Positions 1-64,000 of a stretch of DNA of 64,000 nt are shown piece by piece; positions within the stretch are counted from its first letter, which is position 1; each line of letters starts with the position of its first letter. A program made the translations under genes and the position numbers. Below the pieces are notes generated by a model. That model searched no databases. It had not been told where the DNA came from and saw nothing but the letters and a program-made list of their open reading frames with translations. Source of the DNA: Intestinimonas sp. (GTDB lineage Bacteria; Bacillota; Clostridia; Oscillospirales; Oscillospiraceae). Where the stretch lies: assembly GCA_022653075.1 (NCBI GenBank), contig JALCSB010000012.1:1-64000 (forward strand). Reading direction: 5' to 3'.

Positions 1-4
1 AACA

Positions 5-118
<114 letters not shown>

Positions 119-164
119 CATAAAGAGTGAAGATCTGATGAAATCAGATCAGATCTTTTTATAT

Positions 165-240
165 TCCTCAATAGCTCAGTTGGTAGAGCATGCGGCTGTT
201 AACCGCAGGGTCGTTGGTTCGAGTCCAACTTGGGGAGCCA
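165..240 (+). tRNA. tRNA-Asn (anticodon GTT)
   Basis: Cloverleaf: TCCTCAA/TTGGGGA acceptor, 'gcggctgttaaccgc' anticodon arm, GGTTCGAGTCC T-arm, encoded CCA. Confidence 0.95.
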
Positions 241-322
241 AAGGTAGAACGGTTTGCCGTTACATGGCATGTGACTGTGTGACAGCAAACCGTTCCTTTA
301 GAAGTAAGGATCGGTGCTTAAT

Positions 323-399
323 GGGCCTTTAGCTCAGTTGGTTAGAGCAGCCGGCTCATAACCGGCCGGTCCCGGGTTCGAGTCCCCGAAGGCCCACCA
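323..399 (+). tRNA. tRNA with CAT anticodon (Met; Ile2 not excluded)
   Basis: GGGCCTT/AAGGCCC acceptor, 'ccggctcataaccgg' anticodon arm, encoded CCA. Confidence 0.93.
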
Positions 400-402
400 T
401 AA

Positions 403-478
403 AGGGGTATAGCTCAGCTGGTAGAGCAGCGGTCTCCAAAACCGCGTGCCGAGGGTTCGATTCCTTCTGCCCCTGCCA
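403..478 (+). tRNA. tRNA-Trp (anticodon CCA)
   Basis: AGGGGTA/TGCCCCT acceptor, 'gcggtctccaaaaccgc' anticodon arm, encoded CCA. Confidence 0.94.
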
Positions 479-511
479 AGTGTTTTCCAATGTATATTGT
501 TTTAATATAAT

Positions 512-588
512 GGCCCGGTAGTTCAGTTGGTTAGAACGCTAGCCTGTCACGCTAGAGGTCGTCGGTTCGAGCCCGATCCGGGTCGCCA
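512..588 (+). tRNA. tRNA-Asp (anticodon GTC)
   Basis: GGCCCGG/CCGGGTC acceptor, 'ctagcctgtcacgctag' anticodon arm, encoded CCA. Confidence 0.95.
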
Positions 589-611
589 TTTCGGGCGCTG
601 AGCGTCCGTAT

Positions 612-687
<76 letters not shown>

Positions 688-695
688 TAAAGAGT

Positions 696-737
696 ACCGT
701 TTAAGTTATCAGTTCTGATAATTTAAACGGTGTTTTT
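696..737 (+). terminator. Intrinsic terminator after tRNA-Thr
   Basis: ACCGTTTAAGTTATCAG/CTGATAATTTAAACGGT stem followed by a T run. Confidence 0.85.
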
Positions 738-1102
738 TACTTTATAGCATTGAAAGTTATTTTGAGCGTTTTGTAATAGAATGGACGAGCTACCCGGCAT
801 ACTGATTTTTACGGCTCCTTTCTGATTTTGATGTGCCACCTATGGCACCGAAAAATGTTCTACGTAGTACGTAGAAACAAGCGAGCTCGTTCTTTTTATG
901 GGCCAAGGTTCGTAGCCGCAGAAGCGGCTGTCTAATGGTCCCGTTTTTTAAATGTCCATTGAACTGAAGTTATTATGCTGGAAGGCGCAACATTTTGTTG
1001 TGTCTTCTTTTTATTTTTATCCCCCCAGGGAGCTTCCGAGCTTAAATGTTTCGTGTTACATTATCATAGATAGAATAAAAAATTGGGGACTTATACATTA
1101 AT

Positions 1103-2170
1103 ATGAAAATTGCAAAAGCACCAAAAGATAGAAACAGAAAAAGTATTGCGGCAATTATTATTTTAATAGCAATTACCGTTTTGATGTCAGTTATCTGCCT
1201 TTTTGTTGGATCTTCACATATGTCTGTATCCGAATGTATATCGGCTCTTCTAAAAAATAGTACCGCCGCAAATATTCGAATTATTTGGAACATTAGAATT
1301 CCGCGCGTTTTGGCTGCAATCATTGCGGGGGCCGGGTTGTCCGTTTCCGGACTGATTATGCAGACTACCCTGAGCAATTCAATGGCATCACCTTCTACTC
1401 TCGGGGTTTCCAATGCGGCAATTTTCGGTGCAAACCTTTCGATTATAGTTTTTGCGGGTGGTTTTCTATCAACCGGGAATAACATTGCAAATTATACAGT
1501 CGGAGCAAATCCTTATGCAACGAGCGTGATGGCTTTTTTGCTTTCCACCATGTCCATTTTGCTTATATTGGGCCTCTGTAAAACCCGTACTTTCTCACCC
1601 AATGTCGTTGTTTTATCTGGAATTGCCATAGGTTCTATTTGGACGGCGGCAACGACTATTTTGCAATTTTATGCGACCGATGTAGGTTTATCCGCCGCCA
1701 TAATATGGAACTTTGGTGACTTGGGCAGAGCAACTTATCGGACGGATGCTATTATGCTGGCGGTTGTGTTTTCAGGGCTGGCCTTTTTCATGCTGATGTC
1801 ATGGAAATATAACGCCCTGCTCAGCGGCGAGGCCACCGCGAAGAGCATGGGCGTTAATGTTGAGCTGCTTCGTTTTTATTCTATGCTGCTTGCGTCGATG
1901 ATAACAGCAGTGTGCGTCTCCTTTTTGGGTGTTATAGGATTTGTGGGAATCATTTGCCCTCATGTGACAAAGAGACTGCTGGGACAGGATCACAGAGTTT
2001 CTATTCCAGTATCAGCCGTGGGCGGTAGTTTGCTACTAATCATTGCCGATACGCTGTCAAGAAGCATTGGAAATGGCTCCGCTCTACCTGTAGGAGCAAT
2101 TACCTCGCTACTGGGTGCGCCTTTCTTTATCGCGATAATTCTTTCAAAAAGGGAGAACGGTTCATGCTGA
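1103..2170 (+). CDS. FecCD-family ABC transporter permease (iron/siderophore/corrinoid type)
   Basis: 355 aa; '[23 protein letters not shown]' and '[20 protein letters not shown]...[14 protein letters not shown]' are FecCD signatures. Confidence 0.92.
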
Positions 2171-2934
2171 ATATTGATAAGCTGTCTTTCCGATACAACA
2201 AACGCTCCTCTCCTGTCCTTGATGAGATAAGTCTGGAGCTGCGGAATGGAGAAATCGGGATTTTACTTGGAAAAAACGGCTCAGGAAAGACTACTTTATT
2301 TAAAAATATATTGGGAATTAGTTCACCCGACAGCGGCTCTATCCTGTTTGACGGTGAAGAGCTATTAAAAATGCCAAGAAAAGAACGAGCGAGGAGAATC
2401 GCTTATGTTCCGCAGGACATCCGCTTCGGCGCACTCAGTGTGTTTGACTCCATCCTGATGGGCAGGGTATCATATTTTGGATTGAAAGCCGATAAGAACG
2501 ACTATGATGCAGTAGAGAAAATCATTTACGATATGCAACTTGAAGCGTTCGCCTCCAGAAACGTTGAAGAACTTTCCGGCGGTGAGCGACAGAAAATAGC
2601 GATTGCCCGAGCGATGGCGCAGGAACCCAAATTGCTGATTTTTGATGAGCCCACCGGGAACCTTGACATTGCCAACGAGCAACTGATTATTGAGGAAGCA
2701 AAAAAGCTGTCGAGAGATAAAGGTATCGGAATTTTAAGCTCGTTGCACGATCTGAATCAGGCGATGTATTTCGGCGACAAATTTTTTTTCATAAAGGACG
2801 GTATGATTAAATATTCCGGTGGAAAAGACTGCATCAACGAAAAAGTGATAAAAGACGTTTTTGACGTTGATGTCAGAATTGTTGATATAGAAAATCAAAA
2901 AATTGTTATTGGAGGAAACCATAATGAGAGTTAA
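2164..2934 (+). CDS. ABC transporter ATP-binding protein (FepC/BtuD-like)
   Basis: Walker [10 protein letters not shown], signature LSGGERQ, Walker [13 protein letters not shown]; overlaps the permease. Confidence 0.92.
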
Positions 2935-4105
2935 AAAACTGCTGGCCCTTTTCTTGGCAATCATGATGATTGCGTCTCTCTGCGCCTGCGGGGACTCAAG
3001 TCAGAATGCGAGTTCGCCTGAACCAACACCTGTGGAGTCCGCAGAAATCACGCTCACCGACATGATCGGAAGGGAAGTAACCATAACTCCAGTCAGCTAT
3101 AAAAGAGTTGTCTGCATCGGGGCCGGCGCGCTCAGAATGTACAGCTATATCGGCGATGTCGATCTGCTTTGCGGTGTGGAAGATATAGACAACACCACAT
3201 TGGCGGATCGCCCGAAGATGTTTGATTCAGTGGCACGGCCTTATGTCATCGCATTTGGCGACGTATTCTCCACTCTGCCGTCCTGCGGAGTGGGCGGTCC
3301 CAATGCGCAGGCTGCTGAAGCCGAAAAAATTCTTTCCTGTAACCCGGATATCGTTATTTCCGAATATGAGGACGTAGAGAAAGAAGACGCTCTTCAGGAG
3401 CAGCTTGGAGTCCCCGTTATTACCCTGAAAGCTGGCCCAAACGGTGTATTCGATGATGCGTTCAAAGAAACCATGACCATGTTGGGTACAATTTTCGGCA
3501 AGGAAGAAAAAGCCGATGCTCTTGTTTCCTTTGTTGAGTCGGAAAAAGCTGAAATTTCCGAAAGAACGGCCGACGTTGCCGATGCAGATAAACCCGGCGT
3601 CTATATCTGCGGTCTTGGCAACTGGGGTACGACAAACCATCTGATGACTGCACAGAACTATATTTCCTTCAAGATTGCAAATGTCAGGAATGTTGTTACC
3701 GATCTTGATAAAGATGGCATTCAGTCGATTGAAAAAGAAAAGTTTGTTGCGTTGGGCAAAGATATGGACGTCATAATTATGGATGCCGCCGCAGTCAAAA
3801 ATATCATTCCTCTCTATCAGGAAGACAAAACGATGTTTGACTCCTGCAAGGCATGGCAGGATGACAAAGTATATCTCCAGATGCCCTATAACGTCTACTA
3901 CACAAACTATGAAATAGCGCTAATAAACACTTGGTTTATAGCAAAGACCGCCTACCCCGACCGGTTTGAAGATATTGATATGACCGAAAAAACCAATGAA
4001 ATCACGAAGAAATTCCTTGGCAAGGAGCTAGCGAAAGATATTTTCGCATATCCCTCCAGTTTCGGTGGATATCAGAAGATCGACACGGCAACCTTCTTCG
4101 GTTAA
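2924..4105 (+). CDS. ABC transporter substrate-binding lipoprotein (iron/cobalamin type)
   Basis: Lipobox-like SLCACG; '[32 protein letters not shown]' typical of periplasmic-binding-protein-2 family; RBS ggagg. Confidence 0.88.
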
Positions 4106-4167
4106 GATTGCTCATTTGGTCTACTGGAAATATAGAAAGAATACAGCGCAAAGAAGAGGGAATAGGT

Positions 4168-4767
4168 ATGATGGAACGTTCAGACGTCGTCAAATTTTTT
4201 GATACACTTGCCCCGACTTGGGATGCGGAAATGACCCGCAGCGATGAGATCATAAACGTCATACTTGACTGCGGCGGTATTTTTGCCGGAAAACGGGTGC
4301 TGGATGTAGCCTGCGGCACAGGAGTTCTTTTCCCGGATTATCTGAACCGAAGTGTGAAATGTGTCGTAGGCGCAGATATTTCACCAGAGATGGTGAAAAT
4401 TGCAGCCGAAAAATATGATAACACGCATATTAAGGTTATATGTGCCGATGTTCAGGAATTGGAATTTGATGAAAAGTTCGACTGTGTCATGATATATAAT
4501 GCTTTTCCACATTTCCCTGAACCATCAAGGCTTCTTGCACATCTTACCAAATATATTGTACCAGGGGGACGTCTTACGGTCGCCCATGGTATGAGCCGTG
4601 TTAAGATTGACGCTCACCACCACGGCAAAGCGAGTAAGGTTTCTGTGGGTCTTATGCGCGAAAATGAACTGGCATCTCTGATGGGACGATGGTTCAAAGT
4701 GGATACGGTGATATCTGATGATGAAAAATATATCGTTTCCGGAGTGGTAATGCCCCAAAATGAATAG
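4168..4767 (+). CDS. Class I SAM-dependent methyltransferase
   Basis: Motif I 'VLDVACGTGVLFPDYL', motif 'VVGADISPEMV'. Confidence 0.87.
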   Translation: MMERSDVVKFFDTLAPTWDAEMTRSDEIINVILDCGGIFAGKRVLDVACGTGVLFPDYLNRSVKCVVGADISPEMVKIAAEKYDNTHIKVICADVQELEFDEKFDCVMIYNAFPHFPEPSRLLAHLTKYIVPGGRLTVAHGMSRVKIDAHHHGKASKVSVGLMRENELASLMGRWFKVDTVISDDEKYIVSGVVMPQNE

Positions 4768-5204
4768 TATCTTTCTACGGAGGAACATATGACGCTTGAA
4801 GAACTTAAATTGATGTGGAAGCCACCCCAGAGAGATACAGGGAACGGCCCAAAACTTTTCTATGAAAAAACAGATTATTGAAATAAGCTGGAAATGGCAT
4901 AGAGTGTAACGAAAGAAGCCAATCGAATCAAAGGATTGAACCTAATTTTTAAAGAACGATACAACTCGCTCCAGTACTGCTCCTTGTTACTACGCTTGCA
5001 TTTTAGTTAAGTAGTGGTTCTGTGGGAGATGGTTGTAGACGAAGGCGGGGTAAGCCCCGCGAGGAAGCCCAGCAGTGGCCCACATGCGGAAACAACCGAA
5101 AAGGAACAAAGACCACCGGACAGGAATTCCGGCCGGTGGTTTTGCTGCCTCGAAAATGGAGGCAAGTCCGCAGACGGTGTCGTCCACGGCTGGCTCCGGT
5201 TCGC

Positions 5205-5344
5205 CGAACTCACGCCAAGCTCTATCTCATCGATCAGGCGAGACCATGCGGCAGGGGCCGTACCAGCTGGTCCAGGAATCCAGCAGTACGGGGCGGCCAC
5301 TTTCCGTGATTTCTTTCTGGAAGTTTTCCGTCGCAATGGTTAAC
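5205..5344 (-). pseudogene. Thioredoxin remnant
   Basis: Minus-strand read 'LTIATENFQKEITESGRPVLLDSWTSWYGPCRMVSPDR*': Trx N-terminus with WCGPC changed to WYGPC, then stop and frameshift ('LIDEIE' continues in another frame). Confidence 0.75.
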
Positions 5345-5376
5345 ACAGACAGTCCTATACCGCCTATGTATTTCGT

Positions 5377-5607
5377 TTATTCCAGCGTGAGCGCCCTCAT
5401 GGGGCAGAACTTCACGCACTTCCCGCAACGGGTACATTTTTCCCGATCCACAGTGGGAGCTTCAAAACGCACCTGTGATAGAGCGCCCACCGGGCAGACC
5501 TTGACCGAGGGACAGGAATGGTTTTGCGGGCACCTACTTTTATTCACCATCAAGGCCTTTCCGGCGTTGCTTTCCGCCGTTGCCTTACGCCCAAATCCAA
5601 AAGCCAT
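5377..5607 (-). CDS. 4Fe-4S ferredoxin-like protein (76 aa)
   Basis: 'CPVGAL' and 'CTRCGKCVKFCPMRAL' cluster motifs. Confidence 0.72.
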   Translation of the reverse strand: MAFGFGRKATAESNAGKALMVNKSRCPQNHSCPSVKVCPVGALSQVRFEAPTVDREKCTRCGKCVKFCPMRALTLE

Positions 5608-5814
5608 TTCATTTAAGCCTCCTTTTGATCTTCTGCCTGCATTATATCGCCCTTTTTGTCTTCGCTCTGTGACGTTATCACGTTCTTTTTGCAGTTGGCC
5701 TGCACTTTTTTAGCGACGATTGCTTTCCTGATTCCAATAAAGGCCACATGCATAACTTGAATGGCGGCTGAGACTCATGTATAATGAATTTAAGACATTG
5801 TATGCGGGTGCGTT

Positions 5815-6052
5815 TGAACGGTTATATTGCCATCAGGAATTCTTGTGGCCCCACACAATTTCAAATACTCCCGGCAGTAAGTACCCTCCTGCTGTCAACG
5901 ATGTAGCAACATTGGTCGCTGACCCTGCACGTGGCTGTCGTGGTGTGTTATAGTGGCGTCAGTGGCAGGAGCTTCTCAACATGTGGGCCGATGAATTCCC
6001 CTCAATCACTAGTGGAGATATGCCGAATTTCTTTACATCCCGTATTATGACC
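5815..6052 (+). pseudogene. Possible decayed gene (C-terminal end of an SBP_bac_5-like binding protein)
   Basis: A stop-interrupted frame reads '...WRQWQELLNMWADEFPSITSGDMPNFFTSRIMT*', which resembles C-termini of peptide-binding SBPs; weak. Confidence 0.25.
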
Positions 6053-6078
6053 TGATTGCACGGAAAGAGGGTACTACT

Positions 6079-6483
6079 ATGACAGTAACACCAACTGCCC
6101 AATGTCCGCCTGCTGTGGCTACGGCAAGTTTTGAACGGAAGGCCCCTGCTGAGGCAAATGCAACGAACCTATCGAAAGATTCGGCGGCTTCGCGTGATTT
6201 GGCGTATTTCTCAAATAAGCTGAAGGATTTTGCACCGACGGAGGGTGTTTCCATCTCACCTACACTTCAGGCGGAGCTGCCCGACGGAAGCACCTTAAAG
6301 ATTGAAACGGTTCCGCCTAGCATACAAAAATATATCTTGGCAAAAGAGAACGCCTCTCGTAGTGTGATTGATGATTATTTTTTCTATCTTGATGCAAGCG
6401 GTATTAAGGAGCAGGCTGAGGGACTTAAACGCAATTTCCTAAGGAACAGGGCAGCGGTGAAGCTGATAGCGCGGGTGGTTTGA
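6079..6483 (+). CDS. Hypothetical protein (134 aa)
   Basis: Open reading frame preceded by a purine-rich stretch; no recognisable family. Confidence 0.5.
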   Translation: MTVTPTAQCPPAVATASFERKAPAEANATNLSKDSAASRDLAYFSNKLKDFAPTEGVSISPTLQAELPDGSTLKIETVPPSIQKYILAKENASRSVIDDYFFYLDASGIKEQAEGLKRNFLRNRAAVKLIARVV

Positions 6484-6720
6484 GAACAGAATACTGCTGG
6501 TTAAAGAGCAGATACCCAGCCCCCGTGGTTATGAAAAGCAGTGCTTTCAGGCTTTTTCTTTATTTATTGCGATGCAGATTTTAAACGCTGGAAACTGCCC
6601 TGACCCACACGGGGAAACGAGCGGGTGGAGACAACGGAATAAAAAGGGAGAAAAGACTCATCCTTCCGGAACAAAGACGATCTGAAACTGCTGCGCCGCA
6701 GAGGATTTCCCCCCATAGAA

Positions 6721-6769
6721 TCAGTTGGTGAGGATGAGGCCGGCGGTTCGAATCTGACCAGTAGCTCCC
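6721..6769 (+). pseudogene. Degenerate tRNA-Thr copy (anticodon arm deleted)
   Basis: 'tcagttggt...gaggatgaggccggcggttcgaatctgaccagtagctcc' matches tRNA-Thr 612-687 except for a ~17-18 nt gap and scattered substitutions. Confidence 0.8.
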
Positions 6770-6823
6770 AAAAAATGTACCGTTTAAATTATCAGATCTG
6801 ATAATTTAAACGGTACATTTTTT
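6770..6823. terminator. Perfect 54-nt palindromic bidirectional terminator
   Basis: AAAAAATGTACCGTTTAAATTATCAGATCTGATAATTTAAACGGTACATTTTTT is fully self-complementary with A/T runs at both ends. Confidence 0.85.
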
Positions 6824-6894
6824 TGTTTTAAGTGTAGTGTGCAGGTATCATTCTGTGTTCCGAACCGATAACCGGTCCGAGCTTCAGGATTGCA

Positions 6895-8037
6895 TTACTT
6901 CAGGAGCTGTCCGGCAATAACCATTTGCTGCACCTGAGAACTGCCTTCGTAAATAGTGGTAACGCGGATATCCCGGTAGAGCCGTTCGATCTCATACTCT
7001 CTGGAATAGCCGTATCCGCCATGAAGCTGCAGAGCCTTGTCAATGATGTCTTTTGCCGCCTCGGTGGCGTAATACTTGGCCATGGAGGCGGCCTTGGTTG
7101 CGTCCTGCTTGCTGTCGAGCAGCCACGCGGCGTTGTAAACCAGCAGCCGCGCCGCGTTGAGCCTGGTTTCCATGTCCGCCATCATGAACCGAAGCGCCTG
7201 ATTCTTAGCCAGGGGCCTGCCGAACTGGACGCGGAGCTTGGTATATTGCACGGCCAGGTCCAGCGCTTCCTGCGCCAGCCCCAGCGACAGAGCCGCCACG
7301 CCGACGCGGCCTACGGACAGCGTCTTCATGGCGTTAATGAAGCCCAAATCCACCTCGCCCAGGATGCAATCCTTTGAAACGCGCGTATCTTCGAGCAGAA
7401 CGTCGCTCACGGGTACGCCACGCTGTCCCATTTTTTCCTCCTTTTTTCCTACGGAGACGCCGGGCAGCTTCATATCCACAAGGAAGGCTGTGATACCCTT
7501 GGCGCCCTTGTCGGGACTGGTTTTGGCGTAGACGATGGCATGATCCGCCAAAGGGGCGAAAGTGATAAAGCACTTGCGCCCGTTAAGAATGTAGTCGTCG
7601 CCGTCTTTGACCGCTTTGGTGGTAAGGGAGGCGGCGTCGGAGCCGGCGTTGGGTTCGGTGAGCGCAAAGACGATGATGCTCTCGCCGGTAACCACACCGG
7701 GCAGATACTTTTTCTTTTGCGCCTCGGTGCCCGATAGAAGAATGGGGGCAGTGGAGAGGGAGTTGGTGGAAGATATATAAAGGGAGACGGTGGCAGATTT
7801 CCGGGCTACTTCCTCCATGACGGATACGTAGCTGCGCATATCCAAGCCGCTGCCACCGTATTCCTCGGGGATTTTAATGCCGAAAAGCCCCATTTCAGCC
7901 ATGGTATGGACCAGATCTGCAGGGACGGTATCATTTTTGTCAATTTCGGCGGCTACGGGGGCCACGGATTTTTCCGCAAAATCGCGGGCCATGTCCCGGA
8001 TGGATTCATGATCTTCGTTAAAAAACGGACTGGGCAT
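6895..8037 (-). CDS. Acyl-CoA dehydrogenase
   Basis: 'FALTEPNAGSDAASLTTKA', 'GYGYSREYEIERLYRDIRVTTIYEGSSQVQQMVIAGQLL'. Confidence 0.95.
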   Translation of the reverse strand: MPSPFFNEDHESIRDMARDFAEKSVAPVAAEIDKNDTVPADLVHTMAEMGLFGIKIPEEYGGSGLDMRSYVSVMEEVARKSATVSLYISSTNSLSTAPILLSGTEAQKKKYLPGVVTGESIIVFALTEPNAGSDAASLTTKAVKDGDDYILNGRKCFITFAPLADHAIVYAKTSPDKGAKGITAFLVDMKLPGVSVGKKEEKMGQRGVPVSDVLLEDTRVSKDCILGEVDLGFINAMKTLSVGRVGVAALSLGLAQEALDLAVQYTKLRVQFGRPLAKNQALRFMMADMETRLNAARLLVYNAAWLLDSKQDATKAASMAKYYATEAAKDIIDKALQLHGGYGYSREYEIERLYRDIRVTTIYEGSSQVQQMVIAGQLLK

Positions 8038-8049
8038 ATAAGACCCTCC

Positions 8050-8505
8050 TTAAGTTTTACTCTTCATCATCAGGGTCTGGAAGGACTCCATGACGACTTT
8101 TCCGTCCTGGCTGACCAACTGCAGGTCCAACTTCAGGATACCCTTGCCGGGCTTTGACGTGTGGGTGGCTTCCCGGGGAGTAATGGTTACATGCACGGTA
8201 TCGCCGATCAGAAGCGGCGCGGTGTATTTGAGCGTACATTCCATAAACGCGATGGTGGTTCCCTCCATCAGGCCCATCTGGTTTGACAGGCCCGTGGAGA
8301 TAATGAATCCAAGCGCCCCGTGCGCGATCCGCTTGCCGAAGATGTTCCGCTTGGCGAACTCCTCGTCCATATGCAGGGGGTTGAAGTCGCCGGATACACC
8401 GGCGAAATTTACCACATCGGCCTCCGTGACAGTCCTGGCGGGACTTTCATAGACTTTGCCGATTTCAAATTCCTCAAGATATTTACCATGTGGTTCGTAT
8501 GCCAT
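8050..8505 (-). CDS. MaoC-family (R)-hydratase/dehydratase
   Basis: 'VNFAGVSGDFNPLHMDEEFAKRNIFGKRIAHGALG' hot-dog/MaoC signature. Confidence 0.92.
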   Translation of the reverse strand: MAYEPHGKYLEEFEIGKVYESPARTVTEADVVNFAGVSGDFNPLHMDEEFAKRNIFGKRIAHGALGFIISTGLSNQMGLMEGTTIAFMECTLKYTAPLLIGDTVHVTITPREATHTSKPGKGILKLDLQLVSQDGKVVMESFQTLMMKSKT

Positions 8506-8522
8506 GTTTACAGACTCCTTTC

Positions 8523-9305
8523 CTACCGGTTCAGAAAAACAGGCTCCCGTTTTTCCAGAAACGCGGTCATGCCTTCCGTCTTGTCCTTGGTTTCAAAGAG
8601 CTCGCTGCCCAGCTTCGCTTCATAGTCGAGTCCTTCCGACAACGGATGCTCCAGTGCAAACCGGACGCATTTTTTGTCTGCCGAAACCGCAAGGGGGGCT
8701 TTTTCGCAGATCTGAGCCGCCAGTTTTTTTGCCTCCGCCAGACAGCCCCCCGCCTCGGAGACCACTTCCGCTAGGCCGATCCGGCCTGCCTCTTCGGCGC
8801 CGACGGTCCTGCCGGTATAGAGCAGTCTCCTGGCCGCACCGGCACCTACCAGATGGGTTAGGCGCTGTGTCCCCCCGTAGCCCGGGATGATACCCAGCCC
8901 TGACTCCGGAAAGCCGACCTTGGCACGCTTGTCCATGACTCTCAAATCACAGGCCAGAGCCATTTCCAGTCCGCCGCCGTAGGCAATCCCGTTGATGGCG
9001 CAGATTACCGGATGGGTAAAAGTTTCAATGCGCTTCAGGACCTGATGCCCCCGGGTTGCGATGGCGTAGTTATCGGCCGCACCTGCGTTTACGAACTGCC
9101 CGACATCGGCGCCTGCGACAAAAATTTTTTGAAGTGCACTGGCCAGAACGACCGCCCTGAGTTCACTGTTCTGCTCCAGTTCCAGGAATGCCTGTTCTAA
9201 ATCGTCGATCAGCCGGGCTGAAATTGCGTTAACGGGGGGATGGTTCAAAATCACCACGGCTGTTTTTTCCTCATATTGAAGGTCCAGACACGAATATTTT
9301 TTCAT
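8523..9305 (-). CDS. Enoyl-CoA hydratase/isomerase (crotonase family)
   Basis: 'CAINGIAYGGGLEMALACDLRVM', 'FPESGLGIIPGYGGTQRL'; RBS ggaggt before ATG at 9305. Confidence 0.95.
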   Translation of the reverse strand: MKKYSCLDLQYEEKTAVVILNHPPVNAISARLIDDLEQAFLELEQNSELRAVVLASALQKIFVAGADVGQFVNAGAADNYAIATRGHQVLKRIETFTHPVICAINGIAYGGGLEMALACDLRVMDKRAKVGFPESGLGIIPGYGGTQRLTHLVGAGAARRLLYTGRTVGAEEAGRIGLAEVVSEAGGCLAEAKKLAAQICEKAPLAVSADKKCVRFALEHPLSEGLDYEAKLGSELFETKDKTEGMTAFLEKREPVFLNR

Positions 9306-9319
9306 TTTGCATACCTCCA

Positions 9320-10639
9320 TCAGATAACACCCATACTGGCAAGAATAAGGCCTACGATCTGGCAGATAGCCGGAATGACGCAGGTCATGACGAATACGGG
9401 AGGATAGCCTTCCTTATAGGAGAGGTCACAGACTGCGAAGAAGGTTGCGTGAGGCCCGGCGTGAGGCAGGGAATCCAGCGTGCCGGCGGCAATGGCGCAC
9501 ATGCGGTGAAGGATCTGAGGATTGACGCCGAGGGACAGATATTTCGAGGCCAGCAGCTGCATAAAGATTTGAATACCGCCGGAAGAGGACGCGGTGATAG
9601 CGGCGATCAGGTCCATAGAGAGCGTGGCGGACACGATGGGCGAGAAGGACATGTTTGTGGCGACATCCGTAAAGGCGGTGAAGGCGGGAAGAATTTTAAC
9701 GACGCCCGCAAAGCCGACGATGGCGGCGGTATTCGTGATAGCGAACAGAGCGCCTGTGGCTCCCTTGTTCAGGCCCTCCACCTTGGTTTCCTTTGCAAGC
9801 TTGTTCCAGGAGCTCAGGAGAATATAAATGATGCCGAGGAACAGGCTGATGCAGACGCTGAAGTTGGAGTTGAGCCCCAATTTGGTGAACACGAGATTAC
9901 CCACAAAAATGATGATAACGGGTACAAACGAAACGAAGAAATTAGGAAGGCCGGCTCTGGCTTCTTCACTCATGGGTTCAACGGTGTCGTTGCGGCCGGG
10001 TGCAAAATGCTCGCCGTTTTTCTGCATCCTTTTGGCATCCCAGGTCAGATAAAAATAACCGAGCAGAGCGGCAATCACGGCCAGGATGCAGCCGAGAACG
10101 GGGGCGGCGTAAATCGTGGTTCCGCAGTAGGAGGTGGGGATGACGTTGGTCAGCGCGGGGGAACCGGGCAGCATGGTCATGGTGAATACGCCCGCGCCCA
10201 GATTGACCACGGCAGGAATGATTCGTCTTGGGATATCACCCTGCTGAAATACGTAAAGAGCGATGGGATAGACCGTGAAGATGACGACGAACACGGATAC
10301 GCCGGAATAAGACAGGATACAGGTGGCGATCAGGACGACCAGAATACCGCGCTCAGCCCCTACAAGGCTGACCATTTTATAGGCAATGGATTTGGCGTAT
10401 TCGCTGCGGGACATGAACTCGCCTAAAACCGCGCCTAACAGGAACATAAGAACGTAGCTTTTAATAAAGCCCGTCATGCCGGCACCGAATCCGTCGATGA
10501 GGCTATTCCAGATATCGGCGCCGTTGGTCAGAATGGCGATCATGGACGCGATGAGCGCAGCGATCAGCGGGTGAAGACCTTTAAAAATGGTAACGACCAT
10601 AAACGCTATGGCGATAATACAACCGATGGCACCAAGCAT
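9320..10639 (-). CDS. GntP-family permease
   Basis: 439 aa hydrophobic; 'GVFTMTMLPGSPALTNVIPTSYCGTTIYAAPVLG', 'LDSLPHAGPHATFFAVCDLSYKEGY'. Confidence 0.88.
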   Translation of the reverse strand: MLGAIGCIIAIAFMVVTIFKGLHPLIAALIASMIAILTNGADIWNSLIDGFGAGMTGFIKSYVLMFLLGAVLGEFMSRSEYAKSIAYKMVSLVGAERGILVVLIATCILSYSGVSVFVVIFTVYPIALYVFQQGDIPRRIIPAVVNLGAGVFTMTMLPGSPALTNVIPTSYCGTTIYAAPVLGCILAVIAALLGYFYLTWDAKRMQKNGEHFAPGRNDTVEPMSEEARAGLPNFFVSFVPVIIIFVGNLVFTKLGLNSNFSVCISLFLGIIYILLSSWNKLAKETKVEGLNKGATGALFAITNTAAIVGFAGVVKILPAFTAFTDVATNMSFSPIVSATLSMDLIAAITASSSGGIQIFMQLLASKYLSLGVNPQILHRMCAIAAGTLDSLPHAGPHATFFAVCDLSYKEGYPPVFVMTCVIPAICQIVGLILASMGVI

Positions 10640-10698
10640 ATAGAATTTCTCCCTTCAAATCTCTCTCATTTTAAAGAAAATGCGGGCGTATACGGGAA

Positions 10699-12252
10699 CT
10701 ATTTGATGCCGATGATTTGGCCGAGCCCCATAAGCTGGTCCTGGAAAATCCGCGGATCCATCTGCTTGAGATCAGGAGAAATAGCAGGACGAAAATCCAT
10801 GCAGGGGAGTATGTCCTTTTCAACATCGATACCGGGCGCAATTTCAGTGAGCATCAGCCCCTGGCCGGTTACCTGGAAGACGCAGCGTTCCGTGACGAAA
10901 AGGACCGTCTGGCCGATGTGTTTGCTGAAATCAGCGCTAAACGTGATTTGGTCGATGGAGGGAAGGAACTTTTTCTTTTTTCCCTCCTGAAGGATACTGA
11001 GTTTGCCGTCCCTGACCTGAACCTTCAGACCGCCTGCGGTCATGGTGCCCGAAAAGACAATTTTTTTGGTGGACTGAGAAATATCAATAAATCCGCCGGC
11101 GCCGGCGATCTTGGCACCGAACCGGCTTACGTTAACGTTGCCCATGGGATCAATCTCTGCGAAGCCCAGGCTGGTGATATTCAAATTGCCGCCGTTGTAA
11201 TAATCGAACTGCGACGTCATCTGGAGAGCCGCCCAGGCATTGTAAGCGGAACCAAAGCTCTCGCCTCCCACAGGAATCCCGCCGATAAGCCCGCTTTCAA
11301 TGGTCAGAACAAGCTGGTCGCCGATGCCTTCCTCCGCGGCTACCGCTGCAACACCTTCCGGGATGCCGATTCCCAGGTTGACCACGGAATGGGGTGAGAG
11401 TTCCATGGCGGTCCGGCGTGCAATGATCTTCCGTTCATTTAAAGGGATGACCCCGAAGCCCACATTATTAAGACGAAGGTGACCGGATATCACCGGATTA
11501 TAAAAGAAGGCAGGAGTCTGCATGTGATTTTCAAAAGGCGTCTCGCTGACCACGACGGCGTCCACGATGCTCCCGGGAATAAGCACCTTGGAACGATCCA
11601 TGGACTTGGAGGAAACATAATTTTTCACCTGCACAATGACCTTGCCTCCCATGGACTTGACCGCCATGGCCACATCCAGCGCATCCACGGGAGCCGATTC
11701 TTCCTCAATGGTGATATTGCCTAATTCGTCGGATGTCGTGCCGCGGATCAGGGCGATATCCAGTTTTGGGACCTTATAGAGAAGATACTCCTGATTGTGG
11801 ATTTCCACCAACTCCACCAGGTCCTCCGTGGTGACCTCGTTCATTTTTCCGCCCTGTTGACGGGGATCACAGAAGGTGTTAAGCCCGATCCGTGTGATCT
11901 CGCCGATTTTTCCGGCGGCGGCGGCCCGGTACATATGGGCGATGACGCCCTGTGGGAAATTGTAGGATTTGATTTTGTTTTCATTGACCAGTTCGATCAT
12001 TTCTTTATTGCCTGCGTAATGCCCGGTAATATAGCGGCTGAAAAGTCCTTCAACCGTCATGTCCTGGATACCCAGATTTCCGGCGCACTGCATCAGGGTA
12101 AGACCGGCAGGATGTCCTGTTGCCCGATAGCGTTCGGCAAGGGCCAGGTAAAGTTCCCGAGCCACCGTAGCCAGGTGAAACCCTGAAACCGCGATCCCAT
12201 CACCGTCCCGAATCAGATCAATGGCGGTATCAATGTCCACTTTTTTCCCCAT
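10699..12252 (-). CDS. Acyl-CoA:acetate/3-ketoacid CoA-transferase (fused alpha-beta)
   Basis: 'SVVNLGIGIPEGVAAVAAEEG...TIESGLIGGIPVGGESFGSAYN' matches the CoA-transferase family I active-site region. Confidence 0.92.
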   Translation of the reverse strand: MGKKVDIDTAIDLIRDGDGIAVSGFHLATVARELYLALAERYRATGHPAGLTLMQCAGNLGIQDMTVEGLFSRYITGHYAGNKEMIELVNENKIKSYNFPQGVIAHMYRAAAAGKIGEITRIGLNTFCDPRQQGGKMNEVTTEDLVELVEIHNQEYLLYKVPKLDIALIRGTTSDELGNITIEEESAPVDALDVAMAVKSMGGKVIVQVKNYVSSKSMDRSKVLIPGSIVDAVVVSETPFENHMQTPAFFYNPVISGHLRLNNVGFGVIPLNERKIIARRTAMELSPHSVVNLGIGIPEGVAAVAAEEGIGDQLVLTIESGLIGGIPVGGESFGSAYNAWAALQMTSQFDYYNGGNLNITSLGFAEIDPMGNVNVSRFGAKIAGAGGFIDISQSTKKIVFSGTMTAGGLKVQVRDGKLSILQEGKKKKFLPSIDQITFSADFSKHIGQTVLFVTERCVFQVTGQGLMLTEIAPGIDVEKDILPCMDFRPAISPDLKQMDPRIFQDQLMGLGQIIGIK

Positions 12253-12312
12253 TTAAATTCCTCCTAAAAACGATGTTAATGCGCGCATGCTTGGGATCCC
12301 ACAGATTTATTG

Positions 12313-12328
12313 AGCAAAGGATGTGCCA
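12313..12328 (-). promoter_or_regulatory. Sigma-54 (-24/-12) promoter for the CoA-transferase operon
   Basis: Minus strand TGGCACATCCTTTGCT, near-perfect match to TGGCACG-N4-TTGCW; GG-GC spacing correct; about 50 nt before the CoA-transferase start region. Confidence 0.88.
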
Positions 12329-12511
12329 AAATTTATCCATTCTGAAACCGTTGCCAGATAAGGATTTTTTGTATAATTTGCCGAGATATGATGTAGAAAT
12401 GCATCATTTTGTGTTGCAAATTCACACAATGTTGCATTTTCGCTTTTTGCTTGCAAATGAGTTCGGTTTGTGATAAAAGTAACAATATAATAGGAATGTG
12501 AGGGGAGAATT

Positions 12512-13939
12512 TTGGCTAAGTTTGATATCTACAAGAAGATTGTCACAGAATCGTACGACGCCATTATGGTAACGGATAAAAACGGCGTAATCGTAGTAGC
12601 CAACCAGGCAACAGCGGATTCCATGCATCTTACAATCCCTGAAATGATCGGGAAAACGCCCGGAGATATGATAACGGCCGGAGTATACTACAATTCCACC
12701 ATTCTTGAAGCACTTAAGAGCAAACAAACGGTGACCAGAATTATTAACCTGCCGGATCATAAGCGGCTGTCCACCAGTATTCCGCTGCTGAATGAAGACG
12801 GCGATGTGTTCATGGTACTGACCAACTCCCGCTCTGATGACATCCTCAATGAATACGCCCGGCAGTTGGCCTACGAAAAGGAGCAGCACGCCCGCTATCG
12901 AGAAATCGCGGATTACCTGGCCAGCCTGAAAGAGAAAGAACTGATTTATAAGAGCCGTGAGATGGGCGAGCTTGTAACCCAATGCGCCGTAATTGCCGAA
13001 GGAGACAGCGCCGTACTGATTTCAGGGGAATCCGGGGTGGGCAAGGAATTGATGGCGCACATGGTCCATGATCTCAGCGGCCGGAAAAACCAGGCCTTTA
13101 TTCCAGTCAACTGTTCGGCAATTCCCGCAGAGCTGTTTGAATCGGAATTCTTCGGCTATAAGCCGGGGGCGTTTACGGGAGCCAATGCCAAGGGAAAAAT
13201 CGGGCTGATCCAAATGGCCCATAAAGGTACGCTGTTTTTGGACGAGGTGGGAGAACTGCCCCTGCTCATGCAGTGTAAACTGCTGCGTTTTGTTGAATCC
13301 GGAGAAATTTATCCCATCGGAAGCAGTACACCGGAAAAAGTGGATGTACGCATCATATCGGCGACCAACCGGAATCTGTTCGAAATGGTGCAGGAGAAGA
13401 CGTTTCGGGAGGACTTGTACTACCGGCTCAATGTAATTCCTCTCAGTATTCCGCCGCTGCGGGAGCGGCCTGCCGACATTGGCGCAATCGCGGTGTTTTT
13501 CCTGAATAAATTCAACAAAAAGTACGATAAGCAGCTGATTTTTTCAGATGAAGAGCTGGAGATTCTGCAAAATTATTCCTGGCCGGGAAACGTGCGGGAA
13601 CTGCGCAACGCCATCGAGCGGCTGGTTCTGCTGTCCTCGCCCGGACAGGTGAAGCAGAATCTGCAAAGCATGCTCTACCTGAATAAAAAAGGTCATTCTC
13701 CACTCGCGGTAATCGGTAATACGGCCGGGTCCGCTGTCTTTCGGATCAGGCTTGATCTGCCCCTAAAAGACGCGATGGAGCAGTTTGAAGCCGATTATGT
13801 ACATGCTGTTTTGAAAAAGCATCAGGGCCGATTAGGGGAGGCATCTCAAGCGCTTGGTATTCACCGTACAACGCTTTACCGAAAACAGCGTGAAATTGGA
13901 GCGACGTTGTATAATAAAAAAAGCACGCTTTTTAGCTAA
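12512..13939 (+). CDS. Sigma-54-dependent transcriptional activator (PAS - AAA+ - Fis-type HTH)
   Basis: 'GESGVGKELMAHMVH', 'GAFTGA', 'GTLFLDEVGELPL', 'LGEASQALGIHRTTLYRKQREIG'. Confidence 0.95.
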   Translation: MAKFDIYKKIVTESYDAIMVTDKNGVIVVANQATADSMHLTIPEMIGKTPGDMITAGVYYNSTILEALKSKQTVTRIINLPDHKRLSTSIPLLNEDGDVFMVLTNSRSDDILNEYARQLAYEKEQHARYREIADYLASLKEKELIYKSREMGELVTQCAVIAEGDSAVLISGESGVGKELMAHMVHDLSGRKNQAFIPVNCSAIPAELFESEFFGYKPGAFTGANAKGKIGLIQMAHKGTLFLDEVGELPLLMQCKLLRFVESGEIYPIGSSTPEKVDVRIISATNRNLFEMVQEKTFREDLYYRLNVIPLSIPPLRERPADIGAIAVFFLNKFNKKYDKQLIFSDEELEILQNYSWPGNVRELRNAIERLVLLSSPGQVKQNLQSMLYLNKKGHSPLAVIGNTAGSAVFRIRLDLPLKDAMEQFEADYVHAVLKKHQGRLGEASQALGIHRTTLYRKQREIGATLYNKKSTLFS

Positions 13940-13953
13940 AAAGCGTACTTTTT
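13917..13953. terminator. Intrinsic terminator overlapping the activator stop codon
   Basis: aaaaaaagcacgctttttagctaaaaagcgtacttttt hairpin. Confidence 0.7.
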
Positions 13954-14078
13954 AATATGGATCGGTGTTAAAATTTTAGGCAATATTACCGCTGGAGAAG
14001 AAGGATACCCCTGACGAAGACAAAACACAACTGGCCCAACAGCAACCGAAAGGCCTGCGTAATGCGGGAAAGACAGCG

Positions 14079-14768
14079 CTAGTCTTGATTTTTTGTCTGA
14101 TTGATTTTGGACAAATACCGGTAAACGGTTGCCTCCGAACATTTCAGCCGCGCCGCTACCGTCGGAATGCTGCCTTTCATCAGAAAAATGCCGGTTTTGT
14201 TCAGGCTTTCCAAAAATGACACGCGCTCCTGTTTGTTTAAGCGGTCCGGCGCTATCGCAAGATGCCGGCATTGGTTACGGATGATCCGGTCAATCGAAGC
14301 GGATAGGTCATTACTGAAGTTTTCGGCAGGAATTGGATCGAGTGCATGAGCACTTTTGGAGATAAGTTCAATGGACGACACGCTTGTTCCGCTGAGCTGC
14401 ATAATTTTTTCACAGAGGTCAATATAGCTGCTCATATCAATGTTGATGCAGAACATTCCTAATAGCTTTTCCCCGTCTTTGATGAACAGGCTTGAAGACC
14501 GAAGTACCCTGTTTCCGGAGGACATTCCTGTATAATTAACCAAGTAATCTTTGGTTTTATATTCACCGGACTGCATAATCTGGAGAGCAAGATCGGTAAT
14601 TGGCGCTCCCGCTTTCCGACCGGTTACATGTCCGTTTACAATGTTTGTAATGCAATTTACCTCATTTCGCAAGTCAAGCAGAGCGATTTCATAATTTGGA
14701 CTTAGTAAATCGCCTAGAAAATGAACCAAGATGCGGTATTGCTCGAAAATATCGGTCACAATTCTCAC
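14079..14768 (-). CDS. YheO-like transcriptional regulator (PAS-like domain + HTH)
   Basis: 'VHFLGDLLSPNYEIALLDLRN...NIVNGHVTGRKAGAPITD...VNYTGMSSGNRVLRSSSLFIKD' and C-terminal 'GSIPTVAARLKCSEATVYRYLSKI'. Confidence 0.85.
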   Translation of the reverse strand: MRIVTDIFEQYRILVHFLGDLLSPNYEIALLDLRNEVNCITNIVNGHVTGRKAGAPITDLALQIMQSGEYKTKDYLVNYTGMSSGNRVLRSSSLFIKDGEKLLGMFCINIDMSSYIDLCEKIMQLSGTSVSSIELISKSAHALDPIPAENFSNDLSASIDRIIRNQCRHLAIAPDRLNKQERVSFLESLNKTGIFLMKGSIPTVAARLKCSEATVYRYLSKINQTKNQD

Positions 14769-14875
14769 CCTTTCGACCTTATTTGTGCATTTTTACAGTA
14801 TAGCAAAGGGTATAGCAGGAATCAAGTTGAATGTGCTGAAAAATTATCAATTGTAAAAAAAATTATCAAAATCGG

Positions 14876-14904
14876 TTGACAAGTAAAAATAAGTAGAGTA
14901 TGAT
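14876..14904 (+). promoter_or_regulatory. Sigma-A promoter TTGACA-N17-TATGAT
   Basis: TTGACA at 14876-14881, TATGAT at 14899-14904, 17-nt spacer. Confidence 0.85.
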
Positions 14905-14919
14905 TCCTACCATAAAAGA

Positions 14920-14968
14920 CAAAGGCGTGAGCATTCCATTGCGGATGCAGCACGTCTTTGTTTTTTTA
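14920..14968 (+). terminator. Leader terminator/attenuator ahead of the ATC-hydrolase operon
   Basis: CAAAGGCGTG...CACGTCTTTG stem followed by TTTTTTT; lies between promoter and first gene with no upstream gene in this orientation. Confidence 0.75.
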
Positions 14969-15002
14969 TAGGGAAAATGCGAAAGACACTAAAGGAGGAA
15001 CG

Positions 15003-15500
15003 ATGGAAATGGCGATCAAAAATGTATCTACGGTTTACGATGAAAAGGTAAACATCAAGAGGGCGGCGATTGAGCATAGGGCAACCTGGATGGGCCTGAC
15101 TTACGAGGAGATGGTTCAGGCGGGTGCGGATGCAGAAGCGATGACCCGGGCGGCAATTCATAAGACGGGTGAGATTCAGGGCGCCGGTATTAAAGCCGCC
15201 TGCAAGGAGCCCGCTGATCTGACACAGTTTGCCGCCAATTTTTTGGATGATGTCACAAAAACCACGTTCCAGATGGACATTGTGGAGAGCACGGAAGACG
15301 ATTTAAAGATTGAGTTTCATTACTGCCCGCTATTAAGTGCGTGGAAGAAGCTGGGCTTCAGCGATGAGGAGTGCGCCAAACTGTGCGATATGGCAATGGA
15401 CGGCGACCGAGGCATTGCAAAAGCCATGGGAATCACCTTGGATTTAACAGACACCATCGCACAGGGCTGCGAGGTCTGTAAATTACACTTTCACAAATAG
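15003..15500 (+). CDS. L-2-amino-thiazoline-4-carboxylic acid hydrolase family protein
   Basis: 'IEHRATWMGLTYEEMVQAG...FHYCPLLSAWKKLGFSDEECAKLCDMAMDGDRGIAKAMGI...LDLTDTIAQGCEVCKLHF' is characteristic of the ATC hydrolase family. Confidence 0.85.
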   Translation: MEMAIKNVSTVYDEKVNIKRAAIEHRATWMGLTYEEMVQAGADAEAMTRAAIHKTGEIQGAGIKAACKEPADLTQFAANFLDDVTKTTFQMDIVESTEDDLKIEFHYCPLLSAWKKLGFSDEECAKLCDMAMDGDRGIAKAMGITLDLTDTIAQGCEVCKLHFHK

Positions 15501-15527
15501 ACTGAAATGAAGGAAGGGAGATAACAC

Positions 15528-16733
15528 ATGAAAAACCGCGTGATCCAAAAAGTAGCCGCACTTTTCCTGGCGAGCGGTATGGTTATGTCGCTGGCAGCCT
15601 GTAACTCATCGGCTGACTCGAGTGCGGCTCCGTCAAGTTCGGAGGCGGCGGCCTCCGCAGGCGGGACCTCGAAGGGTACGATTAAATTCGGCCTGATTGC
15701 ACCGCTGACCGGTGTTCATGCCGAGTATGGCCAGGGATTTCAGACGGCGACCAAGATTGCCGCGGATGAAATTAATGCCGCCGGCGGTGTAAACGGATAT
15801 CAGATCGAGATTGAAGTTCAGGATTCCGCCGCTGATCCCAAGACGAGCGCGGATATTGCCACGCAGTTCTGTGAAGACGATGACATTAAGGCGATTATCG
15901 GCGACTTTACGAGTAGCTGCTGTATGGCGGATGCCCCTATTGTGGATCAGTACCAGTGCGTATTACTCTCCCCTACCGCTTCAAACCCGGACTACGCGCC
16001 AATGAGCGACTACTGCTTTTCCGTCATGTATAATCAGGCTAACATGGCTCCCTGGGTTGGGAAATCGGTTATTGGGAAATATATGGGCGTAAAAAGTGTC
16101 GCCGTGATGTACTTAAACACCGACTGGGGGATTAGTACAAACCAGTATTTATTACAGGGCCTCAGTGAAGCGGGCATTCAGGTTCTGGCCGACGAGGCGT
16201 ATGAAGAAAAAGAAACCGACTTCAGCTCAATCATTGCCAAGCTGAAAGCATCCAATGCGGAAGCCGTCTGTATTCTTGACCAGGGCAATGTCCCCACGAT
16301 TATTAACCAGATTAAAACCAGCGGGTGGGGGCCGAAGCTGGTCACACAGGGGCCCGGAGCTTCTCAGCAAATGCTGGATCTGTGCGGTAAAAACGCCGAA
16401 GGACTTGTGATCACCGACTCCTCCTATATTACGGAAGATAACCCCAAGACCAAAGATTTTTATGACAAGTTTTATGCTATGAACCAGTGCGCGCCCACCG
16501 ACCACTCTCTCTGCGCCTACAACTGCGTTGAAATGCTGGCCAGTGCGATTGAGTCCATTGGCGATGGGGATATCACACGAGAGGCCATTAAGGATGCGCT
16601 AAAGACGACGACTTATGATGGAATGGCCGGTACGGTCAAATTTGATGAAAACGGCGGCGGTGTCCGTCAGTTTCTGATTCTCGGTGTGAAGGACGGGAAG
16701 TACGTGGTGGATGAGGACTATGGCTACGAATAG
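15528..16733 (+). CDS. Branched-chain-amino-acid-type ABC substrate-binding lipoprotein
   Basis: Lipobox SLAACN; 'IKFGLIAPLTGVHAEYGQGFQTATKIAADEINAAGGVNGYQIEIEVQDSAADPKTSADIATQF'. Confidence 0.92.
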   Translation: MKNRVIQKVAALFLASGMVMSLAACNSSADSSAAPSSSEAAASAGGTSKGTIKFGLIAPLTGVHAEYGQGFQTATKIAADEINAAGGVNGYQIEIEVQDSAADPKTSADIATQFCEDDDIKAIIGDFTSSCCMADAPIVDQYQCVLLSPTASNPDYAPMSDYCFSVMYNQANMAPWVGKSVIGKYMGVKSVAVMYLNTDWGISTNQYLLQGLSEAGIQVLADEAYEEKETDFSSIIAKLKASNAEAVCILDQGNVPTIINQIKTSGWGPKLVTQGPGASQQMLDLCGKNAEGLVITDSSYITEDNPKTKDFYDKFYAMNQCAPTDHSLCAYNCVEMLASAIESIGDGDITREAIKDALKTTTYDGMAGTVKFDENGGGVRQFLILGVKDGKYVVDEDYGYE

Positions 16734-16806
16734 ATGCTACGGGTTCCTCCATTGATTCACCCGGACAACCGAATATTCTTTATCATCTCAAATGAATAGG
16801 ATAAGT

Positions 16807-16856
16807 GAATGGGCACTGAATGAACAATTATTCAGTGCCCATTCTATCCTTATTTT
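16807..16856 (+). terminator. Hairpin between binding-protein gene and permease genes
   Basis: GAATGGGCACTGAAT...ATTCAGTGCCCATTC perfect stem followed by a T-rich stretch. Confidence 0.75.
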
Positions 16857-17003
16857 TTCTGCAAGCAACGGCATGTTCTCTGGCATATACGCGGTTCCCT
16901 TTCGGTGAGTATTGTGTGATAACTTTATTCTACCTAAGACTGTATGTATGTTATTCTTTCCTGTTAAGGACCTCTATCATGGATGAATAAGGAGATAAAA
17001 CCT

Positions 17004-17885
17004 ATGTTATCGCAATATATGATCAACCAACTAGTAAACGGTCTATGCCAGGGTTTTATTTACGCACTAATCGCCTTGGGCTTTGCGGTTATTGTTGGTA
17101 TTGTTGGACTGGCGACATTTACACACGGTGAAATTATTATGATTGGTGCGTATGCGTCCTATTACATATTTTCAGCATGTGGAAACAATCTCTTTCTCGG
17201 ACTGTTTGCCAGCTTCTGCGCCTCATGGCTCGTTGGGATTCTGGTATACAAATTGTGCTATGAACAGTTTTTAAATGTTCCCGAGCACATTTCCCTGATC
17301 TGCACCATTGGATTCAGTATGCTGCTGAAAAATCTGGCTCAGATTTTTTTTGGAACCGAGAAAAAGCCGATGCTCGATATTATTGATAACCGGATTTATT
17401 CTCTGGGGCCTGTGGAAATCAGTAAGGTTCAAATTGTCATTATGGTTACCGTCCTTGCCCTGAGCGCCCTCATGATGATGATTTTCAACTGGACCAAATG
17501 GGGTGTTGCGCTTCGCTCGGTCAGCCAGAACCGGGAGGCGGCGGCGCTGGTTGGAATTAATGTGAAGCAGACCATTATGGTTGGAAATTGTATCGGCTGC
17601 GCGATGGCCGGGGTGGCCGGCATGCTGATTGGCATCTATTATCAGGCCATTTATCCCACAATGGGAGCGACGCTGAGTATGAAAGCGTTTGCGGCCGCGA
17701 CCCTGGGCGGCCTCACCAGCGTTCCCCTTTCAGCACTGGGCGGCGGTATTTTAGGCTTGATTGAAAATCTGGGTATTTCCATCTCCTCGGCCAGTTTCCG
17801 GGATGTATTTTCCTTCGGGTTTTTGATCATTATACTTATTTTTAAACCGACAGGATTCGTGAAGAGAAAAGGAGTTCGGCCGTAA
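17004..17885 (+). CDS. Branched-chain-type ABC transporter permease (LivH-like)
   Basis: 'QLVNGLCQGFIYALIALGFAVIVGIVGLATFTHGEIIMIGAY' LivH signature. Confidence 0.92.
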   Translation: MLSQYMINQLVNGLCQGFIYALIALGFAVIVGIVGLATFTHGEIIMIGAYASYYIFSACGNNLFLGLFASFCASWLVGILVYKLCYEQFLNVPEHISLICTIGFSMLLKNLAQIFFGTEKKPMLDIIDNRIYSLGPVEISKVQIVIMVTVLALSALMMMIFNWTKWGVALRSVSQNREAAALVGINVKQTIMVGNCIGCAMAGVAGMLIGIYYQAIYPTMGATLSMKAFAAATLGGLTSVPLSALGGGILGLIENLGISISSASFRDVFSFGFLIIILIFKPTGFVKRKGVRP

Positions 17886-18898
17886 TGATTGACAGGATGA
17901 AAGATATATACGCAAAACATAAAATCGCGGCCTGGCTGATATTGCTGGCGATCCTGGTGACGATGCCTATGTATGTAAGCATCAGCAATATGAGAATCGT
18001 ATGCCGTATTATGCTCTACGTTATCCTTGCAGGCGGTCTGAATATTATTAACGGATATTGTGGACAGCTGTGTTTTGGCATTGCGGGGTTCTACTGTGTT
18101 GGTTCTTATGTCCAGGCTGTTTTAATGAAAACATACCACGTTAGTTTCTGGCTGGCCCTGATCCCATCCGGAATTGCCGCGGCGCTCATAGGCGCATTGG
18201 TGGCGCTGCCGGCACTCAGGCTGAAGGGTATCTTTCTTGGCATGATTACCATCGGCTTTTCCGAGCTGGTGAGGCTGATCGCCCTGAACTGGACGTCCGT
18301 CACAGGCGGAGCCATGGGAATCAAGGGCATCATGGCGCCAAAATTCTTCGGAATAAAATTAGGTGGAGCCTCAAAATACTACTATATTTTTCTCGGCGTG
18401 GTCCTGATCTACCTGTTTTGCACAAACCGGATCATCCGGTCAAGAGTGGGCCGCGCATGGCTGTCCATCCGCGAGGATGAACTGGCGGCTAAATCCCTGG
18501 GTGTGGATATCAAACGATATAAAATCCTTAATTTTATGTACGGATCTTTCTGGGCCGGTATCGCCGGCGCGGTATATGTTGCATATTCCTCTTACGTGGA
18601 TTCCACGTATTTTACCCTGGACGAAGGCTTTAATGTTCTAGGTATGCTGATTATTGGAGGACAGGGCACGCTGATTGGTCCGATCGTGGGATCCGTGGTG
18701 GCCCAGGTATTGACGGAGGCGCTGAGAGTGATCAATATCTGGCGCTATGTGGTGTATGCCGGACTGATTATCCTCATGATGTGGGTAAGACCGCAAGGGC
18801 TTGTGGGCGCATCCGGCAGCATGCTTGCAGGAAACAAGGCGGAAAAGAAGAAGGCCGCCAAGGGTTGTGTTGAGAAGCTGGAGCGAAAGGAGGCATAA
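17885..18898 (+). CDS. Branched-chain-type ABC transporter permease (LivM-like)
   Basis: 'GGLNIINGYCGQLCFGIAGFYCVGSY', 'GRAWLSIREDELAAKSLGVDIKRYK'. Confidence 0.93.
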   Translation: MIDRMKDIYAKHKIAAWLILLAILVTMPMYVSISNMRIVCRIMLYVILAGGLNIINGYCGQLCFGIAGFYCVGSYVQAVLMKTYHVSFWLALIPSGIAAALIGALVALPALRLKGIFLGMITIGFSELVRLIALNWTSVTGGAMGIKGIMAPKFFGIKLGGASKYYYIFLGVVLIYLFCTNRIIRSRVGRAWLSIREDELAAKSLGVDIKRYKILNFMYGSFWAGIAGAVYVAYSSYVDSTYFTLDEGFNVLGMLIIGGQGTLIGPIVGSVVAQVLTEALRVINIWRYVVYAGLIILMMWVRPQGLVGASGSMLAGNKAEKKKAAKGCVEKLERKEA

Positions 18899-18901
18899 AT
18901 T

Positions 18902-19693
18902 ATGGCGGCATTATTGGAAGCAAAGGACGTAAGCCAGGTTTTCGGTGGGCTTGTCGCGGTCGACCACGTCAACATGACCGTCAATCAGGGCGATATTTAC
19001 GGAATTATCGGACCCAATGGGGCCGGAAAAACAACATTTTTTAATATATGCACAGGTTTTTACACGCCTTCCCAGGGCGCGGTCTTTCTGGAAGGGAAAA
19101 AAATTTCCGGCTTACCGTGTGATAAAATCGCCCAAAAGGGAGTTGCAAGGACTTTTCAGAATATTCAGCTGTTTAAGTACATGAATGTTCTTGAGAACAT
19201 AAAGGTCGGATTCCACATTAATACCAAGACCAGCCTTTTGGACGCAATTGTACACAGCAAGGCATATAAAAACGATGAAAAAATGATTCAGGAAAAAGGC
19301 TATGCGATTCTGGAGGAAGTCGGTCTCAGTAAATATGCCGATACCATGGCGGGAAATCTCCCTTACGGCGTGCAGCGAAAAGTGGAAATTGCCCGGGCAA
19401 TGGCCCTTGACCCTAAAATTCTGCTTTTGGACGAACCGGTGGCGGGTATGAACCCGAAGGAGACGGATTCCCTGATGGAATTTATCCTGATGCTGCGGGA
19501 AAAGGGGTACACCATCGCGGTCATCGAGCATGATATGAAGTTTGTGATGAACGCCTGCAATTATATTTTGGTTTTGAATTTTGGCCATAAAATTTGCGAG
19601 GGCACTCCTGATGTGGTAAAAGAGGACGAGCAGGTAAAGAAAGCTTATTTCGGGAAGGGCGTTATTGCTGCAAGGGGGACAAAGGCATGCTGA
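18902..19693 (+). CDS. ABC transporter ATP-binding protein (LivG-like)
   Basis: GPNGAGKTTFFN; 'GVARTFQNIQLF'; 'LLLDEPVAGMNPKET'. Confidence 0.93.
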   Translation: MAALLEAKDVSQVFGGLVAVDHVNMTVNQGDIYGIIGPNGAGKTTFFNICTGFYTPSQGAVFLEGKKISGLPCDKIAQKGVARTFQNIQLFKYMNVLENIKVGFHINTKTSLLDAIVHSKAYKNDEKMIQEKGYAILEEVGLSKYADTMAGNLPYGVQRKVEIARAMALDPKILLLDEPVAGMNPKETDSLMEFILMLREKGYTIAVIEHDMKFVMNACNYILVLNFGHKICEGTPDVVKEDEQVKKAYFGKGVIAARGTKAC

Positions 19694-20397
19694 CCGTCGA
19701 AAATCTTGTAGTAAATTATGGATATATCAACGCGCTGAGAGGGATCAGCTTTGAGGTCCGGCAGGGGGAAATTATTACTTTGATCGGCGCCAACGGGGCC
19801 GGAAAGACGACCACCCTGATGTCCATTTCCAATCTCATAAAAAAAGAATCCGGGTCCATTACCTTTAAAGATCAGGATATTACCAAAACGCCATCCCACA
19901 AAATTGTAAAAATGGGAATGTGTCACGTTCCGGAGGGAAGAAAAATTTTTCCCGAACTTACTGTTTACGAAAATATGATAGCAGGAACCTTTGGAAATAA
20001 GGCGCTGTCAAAGGACAGGATTAACGGCCTGTTGGAAGAACAGTTTCAATTATTTCCCAGGCTTAAGGAGCGCAGGAATCAGGCCGGCGGCACGCTGTCG
20101 GGCGGCGAGCAGCAGATGCTGGCCATATCCAGGGGACTTATGATGGACCCCGATATCATGATGCTGGATGAACCGTCCCTCGGACTTGCGCCGATTGTGG
20201 TGGAGGAGATCTTTGAGCTGATTTTGAAAATCAGGGGCAATGGTAAGACCATTCTTCTGATTGAGCAGAACGCATCCATGGCGCTGAGCATCGCCGACCG
20301 GGGCTATGTCCTTGAAAACGGTTTGGTTACCCTGGCTGGCTCCGGGCAGGAGCTGCTGCGGAATGAAAATGTCAAGAAAGCCTACCTGGGGGCGTAA
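19687..20397 (+). CDS. ABC transporter ATP-binding protein (LivF-like)
   Basis: GANGAGKTTTLMSI; LSGGEQQMLAISRGLM; 'MMLDEPSLGLAPIVVEEIF'. Confidence 0.94.
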   Translation: MLTVENLVVNYGYINALRGISFEVRQGEIITLIGANGAGKTTTLMSISNLIKKESGSITFKDQDITKTPSHKIVKMGMCHVPEGRKIFPELTVYENMIAGTFGNKALSKDRINGLLEEQFQLFPRLKERRNQAGGTLSGGEQQMLAISRGLMMDPDIMMLDEPSLGLAPIVVEEIFELILKIRGNGKTILLIEQNASMALSIADRGYVLENGLVTLAGSGQELLRNENVKKAYLGA

Positions 20398-20399
20398 AG

Positions 20400-21197
20400 A
20401 TGGAGTTAGGGTTATTAAATAAAGTGGCAGTTGTGATGGGCGCCAGCAAGGGAATCGGATATGCGATTGCGGAAGAATTTTTAAAAGAAGGATGTAAAGT
20501 CGCCATTACGGCCAGACGGGAGAGCGAACTGATACAAGCATCTGGGGAGCTTTCCAAATTAGGGGAAGTATATTACAAAGCTTTGGATGCCACCAGGGAG
20601 AACCCGGTTTACGATTTTGCAAAAGACGTATCGGAAAGATTTGGGGCCATCCATTGCTGGGTCAATAACGTGGGTGCTACCGGGAAAAAGGCGGGGGAGG
20701 AGTATTCGCAGCCCGAACTTGACTTTGTCGTGGACACTTGCTTTAAATCCGCCGTTTACGGCTGTCAGGCGGCGTTTCGCTATATGAAGCGGCAGGGCGG
20801 AGGAACCATTGTAAACATCAGCTCTCTCGCGGCCAGATGCCCTTCCGCGGGCAGAAGCACGCTGTATGGCCCCATGAAAGCGGCCGTAGTGAACCTGACC
20901 AATACCATGGCGGGGGAATACTGTGCCTATGGCATACGGGTCCTTTGCGTAATGCCCGGATTTACACAGACCCCTTTGGTGCGAAGTAATATTTCGCAGG
21001 AGGAGCTTGAGTATAACTGCAAGGGTACATTATTAAGAAGGTTGGCGGAGCCGGAAGAAATTGCAAAACCGGTGGTTTTTTTGGCCAGTGAGGCGGCCTC
21101 TTATATTACGGCGACCACATTGGAAGTTTCAGGAGGCAGAAGCGTAACGCTGAACCCCTCGTATTCTTATGACAAAAAGAATGGCGCGTACATATGA
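20400..21197 (+). CDS. SDR-family oxidoreductase
   Basis: 'GASKGIGYAIAEEF', 'VNNVGATG', 'SSLAARCPSAGRSTLYGPMKAA' (YxxxK). Confidence 0.92.
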   Translation: MELGLLNKVAVVMGASKGIGYAIAEEFLKEGCKVAITARRESELIQASGELSKLGEVYYKALDATRENPVYDFAKDVSERFGAIHCWVNNVGATGKKAGEEYSQPELDFVVDTCFKSAVYGCQAAFRYMKRQGGGTIVNISSLAARCPSAGRSTLYGPMKAAVVNLTNTMAGEYCAYGIRVLCVMPGFTQTPLVRSNISQEELEYNCKGTLLRRLAEPEEIAKPVVFLASEAASYITATTLEVSGGRSVTLNPSYSYDKKNGAYI

Positions 21198-21300
21198 GCA
21201 GACGAGGCAGTCTTTTCTGCATCCGACCGGTCCAGACAGCAGAGGGGCTGTGGTGTATCCTGGCGGCGGGATGTAATTTATATAAGTTGAGGTACCAAAA

Positions 21301-22575
21301 ATGAATGAGATAAAGTACAAGACGTATGTACAGATTTTGAAAGAAGAACTTGTACCTGCCATGGGATGTACCGAGCCAATTGCACTGGCCTATGCGGCGG
21401 CAACAGCAAGAGATAACCTGGGGTGCGGGCCGGACAATGTGGAGGCCTACGTCAGCCGTAATATTATAAAAAATGCAAAAAGTGTTGTTGTTCCAAATAC
21501 AAATGGATTAAAAGGGATTGAAGCCGCTGTGGCGGCGGGGATTATTTCCGGGGTTCCCGGTAAACTGCTGGAAGTAATTTCGGAAGTTTCGGAGGAGCAG
21601 AAGCGGCAGATCAGAAATTTTATGGAAGAGGTACCAATTAAAATTGCGCCCTTGGACAGTGATGTCGTTTTTGATATTGTCCTCGTACTCCACCATAAAA
21701 GTGATGAAGTGAAGATTAGAATCGCACAAAATCACACCAATATTATGTACATTAAAAAAAATGGCGTGCTTCTTTACCAGAAGACAAAATCTGAACCGGA
21801 AACGGAAAATGTTCCGACGGACAAAAACCTGCTGAATCTGAGCGATATCATTCACTTTGCGGATACGTGTAATTTGGACGATATCAGGCCCATTCTGACG
21901 CCGCAGATCAAATATAATATGGCGATTGCAGAGGAGGGCCTGAAAAATCATTACGGTGCGAACATCGGAAGTACGCTGCTTAAATTTTATGGGAATGACG
22001 TTCGGAATCGGGCGATTGCAAAGGCGGCCGCCGGAAGTGACGCGAGAATGGGCGGCTGTGCAATGCCTGTTATCATCAACTCCGGCAGCGGGAATCAGGG
22101 AATTACGGCTTCTGTACCGGTGATTGAATATGCGCATGAATTAAATGTCCCCGAGGACAAATTATACCGGGCCCTGGCTGTCTCAAATTTAATCGCAATT
22201 CATCAGAGAGCGGGAATCGGAACCCTGTCGGCCTATTGCGGGGCGGTAAGCGCCGGCTGCGCGGCCGGCTGCGGAATTGCCTATCTGTACGGAGGCAGGC
22301 TGGAAGAATTGGCGCACACTCTGGTAAACTCTGTTGTCATTGTCTCCGGCATTATCTGTGACGGCGCGAAGCCGTCCTGCGCGGGTAAGATCGCCTCGTC
22401 AGTGGAAGCTGGAATTCTGGGATACCACATGTTTATGAATGGACAGGAGTTTAAGTATGGAGACGGCATTGTAAAATGCGGCGTTGAGGAAACCATACAA
22501 AATGTGGGCCGCCTTGGAAAAGAGGGAATGAAAGAAACGGACAAGGAAATTGTCAAGATCATGTTGGATGAATAA
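21301..22575 (+). CDS. L-cysteine desulfidase family protein (UPF0597/CyuA-like)
   Basis: 'LVPAMGCTEPIALAYAAATAR', 'VVPNTNGLKGIEAAVAAG', 'INSGSGNQGITASVPVIEYA', conserved Cys-rich 'CGAVSAGCAAGCGIAYL'. Confidence 0.9.
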   Translation: MNEIKYKTYVQILKEELVPAMGCTEPIALAYAAATARDNLGCGPDNVEAYVSRNIIKNAKSVVVPNTNGLKGIEAAVAAGIISGVPGKLLEVISEVSEEQKRQIRNFMEEVPIKIAPLDSDVVFDIVLVLHHKSDEVKIRIAQNHTNIMYIKKNGVLLYQKTKSEPETENVPTDKNLLNLSDIIHFADTCNLDDIRPILTPQIKYNMAIAEEGLKNHYGANIGSTLLKFYGNDVRNRAIAKAAAGSDARMGGCAMPVIINSGSGNQGITASVPVIEYAHELNVPEDKLYRALAVSNLIAIHQRAGIGTLSAYCGAVSAGCAAGCGIAYLYGGRLEELAHTLVNSVVIVSGIICDGAKPSCAGKIASSVEAGILGYHMFMNGQEFKYGDGIVKCGVEETIQNVGRLGKEGMKETDKEIVKIMLDE

Positions 22576-22651
22576 ATATCCCGGGCCGCTTTGCCAAGGA
22601 GCCAGCCATATGGAATTCCATGAAAATCGGTAAACCACGTTCTGAGATGAA

Positions 22652-22687
22652 GAAAACCCTGTAACCGCACGGTTACAGGGTTTTCTT
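22652..22687 (+). terminator. Intrinsic terminator after the cysteine-desulfidase gene
   Basis: AAAACCCTGTAACCGcacGGTTACAGGGTTTT. Confidence 0.85.
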
Positions 22688-22890
22688 ATGCCCTGCTGTA
22701 AAGGGGCGCCTATTAGTATGCCGGGTAGCGCGGCTGAAAAATACCTAATAATACAAAAGCTGAATTACCTTTTTCGGCTTTACGTTCATTTGACAATTCC
22801 ATTACAGGAATGTGATAGCATGCGGCAATTTACCGTGCAATAATAATTTTGCACCACAAAACAAACGGAAATGAAAGGATACAGGTAAAC

Positions 22891-23817
22891 ATGAAAAAAT
22901 TTGTTACACTGCTTCTTGGCGTCACAATGTCTCTGGGTCTGGTGGCCTGCGGCGGTACGCCGGCTGCGCAAACAAGTTCTCAGCCGTCTGCCGCCGGCAG
23001 CACTCCGACCGCGCAGGCAGCCAGTCAGTCTAAAGTCACCGGCTCGGTAACCGCCTCCGGATCTTCTGCCCTCCTCCCCCTGGTGCAGGTTGCTGCGGAG
23101 GACTTTATGAACAAAAACCCCGACTGCTCTGTTACGGTTAACGGCGGCGGTTCCGGCACGGGTCTTAAGAATGTTGCCGAGGGCGCCGTGGATATCGGCA
23201 ACTCCGACGTCTTCGCCGAGGAAAAGCTGGATGCCACCACCGCCTCCGGACTAGTAGATCACAAGGTTTGCACCGTCACCATGGCCGCCGTGGTCAACAA
23301 GTCCCTGGGCGTAGATAACCTCACCACGCAGCAGATCACCGACATCTTCACCGGGAAGATTACCAACTGGAAGGATGTGGGCGGCCCGAATCTGGACATT
23401 ATGCTGGTCACCCGTCCCACCTCCTCCGGTACCCGCGCACTCTTCAAGACTTGGGCGCTGAACGGTGTGGAGGAGGCCTCCAACTCCGCGCTGGAGACCG
23501 ACGACTCCGGAACGCTTATGGAAACGGTGGAGAGCAACGAGGGGGCCATTGGCTACGTGGCGCTTTCATACCTGGTGAAGGATACGAAGGTGCAGGCGGT
23601 CTCCATTGACGGCGTAGCCCCCACGCTGGAAAACACCTATAACGGTACATATAAGGTCTGGGGCTACGAGCATATGTACACCAAGGGAGACGGCAGCGAA
23701 GCCGCGCAGGCATTCATTCAATATATGATGAGCGATGAGTTTGCCTCCAACATTGAGGCCATGGGATACGGCGCTTCCTCGAAGCTCTCCGATACGGCCG
23801 TGAACAGCCACAAGTAA
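22891..23817 (+). CDS. pstS: Phosphate ABC transporter substrate-binding protein PstS
   Basis: 'GSVTASGSSALLPLVQVAAEDFMNKNPDCSVTVNGGGSGTGLKN', 'TRPTSSGTRALF'; lipobox VACG. Confidence 0.93.
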   Translation: MKKFVTLLLGVTMSLGLVACGGTPAAQTSSQPSAAGSTPTAQAASQSKVTGSVTASGSSALLPLVQVAAEDFMNKNPDCSVTVNGGGSGTGLKNVAEGAVDIGNSDVFAEEKLDATTASGLVDHKVCTVTMAAVVNKSLGVDNLTTQQITDIFTGKITNWKDVGGPNLDIMLVTRPTSSGTRALFKTWALNGVEEASNSALETDDSGTLMETVESNEGAIGYVALSYLVKDTKVQAVSIDGVAPTLENTYNGTYKVWGYEHMYTKGDGSEAAQAFIQYMMSDEFASNIEAMGYGASSKLSDTAVNSHK

Positions 23818-23890
23818 AACATGAGGAACGGATTCAACGCTGCCGGGCAGGCCCTTCTTGTGCCTGCCCGGCAAGCACGCTTAGAAGAAG

Positions 23891-24847
23891 GTGCAAAAGT
23901 TGACCAAACAGCGATCCGGCGGGCTGGGGCCGCAGAACAGCACGGCGTACCGGCTTAAAAAGGAGTACCTGGGGCGTGGAGCGGTCACGGTCTGCGGAAT
24001 TCTGATTATCCTTTTGACCCTCTCTATCGGCATATTTCTGCTGGTAAAAGGTACGGGGACCTTTACCAAATACCACCACAGCGTGTGGGAGTTTTTGTTC
24101 TCCGCGGACTGGTCCCCCATGGACCGCGCCGACCAGGGAGGAGGTACGGTGGGTGCCGCCATCTATATTTGTGGTACGTTTCTCACCTGCGGCCTTGCCC
24201 TGCTGATTGCCGCACCCTTCAGCCTGGCTGCCGCCGTTTTTATGACGGAAATTTCGCCTAAGACAGGGAGTCGACTGTTTCAGCCGGCCGTTGAGATTTT
24301 TGTGGGGATTCCCTCTGTGGTATACGGCTGGATAGGACTGACGGTGCTGGTTCCCTTTATCCGGGATGTCTTTGGCGCAAAAATGGGCGGATTTTCTGTG
24401 CTCGCGGCCGGTATCGTCCTAGCCGTGATGATTTTTCCCACGATTACCACAGTCTCGGCGGATGCCATCCGCAGCGTACCCTGGGATTACCGCAACGCGG
24501 CCTACGGCATGGGGTCCACCCGGTGGCAGGTAATTTACCATATTGTGTTTCCAGCCGCGCGGCCCGGAATCTTCACCGGAATTATTCTGGGCCTTTCCCG
24601 CGCTGTGGGGGAAGCTCTGGCCGTGGCCATGGTGATCGGAAAGACCCGGGCATTCCCCGCAAACCTGCTTTCTCCGACGAATAATCTGACTGCGGCAATT
24701 GCGGCGGATATGGGGAATTCGGCCGATGGCGGGGAGCACAACCTGGCCCTGTGGTCAATGGCCCTGCTGCTGTTTTCCTTTTCCATGTTATTTATCTTTA
24801 TTATTCACAGGATCTCCAGAAAGGGGCGTGACCGTGATAAAGCGTAA
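23891..24847 (+). CDS. pstC: Phosphate ABC transporter permease PstC
   Basis: 'EIFVGIPSVVYGWIGLTVLVP', 'AVGEALAVAMVIG'; GTG start. Confidence 0.9.
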   Translation: MQKLTKQRSGGLGPQNSTAYRLKKEYLGRGAVTVCGILIILLTLSIGIFLLVKGTGTFTKYHHSVWEFLFSADWSPMDRADQGGGTVGAAIYICGTFLTCGLALLIAAPFSLAAAVFMTEISPKTGSRLFQPAVEIFVGIPSVVYGWIGLTVLVPFIRDVFGAKMGGFSVLAAGIVLAVMIFPTITTVSADAIRSVPWDYRNAAYGMGSTRWQVIYHIVFPAARPGIFTGIILGLSRAVGEALAVAMVIGKTRAFPANLLSPTNNLTAAIAADMGNSADGGEHNLALWSMALLLFSFSMLFIFIIHRISRKGRDRDKA

Positions 24848-25733
24848 AGATACCGAAAAGTGCATGGCCCGCGCCAAAGCTGCGGACAGGGCTATGACGG
24901 GAATTTTCTATTCCGTGGGCGGCTTTTTCCTGCTGCTCCTTCTACTCCTGGCCGGATACATTATTTTTAAGGGGATAACAGACTTTTACCCTGAACTGCT
25001 CACCTTTGGGCGGAATGGTATCGGAAATCAGTTTTTTAATACCGTATATCTGGTCTTTCTCTCCCTGGTGATCAGTGTTCCCCTGGGGATCGCCGCCGGT
25101 ATTTATATGGCGGAATACGCCAAAGAGGGACAGATCCTCTCCTTCCTCCGGGTAAGCATCGAATCCCTGTCCTCTCTCCCCTCTATCGTAGTAGGGCTGT
25201 TCGGCTATCTGGTCTTTATTTTAATGACCGGCGCAAAATGGAACCTTATGGCCGGCGCCATGGCTGTCTCTATCCTGAACCTGCCGCTGATTACAACAAC
25301 CACGGAGGACGCCATCCGCTCCCTGCCGAGGGGGTATAAAGAAGGGAGTATGGCGTTGGGTGCCACTCACTGGCAGACGATAGACAGAGTGCTTCTGCCC
25401 ACCAGTCTTCCCCGCATCATCACTGGCGTGATCCTCGCTGCGGGAAGAGGGTTCGGAGAGGCGGCCGCTCTCCTGTATACAGCGGGCCAGAGCACCAATA
25501 TCAACTGGTCAAACTGGAATCCTGCTTCGCCAACCTGCCCTCTAAACCCCTTCCGTCCCGGCGAGACACTGGCACTCCACATCTGGGTAATGCGCACGGA
25601 GGGAAGTTTAAACCCCAACTCTACAGCCATTGCTAATTTTTCAGCGGCAGTTTTAATCATTATGGTGCTGGGTTTCAGTCTGCTTGCCAGGTTTCTGGCC
25701 CGGAGAATAGACAGAAAAACCGGAGGACTGTAA
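24834..25733 (+). CDS. pstA: Phosphate ABC transporter permease PstA
   Basis: 'ESLSSLPSIVVGLFGYLVF', 'TTTTEDAIRSLPRGYKEGSMALGATHWQTI'; GTG start overlapping pstC. Confidence 0.92.
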   Translation: MIKRKDTEKCMARAKAADRAMTGIFYSVGGFFLLLLLLLAGYIIFKGITDFYPELLTFGRNGIGNQFFNTVYLVFLSLVISVPLGIAAGIYMAEYAKEGQILSFLRVSIESLSSLPSIVVGLFGYLVFILMTGAKWNLMAGAMAVSILNLPLITTTTEDAIRSLPRGYKEGSMALGATHWQTIDRVLLPTSLPRIITGVILAAGRGFGEAAALLYTAGQSTNINWSNWNPASPTCPLNPFRPGETLALHIWVMRTEGSLNPNSTAIANFSAAVLIIMVLGFSLLARFLARRIDRKTGGL

Positions 25734-25749
25734 CGATGGAATTTAATCG

Positions 25750-25934
25750 CAAGCCTAAAGAATGATGATACAATCGTTCTTGTGACACATACTATGCAGC
25801 AGGCCGACCGAATTTCAAATCAAACGGCGTTCTTTTTGCTCGGCCGTCTCATAGAATACAACACGGCCATCCAGCTTTTTTCATGCCCGCCGATAAAAAG
25901 ACGGAAGAATATATCACCGGACGTTTTGGCTAAT
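25750..25934 (+). pseudogene. pstB: pstB remnant (C-terminal part only, frameshifted)
   Basis: '[42 protein letters not shown]' then in another frame '[13 protein letters not shown]' = PstB C-terminus; no Walker A/B region present between pstA and phoU. Confidence 0.85.
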
Positions 25935-25951
25935 TAAGGAGGGAAACGCAT

Positions 25952-26602
25952 ATGGGCAGCAGAATTGTATACAACGAGGAGCTGAAAAAGCTCAATCAGG
26001 ACGTACTCGCCATGGGCAGCGGGATAGAGAAGGCCATCGATAAAACCGCTACCGCCGTAAAGACACTGGATCGACAGCAGGCAAAGGAATTGATCGTGGG
26101 CGATGATGTCTTTGACCGCATGGAGCGCTCCATCGAAAAATATTGCATTGATCTTGTCATCAAGCAGGCACCGTTGGCCTCGGACTGGCGGAGAATTGCC
26201 TCCATTATGCGGATCGTCAGCGATCTGGAACGTATTGCGGATCACTGCAGCGATATCTCCGTCTATGTGCTCAAGCTGGCCGAAAAATCCGCCGTTGCCC
26301 CGCCGAAGCATTTTGAGCAGATGTTTTCGGTCATGAAATCCATGGTGAAGGATACCATCGCGGCCTTTGTCAGTCTTGACATGCAGGCCGTCTCTGATAT
26401 CATTGCGCGCGACGATACCGTCGATCAGCTCTTTGAAAATAATATTCAGGATCTTATTGACAACATGAAACAACACCCGGAATGGATCGAACAATCCGTA
26501 TTCTATCTCTTCATTAACAAGTATATAGAACGGATGTCGGACCACTCCGTAAATGTTGCCAAGTGGCTTCCCTATATTGCAAGCGGAGAATACACCATAT
26601 AA
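25952..26602 (+). CDS. phoU: PhoU-family phosphate signalling protein
   Basis: 'LNQDVLAMGSGIEKAIDKTATAVKTLD', 'RIASIMRIVSDLERIADHCSDIS'; follows the pst genes. Confidence 0.92.
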   Translation: MGSRIVYNEELKKLNQDVLAMGSGIEKAIDKTATAVKTLDRQQAKELIVGDDVFDRMERSIEKYCIDLVIKQAPLASDWRRIASIMRIVSDLERIADHCSDISVYVLKLAEKSAVAPPKHFEQMFSVMKSMVKDTIAAFVSLDMQAVSDIIARDDTVDQLFENNIQDLIDNMKQHPEWIEQSVFYLFINKYIERMSDHSVNVAKWLPYIASGEYTI

Positions 26603-26676
26603 TCGGTATCGAGCATAATTTAACTCCCCCCGTCATATATTCGCTTAGAGTTGGACAAGCGGGAGTGAAAAATGAA

Positions 26677-27846
26677 ATGAAAAAAGCGTTAAACGTGGCT
26701 GTTTATCTCATGGTTTTATTATGTTCCGTCTTGTTTATATACTATGGGAATCAATATCTGAGTCACGGCAGCCTCGGCGGAATCGCCTATGACCGCGAAG
26801 AAGAACTGGATACCCTTGTATTTGCAAAAATTGTATCCATTGATCAAGTCACTGAGCGCGATACGTCTGGGAAAGAAATTGCTTTTACGGCAAAGACGTT
26901 TGCCTTTGGAAGCGACCGGAGCGAAGTAATCCAGGGACGCCAGATTCTGAACGACAACAGCGGGAATATGCCGGCCGTTTCCGTCGGTGACAAGGCCGTG
27001 CTTTTATCCTATGGCGGGGAGTATCTTTTTCAATACTATTACCGTTTGGATAAAGTGATCGTTTTGGGCCTCGCAATTGTCGCATTCATTCTTTTAATGG
27101 GTGGAATGAAAGGGGTTCGCACGATTGTATCCTTGGCGCTTACCTGTCTGTCAATTTTTCTTGTTTTTATTCCGTCCATTAAAGCCGGATACAATATCTA
27201 CGTATCCACAGTGATAATATGCCTATATATTATGATAGAAACGCTGATGATCGTATACGGGCTAAGCAAAAAAAGTGTCATTGCCGCGTTTAGCTGTGCC
27301 GTCGGGATTGCTTTTTCCGGAAGTATCAGCCTGCTTATGGATCGGTGGATGAAGCTGACGGGGTATATTAACGATGATACCTATATGCTGGACACGCTCT
27401 TTGGAGTGGATGTGGATGTAAGGGCGCTTATGTTTTCCATGATAACGATTGGTGCGCTGGGGGCGATTATGGATGTGTCCATGTCCGTCACCTCACCGCT
27501 GTGCGAGCTTAAGGAGACAAACAAAGAGATCAGCGCCACGGCATTAATAAAGTCAGGGTTCCATATTGGCAGAGACTTTATGGGAACCATGACCAATACT
27601 TTAATTCTGGCTTATATGGGAAGCTCGATGATCGTAGTGCTGATCTATGCGGCGTCAAACTATCCTTTGCTGAGCATTCTCAATAAAGAAGCAATCATAT
27701 TTGAATTTTTGCAATCATTGATTGGCTGCCTCGGCATCCTGTTTACCATTCCGTTTACCACGATTGTGGCATCACTGATCTTATCCGGCGGAAAGGAACG
27801 GCAGCGGTATCAGCCCAAGCATGTGAGCCGGCGGTATTCGAGATAA
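26677..27846 (+). CDS. YibE/F-family membrane protein
   Basis: Multi-TM with 'LAIVAFILLMGGMKGVRTIVSLALTCLSIFLVFIP' and 'ALGAIMDVSMSVTSPLCELKE' typical of YibE/F. Confidence 0.85.
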   Translation: MKKALNVAVYLMVLLCSVLFIYYGNQYLSHGSLGGIAYDREEELDTLVFAKIVSIDQVTERDTSGKEIAFTAKTFAFGSDRSEVIQGRQILNDNSGNMPAVSVGDKAVLLSYGGEYLFQYYYRLDKVIVLGLAIVAFILLMGGMKGVRTIVSLALTCLSIFLVFIPSIKAGYNIYVSTVIICLYIMIETLMIVYGLSKKSVIAAFSCAVGIAFSGSISLLMDRWMKLTGYINDDTYMLDTLFGVDVDVRALMFSMITIGALGAIMDVSMSVTSPLCELKETNKEISATALIKSGFHIGRDFMGTMTNTLILAYMGSSMIVVLIYAASNYPLLSILNKEAIIFEFLQSLIGCLGILFTIPFTTIVASLILSGGKERQRYQPKHVSRRYSR

Positions 27847-27903
27847 GACATCTGAAATCTCATACTGGCGGATGAGGCATGGTCAGGAACGAAAAGCCCG
27901 ATT

Positions 27904-27950
27904 AAGGAATCCGTGCAGAATCGTTTGCGATTCTGCACGGATTCCTTTCG
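27904..27950 (+). terminator. Strong intrinsic terminator
   Basis: AAGGAATCCGTGCAGAATCG-tttg-CGATTCTGCACGGATTCCTT, 20-bp perfect stem. Confidence 0.85.
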
Positions 27951-27977
27951 TTCTATTTGGTTTAGCTGTGTCATCCG

Positions 27978-28157
27978 GTCCACAGGAACTACAAGGACAC
28001 TGTTATGCCCTATCAGTCTCCTGCTGGCGGACACGGCATTTTCCTAGACGCCGCCAAGTTCTACCCGCAGCTTCCTTACTATGAGTTCCCGGGACAGGCG
28101 CTGGGTATCGAGCTGTACAAAGAGTGCGGCCTGCGCGCCTGTAACATTGGCTCCTAA
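27978..28157 (+). pseudogene. Fragment of a tryptophanase/tyrosine phenol-lyase-type beta-eliminating lyase
   Basis: In-frame read '[59 protein letters not shown]' resembles the tryptophanase/TPL family; no intact N-terminus. Confidence 0.75.
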
Positions 28158-28180
28158 ACGGCTCCCGTTTTATTCCGCGC

Positions 28181-28579
28181 TTACAGCGCGCAGCCGATAA
28201 CCGCATCCATCTCAATTTCAACAAACTGAGTTGGGCGGTTGAGTGCCGGAGTTCCTACGACCGTACACAGCGGGCGGATATCGTGAAAAATTTCCGAATA
28301 CGCCTGACAAATTTCACCGGAAAATTTCATATCAGTGGCGTATACTTTGATCTTGATAACGTCCGCCGCCGTTGCTCCGGCGGTATCCAGCAGCTTAATC
28401 TGCTTTTCCAGTACATATTTGGTCTGCTCATAGGCGGTTTCGCCGTATACTGTGCCGTCCGGCTGCACCGAGGTAGTGCCGCCCACAAAAACAAACGGCC
28501 CGGCCTTTACCATGCGGCTGTAACCAACTTTCTCCTCAAGGGGAGCGCCGGACGAATAGTTCGTTCTTTTAAGATCCAT
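28181..28579 (-). CDS. RidA-family protein
   Basis: 'YSRMVKAGPFVFVGGTTSVQPDGTVYGETAYEQTKYVLEKQIKLLDTAGATAADVIKIKVYATDM'; 'VEIEMDAVI' C-terminus. Confidence 0.9.
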   Translation of the reverse strand: MDLKRTNYSSGAPLEEKVGYSRMVKAGPFVFVGGTTSVQPDGTVYGETAYEQTKYVLEKQIKLLDTAGATAADVIKIKVYATDMKFSGEICQAYSEIFHDIRPLCTVVGTPALNRPTQFVEIEMDAVIGCAL

Positions 28580-28599
28580 GTCATGATCCTCCTGTTTTT

Positions 28600-29733
28600 T
28601 TATTTATTGGCCTTAAACCGGTCATAACGCAGGGCATGGAGGTCAACTTCAGGCTGGTCACCCACGGCAAGCTGACTGAGAAGTTTGCCCACCGCAGGGC
28701 CTATGCCAAAACCGTGGCCGGAGAATCCACAGGCCAGGATAAGGCCTGGGACCTCGCACACCGGGCTGATAACTGGAACCTTATCCGCGCAGATATCCAG
28801 CCAGCCGGACCAGGTGCGGACTATTTTTGCCTCGCGCAGGGCCGGAAAATACCCCATAATACCGCGGCACACCGCCGAAGAGGTCAAGCTGTTGGTGGGG
28901 GGGATGCCCTCCGTTTCCTCCAGAAAGTCTTCGATTCCGGAGGCACCGCCGAACACAAAAGAGCCATGCTGAGTTTGGTGCCCGTAGAAATCCGCCGCCG
29001 CAGTCCCCAACATCTGCCAGAACATGGGCGGCTGCGCTTCAGTGACCAGCGCCTCATCAATTTGCTGCGACATGGGTACGTCGATACCCACCGTGTTTGC
29101 AATGGCACGGCTGCCGTATCCCGCCGCCAGAATAATAGTGGCCCCTTCAAAACGGTCGCCCTCGCAGGTTACCACCTCGCGCGCTCGGCCACCGAGTTTT
29201 TTTACCTCCGTAACCCGAGCCCCGGTGAAAAAACGAACACCCAGCTGACGTGCCCTGCGGTAAAACGCAAGGGTCGTCACCATCGGGTTTGCGTGCCCGT
29301 CGGTGGGGCACCAGGAGGCGCCGATCACCTCATGGGTGAGATAGGGACAGATTTCCCGCGCCGTGTCTCCGGTAATCATGGAGACGTCCAACCCACAGGA
29401 CTTGGCATTATCCGTGAGAGCCTGAAGGGTTTTCAGGTGCTGCTCTGTCTTGCCCAAACGTAGGTTGCCCTTCTGATAATATTCGCAGTCTACTCCCAGT
29501 TCTTCGGAGAGCCAGGGCCAAATGGTCTGGATTCCCCATATGGCAATGGGCAGCTCCCGCTTATCGCGCCCGGACTGGCGCACGCCGCCGCCGTTTCGGG
29601 ACGAGCCGCCGTTGCCGATATAATCGCTTCCCTCCAAAACGATGACCGAGACCCCTTTTTTTGCAAGGTAATAGGCGGTGGCGTTTCCGATAATGCCGCC
29701 GCCTACGATAATGACATCTGCGGTATTAGTCAT
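28600..29733 (-). CDS. FAD-dependent amino-acid/amine dehydrogenase subunit (SoxB/HcnC/DadA-like)
   Basis: 'ADVIIVGGGIIGNATAYYLAKKGVSVIVLEGSD', C-terminal 'LILACGFSGHGFGIGPAVGKLLSQL'. Confidence 0.9.
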   Translation of the reverse strand: MTNTADVIIVGGGIIGNATAYYLAKKGVSVIVLEGSDYIGNGGSSRNGGGVRQSGRDKRELPIAIWGIQTIWPWLSEELGVDCEYYQKGNLRLGKTEQHLKTLQALTDNAKSCGLDVSMITGDTAREICPYLTHEVIGASWCPTDGHANPMVTTLAFYRRARQLGVRFFTGARVTEVKKLGGRAREVVTCEGDRFEGATIILAAGYGSRAIANTVGIDVPMSQQIDEALVTEAQPPMFWQMLGTAAADFYGHQTQHGSFVFGGASGIEDFLEETEGIPPTNSLTSSAVCRGIMGYFPALREAKIVRTWSGWLDICADKVPVISPVCEVPGLILACGFSGHGFGIGPAVGKLLSQLAVGDQPEVDLHALRYDRFKANK

Positions 29734-30064
29734 TCGGGACACCGCCTTCCTTTTCGTCGCCCAGAACGTACATTTCAATGGGGCGCATGGGCGCGCGGCT
29801 CGGCGCGGGCGTGAGGTTTGCGGGCTGCATATTCAGCTCGCGCGAGATAATACCCTGCACCAGCCTGCCACAGGTCTGGCCCTGACACAGACCCATACCC
29901 GCCCGTAAAAACCGCCGCACCTCCGTAATGGTCCGCATGCCGTCGTGGACGGCCCTGCGGATCTCGCCCTTGGTGATTTCCTCACAGCGGCAGATGATCA
30001 AATCGTCGTCAGGTGCAGGAACAAATTCACCAATGTCTTCGTTTCGGCTATAGAGCTTGCTCAT
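29726..30064 (-). CDS. [2Fe-2S]-binding BFD-like protein
   Basis: 'LIICRCEEITKGEIRRAVHDGMRTITEVRRFLRAGMGLCQGQTCGRLV' (C-x-C ... C-x4-C). Confidence 0.9.
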   Translation of the reverse strand: MSKLYSRNEDIGEFVPAPDDDLIICRCEEITKGEIRRAVHDGMRTITEVRRFLRAGMGLCQGQTCGRLVQGIISRELNMQPANLTPAPSRAPMRPIEMYVLGDEKEGGVPND

Positions 30065-31641
30065 ACCGCACCTCCCACTCTATACTGCCTTGCTCTCCCC
30101 GCCATCTGCGCCGGAACGCGGATAGTGAGCAGATTCGTCTGATCAAAAGCCGGAGCACTGCGCAGCGAAACCACCTCGCACGGGCACACAGGCGTTCCGC
30201 TGCGATCCAGAGCCATGCCTCTCTCTCCCGGCCTGGGAAGAGGCAGAAACTCATACGGCATAGTGACTTCTGCAAATCCTTCGCCCACATCCTCATTGAC
30301 TAAAAAAATAGCCTGGCCGGAGCAGGAGGCGACGCACATGCCGCAGCCGGAACACGATTTGCTTACGTCAACAGAAGGCAGGGCGGTGAGGTCCGCGCCG
30401 ATCTTAATACAGCCCCTGGGGCAGGCGTCCTGGCAGGGGTTACAGGGAATATTCTGTGTACATTCGATAACGGGGTGCAGCCCGGGCATATGGATCATGC
30501 CGGGATATGCCTCAAGCTCCGCCTCATCCATATAACCCTTCTGGAGAAGGTTCATAGAGATGGGCAGGCCCTCCTCCGTCTTTTTTGGAGCCTTGCCCCG
30601 GTTTTCCGGTGCGAACATCCCCTTTCTCAGGCTGGAAAGCGCCGCTTCATACTGCTTCAACCGTTCATCCCGCTCAGCCGCGCCTAAAAAGCCCAGGCGT
30701 TCGGCAACAGCGGCACCTGCGATGCGCCCTTCGATCATGGCGGAGGATGCCTCTTCAATACCGCTGACGTCGCCCGCCACATAGACCCCGGGCAGAGACG
30801 TCTGCCCGGTTTTGTCGCAGACCGGAGCATAACCGGTAGGTGCCTGCGTCATCTCACAGCCTGCCATTTTGCACAACTGGCTCATAGGCGACAGACCGAC
30901 GGCCAGACAGATGGTGTCCACCTCGAAGTGTTTTTCCGTACCCGGTATGGGTTTGAAGCTGTGGTCTACCTCCGCGATGACCACGCCGGTGACAAATTCT
31001 TCGCCCTCCGCCCGTACAATGGTGTGGCTAAGGTAAAAGGGCACGCTGCAACGCGCGACTTTCGCGGCGTGAACGCCGTATCCACCCACCCGGGGAGCGG
31101 CGTCCACCAGGGCGGCAAGCTCGCAGCCGGCCTGTAAAAGCTGATAGGAGACCACAAGGCCCACGTTGCCGGTACCCAGCATCAGGATGCGCTTGCCGGG
31201 CTTGATATGGTGCAGGTTCATCATGGTCTGCGCCGCACCGGCGCCGATGACGCCGGGAAGCGTCCAGCCGGGAAAGGGGACCATGTTTTCACTGGCGCCC
31301 GTAGCGATCAGAATTGCGTCGCCTTTCACATGGACGATTTCGTTGCCGATCCGTACCGTAACCTCCCGCTGGCGAAACAGGCCGATGACAGTGGCGTTTA
31401 AAATCACTTTGACGCCGCACGCGGACGCCTCTTTAAGCAGGTTTTCCCCGATGCGGAAGCCCCGGATTTTGGCATTGTGTTCCTTGGAGCCGAAAAACTT
31501 ATGGATTTGCTTGAAAAGCTGGCCGCCCGGCCTGGAATTTTCATCAAATACCACGACGGTAAGCCCGCATTTTGCCGCCTCAATGGCCGCGGAAAGCCCG
31601 CTGGGCCCTGCGCCCACGACGACCAAATCATATCTCTCCAT
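30061..31641 (-). CDS. FAD/NAD(P)-binding dehydrogenase subunit with C-terminal ferredoxin-type 4Fe-4S domain (SoxA/HcnB-like)
   Basis: 'DLVVVGAGPSGLSAAIEAAKCGLTVVVFDENSRPGGQLFKQIHKFFGS'; 'CNPCQDACPRGCI' and 'CSGCGMCVASCSGQAI'. Confidence 0.9.
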   Translation of the reverse strand: MERYDLVVVGAGPSGLSAAIEAAKCGLTVVVFDENSRPGGQLFKQIHKFFGSKEHNAKIRGFRIGENLLKEASACGVKVILNATVIGLFRQREVTVRIGNEIVHVKGDAILIATGASENMVPFPGWTLPGVIGAGAAQTMMNLHHIKPGKRILMLGTGNVGLVVSYQLLQAGCELAALVDAAPRVGGYGVHAAKVARCSVPFYLSHTIVRAEGEEFVTGVVIAEVDHSFKPIPGTEKHFEVDTICLAVGLSPMSQLCKMAGCEMTQAPTGYAPVCDKTGQTSLPGVYVAGDVSGIEEASSAMIEGRIAGAAVAERLGFLGAAERDERLKQYEAALSSLRKGMFAPENRGKAPKKTEEGLPISMNLLQKGYMDEAELEAYPGMIHMPGLHPVIECTQNIPCNPCQDACPRGCIKIGADLTALPSVDVSKSCSGCGMCVASCSGQAIFLVNEDVGEGFAEVTMPYEFLPLPRPGERGMALDRSGTPVCPCEVVSLRSAPAFDQTNLLTIRVPAQMAGRARQYRVGGAV

Positions 31642-31978
31642 TTTTATTACACCGCCTTATTTCCTGGTATGGCTGTGCGCTGACGCCGTATTGGGTCTGC
31701 ACACGCATGCCCTCCCGCAGCGGGGTAATACAGGTGCGTACATTTGGCGTGCCGTCCACGATCATAACGCAATCGGTGCACCTGCCAATAGCGCAAAAGA
31801 TGCCCCGGGGTTTGTGCTGCTTCGCCGTATAGCGGTGGACCATCACGCCGGCCGCCTTAAGCGCGGCGGCGATGGGCTCGCCTTCATAGCCGGTTAGTTC
31901 CCTGCCGTCGAGGGTAAAGGTGACGAGCCGTCTCTCCTCTGTGCTGCCCAGAATAGGGTGTTCTTGAATTCTCAACAT
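31628..31978 (-). CDS. [2Fe-2S] ferredoxin-like subunit (HcnA/SoxA-N-like)
   Basis: 'YEGEPIAAALKAAGVMVHRYTAKQHKPRGIFCAIGRCTDCVMIVDGTPNVRTCITPL'. Confidence 0.9.
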   Translation of the reverse strand: MLRIQEHPILGSTEERRLVTFTLDGRELTGYEGEPIAAALKAAGVMVHRYTAKQHKPRGIFCAIGRCTDCVMIVDGTPNVRTCITPLREGMRVQTQYGVSAQPYQEIRRCNKNGEI

Positions 31979-31994
31979 GCGCGCATCCCTCCCA

Positions 31995-33296
31995 TTACAA
32001 GCTTTTGCCGGCGGCGAAGCCAAAGCCCTCGCCGAAAACAAGGTCGCTGCCTGCAAGCGGAATGCCCGTCATGGCACAGCTCTCCAATGTTAAGGAACGC
32101 AGATCCTCCCGCTCAAGATTCTGGAGCTTGGTTTTCCCGGCCGCTTTTGCAAGGAGGACAGCCTCTTCCGTCATGGCCTTGATGTAGTTGGCCACCTTAT
32201 GGGCGGCCTCGTCGATGTCCAGCTTTGCCACCAACTCGGGGTCCTGCGTGCCGATACCGAAGGCGCAGCGCCCCGCCTGACAGTTCATGCAGACGCGGCA
32301 GCCCATGGCCACCATCGCCGCCGTACCGATGGCTATCGCATCGGCACCGATGGCCAGCGCTTTTGCCAGATCCGCCCCGTCTTTGACTCCACCGGAGACG
32401 ATGAGACTGACCCGGTCTTTTGCGCCGATCTCCTCCAGGGTGCGTACCGCCTGGACGGCGGCGGGCAGGATAGGGATACCCAGATGATCCGCCGCCATGA
32501 CGGGAGCGGCGCCGGTACCGGCGGTGCAACCGTCCAGAATAATCCCGTCAAAGCCCGCCTTAACGGCTATTTTGATGTCCTCGCGGACCCGAGCGGCGGC
32601 AATTTTGGCGAAAATCGGCGGAGTATGTCCGCCTGTATTCTTGTGCAGCATTTCGCGGAGCTGCTCGATTTTCACCACCAAATCGTCGGCGCCGAAGCTG
32701 TCACCGCTGCGGGGATGGGAGTGCAGATCGATACCGGCGGGGATCTGTCGGATCTTGGAGATTTCCTCGGTGATTTTGGCGCCCATCAGGTGCCCGGCCA
32801 GCCCCGGTTTTGCACCGATGCCGAACAGAATTTCCAGCATATCGGCTTTAAAAAGCAGATCTTTGTGAAAACCCATGCGGCTGGCCAAAATCTGAATGGA
32901 CTGGCGGTAGGAGTTTTCCATCTCTTCAGGAAGGCAGCCGCCTTCCCCGTTTGAAATCACGGTCCCCACCAGCGACGTCGCCTTGGCCAGCGCAATTTTC
33001 GCATGCTTGCTCAGTGCGCCAAAGGACATGCCCGCGATCATCACCGGGGTTTCGATCACGAGCGGGTTTTCCGCCGCCGGACCGAGCACCGTACGGGTGG
33101 AGCAGGACTCGCGATAGGTGTCGATGGGCATGCGGGTCAGCTGCCCGGGCAGAATCATGAGGTCGTCGAAATTAGGGACCCTGCGGGGAGAACCACATCC
33201 GCGGATGCGGTACTTACCGTTTTCCGCCTTATATTGAATTTCGGAGATCACCTGGTTCGACCAGGTGCCTTTTTCCGGATTCACGATTTTTGCCAT
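31995..33296 (-). CDS. FMN-binding glutamate synthase-type protein (GltB2/GlxD/MgsC-like)
   Basis: 'MIAGMSFGALSKHAKIALAKATSLVGTVISNGEGGCLPEEM', 'PAGIDLHSHPRSGDSFGADDL', 'DGIILDGCTAGTGAAP', Cys cluster 'CRVCMNCQAGRCAFGI'. Confidence 0.92.
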   Translation of the reverse strand: MAKIVNPEKGTWSNQVISEIQYKAENGKYRIRGCGSPRRVPNFDDLMILPGQLTRMPIDTYRESCSTRTVLGPAAENPLVIETPVMIAGMSFGALSKHAKIALAKATSLVGTVISNGEGGCLPEEMENSYRQSIQILASRMGFHKDLLFKADMLEILFGIGAKPGLAGHLMGAKITEEISKIRQIPAGIDLHSHPRSGDSFGADDLVVKIEQLREMLHKNTGGHTPPIFAKIAAARVREDIKIAVKAGFDGIILDGCTAGTGAAPVMAADHLGIPILPAAVQAVRTLEEIGAKDRVSLIVSGGVKDGADLAKALAIGADAIAIGTAAMVAMGCRVCMNCQAGRCAFGIGTQDPELVAKLDIDEAAHKVANYIKAMTEEAVLLAKAAGKTKLQNLEREDLRSLTLESCAMTGIPLAGSDLVFGEGFGFAAGKSL

Positions 33297-33298
33297 AC

Positions 33299-34024
33299 TT
33301 ATTCGCCTCTTTTCTTTGCGGCTTTTTCAGGCTCTAGAATGGGGCGGAACAGCGTATATTTGTGCTTGCCTGCGGCATCCAGAACGGGGCGTATCACATG
33401 GAACTGTTTCCCCTCCGCGTCAAACCCGTATTCAGCAAACAGAGCATCCAGTTCCGCCGCCTCTTCCTCCGTGATCTCACTGTACGCCACATTTCCACCG
33501 AGTTTACCGGCGGCGCCGGGATCGCGGGTGAAGATTTTACCCTCATACATGCTTTCCCCGGCCCCAAGGCCAAGGGAGCCGAGTACAATCAGTTCTCCGC
33601 CCATGGCCATCTGGCCCGCCCAGCGCTCGGCGCTGCCGCCGATGATAATATGCCCGCCCTTCATGCCGTAACCGACCCGGGTGCCGGTGCTGCCGTAGAC
33701 CACCAGATCACCTCCGGCGATATAGGTACCCACGTTGCAGCCGGTGTTCTGCTCAACGATCAGCTTTCCGCTGACCATATTGTCACCCGCGTACCAGCCC
33801 ACGTTGCCTTTTACCCGCACTTCGGCGTTTTCCAGGTAACTGCAGGTGTACATGCCCGTGGAGTCCTCAATCGTCACCTTCACCGGCTGGTCGGTTCCGG
33901 CCAGTACATAGTGCATGGAGTGGACATTGGAAATCAGAATCTCTTTGGCCCCGTCTTCAATGGCCTTCCAGACCATGGGGTTAAAGTCCTTGTTTGCAAC
34001 GGCCGAAGCGTCTATATGTTCCAT
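33299..34024 (-). CDS. GXGXG-motif protein (GltB3/GlxC/MgsB-like)
   Basis: 'GNVGWYAGDNMVSGKLIVEQNTGCNVGTYIAGGDLVVYGSTGTRVGYGMKGGHIIIGGSAERWAG'. Confidence 0.92.
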   Translation of the reverse strand: MEHIDASAVANKDFNPMVWKAIEDGAKEILISNVHSMHYVLAGTDQPVKVTIEDSTGMYTCSYLENAEVRVKGNVGWYAGDNMVSGKLIVEQNTGCNVGTYIAGGDLVVYGSTGTRVGYGMKGGHIIIGGSAERWAGQMAMGGELIVLGSLGLGAGESMYEGKIFTRDPGAAGKLGGNVAYSEITEEEAAELDALFAEYGFDAEGKQFHVIRPVLDAAGKHKYTLFRPILEPEKAAKKRGE

Positions 34025-34908
34025 ACCCGAACCTCCCCCGGCTCCATTTCGTTGGCGAAAATATGCCCGTCGATGGCGGTAAACTCGATCTGCTCCGAGC
34101 CGAGCATCACGTAGTTATCCGTCTCCGCCACCAAAAGTGGCTTGATGCCCAGCTTATCCTTGACAAAGCCCATCTGAGTGGGGGTGGACGCGATGATGCA
34201 GTAAACCCCGTCCATCTGGTCGCCGGCATATTCCAGCGCCTTCTGGAGGTCGCCGTCAAACAGGGTCATCGCATAGGCGATCAGATGGCTGGCGGCCTCA
34301 GAGTCGTTGAGCGTCTTGAATTTAGCCCCCTTGGACTCAAGAAAACGCCGCATATTGAAATAATTCGTAAACTGTCCGTTATGTACAATAGCCAGCTCCG
34401 GATAAAACGGCGAGACGAAGGGATGGGCGGCATTTACGTCCTCCGCGCTCTCCGTCGCCATGCGGACGTGCCCGATACCGTGGCGGCACATATAGTTTTT
34501 AAGTTCATAGCGGCCGGTAAGATTTTCAATGAAACCGCCTTCTTTGTAAACCTTGAAATGGCTGCTGATCGAATGGACGTCAAGTTCCTCGTCGCTGTTG
34601 ATCTTCTCATGGAGCGCCTTGATTTTTTCGGGGTCCATATCCACGGCAAATTCATAGCAAAGCTTATTCGTTATATTGGTCACGCTGGATTGGCTGAGGA
34701 TGACGCCGCATTCCGCAATGTACTCTTTGAGATGGCCCAGAGCCTCCGCCTTCTGTAAGGTCACACGCAGGGTAACTTGCTCGGTGTCCTGAAAAACAGC
34801 CACTCCGGCGGCATCAGGACCGCGATGCTGAATCAGGGACAGCATGGTGACAAGGTCCTGCGCAATATCCACCGGCGTCCTGCTGATAATACCCGCAATT
34901 CCACACAT
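34012..34908 (-). CDS. Class II glutamine amidotransferase (GltB1/GlxB/MgsA-like)
   Basis: N-terminal 'MCGIAGIISRTPVD' Ntn-Cys; 'IGHVRMATESAEDVNAAHPF', 'AIVHNGQFTNYFNMRR'. Confidence 0.93.
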   Translation of the reverse strand: MCGIAGIISRTPVDIAQDLVTMLSLIQHRGPDAAGVAVFQDTEQVTLRVTLQKAEALGHLKEYIAECGVILSQSSVTNITNKLCYEFAVDMDPEKIKALHEKINSDEELDVHSISSHFKVYKEGGFIENLTGRYELKNYMCRHGIGHVRMATESAEDVNAAHPFVSPFYPELAIVHNGQFTNYFNMRRFLESKGAKFKTLNDSEAASHLIAYAMTLFDGDLQKALEYAGDQMDGVYCIIASTPTQMGFVKDKLGIKPLLVAETDNYVMLGSEQIEFTAIDGHIFANEMEPGEVRVWNI

Positions 34909-34927
34909 CTGAGTTCACTCCAATTCC

Positions 34928-36292
34928 TTATACATGGTAGGAATATGTATCCATTTCCCAGTCGGTAACCGACTTTTTATACTGTTCTACCTCATACATC
35001 TTCATTGAGCTGAACAGCTCGGTCAGCTCGGGGGAGAACTGCTTGGAGAACCACTCGTCGTTTTGCAGCTCATTCACGGCCCGGAACAGACTTCTCGGCA
35101 CGGTACCGCACTCGCCCTGCCGCACTTTGTCGTGGTACAGGTCGGTGATGATTTTTGCGGGAGGCTCAATTTTGTTCTTGATCCCATCCAATGCCGCAGC
35201 CAGGATTGCGCCCAGGCCGAGATAGGGATTGCAGGCTGCCGATGCGGCGCGGACCTCAAGCCGGGCCCCCTTGCCGCGTTCCCTGGGAATGCGAACGTAA
35301 GAGGTGCGGTTATCCATACCCCAGCCAAGATAGATGGGGGCGAAGGAATCCGGCTGATATCGCTTATAGCAGTTGACCGTGGGAGCCAGAAAAGCGGACA
35401 TGCCGCAGCCGTGCTTCAAAATGCCGCCGATCATGTAGCGCAGCGTGTCACTGATTCCATCCTCGCCGTTCTGGTCGTCACAGATGTTTTTTCCTGTCTC
35501 CAGATCGTTAAGGGACAGATGGAAGTGACAGCCGCTGCCGCCGCCCGCGCCTTTGGGCTTTGCCATAAAGGTGACCATCATGTCGTTCATCTCCGCGATA
35601 TCCTTGCACAGTTCCTTGAAGAGGGACGATTCATCGGCGGCACGGACCGCGCTGGCATGCTTCCAGTTGTACTCGTACTGGCCGGGGAAATACTCGTGGT
35701 TCATGAACAGCACATTATAGTCCATATGCTTGAAAGTATCCGTAATCTGATAAAGGAAGTTCTTGGGGTCGGTGCGCTCGTTGGCGGTATAGCAGTTGGA
35801 GTTCTGATTGGTATAGGGAACGTAGGCTCCATTTGCATCTTTTTTGTAAACGAAAAATTCCAGCTCGCACGCGGCAATGGGGTCATAGCCCATCTTAAAG
35901 TATTCATCCACGACTTGCTTTAAAAAACCGCGGGGCGAAACGCGCATGGGTGCGCCGTTGTAGTAGACGTCGCCCAACATGACCGCTGTCTTGTTGGCAA
36001 ACGGCAACGGTGTAAAGGTGGACGGGTCCGGAATCACCGTCATGTCGTTGCTGGTGGAAGGGAGATAGTCGGTGGAAAGAATGCTGTTGTCGTATTCCAT
36101 GCCCATGGAGGCGGCGCAGAATGCCACGCCGTCCTTGATTTCATCCAGCATCTCCACCGGCAGCAGCTTCCCGCGCTGAACGCCCAGCAGGTCGGTATAC
36201 TCCAGTCGGAGCATCTCGATGCCCTTGTCCTGAATCATTTTTTCGATCTCAGAAAAGGTTAAAATCTCCTGTTTTGTAAATTTGTCTTTCAA
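34928..36292 (-). CDS. Glutamine-synthetase-family gamma-glutamyl ligase (PuuA/GMAS-like); start approximate
   Basis: 'ELEFFVYKKD', 'KPKGAGGGSGCHFHLSL', 'NCYKRYQPDSFAPIYLGWGMDNRTSYVRIP', 'LEVRAASAACNPYLGLGAILAAALDGI'. Confidence 0.88.
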   Translation of the reverse strand: MKDKFTKQEILTFSEIEKMIQDKGIEMLRLEYTDLLGVQRGKLLPVEMLDEIKDGVAFCAASMGMEYDNSILSTDYLPSTSNDMTVIPDPSTFTPLPFANKTAVMLGDVYYNGAPMRVSPRGFLKQVVDEYFKMGYDPIAACELEFFVYKKDANGAYVPYTNQNSNCYTANERTDPKNFLYQITDTFKHMDYNVLFMNHEYFPGQYEYNWKHASAVRAADESSLFKELCKDIAEMNDMMVTFMAKPKGAGGGSGCHFHLSLNDLETGKNICDDQNGEDGISDTLRYMIGGILKHGCGMSAFLAPTVNCYKRYQPDSFAPIYLGWGMDNRTSYVRIPRERGKGARLEVRAASAACNPYLGLGAILAAALDGIKNKIEPPAKIITDLYHDKVRQGECGTVPRSLFRAVNELQNDEWFSKQFSPELTELFSSMKMYEVEQYKKSVTDWEMDTYSYHV

Positions 36293-36308
36293 AGGGACCA
36301 CACTCCTC

Positions 36309-37733
36309 TCACGATTGCTCGGTTGCAGGGTTTGCATCATAGGTAACCAGTTCTTCGAAGGTTGTTTTGCCCGCGTTGATCACGGCCAGATCAACCGGTT
36401 TGAAAGGCTTCGCCTTCATCACCCCGCAGGTCCAAACGAAGGCATAGACCACAAGCAGGGCAAAAAGTACGCCGAAAATTTTGAAAATCAGGATACGGGT
36501 GTCACCGTCTGCAATGAACCAGATCATATAAATGTTGCCCAGGATGCCGACGATCTGCGGAATACCGGCAAAGGTCAGCTTCTTATTGCGGGGGGCGTTG
36601 GGATAGCGGTGACGCAGGACCAGAACCGAGGCATGGATAAGAATGTAAGTAACCAGCCAAAAACAGGAGGCGGCCAGGATGACGAAGGTGATGCCGCTTG
36701 TCATGGCAATGTTGGAAAGGAGCAGGGCGGCGTCCAGCACGCCCATGAGAATGAGGCCGTTTACGGCGGCGCCGTGATGGTTGGTTTTGGAGAGAACTTT
36801 GGGCATCATGCCCTCTTCCGCCATGCCCATGAGAATCTTGGACGTGGATACGTAGACGGTGTTCATAGTACTAACAGCGGCTAAAATGGTGACAAATCCC
36901 ATCCAGTACTTGCCGGGCGCACCAAAAAGATTTTCAGCAAAGGTCATATGGGGCGTCCCGCTGGGGTCCGCGGCCAGGACGCTGAGGTCGACATAGTTTG
37001 CCATGGCGTTACCGAGAACAGCCTGCACCACAAACAGAAGCACAAGCCCCAGCATCATGGCGAGGAGAACGTCCCGCTTGGGGTTTTTCATGTCTTTCGC
37101 CACGGGAATGACAAATTCAACGCCGATGTACAGCCAGAATGCCAGCGCCGACAGGCTCATGAGAGGGCCGAAGCCGGAGACGGCGGGGGCGGACTGCTGG
37201 GCGGCCGAAATCAAGGTGCCGGTACCCAGGCCCAGGGAGCCGAGTATGCCGAACAGGGCCATGGAGCCGATTAGCAGAATAACCACCAGGTTTTGGACCT
37301 TGGAAAAAACGTCGACGCCGAAGCAGTTGATGATAAAAAAGAACGCGAGAACCAGCATGGAAATAATCCTCGGATCAAGGCCGGGAAAGAACAGCTGGCA
37401 GAGCACCACGCCGCACATGGCCAGTTCTGCCGTGGAGGCGAGCACCATTGTGATAACGTATGCGGAGACGTTGCCGACAATGGAGGGTACCGGACCAAAA
37501 CTGGTCAACAAATACTGCCCAGTGCCGCCGTCCACGCCTGGCATCATCCGGTGCAGCTCACCGAAAGAAAGAGCAATAAACGAGTTGAGAATCATAACGA
37601 TGAACAGTGGAATGATGAATGCTTTGCCGGCAAGCCCGATGCCGGTTCCAAGTGAGACCAGACAACTGGTTGCAACAATCAGGCCAACGCATACAGCTAC
37701 ACCGCTGCCCAACCCCAGTTTTTTTCCCTTCAC
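36309..37733 (-). CDS. APC-family amino-acid permease
   Basis: Multi-TM; 'MMPGVDGGTGQYLLTSFGP', 'SALAFWLYIGVEFVIPVAKDMKNPKRDV'; GTG start with aggtgg RBS. Confidence 0.88.
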   Translation of the reverse strand: MKGKKLGLGSGVAVCVGLIVATSCLVSLGTGIGLAGKAFIIPLFIVMILNSFIALSFGELHRMMPGVDGGTGQYLLTSFGPVPSIVGNVSAYVITMVLASTAELAMCGVVLCQLFFPGLDPRIISMLVLAFFFIINCFGVDVFSKVQNLVVILLIGSMALFGILGSLGLGTGTLISAAQQSAPAVSGFGPLMSLSALAFWLYIGVEFVIPVAKDMKNPKRDVLLAMMLGLVLLFVVQAVLGNAMANYVDLSVLAADPSGTPHMTFAENLFGAPGKYWMGFVTILAAVSTMNTVYVSTSKILMGMAEEGMMPKVLSKTNHHGAAVNGLILMGVLDAALLLSNIAMTSGITFVILAASCFWLVTYILIHASVLVLRHRYPNAPRNKKLTFAGIPQIVGILGNIYMIWFIADGDTRILIFKIFGVLFALLVVYAFVWTCGVMKAKPFKPVDLAVINAGKTTFEELVTYDANPATEQS

Positions 37734-37770
37734 AAAAAACCACCTCTTTTTCCAAAAATAAAAAAACAAA

Positions 37771-37803
37771 GGCAGCAGGGACCTTGTTGACGTCCTTGCT
37801 GCC
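37771..37803 (-). terminator. Leader hairpin (attenuator or tandem terminator) ahead of the permease operon
   Basis: Minus strand GGCAGCAAGGAC...GTCCCTGCTGCC then TTTGTTTTTTTATTTTT, located downstream of a TTGACA-N17-TACACT promoter (about 37818-37846). Confidence 0.7.
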
Positions 37804-37903
37804 TCATGTTGTAGTAAGTGTACCTCAGAACCAATTATATGTCAACATTTATTCTAGATAAAATTATTGGCAATTAATTGACCTGTTAAACCTATATAAA
37901 AAT

Positions 37904-37936
37904 ACTCTGCAAAGCACACACGCTTTGCAGAGTTCT
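37904..37936 (-). terminator. Intrinsic terminator of the XRE-type regulator gene
   Basis: ACTCTGCAAAG...CTTTGCAGAGT stem; T run on the minus strand. Confidence 0.8.
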
Positions 37937-37945
37937 TACAGATAA

Positions 37946-39415
37946 TCAGCCGCTCGCCACGTATTCCCGGAGGCGCCGTCTGACCCAATCCATATTTTTG
38001 TTTATAGGGGGGATGCGCCCGTACAGGTTTTGCAAGTAGGAGACATAGCCGCCGATATAGGTCGGCTCGGTGGAGTAGATGAGGTTATCATATTTACTGT
38101 CGTCCCAGATGATAACAAGCCGGCCTGCCTGAGCTACCACGGAGACGTCTTTTTCCTGTATGCCCATGTCCCGGAATGAGATGAGGTCGATTTCCATCTC
38201 CCCCCGTTCCACGGTATCGGATACGTATTGCAGCTGGCGCAGATACTGTTCCCGTGTTACGTAGATGGGCCGGCCGATAATACGGGAAAGCATCTTTGCC
38301 GTGTGTGTTTCCATCTGCAGGCGGGCCTCAATGGCGTCGATATCATACATCTGGATATACTTACAATGGTGCCGCATCTGGTGCCGTTTGGTTACGGTGC
38401 CAATACACCGTTCGATCTGCACCCGGTCTACGCCATTTTCCTCCAGAATCTCAGCCAGAAGCTCCGGCGGCATATTAATGTACGTCGGCACCCGGCAAAT
38501 CATATAGGTGGGGTCGAATACGCTCAGATTCTTTTTCATAAGATTCACGGTTTCCATATGCTCCGCCAGCCGCAGCTTGAAGAACACAGGCTTTGAGCGC
38601 GCGACGTAGTCCTCGACTCTGGCCTGATAATAGCTGAGCATGCGGTAATCCGTATAATGCGTATAGGTGAGCAGCTGGGGCTTCTGCTCAAAATAGTAGC
38701 CGACCAGCGCAAGTTTATCTCTGATACAGTAATAGTTGCCCTTTTCCGCGTCCGTGAAATTCCCGATGATATAATTTAAATCCACACCGTCGGCCATATA
38801 CATGTCCATCCACCGGCCCAAAACCTCGTAGGAGCGGTAGCTGTTCCCCAGAATATCAATAATGCGGACCCGATGTCCCCGCTTCACACAGGCAATGACA
38901 TAGTCGCTGGTGAGATGAAACCGCTCCCGTTCCGTTGTGCTCCAGTCGATATCACCAAAATCGCAGAGCGTGATCTGGGTTGGACGGGCGGAGAGGGCTG
39001 CCTTCCAAAACTGCTCCATGGAAAGCTTCCAGCCCTCCAAGTCGCCGGAATACACCCGCATCGCCGCCTGATAGTTCACCATATCCTCCCGGCCGGAGGT
39101 GTCGTCGATCGCCTGTATATTGCCCCTGCTGAGAAGATAACAGAGCCCCTCGACCTTTTCCCCGTACGAGAGAGCGGAAAAGCCGTCGATAACCAGGTTA
39201 AGCTGACGGTCCAACTCTTTTTGATGGAGTGAAAAGCGGTCGCTTAAAAAATATGCGGCGATAGCGCGGCAGGTCTCCGAATCGGCGGAAAGCTTGCGTT
39301 TTCCAGTGCGCCATTTGCTGACCGTGGTGGTGTCTGTATCAATTTCAACCGCAAGCTCTTTACCGCTTACCTGCAGCAAGTCCATGAAATAGGCAAGCAT
39401 GGTATCCCGTTTCAC
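37946..39415 (-). CDS. Helix-turn-helix regulator with large C-terminal domain
   Basis: N-terminal 'LLQVSGKELAVEIDTDTTTVSKWRTGKRKLS' XRE-like HTH followed by ~430 aa uncharacterised region. Confidence 0.75.
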   Translation of the reverse strand: MKRDTMLAYFMDLLQVSGKELAVEIDTDTTTVSKWRTGKRKLSADSETCRAIAAYFLSDRFSLHQKELDRQLNLVIDGFSALSYGEKVEGLCYLLSRGNIQAIDDTSGREDMVNYQAAMRVYSGDLEGWKLSMEQFWKAALSARPTQITLCDFGDIDWSTTERERFHLTSDYVIACVKRGHRVRIIDILGNSYRSYEVLGRWMDMYMADGVDLNYIIGNFTDAEKGNYYCIRDKLALVGYYFEQKPQLLTYTHYTDYRMLSYYQARVEDYVARSKPVFFKLRLAEHMETVNLMKKNLSVFDPTYMICRVPTYINMPPELLAEILEENGVDRVQIERCIGTVTKRHQMRHHCKYIQMYDIDAIEARLQMETHTAKMLSRIIGRPIYVTREQYLRQLQYVSDTVERGEMEIDLISFRDMGIQEKDVSVVAQAGRLVIIWDDSKYDNLIYSTEPTYIGGYVSYLQNLYGRIPPINKNMDWVRRRLREYVASG

Positions 39416-39642
39416 AGCATACGCCTCTCTTCCTCTGAGCGTGACTGCATGACCGCAGACCTCGCCGTGCTGACATAACTGCTTTCAGCCGGTTTGAAGC
39501 AGGGATGCGGCGGATGCCGCGCAAATAGAGCACAAAGCGGCTGATTCAGCAGACATTATTATAGCATATTTTCTGCCGGCTTCAAGGAATAGCCTTGAAA
39601 ATTGACGGCGATATGCTAAACTCTAGAAAAGGAGGCGGCAGC

Positions 39643-40068
39643 ATGAATAATTTGTTTTCTTATGGTACTTTCCGCTCGGCGTATGTGCAGAAGCGGCTGT
39701 TTGGACGTGAAGTTCCGGCGAAACCCGCTGAGCTGACAGGGTATGGGGTCTACGCCGGTAAGGATGGCTATCATGGGCTGCTCCCCTGTGAAAGCGCCGC
39801 GGTAAGCGGTGCGCTTCTGGAACTCACGGACCGCAAATTAGACATCGCCGACGGCTGGGAGATCTGCCCGAAGCTCTACTACCGCCGGGAAATGGAACTC
39901 TGCGTGGGCGGCGTGCCTGTCCCGGCCTGGGTCTATTTCCGCACAGATCCCGATGCGCTGAGCGGGAGGATTGAGGACGGCAATCTTCTCTTCACTTTAC
40001 CTCAGACGCAGCTTGACCGTGAGCTCGATGAATATATCGAGGAACTGAAACAGAAGGGGCTTTTGTAA
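39643..40068 (+). CDS. Gamma-glutamylcyclotransferase (AIG2/GGCT-like) family protein
   Basis: 'LFSYGTFRSAYVQKRLFGREVPAKPAELTGYGVY' start motif; RBS aaggagg. Confidence 0.85.
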   Translation: MNNLFSYGTFRSAYVQKRLFGREVPAKPAELTGYGVYAGKDGYHGLLPCESAAVSGALLELTDRKLDIADGWEICPKLYYRREMELCVGGVPVPAWVYFRTDPDALSGRIEDGNLLFTLPQTQLDRELDEYIEELKQKGLL

Positions 40069-40082
40069 CGCTGTGAACAAAA

Positions 40083-40125
40083 GACGGCATGCCGGAACGC
40101 TACCTGGCATGCCGCCCTTTTTTAG
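40083..40125 (+). terminator. Intrinsic terminator
   Basis: GACGGCATGCC...GGCATGCCGCC followed by TTTTTT. Confidence 0.8.
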
Positions 40126-40135
40126 CCCAAAGAGG

Positions 40136-40185
40136 TTGACATTTCATTATACAAAGGTATAATATATATTATACGATCGTATAAT
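40136..40185 (+). promoter_or_regulatory. Promoter with two tandem BlaI-type operators
   Basis: TTGACA-N16-TATAAT; operators ATTATAC-aaag-GTATAAT (40146-40163) and ATTATAC-gatc-GTATAAT (40168-40185). Confidence 0.88.
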
Positions 40186-40203
40186 ACAGGAGGGCTTTAT
40201 TAG

Positions 40204-40590
40204 ATGGGGGAAAAAATCAAACGGCTGGGAGACGCGGAACTGGAGATTATGCAGGCGGTGTGGGCGGCTGATGGGCCGGTGAACTCCACACAGATTCGGG
40301 CCGCACTGGAGGGAAAGCGGGATTGGGCACTTGCCACGCTTATAACCGTGCTGAACCGCTTGTGTGAAAAGGGGTTCCTGCTTTGCAAAAAACAAGGGCG
40401 CAATAATTTATACCGTGCGAAAATGGACGAGCGGACCTACCGGCAGAGAGAGGGGCGCACGATTTTGGAGAAACTGTATGGCAATTCCGTGACAGGGCTG
40501 GTTGCCTCTTTATACGACGGTAAATCCATCGGCGATCGGGACATGGCAGAGCTCAAAAAGTTTCTGGATGAATGGGAGGAGAAACGATGA
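40204..40590 (+). CDS. BlaI/MecI/CopY-family repressor
   Basis: 'LGDAELEIMQAVWAADGPVNSTQIRAALEGKRDWALATLITVLNRLCEKGFL'. Confidence 0.94.
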   Translation: MGEKIKRLGDAELEIMQAVWAADGPVNSTQIRAALEGKRDWALATLITVLNRLCEKGFLLCKKQGRNNLYRAKMDERTYRQREGRTILEKLYGNSVTGLVASLYDGKSIGDRDMAELKKFLDEWEEKR

Positions 40591-43361
40591 ATTCCCTGTT
40601 TTTAAATCTCCTGCGGACCTCTCTGGTGGTTGGATCGCTGGCACTGGTGCTGAGCTTCGCATCTCCGCTTTGGAACCGGAGCTATAGAGCGCTTTGGAAA
40701 AAGCGGCTGTGGTGTCTGCTGGCGGGGATCCTGCTGTTCGGGACATTTGTAACGCTGCCGGAGGGTACGGTAAGGGCGGTTATCACGGTACCGGAGCGGC
40801 GGGTGCAGGTGGTTCAGAACGAGACCGGCGGCTCACGGATACAGGTGGTTTCCTCCAATGCCGCAGACGTTGTGCAAAGCGCCCCGCCGGATTTGCAGGC
40901 GGTCTCCCAGAAGATATCCACGGGGTCGAATATCCGGCGTTCCGTGGATTTGATGACGGCTGCGGAGCTTATCTGGGCCACTGGCACGGCGGTGTTTTTT
41001 CTCTGGCTGGCGGTGGGAGAGTATTTGTTTCACCGCCGGGTGCGCCGCTGGGCAAAGCCTGTGCGCAGCGGGACCCTGCGGGCGCTCTACCGGGAAGTCT
41101 GTGCGAATACACATAAGGCGCATGTTCCGGAGCTGCTGATCTGCCCACAGGTGGACAGTCCCATGCTGGTGGGACTGTTTAAGACAAAACTGCTGCTGCC
41201 CACGGAGGATGGTACCGGGGCCGAGATGTCCTTTATTCTGCGGCATGAGCTGGCGCACTGGCAGAACCGTGATCTGTGGTGGAAGCTTCTTATACTGAGC
41301 GCCAATGCGGTCCACTGGTTTAACCCGGCGGTATGGCTGCTTCGCCGGGAGGCAAACCGGGATATCGAGCGCGCCTGTGACGAGCGGGTGATGAGATATG
41401 CGGATACCGCGGAGCGCCGGACATACAGCGAGGTACTGCTGGCCGCCGTAAAGAAGGGGACTCAACCGGCGCTGTCCACCTGTTTTTACGGCGGGGTGGA
41501 CGTGATGCGGGAGCGGCTGCGGAACATTCTCACCGGAAATAAGCGCCAGGGCGTGGCATTGGCAACGGCCTGTGCGTTGATGGCCGTTTGCGCAGTGCCG
41601 CTGGTGGCTTGTACACAGAAGAACGCGGCGGAAGAGGCGGACGGCGCGGTACCGGAGGCAGTACAAACCATGGCGGAAGAGTATGTACAGGATGCCGTCC
41701 GCTATGTGGAGGCGCAGAATGAATGGGACAGTTCCGCCAATGCGGAGCTGGAAACAAAGATTCAGATCACGGACAGCGAAATCACAAAGCTGGAAAAAAT
41801 AGGTCAGGCGGTCTCGCCGGACGGCAGCGGCGACGCGGAGGCGTGGGCGCTCAGCTACCGCCTGAAGCTAAAAAATCCGGACAAAGTGATACTGGCCGGT
41901 GATCGTATCGTGGAGGACGGCTGGCTGACTCTGAATGAAAATTCCTATAACCAGCCAATACTGGGTGTCTGGCGGGATAAAGATGGAACATACGAAAAGC
42001 TCGCCACGGATATTGCCGGCGGAATCTGCGAGACCACATTTGGCAGCTGCGATTTTTACACGGCGGAGCTGCTTCGGCAGTATAACGGCCTGCGGCCGGA
42101 CCGTGTGAACTTCCCTGCTAACGGCGATACCGATGACGGCGGGACAACGTATGTACTAAAAACGGCGGACCGGGAACATGATTCGAAGCCCGATGCCGGC
42201 TGGAGTATTTATGTGCCGGAAAACTGGAAACAGGAGGCCCTGCGGATGGGGAACGGCGTGACGACCCCGAGGGAATGCGTCCGCTTCTGGCACGCACCGG
42301 AAGAGCAGCGGCTGGCCGTTATGATTTACTTCTTTGACGGGATGACCTCTGAAAATATGGACCGGCTGAAAACGATCCTCACCGCTGCGGCGGCGGACGG
42401 GGACTTTGGGGACGCGCTGACGGATTATGACAGTGGGGAGAGCAATTTGGATACCTCCAGCGGCCTTGTGGGCGTGCGCACGGGGCTTACCACCGGCGGC
42501 GATGTACTCAGGGCCTACGCTGTGGACGCCGCCGGTGGCTGCTGGGCCGTGGTAACCAGGTGCCCGGATGCGGAGCGGGATACCATGGAGGGATGGCTGT
42601 GGGATGCGTTTGCTACCTTCTGCGCGAATCAAACGGCGTGGCATACCGACACGCAGACAGATTCCGCGCTGGATGCGGCGGTGGCGGACGCTATCCTGTC
42701 AGGGAATCAAAGCTCCTATTTGGAAGGCGAATGCCAGGGGGAGGGGCATTTCATTCTCGACAGCAAAACGGAGGGGGCAACCGTCACCGCCTACACGCTC
42801 ACCATGTACGGAAACTACGGATTCCAGGACGGAAACTTTGTGACCATCAGCGGCACCGGAGTGATTCCCGTGGTTATGACATTCAAGGTGGACGAAACCG
42901 GTACCTACTCCCTGACAGACTATCAAGAGCCCCAGGATGGGAGCGGATACAGCGATTCCATCCGAAAAATGTTCCCGGAAGCCCTACAGGGGCAGTGCCT
43001 GAACGTAAGCGACGATGTAAGCGGCTTGCTACAGGCACAGAAGCAGACATACGCGGAGCGCTACCTCAAATCCATGGGCCGGGAGGCAGTTATTGGGGAG
43101 TATGGGGAGTTTAAACATCCGCTGCTGACCGACCGGGGCGTATCGGTGGCGGTGTCCAATGCAATGAGCCGCAATTCGGACTATCCATATTGGATCGGAA
43201 ATCTTGAACGAATCGAGGACGGTGTTCGATATGTCTATCAGATGGATTATGATTCAGAGCAGCATCAGATTATTTACACCAAATCGGAGTATGACACGGG
43301 AAAGGCGGTAAAAAGGACCGTGTTTGACTCGACAAATGGAAGGGAGATTGTAGATCCGTAA
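40572..43361 (+). CDS. M56-family (BlaR1-like) metallopeptidase with long C-terminal extension
   Basis: 'FILRHELAHWQNRDLWWKLL' zinc motif, 'NPAVWLLRREANRDIERACDERVM'; about 580 aa follow the last TM 'CALMAVCAVPLVACTQ'. Confidence 0.9.
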   Translation: MGGETMNSLFLNLLRTSLVVGSLALVLSFASPLWNRSYRALWKKRLWCLLAGILLFGTFVTLPEGTVRAVITVPERRVQVVQNETGGSRIQVVSSNAADVVQSAPPDLQAVSQKISTGSNIRRSVDLMTAAELIWATGTAVFFLWLAVGEYLFHRRVRRWAKPVRSGTLRALYREVCANTHKAHVPELLICPQVDSPMLVGLFKTKLLLPTEDGTGAEMSFILRHELAHWQNRDLWWKLLILSANAVHWFNPAVWLLRREANRDIERACDERVMRYADTAERRTYSEVLLAAVKKGTQPALSTCFYGGVDVMRERLRNILTGNKRQGVALATACALMAVCAVPLVACTQKNAAEEADGAVPEAVQTMAEEYVQDAVRYVEAQNEWDSSANAELETKIQITDSEITKLEKIGQAVSPDGSGDAEAWALSYRLKLKNPDKVILAGDRIVEDGWLTLNENSYNQPILGVWRDKDGTYEKLATDIAGGICETTFGSCDFYTAELLRQYNGLRPDRVNFPANGDTDDGGTTYVLKTADREHDSKPDAGWSIYVPENWKQEALRMGNGVTTPRECVRFWHAPEEQRLAVMIYFFDGMTSENMDRLKTILTAAAADGDFGDALTDYDSGESNLDTSSGLVGVRTGLTTGGDVLRAYAVDAAGGCWAVVTRCPDAERDTMEGWLWDAFATFCANQTAWHTDTQTDSALDAAVADAILSGNQSSYLEGECQGEGHFILDSKTEGATVTAYTLTMYGNYGFQDGNFVTISGTGVIPVVMTFKVDETGTYSLTDYQEPQDGSGYSDSIRKMFPEALQGQCLNVSDDVSGLLQAQKQTYAERYLKSMGREAVIGEYGEFKHPLLTDRGVSVAVSNAMSRNSDYPYWIGNLERIEDGVRYVYQMDYDSEQHQIIYTKSEYDTGKAVKRTVFDSTNGREIVDP

Positions 43362-43539
43362 GAAAATCCACGGCTGGCCCCCATTGCAGGGCCTCCGGCT
43401 GATACCGTTTGCTGCCATTTTGCAACAGCTCTGTTCCGAACAGACGACGAGTTTACTGGCGACGCGGGACGGCGGACAGACGTGGAACTGGGAGCAGAGC
43501 CGCTGCGCCCGCCTTGAGATAGGAGCATCATAGCGGCAG

Positions 43540-43585
43540 GGACAAGGCCGCAGATTAATAAATCTGCGGCCTTGTCCTAATTTTC
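43540..43585 (+). terminator. Intrinsic terminator
   Basis: GGACAAGGCCGCAGATT-aata-AATCTGCGGCCTTGTCC perfect 17-bp stem, T-rich tail. Confidence 0.85.
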
Positions 43586-43633
43586 TTATATTATATTTGT
43601 ATATTTTTAAGCTATAGGGTCTGATTATGCGCG

Positions 43634-45112
43634 TCATAAATATACCATTTTAGTCGCAATGTTTTCACAGAACGCACGGTCATGCTCGACAAATAAAATG
43701 GTAGGTTTAAATTTAAGCAGCAACGCTTCAATCTGTATACGGGAGATAACATCCATATAGTTTAATGGCTCATCCCACACATACAAATGTGCCTTGTCAC
43801 AGAGGCTTTTGGCGATTAATAGTTTCTTTTTCTGACCTTCGCTGAAATCGGCCATATCCTGGTCAAACTGTTCTCTAGAAAAATCCAGCTTGCGCAAAAT
43901 TGCTTTGAATAAACTCTCATCCATCTCATGTTTTCCCACAAAGTCCGATAAATTTCCCTTTAGAAATGAGGTGTCTTGTGAAACATAGGATAGGTTCAAT
44001 CCGCTTCCAATATGAAGGTTACCGCAATATGGAATATTCTCGCGGCAGATCAGCTTCAAAACACTGGATTTGCCGCTTCCGTTTTTTCCACATAGCGCAA
44101 CCCTGTCACCTGTTTCAAGGATAAAAGATATATTTTGACACACAATGTGCGCACCGTAAAAAATGGAAACATTATTCAGAGAGACAAGTGGACTTGCATG
44201 ATAAGGCCGTTGATCTATTTTTAGAGGTTCTGCACTCTCGACATTTTTTAAAAGCTGTGATTTTTCTGCTATAACAGACTGCTGCCGAACCTCCAGCACC
44301 TTCGAGCGCTTCATGGTTTTTGCGGCCTTATGTCCAAGATACCCCCTGTCTGGGCGTAATCCGGAATTCCGGGTTCCATATTTGGCCTTTTCCGCTTTAT
44401 TTGACCAGGCCGCCTTTTCTTCTGCTGCTTTTTTGAGCCGCTTAATTTCCTTTTTCAGACTTTCATTTTTCGCGAACTCCAAGCTGTCCTGACATTCCTT
44501 GCTGGAAAGCCACGATGAAAAATGACCTTGTACCACCTCAATATTCGTTTTATTAATTGATAAAATATGGTCAACACACCCGTCTAAAAAGGATCTGTCA
44601 TGGGAAATTAGGATAAATCCTTTTTTACGATTCAAATATTGGGATACGAGTTTTCTGCCGTGTGCGTCAAGATGATTGGTGGGTTCATCCATCAGTAAAA
44701 AATGATTTTCCTTCAAGAATAGCGCAGCCAGCAATACTTTCGTCTGTTCACCCTTTGAGAGCGTTTTAAACGGGCGGTGCAGCACGGATTCCTCAACTTC
44801 CAAAAGGGATAATTCGCGCGAAAGCTCCCATTGAACATAATCCGGATATACTTCCGCAATCACATCTTGGGTATCAGCGGATGCATCCCTGACGGCAAAC
44901 GGGAAATAGTCAAAAGTTACGGAGTGTGTGATCTTTCCCTGATAGGGATATTTGCCAAGCAGAAGGTGTAAAAAAGTGGTTTTTCCTCTGCCGTTTCTGC
45001 CTATAAACCCCAGCTTCCAGTCTGTATCAATCTGGAAGCTGACATTTTCAAAAATATTATGATAGCTACCGTCGTAGCCAAAGGTCAGATTGGTAATTTT
45101 TATTTGTGACAT
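43634..45112 (-). CDS. ABC-F protein, Lsa/Vga-like (putative antibiotic resistance type)
   Basis: Two ABC domains: GRNGRGKTT and GKNGSGKSS; 'LSKGEQTKVLLAALFLKENHFLLMDEPTNHLDAHGRKLV'; Lys-rich linker. Confidence 0.88.
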   Translation of the reverse strand: MSQIKITNLTFGYDGSYHNIFENVSFQIDTDWKLGFIGRNGRGKTTFLHLLLGKYPYQGKITHSVTFDYFPFAVRDASADTQDVIAEVYPDYVQWELSRELSLLEVEESVLHRPFKTLSKGEQTKVLLAALFLKENHFLLMDEPTNHLDAHGRKLVSQYLNRKKGFILISHDRSFLDGCVDHILSINKTNIEVVQGHFSSWLSSKECQDSLEFAKNESLKKEIKRLKKAAEEKAAWSNKAEKAKYGTRNSGLRPDRGYLGHKAAKTMKRSKVLEVRQQSVIAEKSQLLKNVESAEPLKIDQRPYHASPLVSLNNVSIFYGAHIVCQNISFILETGDRVALCGKNGSGKSSVLKLICRENIPYCGNLHIGSGLNLSYVSQDTSFLKGNLSDFVGKHEMDESLFKAILRKLDFSREQFDQDMADFSEGQKKKLLIAKSLCDKAHLYVWDEPLNYMDVISRIQIEALLLKFKPTILFVEHDRAFCENIATKMVYL

Positions 45113-45133
45113 TGTGTCGTCCCCCTAGAAAAT

Positions 45134-45167
45134 ATTGGTTGCAGGAAAGTTCATCCCTGCAACCAAT
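45134..45167 (-). promoter_or_regulatory. Attenuator hairpin in the ABC-F leader
   Basis: ATTGGTTGCAGG/CCTGCAACCAAT perfect 12-bp stem directly upstream of the RBS, then TATTTTCT. Confidence 0.65.
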
Positions 45168-45472
45168 AAAAGAAGACAAAGCAATGCCAAAAGCATAACA
45201 ATGCATCAGTTAAAAAGAATATGAGCTTTCTTGCATACTGGCACAATGAAACAGGCGCGTTACGCCACACAGAGATCTCATTATGCCTAAATTGTCAGCA
45301 AGAAATCGTGCTCACTTTTTCAACTCCAATCTTATTTTCTTATTATATCACATTGTCATTGTAAAACACAACAATAGATTTTACAAATGATCGGAACGGG
45401 CAAGGAATAAAAGAGCTCAAACCGGAAGGCGCGTGTTCCAAAACAAGGCCCGCTTCCGGACAGACCCTCTTG

Positions 45473-46381
45473 CTAAGCCTGACGCAGCAGTTTCTCCAGC
45501 TCTTTGGCGGCTATGCTCAGAGGCCGGCCGGTATCCTTTACGAGGCAAATGTTCCGCTCCGGGATCGGCTCTTCCAGACGAATCTGAAAGACTTCTTTGC
45601 GCTCTAATGCTTCTGTGGCGAGATCTTTGGGAATGAATCCGATTCCCAGTCCGCTTTTGACCATTGGCAATACCTGGTCGGTGGTGGCGGCCTCCATATC
45701 AGGGTGCAGTGTAAGTCCATGCTCCAGAAAAAGGCGGTCATAGAATTCAAAGGTTTTGGTGTCCGCCGCGAGGCATACCAGCGGATATTCCTGCAGGTCT
45801 TTGAGCCGCAGAGCCTTTCCGGCCAAAAAAGAGAAATCCGGACCTCCAACCAGGATCTCTAGAAAGGGCTTTAGCGCGATTTCACGCAGAGGTTTTCTGA
45901 CGCCTGTCGGCGTGGTGACCACGGCCAGGTCCAGCAGGCCGTTTTTCAAGGCCAAAACCGCTTGCGGCGTGGAATAATTAGAAAGCCGAATACGAAAGCC
46001 CGGATGGGTCTGATGTAATTTGCGCAGCTTGGACAGCAGGATTCCATGAAGCGCCGTCTCATTGGCGCCGATGGAAACGGCGCCACTCAGCAGGCTTTTG
46101 TCGTTGGCGAGCTCCGCCTCTCCGGCCTCCAGCTGCGCAAAGGCTGTTGCCACGTGGGCAAACAATTTTTTCCCCTCGGGCGTCAGCGTGACGCCCCGGT
46201 TAGAGCGGACAAACAGGCGGCAGCCCAGCTCCTGCTCCAGGTTATTCATCGATCGCGTAATATTGGGCTGATTGCTCAACATAATCTTAGCGGCCCGGGT
46301 AAAGCTCCTGCATTTGGCGACAAAGTAAAAAATTCGGTAATAGTCATAATTAAAGGGCATCGTATTCACCTTGCATTGCAT
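45473..46381 (-). CDS. LysR-family transcriptional regulator
   Basis: 'YYRIFYFVAKCRSFTRAAKIMLSNQPNITRSMNNLEQELGCRLFVRSNRGVTLTPEGKKL'. Confidence 0.95.
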   Translation of the reverse strand: MQCKVNTMPFNYDYYRIFYFVAKCRSFTRAAKIMLSNQPNITRSMNNLEQELGCRLFVRSNRGVTLTPEGKKLFAHVATAFAQLEAGEAELANDKSLLSGAVSIGANETALHGILLSKLRKLHQTHPGFRIRLSNYSTPQAVLALKNGLLDLAVVTTPTGVRKPLREIALKPFLEILVGGPDFSFLAGKALRLKDLQEYPLVCLAADTKTFEFYDRLFLEHGLTLHPDMEAATTDQVLPMVKSGLGIGFIPKDLATEALERKEVFQIRLEEPIPERNICLVKDTGRPLSIAAKELEKLLRQA

Positions 46382-46734
46382 GTACTTGCCATGTCAATTT
46401 AATATGGCAAGCATCTCAAATATACATTTTACATTTTCCGTTTAAGCCATTATAATCTGTAAGCACAGCAAAGGCAATACCTTTCATTGAGTGAAACGGA
46501 GCTGGACGGCGCGGTAGTCCCGGGCTGTCTATGTGGAATTTTCCGTGCGCTCAGAAAGGGCGAAGCAGCCGAATATCCCAGTCTGATTCCAGTTTGAGTT
46601 CTGCCAAAACGGTAATTAACCTGAAGCACTGTATTCCTTTCCCTCCTTATGCCACCGCAGATTCCGATGTGCAATGCCATATCAGGGACGGTGTCTTTCC
46701 GCAGACCCTAGCGGAATATCTGTATTGTGATATT

Positions 46735-46777
46735 CGCCGCTTGCCGGATTTTACCCGGCAGGCGGCGAGACTTTTTC
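46735..46777 (+). terminator. Terminator-like hairpin in the atp operon leader
   Basis: CGCCGCttGCCGGattttaCCCGGCaggCGGCG followed by agactttttctc. Confidence 0.55.
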
Positions 46778-46869
46778 TCCCTCCGCGGGTATCGCTGCCT
46801 GGGCCCGGGATTGCCGCCGGCCGGGGGAGAAACGTCTTTGCCTGGTCCATTTCAGGAGGTGATGATTTT

Positions 46870-47565
46870 TTGTCTGATATTCAAACCATTATGACATCAA
46901 AACTCCAGAACGAGGTTGCATTTACCATTCCCGCGCTGGGAGGGATTCCTGTGGCGGAGTCGGTTCTGGTGAGTTGGATTTTGATGGCGCTCATTATGGC
47001 CGCGGTGTTTCTGACCACGCGGAAGCTGAAGCCCGATCATCCAGGGAGGGTTCAGGCCGCCGTGGAAGCGGCGGTAGGCTTTTTGAACCGCTTCAGCCGG
47101 GAGAATATCGGCGTGCACTGGCGGTCCTTTGCCCCCTGGTTGGGCACGGTGGCCGTCTATATCGCCTGCGCCAATTTGAGCGGCATTCTTGGACTCGTCC
47201 CACCGACCAAGGACCTAAGCGTCACCGCGGCCCTGGCCCTTACCAGTGTTTTTCTTATCTATGGAAGTTCGTTCCGCTTTTTGGGACTTCGGGGCGGACT
47301 ACATAAATTTGCGGAGCCCATGCCCCTGCTGCTGCCCATTAACGTAATGGAGATTGCCATCCGACCGCTGTCGCTGTGCATGCGGCTATTCGGCAATGTG
47401 TTGGGGGCGTTTGTAATTATGGAGCTTATTAAAGCCCTGGTGCCCGTAGTGGTGCCTGTAGCGTTCAGCCTCTATTTTGATATTTTTGACGGCATAATCC
47501 AGACCATTGTTTTTGTTTTCCTCACCGCTCTCTTTACTGGAGAGGCGCTGGAAGGAGCGACATAA
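46870..47565 (+). CDS. atpB: F1Fo ATP synthase subunit a
   Basis: 'VMEIAIRPLSLCMRLFGNVLGAFVIMELI'; aggaggt RBS 9 nt before TTG start at 46870 (start inferred). Confidence 0.92.
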   Translation: MSDIQTIMTSKLQNEVAFTIPALGGIPVAESVLVSWILMALIMAAVFLTTRKLKPDHPGRVQAAVEAAVGFLNRFSRENIGVHWRSFAPWLGTVAVYIACANLSGILGLVPPTKDLSVTAALALTSVFLIYGSSFRFLGLRGGLHKFAEPMPLLLPINVMEIAIRPLSLCMRLFGNVLGAFVIMELIKALVPVVVPVAFSLYFDIFDGIIQTIVFVFLTALFTGEALEGAT

Positions 47566-47617
47566 CACCATATCCATATAATAGTTTAATCGTATGATTT
47601 CTGAGGAGGAATTTACT

Positions 47618-47833
47618 ATGTATCTTGCAATCGGAGCAGGCATCGCAGTTCTTACCGGCGTGGGCGCCGGTGTTGGGATTGGTATCGCCACGGGCAGAGC
47701 CACCGAGGCCATTGCCCGCCAGCCGGAAGCCGCCAGCGATATCCGCAGCAACCTGCTGCTGGGCAGCGCGCTTGCCGAGGCCACGGCAATTTACGGCTTT
47801 GTCATCGGTCTGGCCGTTATCATTCTGAAATAA
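47618..47833 (+). CDS. atpE: F1Fo ATP synthase subunit c
   Basis: 'GAGVGIGIATGRATEAIARQPEAASDIRSNLLLGSALAEATAIYGFVIGLAVIIL'. Confidence 0.95.
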   Translation: MYLAIGAGIAVLTGVGAGVGIGIATGRATEAIARQPEAASDIRSNLLLGSALAEATAIYGFVIGLAVIILK

Positions 47834-47847
47834 AGGGGACGATTCGT

Positions 47848-48336
47848 GTGCTCGACTTTAACCCTTATACCGTTTTGTTTACGATTGTGAATCTTCTGGT
47901 GCTTTGGCTGTTTCTCAGGCACTTTCTGTTTGGCAAAGTAACGGCGATTCTGGATCGGCGGGCACGGTCGATTCAAAGCGATTTAGAGGATGCCGCGCGG
48001 GAAAAGGAACAGGCCGGGAAGCTGCATCAGCAGTATAGCGAACAGCTTGGCCAGGCCCGGCAGGAGAGCGCGAAGCTGTTGGCCCAAGCGAAAGTGCAGG
48101 CGCAGAAAGAGTATCAATCTGTCCTGGACCGTGCCCAGACCGATGCCGGCCAGTTGATGGAGACGACCCGGAAACAGCTGGACGCCGAGCGGGAGCAAAT
48201 GCTCCGGGGTGCCAGGAACGAGGTGGCCCAGCTGGCGCTTCTCGCCGCTGCAAAGGTGGCCCAGAAGGAATTGGATGATCCGGGCGACCTGGCGCTGGTG
48301 GATTCCTTTTTGCGCCAGGCGGGTGACCCGTCATGA
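47848..48336 (+). CDS. atpF: F1Fo ATP synthase subunit b
   Basis: N-terminal TM then long coiled coil; position in operon. Confidence 0.92.
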   Translation: MLDFNPYTVLFTIVNLLVLWLFLRHFLFGKVTAILDRRARSIQSDLEDAAREKEQAGKLHQQYSEQLGQARQESAKLLAQAKVQAQKEYQSVLDRAQTDAGQLMETTRKQLDAEREQMLRGARNEVAQLALLAAAKVAQKELDDPGDLALVDSFLRQAGDPS

Positions 48337-48857
48337 ACGAAACCGCACGCCGCTATGCGGAGGCATGCTTTGGTCTTCCCGTTAATCCGGGGCGTTTTTC
48401 AGATACCGCGCGGTTCATTCTGGACCGTGCTCCTCTTTGGAAGGCCCTGCAGGATCCATCCGTCGACTGGAGGGAGAAAGAGCGGGTCCTGGACCGTCTG
48501 CCCTTTTTTGACGGCGCGCCTCAGCTTTTGAACTTTTATAAGCTGCTGGCCCGAAAGGGTCGCATGGAGCTTCTGCCGAAAATTGCGGATGCTTTTCGCG
48601 GCCTGGATCTCGAGGCACGGAACACCGCGGTATGTGAAATGCGGTGTGTCCACGTGCCGGATCAGGCGCGGCAGGAGAAGCTCAAGGAAATTTTGTGCCG
48701 TCTGCACCATCGGGATGCGGTTCGGCTGAATTTTATTATAGACCCGGATCTGCTGGGGGGATTTATCCTGAAAATCGACGGCGTAACCTATGACCGCAGT
48801 GTACGCGGCCGGCTCCGCGGCATGGCCCGGCAGCTGCAAGAGAGGCGAATGATATGA
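48333..48857 (+). CDS. atpH: F1Fo ATP synthase subunit delta
   Basis: '[10 protein letters not shown]'; C-terminal '[33 protein letters not shown]'. Confidence 0.92.
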
Positions 48858-50386
48858 AAAAGGCATCCGATGAGATCGTCTCCATTCTGCGGGAAGAGAT
48901 CTCAAATTATATGGACAAGACCCAGCGGAGCGAAACCGGAACCGTCTTAGACGTAGGTGACGGCATCGTTACGGTCTATGGCCTGCAGAATGCGGAATAC
49001 GGCGAGCTGGTGGAATTTGATACCGGAGTCCGCGGTATGGTGATGAATCTGGAACGGGACAGCGTCGGCTGCGTACTCCTGGGCGGAGAAGAGGGCCTGG
49101 GTGAGGGTTCCTCGGTTCAAAGAACCGGCCGCCTCGCCGACGTACCTGTGGGTGACGCTTTGCTGGGCCGTGTGGTGGATGCCCTGGGTGTTCCCATTGA
49201 CGGAAAAGGGCCCGCCTCGACCACCGAGACCCGGCCCATTGAACATGAGGCCAGCGGGGTGGTGACCCGGGAACCGGTCAACGTACCCCTTCAGACCGGC
49301 ATTTTGGCCATCGACGCCATGGTGCCCATCGGGCGGGGCCAGCGGGAACTGATTATTGGCGACCGCCAGACCGGAAAAACCGCCATTGCTGTGGACACCA
49401 TTCTTAACCAGAAAGGGCAGGATGTGATTTGCATCTATGTGGCGATCGGGCAGAAGGCGTCCAGCGTGGCCCGGGTACGGGATACGCTGGGAAAATACGG
49501 GGCCTTGGACTACTCCATCATTGTATCGGCCACAGCCAGCGATCCGGCGCCCCTGCAGTATATTGCCCCCTACGCCGGCGCGGCTATGGGGGAGTACTTC
49601 ATGGAGCATGGAAAAGATGTCCTCATTGTCTACGATGATCTGTCCAAGCACGCGGTGGCGTACCGGACCCTGTCTCTGCTTTTAAAGCGGTCCCCCGGCC
49701 GTGAGGCCTACCCCGGCGATGTGTTCTATCTTCACTCTAGGCTTCTGGAGCGGGCCTGCCGGCTTACCAAGGAGTACGGCGGCGGTTCCATGACCGCCTT
49801 ACCCATTATTGAGACGCAGGCGGGCGATGTGTCGGCCTATATCCCGACGAATGTGATTTCTATTACCGACGGCCAGATCTATCTGGAGACCGGCCTTTTC
49901 TTCTCCGGCCAACGGCCTGCCGTCAACGTGGGCCTTTCGGTTTCCCGTGTAGGCGGCGCCGCCCAGACCAGGGCCATCAAGAAAACCGCCGGTACACTGC
50001 GAATTGACCTGGCCCGGTTTCGGGAGCTGGAGGTGTTCAATCAGTTTGCCTCCGATCTCGATAAAGCCACGCAGCGCGCTCTGGACCATGGTAAACGGAT
50101 GATGGAGCTGCTCAAGCAGCCGCTCTATCATCCCCTGCCAGTCTCCCGGCAGGCTGTTATTCTCTATGTGGCGACCAACGGGCTGGTGGACGATGTGCCG
50201 TTGGAACAGACTTCGGAATTTGTCCATGGCTTTGTGGATGACCTGGAGTCCCTTCATGCCGACGTGATGGGTGAAATCCAGTCCACCGGATCGATTTCCA
50301 CCGGGGCGGCGGAGAGCATCCGCGCGGAATTGAACGCCTATAAGCGCCAGGCGGGCCGGATGCCGGCGACAGAGGAAGGGCGGTGA
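48854..50386 (+). CDS. atpA: F1Fo ATP synthase subunit alpha
   Basis: '[18 protein letters not shown]', '[20 protein letters not shown]'. Confidence 0.97.
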
Positions 50387-50392
50387 CGCCCG

Positions 50393-52713
<2,321 letters not shown>

Positions 52714-52762
52714 GCGTCCGCGCTTCCGCTGCCCGTTTCCCTTAAGAAAGGATGATTTTCCT

Positions 52763-53167
52763 ATGGAGGATACCTTTTACCTGGAGATCATTACCGTTGC
52801 CCGGCAGTTCTACATTGGCCCGGCCGAAGCGGTTATTTTGCCCATCCAGGATGGCCGGTACGGAGTACTGCCCCGCCATGAGACTACCGTGGCCGCCATT
52901 GTGCCGGGAGAGCTAAAATATAAAATTGACGGACAGTGGCGGCTGGCGGCGGTGTCCGGCGGCTTTGCCGAGATTACGCCGGATTATGTCGTTGTACTTA
53001 TTTCGTCGGCCGAGCACCCGGAGGAGATCGACATTAAGCGGGCCGAGGCCGCCCGGCAGCGGGCGGAGGAGCGCCTGCGCCATAAACAGAGCGTGATGGA
53101 GTACTATCATTCCAAGGCCGCCCTGGCCCGGGCGATGGCCCGGCTTAAGACCCGGGGAAGAAAGTAG
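52763..53167 (+). CDS. atpC: F1Fo ATP synthase subunit epsilon
   Basis: 'YIGPAEAVILPIQDGRYGVLPRHETTVAAIVPG'; operon position. Confidence 0.92.
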   Translation: MEDTFYLEIITVARQFYIGPAEAVILPIQDGRYGVLPRHETTVAAIVPGELKYKIDGQWRLAAVSGGFAEITPDYVVVLISSAEHPEEIDIKRAEAARQRAEERLRHKQSVMEYYHSKAALARAMARLKTRGRK

Positions 53168-53190
53168 CCGATACGAATGGTTTCAAAAGA

Positions 53191-53232
53191 AAAGTACCGG
53201 TCAGCCACTATAAGGCTGACCGGTACTTTTAT
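53191..53232. terminator. Terminator between atpC and the convergent gene
   Basis: AAAGTACCGGTCAGCC...GGCTGACCGGTACTTT. Confidence 0.85.
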
Positions 53233-53257
53233 AGTATAGTGTTATAAAAAATATCAT

Positions 53258-53944
53258 TCATATCGTGCGGCTGCGGCATAGTCGTTCAGGATTGATTACG
53301 CAGCCGCCGTATGGGATTAAAAACCCCCGGATACCGCTTGCGTAGGGGGCGATATCATATTGCTGATAGTAAACCACAATTCCCCCTGGCATGCAGTAAA
53401 AATGGTCCTTATCAAATGCTTCTGCAATCAGTTCCTCATAATTTTCAAAATAGAGCTCCGGGTTGTTCTGAATTTGAGCCTCAATCTTTGTCAAAAGATA
53501 AGTTTTATAGTTGGGTGGACAGTGCACCAACTGCTTTAGCTTATATGAGCCACAGGTTTGCAGGTTCCAGGTCTGTGAAGTTCTGATGGTGTTGCCGTGC
53601 GCCCCGCCGGTGTATTCGTACCGGTCGAAATAGACGCTGAGGACACAGGCGCGCTGGTCGGTCACTTCGTATACTTGCATGGCCTCAAAGGTCCGGACCG
53701 GAAAATGATGCTCCATCGCTGCATGGTACTGTTCTACCGCCATGCTGAACAGCGCGGTTTCGCAATACTGCTGAAATTCAAGCGCTCTGCTTTTATAGTA
53801 CCTGTTCAGTTTAAGCAGACATGCCTGGAAACGGGAGGCGCTGAATTCAGGATACTCAATTTTATAGGTTAACAGGGTTTCTCCGTTATGTGTTAAATCA
53901 TGGTGGATCACATTCTTTTTAACGGAGACAGGGGAAAGTTCCAT
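53258..53944 (-). CDS. DUF3298-type domain protein (start approximate)
   Basis: 'YFDRYEYTGGAHGNTIRTSQTWNLQTCGSYKLKQL' typical of DUF3298/RsiV-like proteins. Confidence 0.78.
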   Translation of the reverse strand: MELSPVSVKKNVIHHDLTHNGETLLTYKIEYPEFSASRFQACLLKLNRYYKSRALEFQQYCETALFSMAVEQYHAAMEHHFPVRTFEAMQVYEVTDQRACVLSVYFDRYEYTGGAHGNTIRTSQTWNLQTCGSYKLKQLVHCPPNYKTYLLTKIEAQIQNNPELYFENYEELIAEAFDKDHFYCMPGGIVVYYQQYDIAPYASGIRGFLIPYGGCVINPERLCRSRTI

Positions 53945-54047
53945 GAAGGTCACCATTCTTTATTTGCGTTCTTTGAGGCGGACGTACCGCCTCCTAGTCA
54001 GCCTATGTTATGTTCTGATGCATGGTGACGAACGGGGACTCCACTGT

Positions 54048-54494
54048 TTAGTTACTGCGCTCTTCGCTGTCCAGCCAGCGGGTAAGCGCCGCACGGAATG
54101 CATGATTCTGGGCCGGGGTCCTCTTTGAGGGGCCTTTGAGCCTGCCGCCGGAAGAGCGGATTTTTTGGGCGGTGTACCGGGCGAGCAGCAGTCCCTCTAT
54201 ATTGTCTGGTGTGTATTCCATCCCGTCCTGATTCAAGACAACCGCATTTCTCGACAGACACATCGCGGCCAGCCCATAATCCTGCGTAATGACGAGGTCG
54301 CCGGGTGACACGCGGTTGACCAGCGCAAAGTCTACACTGTCCGCGCCCTTTGAAAAGGTCAGCGTGACCGCGCCGTCCCGTTCAAAGATATGGGAGGTGT
54401 CACAGAGAATCAGGCAGTTGGTATGGCGCTCTTTTGCCATCCGCACGGTGATGTCAACCACCGGGCAGCCATCGGCGTCAATCAGTATCTTCAT
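54048..54494 (-). CDS. YaiI/YqxD (DUF188) family protein
   Basis: 'MKILIDADGCPVVDITVRMAKE', 'GADSVDFALVNRVSPGDLVITQDYGLAAM'. Confidence 0.93.
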   Translation of the reverse strand: MKILIDADGCPVVDITVRMAKERHTNCLILCDTSHIFERDGAVTLTFSKGADSVDFALVNRVSPGDLVITQDYGLAAMCLSRNAVVLNQDGMEYTPDNIEGLLLARYTAQKIRSSGGRLKGPSKRTPAQNHAFRAALTRWLDSEERSN

Positions 54495-54737
54495 GAAAAA
54501 TTCCCCATCCCACTTTTTTAATATTTTTCTGCTCATACTATACCGCAGTATGGCATAAAAGGAAAGGGCCGCATCTTTTACCAAGGCTACTTTACAGTGA
54601 ATATGATTTTATAGTAAAATAATTCCGGATTCGCCGAGGCTACACCAGCCGGGCGGATTAAACCGACCAATCCCAAAATGAGGCGCGTCTGATGGCGGCG
54701 TTCTCTTTTGTTATGATAAAATAAGGAGGTTTCATGA

Positions 54738-55253
54738 ATGCTTCATCTCTACTGTGGAGACGGAAAGGGAAAAACCACGGCGGCCATGGGTCTTGCGGTG
54801 CGCTCGGCCGGCAGGGGAAACCGGGTGGTAATTGCCCAGTTTCTAAAAAGCGCGGACAGCGGAGAGCGGCTGATTCTGGGCCGCCTGCCTAATGTGAGGT
54901 TGCTGGCACTTCCCGAACAGATGAAATTTGTTTTTTCCATGAGCGAGGAGGAAAAGGCGGCGGAACAGATCCGGCAGACCGATTTGTTCCGGCGGGCCAC
55001 CGCCGCCGCCCGGGAACAGGACGCCAATTTGCTGATTCTGGATGAACTCTGCTCCGGTATATCCACCGGCATGATACCGCTGGATCTCGTTACGGTTTTT
55101 CTGGACAACCGGCCCGAAAAGCTGGAAGTAGTTATCACGGGCCGGGACCCGATGCCGGAACTTCAGGACCGCGCGGATTATATTACGGAAATGAAAAAGC
55201 TGCGGCACCCCTTTGACCGGGGCATGCCGGCCCGAAAGGGTGTAGAGTGGTAA
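54738..55253 (+). CDS. Cob(I)yrinic acid a,c-diamide adenosyltransferase (CobO/BtuR-like)
   Basis: 'LHLYCGDGKGKTTAAMGLAVRSAGRGNRVVIAQFLK', 'LILDELCSGISTGMIPLD'. Confidence 0.92.
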   Translation: MLHLYCGDGKGKTTAAMGLAVRSAGRGNRVVIAQFLKSADSGERLILGRLPNVRLLALPEQMKFVFSMSEEEKAAEQIRQTDLFRRATAAAREQDANLLILDELCSGISTGMIPLDLVTVFLDNRPEKLEVVITGRDPMPELQDRADYITEMKKLRHPFDRGMPARKGVEW

Positions 55254-55262
55254 GCGCCCGGC

Positions 55263-55310
55263 AAAAGCGGCGTTCCGAATTGCAAAATGCAATTCGGAAC
55301 GCCGCTTTTT
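55263..55310 (+). terminator. Intrinsic terminator
   Basis: AAAGCGGCGTTCCGAATTGC...GCAATTCGGAACGCCGCTTTTT. Confidence 0.88.
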
Positions 55311-55461
55311 ATCGCCTGCCCCAGAAAAGCCATTTTAAAAAATTGACAAAAACTACGCTGATTTTCTTGCAATAATTTGTGAAAATGTTATAATGAATTT
55401 GCGGGAGAAGCTTCTTCCATGCAGGGTAGCCTGCAATTTTGGAAAGGGAGGAAACCGAGGT

Positions 55462-58155
55462 ATGGCTGAGAAGAAAAAATATGTGTATCAGTTCTCTGAG
55501 GGTAGCGGAGCGATGAGAGAACTGCTGGGCGGAAAAGGCGCCAATCTGGCTGAAATGACCAGACTTGGAATGCCGGTTCCCCAGGGCTTTACCGTGTCCA
55601 CAGAGGCATGCATGCGCTACTATAAGGACGCACGCGCGATTGCACCTGAAATACAGGAAGAGATTTTGGAGTACCTTTCCAAATTGGAGGAACTAACCGG
55701 GAAACTGCTGGGTGATCCGCAGCGGCCGTTGCTGGTGTCGGTGCGTTCCGGCGCCCGGGCCTCTATGCCCGGTATGATGGACACTATCCTGAATCTGGGG
55801 CTGAATGACGAAGTGGCGGAGGGCATGGTGGAACTTACCGGGAACCCCCGCTTTGTATATGACGCCTATCGGCGGTTTATTCAGATGTTTTCAGATGTGG
55901 TCATGGAGTTGCCCAGGGAAAAATTTGAGGAGTTTTTGACGCAAAGTAAAGAGGCCAGGGGGGTCCGGCTGGACTCCGAACTAAACGCCGAGGAACTGAA
56001 GGCACTGGTGGGACAGTTTAAAAGATATTATAGAGAACGGATAGGGCAGGATTTCCCCTCAGATCCCGGTACGCAGCTGATGGAGGCCGTGAAAGCGGTG
56101 TTTCGCTCCTGGGATAATCCCCGCGCCAACACCTACCGCCGTATGAACGACATTCCGTATAACTGGGGTACTGCGGTGAATGTGCAGGAGATGGTGTTCG
56201 GCAACATGGGTGATGATTCCGGAAGTGGTGTGGCGTTTACCAGGGACCCCGCCAGCGGACAGAAAAACCTATACGGGGAATTTCTGATGAACGCGCAGGG
56301 TGAGGATGTGGTGGCCGGAATCCGCACACCCCAGAGTATCGACAAGCTGAAAGAAATCAACAAAACAGCTTATTATGAGTTTGTGGATATTGCGGACCGG
56401 CTGGAAAAACATTACAAGGATATGCAGGACATGGAGTTTACCATCGAACGGGGCAAATTATATATGTTACAGACACGTAATGGCAAACGAACCGCGCAGG
56501 CCGCCCTGAAAATCGCGGTGGCCTTGGTGAACGAGGGCTTGTGTACCAAGGAGGAGGCCCTGCTGAAAATCGAACCGCGGCAGTTGGACGCCCTGCTCCA
56601 CCCCTGCTTTGACGAGAAGGCGCTGGCGCTGGCGAAGCCCGTGGCATCCGGCCTGCCTGCCTCGCCCGGGGCGGCCAGCGGCGCCGTGTACTTTACCGCC
56701 GAAGCAGCGAAGCAGGCGGCAAAATCCGGCCCGGTGCTGCTAGTGCGGGTGGAGACCTCTCCCGAGGATATCGAGGGCATGAGCGTAGCACAGGGTATTT
56801 TGACCGCCCGGGGCGGACGCACCTCTCACGCTGCAGTGGTGGCCCGCGGTATGGGTACCTGCTGTGTGACGGGATGCAGTGGACTCCACATTGATGAGAA
56901 TAAGAATCTGCTGACCATAAACGGGAACGTAATCCGGGCGGGAGACTGCTTGTCCATTGATGGCGCTACCGGCAAGGTTTATATTGGGAAGATCCGAACC
57001 GTGGAGACTAAAATCACCGGCGAGTTTGCCACCGTCATGGGCTGGGCGGATGAAGTCCGTACGCTAAAGGTTCGCGCCAACGCAGACAATCCGCGGGATG
57101 CCGCCACCGCCCTGAAACTGGGCGCACAGGGTATCGGCCTGTGCCGTACGGAGCATATGTTTTTCGAAAGCGACCGCGTTCCCGTCGTCCGTGAGATGAT
57201 TGTAGCACCGACGGAGAAGCAGCGCCGCCGCGCATTAGCCAAACTGATGCCTATGCAGCGGCAGGACTTTGTGGGCATTTTTCGCGTTATGCTGGGAAAT
57301 CCGGTTACGATCCGCCTTCTGGACCCGCCCCTGCACGAATTTTTGCCCACGGAAGATGAGGATATCCGCGCATTGGCGGAGGACATGAAGATAAGCTTTG
57401 AGGAGCTGAAGATCACGGTCAGTGATCTGCATGAGATTAACCCCATGATGGGTTTGCGCGGCTGCCGACTGCCCATTTTGTATCCAGAAATCGGTGAGAT
57501 GCAGACCCGGGCCATCATTGAGGCGGCTATCCAGGTGGAAGAAGAATCCAATCAGAAGGTCGTGCCGGAAATTATGGTGCCTCTGGTGGGCTCCGGCGGG
57601 GAGATGCGGTATGTGAAGAAGATCATTACCTCCACGGCGGACTCCGTCATTGCCCGCTCCGGCAGCAAACTTACTTATAAGGTTGGCACTATGATCGAGC
57701 TGCCGCGGGCCGCCGTGTCAGCCGACCGCATTGCGCGGGAGGCCGAGTTTTTCTCCTTTGGCACCAATGACCTCACGCAGATGAGCTACGGCCTGTCCCG
57801 GGATGATTCAGCCAAGTTCCTCCCCGCCTATCTGGACAAGAAAATTCTCGAGGATGACCCCTTCGAGAAGTTTGACGTGCTGGGCACGGGGCGGCTGGTG
57901 GAATACGCCGTGAAACTGGGCCGTGAGACGCGCCCGGACTTGCACCTGGGAATCTGCGGAGAGCACGGCGGAAATCCGGCCTCCATTGAATTTTTCCACA
58001 AGGTGGGTTTGGATTATGTCTCCTGCTCCCCCTACCGGGTTCCCATCGCCCGGCTGGCTGCCGCACAGGCCCAGATCAAATATCCAAGACCAACTGAAAA
58101 GGAAAAAATAGAAAACAGAGTATGGCAATCGGACCATAATTCAGGCGAGGGCTGA
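55462..58155 (+). CDS. ppdK: Pyruvate, phosphate dikinase
   Basis: 'LLGGKGANLAEMTRLGMPVPQGFTVSTEAC', 'GGRTSHAAVVARGMGTCCVTGC', 'GICGEHGGNPASIEFFHKVGLDYVSCSPYRVPIARLAAAQA'. Confidence 0.97.
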   Translation: MAEKKKYVYQFSEGSGAMRELLGGKGANLAEMTRLGMPVPQGFTVSTEACMRYYKDARAIAPEIQEEILEYLSKLEELTGKLLGDPQRPLLVSVRSGARASMPGMMDTILNLGLNDEVAEGMVELTGNPRFVYDAYRRFIQMFSDVVMELPREKFEEFLTQSKEARGVRLDSELNAEELKALVGQFKRYYRERIGQDFPSDPGTQLMEAVKAVFRSWDNPRANTYRRMNDIPYNWGTAVNVQEMVFGNMGDDSGSGVAFTRDPASGQKNLYGEFLMNAQGEDVVAGIRTPQSIDKLKEINKTAYYEFVDIADRLEKHYKDMQDMEFTIERGKLYMLQTRNGKRTAQAALKIAVALVNEGLCTKEEALLKIEPRQLDALLHPCFDEKALALAKPVASGLPASPGAASGAVYFTAEAAKQAAKSGPVLLVRVETSPEDIEGMSVAQGILTARGGRTSHAAVVARGMGTCCVTGCSGLHIDENKNLLTINGNVIRAGDCLSIDGATGKVYIGKIRTVETKITGEFATVMGWADEVRTLKVRANADNPRDAATALKLGAQGIGLCRTEHMFFESDRVPVVREMIVAPTEKQRRRALAKLMPMQRQDFVGIFRVMLGNPVTIRLLDPPLHEFLPTEDEDIRALAEDMKISFEELKITVSDLHEINPMMGLRGCRLPILYPEIGEMQTRAIIEAAIQVEEESNQKVVPEIMVPLVGSGGEMRYVKKIITSTADSVIARSGSKLTYKVGTMIELPRAAVSADRIAREAEFFSFGTNDLTQMSYGLSRDDSAKFLPAYLDKKILEDDPFEKFDVLGTGRLVEYAVKLGRETRPDLHLGICGEHGGNPASIEFFHKVGLDYVSCSPYRVPIARLAAAQAQIKYPRPTEKEKIENRVWQSDHNSGEG

Positions 58156-58340
58156 TGGGCATAATTTAGCGTATCAAATCAAGGCGGTAAAAAGAGTATT
58201 TGAATTATCCCCAATGGGCTCAGCTTCAAAAATATTAATTTATGTATAGTTCAATAAGTATGGCGCATGAAAGGCATCATGAACGGGAATAAAAGATGAT
58301 GAGGATCATGAGCGCGTAAATAATGGAAGGACTCCGGCCG

Positions 58341-58502
58341 CTATGGCCGGGGTCCTTCCGCCTGCTTCAGCAGGGCTTCCAATTGACCGGCCGTCAGCCA
58401 GCCGTCCCGGCGGAGCTGCCGGAATACGCCCTCCCGCACAACCTGCTCAAAGGCCATCTGTTCCTCTTCCGTCAGAACCAGGCGATCCTTTGTCTGCTTC
58501 AT
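58341..58502 (-). CDS. Small protein (53 aa), not in the supplied ORF track
   Basis: aaaggagggaccc-ATG; translation MKQTKDRLVLTEEEQMAFEQVVREGVFRQLRRDGWLTAGQLEALLKQAEGPRP*; terminator-like hairpin overlaps the stop. Confidence 0.7.
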   Translation of the reverse strand: MKQTKDRLVLTEEEQMAFEQVVREGVFRQLRRDGWLTAGQLEALLKQAEGPRP

Positions 58503-58664
58503 GGGTCCCTCCTTTTCTGCTTACAATATATGGAGCGCATGGGAGCGGAATGCACCTTTACAAAAACAGGTTAAATGTGGTATAATGCATAAAATATCTT
58601 GTATGGTCATGAAAGGCACACAAGATATAATATCGGAAATTAAGACAGGAGAGGAAGGCTCCAC

Positions 58665-59207
58665 ATGGAAGAACTGGGAGAACTCAAACACCGGCTGGAG
58701 GCAGAACGCCCCATGGCGTGGGACAGCTTTCCGGATATCGGCCTGTATATGGATCAGGTCATTTTTTATATTGCCCGTCAGCTCATTACCTACACGCAGG
58801 AGGAACAGCTTACGCCCGCCATGGTAAACAACTATATCAAGGACGGACTTCTGCCCCGGGCGGAGGGGAAAAAATACAACCGGGCGCATTTGGCGGCGCT
58901 TACCGCCATCTGTGCGTTAAAGCCGGTGCTTTCGGTACGGGAGATCGGCGCGCTGCTGGAGGCCGACGAACAGAAAGACCCGGAGCAGTTTTACCAGCGA
59001 TTCTGCGGGGAACTGGATGGTGCTCTCTCGGGTGCAGCGGAGGCACTGGACCCGGAACAGTCCCCCGAGGAGCTGCCCGCGCTGGCCTTGCGCTACGCGC
59101 TGCGCAGCTATGCCGACCGTCTGGCCTGTGAGCGTATCCTGAGCCTGATTTCGCCTCCGGGGGACAAGCAGGAACGGCACCGAAAACGAAAACAAAACGA
59201 AAAATAG
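58665..59207 (+). CDS. DUF1836 domain protein (MerR-like N-terminal)
   Basis: 'LTPAMVNNYIKDGLLPRAEGKKYNRAHLAALTAICALKPVLSVREIGALL'. Confidence 0.85.
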   Translation: MEELGELKHRLEAERPMAWDSFPDIGLYMDQVIFYIARQLITYTQEEQLTPAMVNNYIKDGLLPRAEGKKYNRAHLAALTAICALKPVLSVREIGALLEADEQKDPEQFYQRFCGELDGALSGAAEALDPEQSPEELPALALRYALRSYADRLACERILSLISPPGDKQERHRKRKQNEK

Positions 59208-59237
59208 AATATAAATCATATTTGGAGGCTATCAATT

Positions 59238-60110
59238 ATGAGCGATTATGCGATCGTGACTGACTCATCGGCCGATCTGCCTCAGTACCTGGTGAGCGAA
59301 CTGGAGCTGGAAGTTTTACCTTTATCCTTTACAATTGGCGGCACGACTTACCATGACTATCCTGACCGCAGGGAAATGCCTATCAGCCAATTTTACGACC
59401 GCATTCGCCAGGGTGAGATGGCCACAACCGCCGCTGTCAATGTGGGTGATTTTATCGAATTGCTCACCCCTATCCTGGACAGCGGGCGGGATGTATTAAT
59501 TCTGGCCTTTTCCTCCGGACTGTCCGCCACGTATCAGTCAGCGGTCATCGCGGCCGACGAGCTGCGGGAAAAATATCCGGAGCGGAGGATTGAGGCGGTG
59601 GACACCTTAAGCGCCTCTCTGGGTCAGGGCATGCTGGTGACTCTGGCGGCCCGCGAGCGGCAGAAGGGCAGAAGTCTTGAAGAGGTGCGGGACTTTGTGG
59701 AGCGCAGCCGCCTTCACCTCTGCCACTGGTTTACGGTAAATGACCTGTTTTATCTCAAGCGGGGCGGCCGGGTTTCCACCGCCACCGCCATGGTGGGCAG
59801 CATGCTGGCCATCAAGCCGGTTATGCATATGGATAACGCGGGGCACCTCATCAATGTAGCTAAGGCCCGGGGCCGGACTGCTGCGCTCCGGGCGTTGGTG
59901 GACCGTATGGAGGCTACCGCGCTGGAGAGGGGAGACCAGACTGTGTTTTTGAGCCACGGCGACTGCCTGGACGAGGCACAGAAGGTGGCGGACGACGTGA
60001 AGGCCCGTTTTGGTGTGCGGGACGTGGTGTTCAACCACGTGGGGCCGGTGATCGGCTCCCATACCGGGCCGGGCGTCATTGCGCTGTTTTTCCTGGGCAG
60101 TGAACGGTAG
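59238..60110 (+). CDS. DegV family protein
   Basis: 'YAIVTDSSADLPQYLVSELELEVLPLSFTIGG', 'SSGLSATYQSA', 'HVGPVIGSHTGPGVIALFF'. Confidence 0.95.
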   Translation: MSDYAIVTDSSADLPQYLVSELELEVLPLSFTIGGTTYHDYPDRREMPISQFYDRIRQGEMATTAAVNVGDFIELLTPILDSGRDVLILAFSSGLSATYQSAVIAADELREKYPERRIEAVDTLSASLGQGMLVTLAARERQKGRSLEEVRDFVERSRLHLCHWFTVNDLFYLKRGGRVSTATAMVGSMLAIKPVMHMDNAGHLINVAKARGRTAALRALVDRMEATALERGDQTVFLSHGDCLDEAQKVADDVKARFGVRDVVFNHVGPVIGSHTGPGVIALFFLGSER

Positions 60111-60134
60111 CAGATAAAACACGGAGGAATTTAT

Positions 60135-61082
60135 ATGGAGACGAACTGGCTGGAAGTCACCTTACAGACTACCGGGGAGGAGCTGGAGGCCCTGGCAGCC
60201 AGATTGACCGCCAACGGCATTACAGGGCTGGTCATTGAAGACGAGGAGGACTTCCGCAATTTTTTAGAGCAAAACCGGCAGTATTGGGGCTATGTGGATG
60301 ATGCGCTGCTGGAGCGCATGCGCGGCGCCGCCTGTATTAAGTTTTACGTGACCGACGATACCGCCGGGCGGGCACAGATGGCGGCTTGGCTGACCGGTGT
60401 GGAGGGGGTGGAGATAAGTACCATCCCCCTGAAGGAGGACGATTGGGCCACCAGCTGGCAAAAGTATTACCACCCCATGGCGGCTGGGGAGCGGCTGTAT
60501 ATTGTCCCCCAGTGGGAACGGGCTGCGCCCATTCCCGCAGGACGGGTTCCCCTGTATCTGAACCCAGGGCTTACTTTCGGCACCGGCAGTCATTCCTCCA
60601 CCCGGCTGTGCTTGGCGGACGTGGAGCGCTATATAGTCCCTGATGGCCGGATTTTGGATCTGGGCTGTGGCAGCGGAATCCTGTCCATTGCGGCCCTTCT
60701 GTTGGGCGCACGAACAGCGGTGGGTGTGGATATTGACCCGAAAGCGGTGGACGTGGCCTATGAAAATGCGGAACTCAACGGCATCGGCCGCAGCCGCTAT
60801 ACGGTACGGGCGGGTGACGTGCTCACTGACCGCGCGCTGGCCGATGAACTGGCGCGGGAAACCTACCAACTGGTGGTGGCCAACATTGTAGCCGACGTCA
60901 TTATTCCCCTCTCCGCCCACGCGGGGGATCTGCTGGCGCCCGGCGGTGTATTTCTATGCTCTGGTATCATTGACACCAGAGCCGACGAGGTGAAGGCCGC
61001 GCTGGAGCAGAACGGCCTGGCGGTCCTGGACACCCACGCTGAAAACGGCTGGGTGGCCTATGCCGCAGAAAGAAGGGGCTGA
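60135..61082 (+). CDS. prmA: Ribosomal protein L11 methyltransferase
   Basis: 'TFGTGSHSSTRLCL', 'LDLGCGSGILSIAALLLGARTAVGVDIDPKAV'. Confidence 0.94.
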   Translation: METNWLEVTLQTTGEELEALAARLTANGITGLVIEDEEDFRNFLEQNRQYWGYVDDALLERMRGAACIKFYVTDDTAGRAQMAAWLTGVEGVEISTIPLKEDDWATSWQKYYHPMAAGERLYIVPQWERAAPIPAGRVPLYLNPGLTFGTGSHSSTRLCLADVERYIVPDGRILDLGCGSGILSIAALLLGARTAVGVDIDPKAVDVAYENAELNGIGRSRYTVRAGDVLTDRALADELARETYQLVVANIVADVIIPLSAHAGDLLAPGGVFLCSGIIDTRADEVKAALEQNGLAVLDTHAENGWVAYAAERRG

Positions 61083-61146
61083 CGCTGCAAAAAACAGAGC
61101 CAGGCTGAGAGACACAAAAAGGGTTTGTCCGACAGGAGGGAAAACC

Positions 61147-62274
61147 ATGAAAGCCGCTGTACATCGCGTGATGTTTCCGCCGGAGCGCCGGGTTATCGCC
61201 ATCAGTGACATTCATGGCAACCTGCCTTGGCTTACGGCTCTGCTGGACAAGGTGGCTTTTTCCCGGGACGATATTCTGGTGCTGGTGGGCGACCTGATGG
61301 AGAAGGGTCCATACAGTCTGGACACACTGCGCGCAGTCATGGAACTGTCCGCCGGACACACGGTGTACACCGTGGCCGGGAACTGCGACACCCTGGCCAT
61401 CAATCTGGAGCCCGGCGGTTCGCTACCGGAGCCGGTACTGAAGCGTTACCTTGCCTGGCACCCGGAGAGCGTTCTGTTTCAAATGGCGGCGGCCTGCGGC
61501 CTTTCCTTCCAGGGCAGCGGGGATTTTGACGTACTCCGGAAGGCGTTGGAGGAACACTTTGGCCCTGAACTGGCTTTCCTGCGCGCCATGCCCACTATTC
61601 TGGACGCAGGTGACTACGTATTTGTCCACGGCGGTGTGCCGTCCATGGAACACATGGAGAAACTGGACGCCTGGGGCTGCATGAAGAATGACGCCTTCCT
61701 GGAGCAGGGCTATTCTTTCGACCGCTGGTGCGTGGTGGGGCACTGGCCGGTGACGCTGTACCGGGAGACGATACCGCGCTTTGACCCGATTTTGGATCGA
61801 AAACGGCGCATCGCCAGCATTGACGGCGGCTGCTGTGTGGTAGCGGGCGGTCAGCTTAACGCTCTGATTTTACCATCCGCGCCGGGCGAAGATTTCAAGT
61901 GTGTCCACTGGGACAGCTATCCTGTGGCGGAGGCACTGGACGCGCAGAAGGCGTCCCGGGACCCCGTTACCATCCGCTGGATGGACCATGGGGTTACTGT
62001 GCTGCGGTCGGGCCGGGAATTTTCCCTCTGCCGCCACAACAGCAGCGGTCGGGTACTTCCGGTTCTGAACCGCTATCTGCGCCGGCAGCACGGTGGTGGA
62101 ACCTGGTGTGAAGACTCCACCGATTACCAGCTGGAAGTTTTGCCGGGAGACCAGCTCTCCGTGGTGGAGGAGACCTCCCAAGGCGCACTGGTCAAAAAGA
62201 ACGGCACGTTGGGTTGGTACCTGGGCCGCCTGCGCCAAGACAGAGAAGCGCCTTTATTCTTCGCCAAAATATGA
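61147..62274 (+). CDS. Metallophosphoesterase
   Basis: 'VIAISDIHGNLPWLTALLDKV', 'LVGDLMEKGP', 'VAGNCDT', 'FVHGGVP'. Confidence 0.9.
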   Translation: MKAAVHRVMFPPERRVIAISDIHGNLPWLTALLDKVAFSRDDILVLVGDLMEKGPYSLDTLRAVMELSAGHTVYTVAGNCDTLAINLEPGGSLPEPVLKRYLAWHPESVLFQMAAACGLSFQGSGDFDVLRKALEEHFGPELAFLRAMPTILDAGDYVFVHGGVPSMEHMEKLDAWGCMKNDAFLEQGYSFDRWCVVGHWPVTLYRETIPRFDPILDRKRRIASIDGGCCVVAGGQLNALILPSAPGEDFKCVHWDSYPVAEALDAQKASRDPVTIRWMDHGVTVLRSGREFSLCRHNSSGRVLPVLNRYLRRQHGGGTWCEDSTDYQLEVLPGDQLSVVEETSQGALVKKNGTLGWYLGRLRQDREAPLFFAKI

Positions 62275-62309
62275 AAAGTAGAGGGAAAAAGAAGTTGACA
62301 GGCACGATT

Positions 62310-62413
62310 TTGGCTGATATACTATAAAAGCCGCTTTGAATGGGTTAGTAAGCAGGGAGGTTTCCCCGCACCCCCGACAGCGAGTCCGTAATAAAGGGAA
62401 GAGGTGCAGCAGT
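62310..62413 (+). ncRNA. Possible ribosomal protein L21 leader
   Basis: Position directly upstream of rplU; 'aggtttccccgcacccccgacagcgagtccgt' resembles the L21 leader region; structure not computed. Confidence 0.45.
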
Positions 62414-62725
62414 ATGCACGCAATCATCGAGACCGGCGGGAAACAGTATAAGGTAGCGGAGGGCGATGTCCTCTTTATCGAAAAGCTGGATGCAGGCGCC
62501 GGCGACGCGGTAACCTTCAGCAAAGTTCTGGCGATCATGGATGGAGACAAGGCCACCATCGGTACCCCCGTGGTAGAAGGCGCCAAGGTCGAGGCCTCCG
62601 TGGAGAAAAACGGAAAAGGCAAGAAGGTCCGCATTTTTAAGTATAATCCGAAGAAAGGCTATCGCCGCCGTCAGGGCCATCGTCAGCCCTATACCAAGGT
62701 GAAGATCGCAGCGATCCATGCCTGA
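62414..62725 (+). CDS. rplU: 50S ribosomal protein L21
   Basis: '[25 protein letters not shown]', '[23 protein letters not shown]'. Confidence 0.97.
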
Positions 62726-63064
62726 GTGATGACAACCGTCACATTTTACTCCGAGGGCAGCCGCCTGACGGGCTTTACCGTTCAGGGACATACCGAGCTC
62801 GCCCCCGAGGGGGAGGACATTCTCTGCGCTGCGGTGACCAGCGCCGTCCGCCTGACCGAGTGCGCTGTGAACGGCGTGCTGGGGCTGGAGGCGTCGGTTC
62901 GGGTAAAGGAAAAGAACGCGTCCATCTCCCTAAAACTCCCCGGCGGGCTGGGACAGACCGGAGAGAGCACCTGCCAGACTCTTCTGACAGCGCTCATGGT
63001 CTACTTCTCCCAACTGGCTGAGGAATATCCCGGGCACATAATCGTATTTGAATCGGAGGTGTAA
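62726..63064 (+). CDS. prp: Ribosomal-processing cysteine protease Prp
   Basis: '[21 protein letters not shown]' catalytic His/Cys; between rplU and rpmA. Confidence 0.93.
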
Positions 63065-63068
63065 CACC

Positions 63069-63353
63069 ATGCTGAATATTGGACTTCAGTTCTTCGCCCA
63101 TAAAAAGGGCGTAGGCTCCACCCGCAACGGCCGTGATTCCGAGGCAAAACGCTTGGGCGTCAAGCGGGGTGACGGCCAGTTTGTGTTGGCTGGCAACATT
63201 CTGGTCCGCCAGCGGGGTACCCATATCCATCCCGGCGTCAACGTGGGTAAGGGCAGCGACGATACCCTGTTTGCCATGAAGGACGGCAAAGTGAAATTTG
63301 AGCGTCTGGGTAAGGACCGCAAGCAGGTTTCCATCGTGGAGATCGCGCAGTAA
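63069..63353 (+). CDS. rpmA: 50S ribosomal protein L27
   Basis: '[51 protein letters not shown]'. Confidence 0.97.
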
Positions 63354-63367
63354 GTCATGGGTATACG

Positions 63368-63402
63368 GGGCTCCGAACAGTTGCCTGTTCGGAGCCTTTT
63401 TG
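63368..63402 (+). terminator. Intrinsic terminator
   Basis: GGCTCCGAACAGttgcCTGTTCGGAGCCTTTTT. Confidence 0.85.
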
Positions 63403-63439
63403 CCATTTTAGCAGGAAAAAGGAAAGGAAGCGCACGGAT

Positions 63440-63862
63440 ATGGAATTTCGCAGAATGGAGCAGGGCATCCTGGTCAGGCTGGACCCCGGCGATGAGATCG
63501 TGGATTCACTGACCCGAATCTGCCAGGCGGAGGACGTTCACCTGGCCTGTGTAAATGGCTTGGGCGCGGCCAACGATGTGACCATCGGCATTTTTTCTCC
63601 TGGCGTGAAAAAATATGCCACGGTGGATTACCGGGATGATTATGAGATCTCCGCGCTCACTGGAAACGTGACCCGCAAGGACGGTGAGGTCTATCTTCAC
63701 CTGCATATCACCATCGGAAATCCCACTAAGGATGAGGTCCATGCCGGCCATCTGAGCCGCGCGGTCATCAGTGCCACATCCGAGATCTTTTTGCAGGTCT
63801 GGTCCGGCGAAGTGGGACGTAAATTCAGCGATAAGATCGGGCTCAACCTGTTTGAGTTTTAA
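63440..63862 (+). CDS. PPC/DUF296-domain DNA-binding-type protein
   Basis: 'GDEIVDSLTRICQAEDVHLACVNGLGAANDVTIGIF', 'GHLSRAVISATSEIFLQVW'. Confidence 0.87.
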   Translation: MEFRRMEQGILVRLDPGDEIVDSLTRICQAEDVHLACVNGLGAANDVTIGIFSPGVKKYATVDYRDDYEISALTGNVTRKDGEVYLHLHITIGNPTKDEVHAGHLSRAVISATSEIFLQVWSGEVGRKFSDKIGLNLFEF

Positions 63863-63891
63863 TTTTTGAGGAATAAAAGGAGGGGCACCCC

Positions 63892-64000
63892 ATGCCCGCA
63901 TTTATTGATACCGCGCGCATTACGGTGAGATCCGGCGACGGCGGTAACGGCGCGGTGGCATTTCACCGGGAAAAATACGTGGCCGCGGGTGGTCCGGACG
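63892..64000 (+). CDS. obgE: GTPase ObgE, N-terminal part (cut by window end)
   Basis: '[36 protein letters not shown]'. Confidence 0.93.

Follow-up and report, generated by a model that had tools for sequence, protein, structure and literature searches.

Ten genes lie on the minus strand of the window (the whole 64,000-nucleotide stretch of Intestinimonas sp. DNA analysed here), running from position 37733 down to 28181. All ten are intact and closely packed or overlapping, and domain searches of their products returned the families that a first-pass annotation had named from the sequence alone (Table 1). Between the FMN subunit and its closest relative (L025), the differences at codon positions 1, 2 and 3 were 0.08, 0.04 and 0.49, a ratio that indicates strong purifying selection. 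The ten genes are not chance open reading frames, and the block properly extends to a regulator gene, termed REG.

Table 1. Features of the operon and its control region
Feature	Position	Strand	Basis
REG, transcriptional regulator with N-terminal helix-turn-helix and PLD/TrmB-like ligand domains	37946..39415	-	AlphaFold model match; no HxKxxxxD (HKD) motif
Predicted REG operator, 11-bp-spaced direct repeat GTCAAT-N5-GCCAATA	37865..37882	-	Consensus across REG loci
Predicted promoter TTGACA-17-TACACT	37817..37845	-	Equivalent TTGACA promoters in relatives
Leader hairpin, then U-rich tract	37768..37804	-	Same position in 9/9 loci
APC-superfamily permease	36309..37733	-	PF13520; GTG start by homology
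GS-family amine ligase, predicted γ-glutamyl-amide synthetase	34928..36340	-	PF00120, TIGR03105, active-site residues
Class II amidotransferase subunit, MgsA/GlxB-like	34012..34908	-	PF13522; catalytic residues kept
GXGXG subunit, MgsB/GlxC-like	33299..34024	-	PF01493
FMN glutamate-synthase-domain subunit, MgsC/GlxD-like, Fe-S cysteines	31995..33296	-	PF01645, 305 bits
[2Fe-2S] subunit, SoxA N-terminal-like	31628..31978	-	PF13510; conserved cysteines
FAD/NAD-binding subunit, two predicted [4Fe-4S] clusters, SoxA middle-like	30061..31641	-	TIGR01372 (soxA), 128 bits
BFD-like [2Fe-2S] subunit	29726..30064	-	PF04324 and PF17806
DAO/SoxB-like FAD amine dehydrogenase subunit	28600..29733	-	PF01266, 235 bits
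Rid-family (YjgF) protein lacking the catalytic Arg105	28181..28579	-	PF01042
GGACT/AIG2-like (γ-glutamylamine cyclotransferase-like) divergent neighbour, possible accessory	39595..40068	+	PF06094

REG had no match in Pfam, and its AlphaFold model (pLDDT 78) matched the PLD family and TrmB/TrmBL2. Orthologues with 30–33% identity occupy the same place in eight loci. The operator consensus, G[CA]CAAY-N5-G[CA]CAA, was found at all nine REG loci (seven exact, two with one mismatch), and those seven sites were the only exact matches in 421,388 positions; the element lies 36–37 bp before the −35 sequence in eight of the nine. REG would control the operon through this 11-bp direct repeat, probably as an activator. 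The leader RNA matched no known Rfam family.

The first-pass annotation had expected the gene order to be shared with relatives, and 12 further loci repeat it within the limits of their contigs. Where contigs allow, all 11 genes (REG and the ten) are collinear in unrelated anaerobes including Fusibacter and Anaeromicropila, and judging from these sequences the whole block is co-inherited among them. The named isolates with the operon are Fusibacter paucivorans DSM 12116 and Anaeromicropila populeti 743A. Conservation of the whole operon in other Oscillospiraceae, which that annotation had proposed to test, was seen in one MAG (L032), but only one of 396 genomes of the window's order has it. 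The operon is rare and patchily distributed and is not a general trait of that order. The list of loci is incomplete, a lower bound, because the species-genome scan relied on patterns for the N-terminal part of the FMN protein alone; the phylum matches G731 and G856 are loci L030 and L031 and were counted once. Loci L015–L018 were rejected as relatives of the operon, having been placed by the tree with archaeal-type split glutamate synthases. In a comparison with a genome of the same genus (G175), the flanking genes were too diverged to anchor an empty site, and no amine-specific link was seen among the other window genes sampled.

The ligase scored 329 bits against TIGR03105, under the cut-off of 469.6, and a phmmer search of the PDB matched it to ordinary glutamine synthetase with 240 bits and to GmaS with 204 and 194 bits. 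The operon ligases form a deep clade of their own (support 100/100) outside the GmaS clade. Both acidic residues that handle ammonia are replaced, in line with the earlier view that the enzyme glutamylates an amine: Asp50' and the flap Glu (Glu327) are Cys75 and Phe333 in the window copy, and in all operon ligases covering the site the former is C or A and the latter is Phe. Lys58, Tyr184 and Asn225 correspond to Lys30', Tyr147 and Asn188 of GmaS, and the GmaS pocket residues Gln175 and Asp177 are replaced by Phe/Tyr and Asn. On the evidence of its active site, the enzyme is no glutamine synthetase and would instead join an amine to the γ-carboxyl of glutamate with ATP. IpuC, PuuA and GlnA4 are likewise GS-family ligases that lack the ammonia residues and glutamylate amines (PMC6529630). 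Those routes, however, oxidise the γ-glutamyl-amide directly (P450 genes by ipuC; puuB), whereas the operon would first move the amine to 2-oxoglutarate.

Separate class II amidotransferase, GXGXG and FMN subunits adjoin the amine ligase, which is the layout of MgsABC. The amidotransferase subunit retains Cys2, Arg29, Asn177-Gly178 and Asp202, and the GXGXG subunit is 51–87% identical among operon relatives. In agreement with the first reading of these subunits as counterparts of MgsABC, the FMN subunit groups with MgsC/GlxD (97/97), apart from GltB and the archaeal-type enzymes; it lies outside proteobacterial MgsC, though on the MgsC/GlxD side of the tree, and carries Fe-S cysteines (C333, C336, C339 and C344) that are missing from MgsC. 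The archaeal-type split glutamate synthase shares the domain split and a four-Cys motif in the FMN subunit, but it forms a separate clade (97/97) with 34–37% identity and has another gene context. The clade and the conserved catalytic residues suggest that the synthase releases the amine, passes it on to 2-oxoglutarate and then reduces the resulting imine, which yields N-alkylglutamate.

The last enzyme resembles sarcosine oxidase, SoxBDAG. The Fer2, Pyr_redox and BFD genes follow the order of consecutive parts of SoxA, and DAO corresponds to SoxB; in the operon, however, the counterpart is split into four small proteins, the Fe-S ligands lost in SoxA are kept, and there is no folate domain, delta or gamma subunit. 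The cysteines are invariant in the [2Fe-2S] subunit (C60, C65, C68 and C81, 11/11), in the two predicted [4Fe-4S] clusters of the FAD/NAD-binding subunit (10/10) and in the BFD-like subunit (C25, C27, C60 and C65, 9/9). About four predicted clusters lie within the gene run in every complete copy, and the conserved cysteines strongly support the proposal that electrons leave through Fe-S clusters rather than to O2. The reported absence of SoxD, SoxG and the folate-binding GcvT domain was confirmed for the operon genes by the gene list and domain search. The nearest solved structures to the DAO subunit are 1y56_B (142 bits) and sarcosine oxidase beta, and the Lys of the SoxB GGFK motif is Gly. 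In the tree it forms its own clade, not grouped with MgdA, and its position among secondary-amine oxidases is not settled. Because SoxD, SoxG and GcvT are lacking and DAO falls in a separate clade, the dehydrogenase is not the N-methylglutamate dehydrogenase, MgdABCD. With its DAO, FAD/NAD and Fe-S functions on separate subunits and its cysteines intact, it has the layout of the PDH1/Hcn/opine-oxidase dehydrogenases, such as the Pyrococcus 1y56 complex, although the PDH1/Hcn-type sets that we saw had no linked ligase and synthase, and the operon PyrR has two [4Fe-4S] motifs.

The permease is 55–66% identical across REG-linked loci; a PDB search returned the APC superfamily only, with no pointer to a substrate. 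The Rid-like protein has Cys instead of Arg at position 105 in 9/9 copies. Arg105 is the criterion for RidA imine deaminase activity (PMC5619798), so the suggestion that RidA clears imine intermediates is unsupported; by this residue, the protein is not a canonical RidA and probably does not act as an imine deaminase. A GGACT-like gene adjoins three operon copies; in L028 and L058, as in the window, a homologue lies next to the operon. The genome carries a second GGACT gene (C1), but this one belongs to another type and sits in a different context. No substrate-specific or aldehyde-handling gene was seen to travel with the operon.

We consider it probable that the operon provides an N-alkylglutamate route by which a primary amine is consumed anaerobically. 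The permease would import the amine, the ligase would convert it with ATP to the γ-glutamyl-amide of glutamate, and the synthase would release it onto 2-oxoglutarate to give N-alkylglutamate. The SoxAB-like complex would then oxidise this, releasing glutamate together with an aldehyde or a ketone, with electrons leaving through the [2Fe-2S]/[4Fe-4S] clusters. The net reaction would be amine + 2-oxoglutarate + ATP + H2O -> carbonyl + glutamate + ADP + Pi, and is possibly redox-neutral. This sequence of glutamylation, transfer and oxidation was the one first proposed, and as far as sequence can show it is supported by the ligase residues, the synthase clade, the gene order and the Fe-S ligands; the part given to RidA is not. 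The housekeeping GlnA and GltBD encoded elsewhere in the genome and the GGACT-like gene beside three copies also speak for the route. Weighing against it are the deep separate clade of the ligase and its two replaced GmaS pocket residues, the loosely placed DAO subunit with Gly for the GGFK Lys, the improbable deaminase role of the Rid-like protein, and the lack of a substrate-specific or aldehyde-handling gene that accompanies the operon.

The same three-step logic, with a GS-family ligase, a split synthase and a SoxAB-like dehydrogenase, underlies the N-methylglutamate pathway of aerobic methylotrophs (gmaS, mgsABC, mgdABCD/soxBDAG), and the FMN subunits of the two synthases share a clade. 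The operon differs in its ligase clade and in adding the permease, the Rid-like protein and its own regulator. One could envision a true anaerobic version of that pathway, a special case of the route proposed above, with methylamine as substrate and formaldehyde as product. The reaction logic and several GmaS pocket residues in the ligase would fit, but two pocket residues differ, there is no GcvT domain or formaldehyde gene, and an APC permease stands where the one NMG-type locus examined (L022) has an ammonium transporter. We regard this case as unlikely, methylamine itself being neither supported nor excluded.

Another scenario, likewise unlikely, is that the dehydrogenase acts first, on a secondary amine or N-substituted amino acid brought into the cell, and that the freed amine is captured by the ligase and synthase. 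The likeness of DAO to 1y56 agrees with this, as do plasmid-borne DAO, 2Fe-2S and PyrR sets that adjoin amino-acid genes without ligases, and a permease from the APC superfamily, in which the solved relatives transport amino acids and agmatine. The captured amine, however, would be discarded as N-alkylglutamate with no further enzyme, and an oxidase accompanies the ligase and synthase in NMG-type, ETF, microcompartment and present layouts, which fits a downstream role better. It seems more doubtful still that N-alkylglutamate or the γ-glutamyl-amide is an end product (a solute or a detoxified amine) and that the dehydrogenase only recycles it. The GGACT-like neighbour could reverse γ-glutamylation, and N-methylglutamate builds up when mgsABC-gmaS is expressed alone (PMC6237917), but every complete copy includes the Fe-S-rich dehydrogenase. 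Ordinary GS/GOGAT ammonia assimilation with an archaeal-type split synthase, despite family-level homology and the higher ligase score against ordinary glutamine synthetase, is near refuted by the replaced ammonia residues, the synthase clade with MgsC, the rare, patchy distribution and the housekeeping GlnA and GltBD that the genome has elsewhere.

The N-methylglutamate route has been described in aerobic bacteria, with a synthase whose redox partner was stated to be unknown (PMC6237917). Two further anaerobic layouts, which also favour the proposed route, pair the split synthase and a non-GS ligase with different oxidising enzymes, DAO and ETF in L055 and an opine-dehydrogenase-like enzyme within a microcompartment operon in L053 and L061. 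In a literature search covering mainly non-subscription journals, we found no description of an anaerobic version of the pathway and no microcompartment with a glutamine synthetase or opine dehydrogenase. A tentative extension of the N-alkylglutamate route, which we put forward as a possibility rather than an expectation, is that the Fe-S chain of the dehydrogenase feeds its two electrons to the Fe-S/FMN synthase. Through such an electron loop, ATP would drive the redox-neutral transamination of an amine that is otherwise inert, with no need for oxygen or any external acceptor. Anaerobes would have put this scheme together three times or more (with own-clade, IpuC-like and GmaS-like ligases), in one case within a bacterial microcompartment.

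A collinear anaerobic version with Fe-S clusters in both synthase and dehydrogenase suggests how the N-methylglutamate synthase gets its electrons. The named isolates open a way to testing the anaerobic use of amines for which we found no pathway description, and the annotations 'glutamine synthetase', 'glutamate synthase' and 'sarcosine oxidase' in these anaerobes would change.

The contiguous run of ten minus-strand genes claimed by the first-pass annotation was confirmed in place, and the regulator gene should be added to the unit at its upstream end. Just downstream of the Rid-family gene lies a tryptophanase gene remnant (27995-28160, plus strand; 53 residues match, E 5.5e-17), and an ABC-F protein encoded at 43634-45112 (minus strand) scores 741 bits for the Lsa-type ribosomal protection family, just under the cut-off of 750.

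Features of the block and of compared loci (window positions unless a locus is named; the ten operon genes were assigned by NCBIfam and Pfam, and order is that of transcription)
Feature	Position	Strand	Order
Regulator	37946-39415		
Predicted operator	37865-37882; regulator-permease intergenic regions of L014, L026, L027, L028, L032, L033, L034, L058		
Leader hairpin	37768-37804; eight relatives		
APC permease	37733-36309	-	1
GS-family ligase	36340-34928	-	2
Class II amidotransferase	34908-34012	-	3
GXGXG protein	34024-33299	-	4
FMN glutamate-synthase-domain protein	33296-31995	-	5
[2Fe-2S] protein (Fer2)	31978-31628	-	6
FAD/2x[4Fe-4S] protein (PyrR)	31641-30061	-	7
BFD [2Fe-2S] protein	30064-29726	-	8
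DAO/SoxB-like protein	29733-28600	-	9
Rid-family protein	28579-28181	-	10 (last)
GGACT/AIG2-like gene	39595-40068; L028 15311-16303; L058 15967-16905		
Genes between permease and ligase	L030 4388-6761; L031 4388-6761		
ETF-linked locus	L055 426-9345 (G939:C10)		
Microcompartment locus	L053 5407-17972; L061 5014-7678 (G682:C25)		

Glutamine synthetase uses Asp50′ to bind ammonium and take a proton from it, and a Glu flap (Glu304 in B. subtilis, Glu327 in Salmonella) shuts the site. In all of the operon ligases, Asp50′ is replaced by Cys or Ala and the flap Glu by Phe. GmaS has Ala for Asp50′ and Trp for the Glu flap (PMC7948447), and the ethanolamine ligase GlnA4 is without both residues (PMC6529630). 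The operon ligases share Lys30′ (K58 in the window), Tyr147 (Y184) and Asn188 (N225) with GmaS, but differ from it at Asp177, where they have Asn, and at Gln175, where they have Phe or Tyr. In the ligase tree, the 13 operon ligases formed one clade (support 100/100), from which GlnA (100/100) and GlnT/GmaS (100/99) were separate. The residue pattern and the tree together argue that the ligase is neither a glutamine synthetase, the ammonia residues being replaced and the clade standing apart from GlnA, nor a GmaS member; judged by its residues it is a predicted amine ligase, as had been proposed.

A GGACT/AIG2-family gene (GGACT stands for gamma-glutamylamine cyclotransferase) directly adjoins the block in three genomes, those of the window, Fusibacter and G1065, and 4 Mb of the last yielded no second one. 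A long C-terminal extension marks the L028 and L058 proteins. Because the gene is missing from several other genomes with the operon, it is accessory at most.

The amidotransferase retains the N-terminal Cys and the Arg, His-Asn-Gly and Asn-Asp motifs. In the FMN tree, the subunits of the operon, MgsC/GlxD and two other anaerobic loci formed one group, split at 97/97 from GltB, the archaeal-type split synthases and a Fer4-fused form; the split synthase of the operon does not group with the ordinary archaeal-type enzyme. C333, C336, C339 and C344 of the operon FMN subunit lie at the position of the glutamate-synthase Fe-S cluster, whereas of five proteobacterial MgsC/GlxD proteins used for comparison, four have lost them. 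For N-methylglutamate synthase, the literature gives the redox partner as unknown (PMC6237917). The host genome (2.05 Mb, 97.7% complete) holds a separate GlnA and, on another contig, a full-length GltB with an adjoining GltD-like gene, and therefore the operon is not a housekeeping ammonia-assimilation set.

Relative to sarcosine oxidase, Fer2, PyrR and BFD match successive SoxA parts and DAO matches SoxB; the operon lacks SoxD, SoxG and a folate-binding GcvT part. In a tree with secondary-amine oxidases, the DAO subunit formed its own clade, and its nearest relative of solved structure is 1y56_B. Cysteines are conserved in all three Fe-S subunits: four in Fer2 (11/11), four in BFD (9/9) and, in PyrR, those expected to bind two [4Fe-4S] clusters (10/10). 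In contrast, SoxA next to L023, a Rhizobium N-methylglutamate-type locus, has replacements at all four Fer2, three of the four BFD and most PyrR cysteine positions. This difference gives the strongest support to the earlier suggestion that electrons would exit through the Fe-S subunits.

From the established chemistry of the enzyme families, the net of the three steps would be amine + 2-oxoglutarate + ATP + H2O -> aldehyde or ketone + glutamate + ADP + Pi. Since the synthase would take up two electrons and the dehydrogenase give off two, the sum is redox-neutral. The dehydrogenase electrons may be handed back to the synthase, although NAD+ or ferredoxin is an equally plausible acceptor. The methylamine label finds no support. 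Methylamine would yield formaldehyde, and no gene for handling that aldehyde accompanies the operon; the permease, being of the APC type, points tentatively to a larger amine. Nor is the proposed imine-scavenging role of the Rid-family protein supported: Cys replaces Arg105, which by the published criterion argues against imine deaminase activity (PMC5619798). The core idea of an anaerobic N-alkylglutamate route stands, having survived, as far as sequence can test, the refutations that the first-pass annotation had itself proposed.

Scanning 85,462 species genomes turned up ten loci: one each in Fusibacter paucivorans, Anaeromicropila populeti, a Lachnoclostridium MAG and an Oscillospiraceae MAG, two in Syntrophomonas MAGs, three in further Clostridia MAGs, and one on a Desulfobacter-binned contig, which may be in the wrong bin. 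With G483 and G1065 these make 12 loci besides the window, and in all 12 the order and orientation of the operon genes found are kept up to the contig ends, so that the gene order is preserved in relatives, a point on which the original proposal had been made to depend. The core enzymes are 50-93% identical, and the regulator is directly upstream in nine copies, the window counted. In the Syntrophomonas loci, three extra genes (DUF3156 protein, WD40-repeat protein and class I glutamine amidotransferase) separate the ligase from a more distant APC permease. The trees rest on small reference sets, and several of their branches are long; those of the ligase and the FMN subunit gave the same locus groupings, a concordance which argues that the block travels as one unit. 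Among 396 same-order genomes, the GXGXG protein was found in the window's own genome only; the class sample added G483 (59% identity), in whose genus only two of about 20 genomes have the protein, and in the phylum sample it occurs in just one other genus, that of the Syntrophomonas MAGs, whose loci L030 and L031 are met again there. This rare, patchy occurrence fits a cassette moving horizontally. The operon G+C is 56%, versus 50-53% in the surroundings.

A near-invariant direct repeat, G[CA]CAAY-N5-G[CA]CAA with 11-bp spacing, is the predicted operator; it is present in all nine regulator loci, exactly in seven, and these seven are the only exact matches in 421,388 searched positions. A TTGACA-type promoter follows in every locus, and in eight of the nine the repeat lies 36-37 bp upstream of the -35 hexamer, a spacing that would suit an activator. 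Directly after the promoter comes a leader hairpin (9/9), with a U-rich tract in most; it had no Rfam match, and could be an attenuator or a 5′ end stabiliser. No Pfam family covers the regulator. Judged from an AlphaFold model (pLDDT 78), it resembles phospholipase-D-fold proteins and archaeal TrmB/TrmBL2 regulators, a likeness that the low full-length TM-scores make only a domain-level hint, and the HKD motif was not found in the sequence. Its predicted make-up is HTH plus PLD/TrmB-like domains.

The ligase and split synthase come together repeatedly with differing oxidising enzymes. L055 encodes, all in one direction, DAO, ligase, EtfB, EtfA, a partial glutamate-synthase protein, amidotransferase, GXGXG and FMN proteins; its ligase was placed with GlnT (95/93), in the GmaS clade, and the locus is a candidate ETF-linked form of the same pathway. 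In L053/L061, a bacterial microcompartment operon houses the three synthase parts together with an IpuC-like ligase (100/99), an octopine-dehydrogenase-family protein (its N-terminus looks like an encapsulation peptide), aldehyde dehydrogenase, phosphate propanoyltransferase (PTAC), acetate kinase, shell proteins and a Fer4-fused glutamate synthase. Most of this set is present again in a second genus (L054), and these loci possibly represent an amine-degrading microcompartment. In its main text, the catalogue of microcompartments is silent on glutamine synthetase, glutamate synthase and opine dehydrogenase (PMC8217296). Judged from its genes, the operon of the window shares the logic of the N-methylglutamate pathway, but with another ligase clade, another dehydrogenase, Fe-S electron handling and anaerobic hosts.
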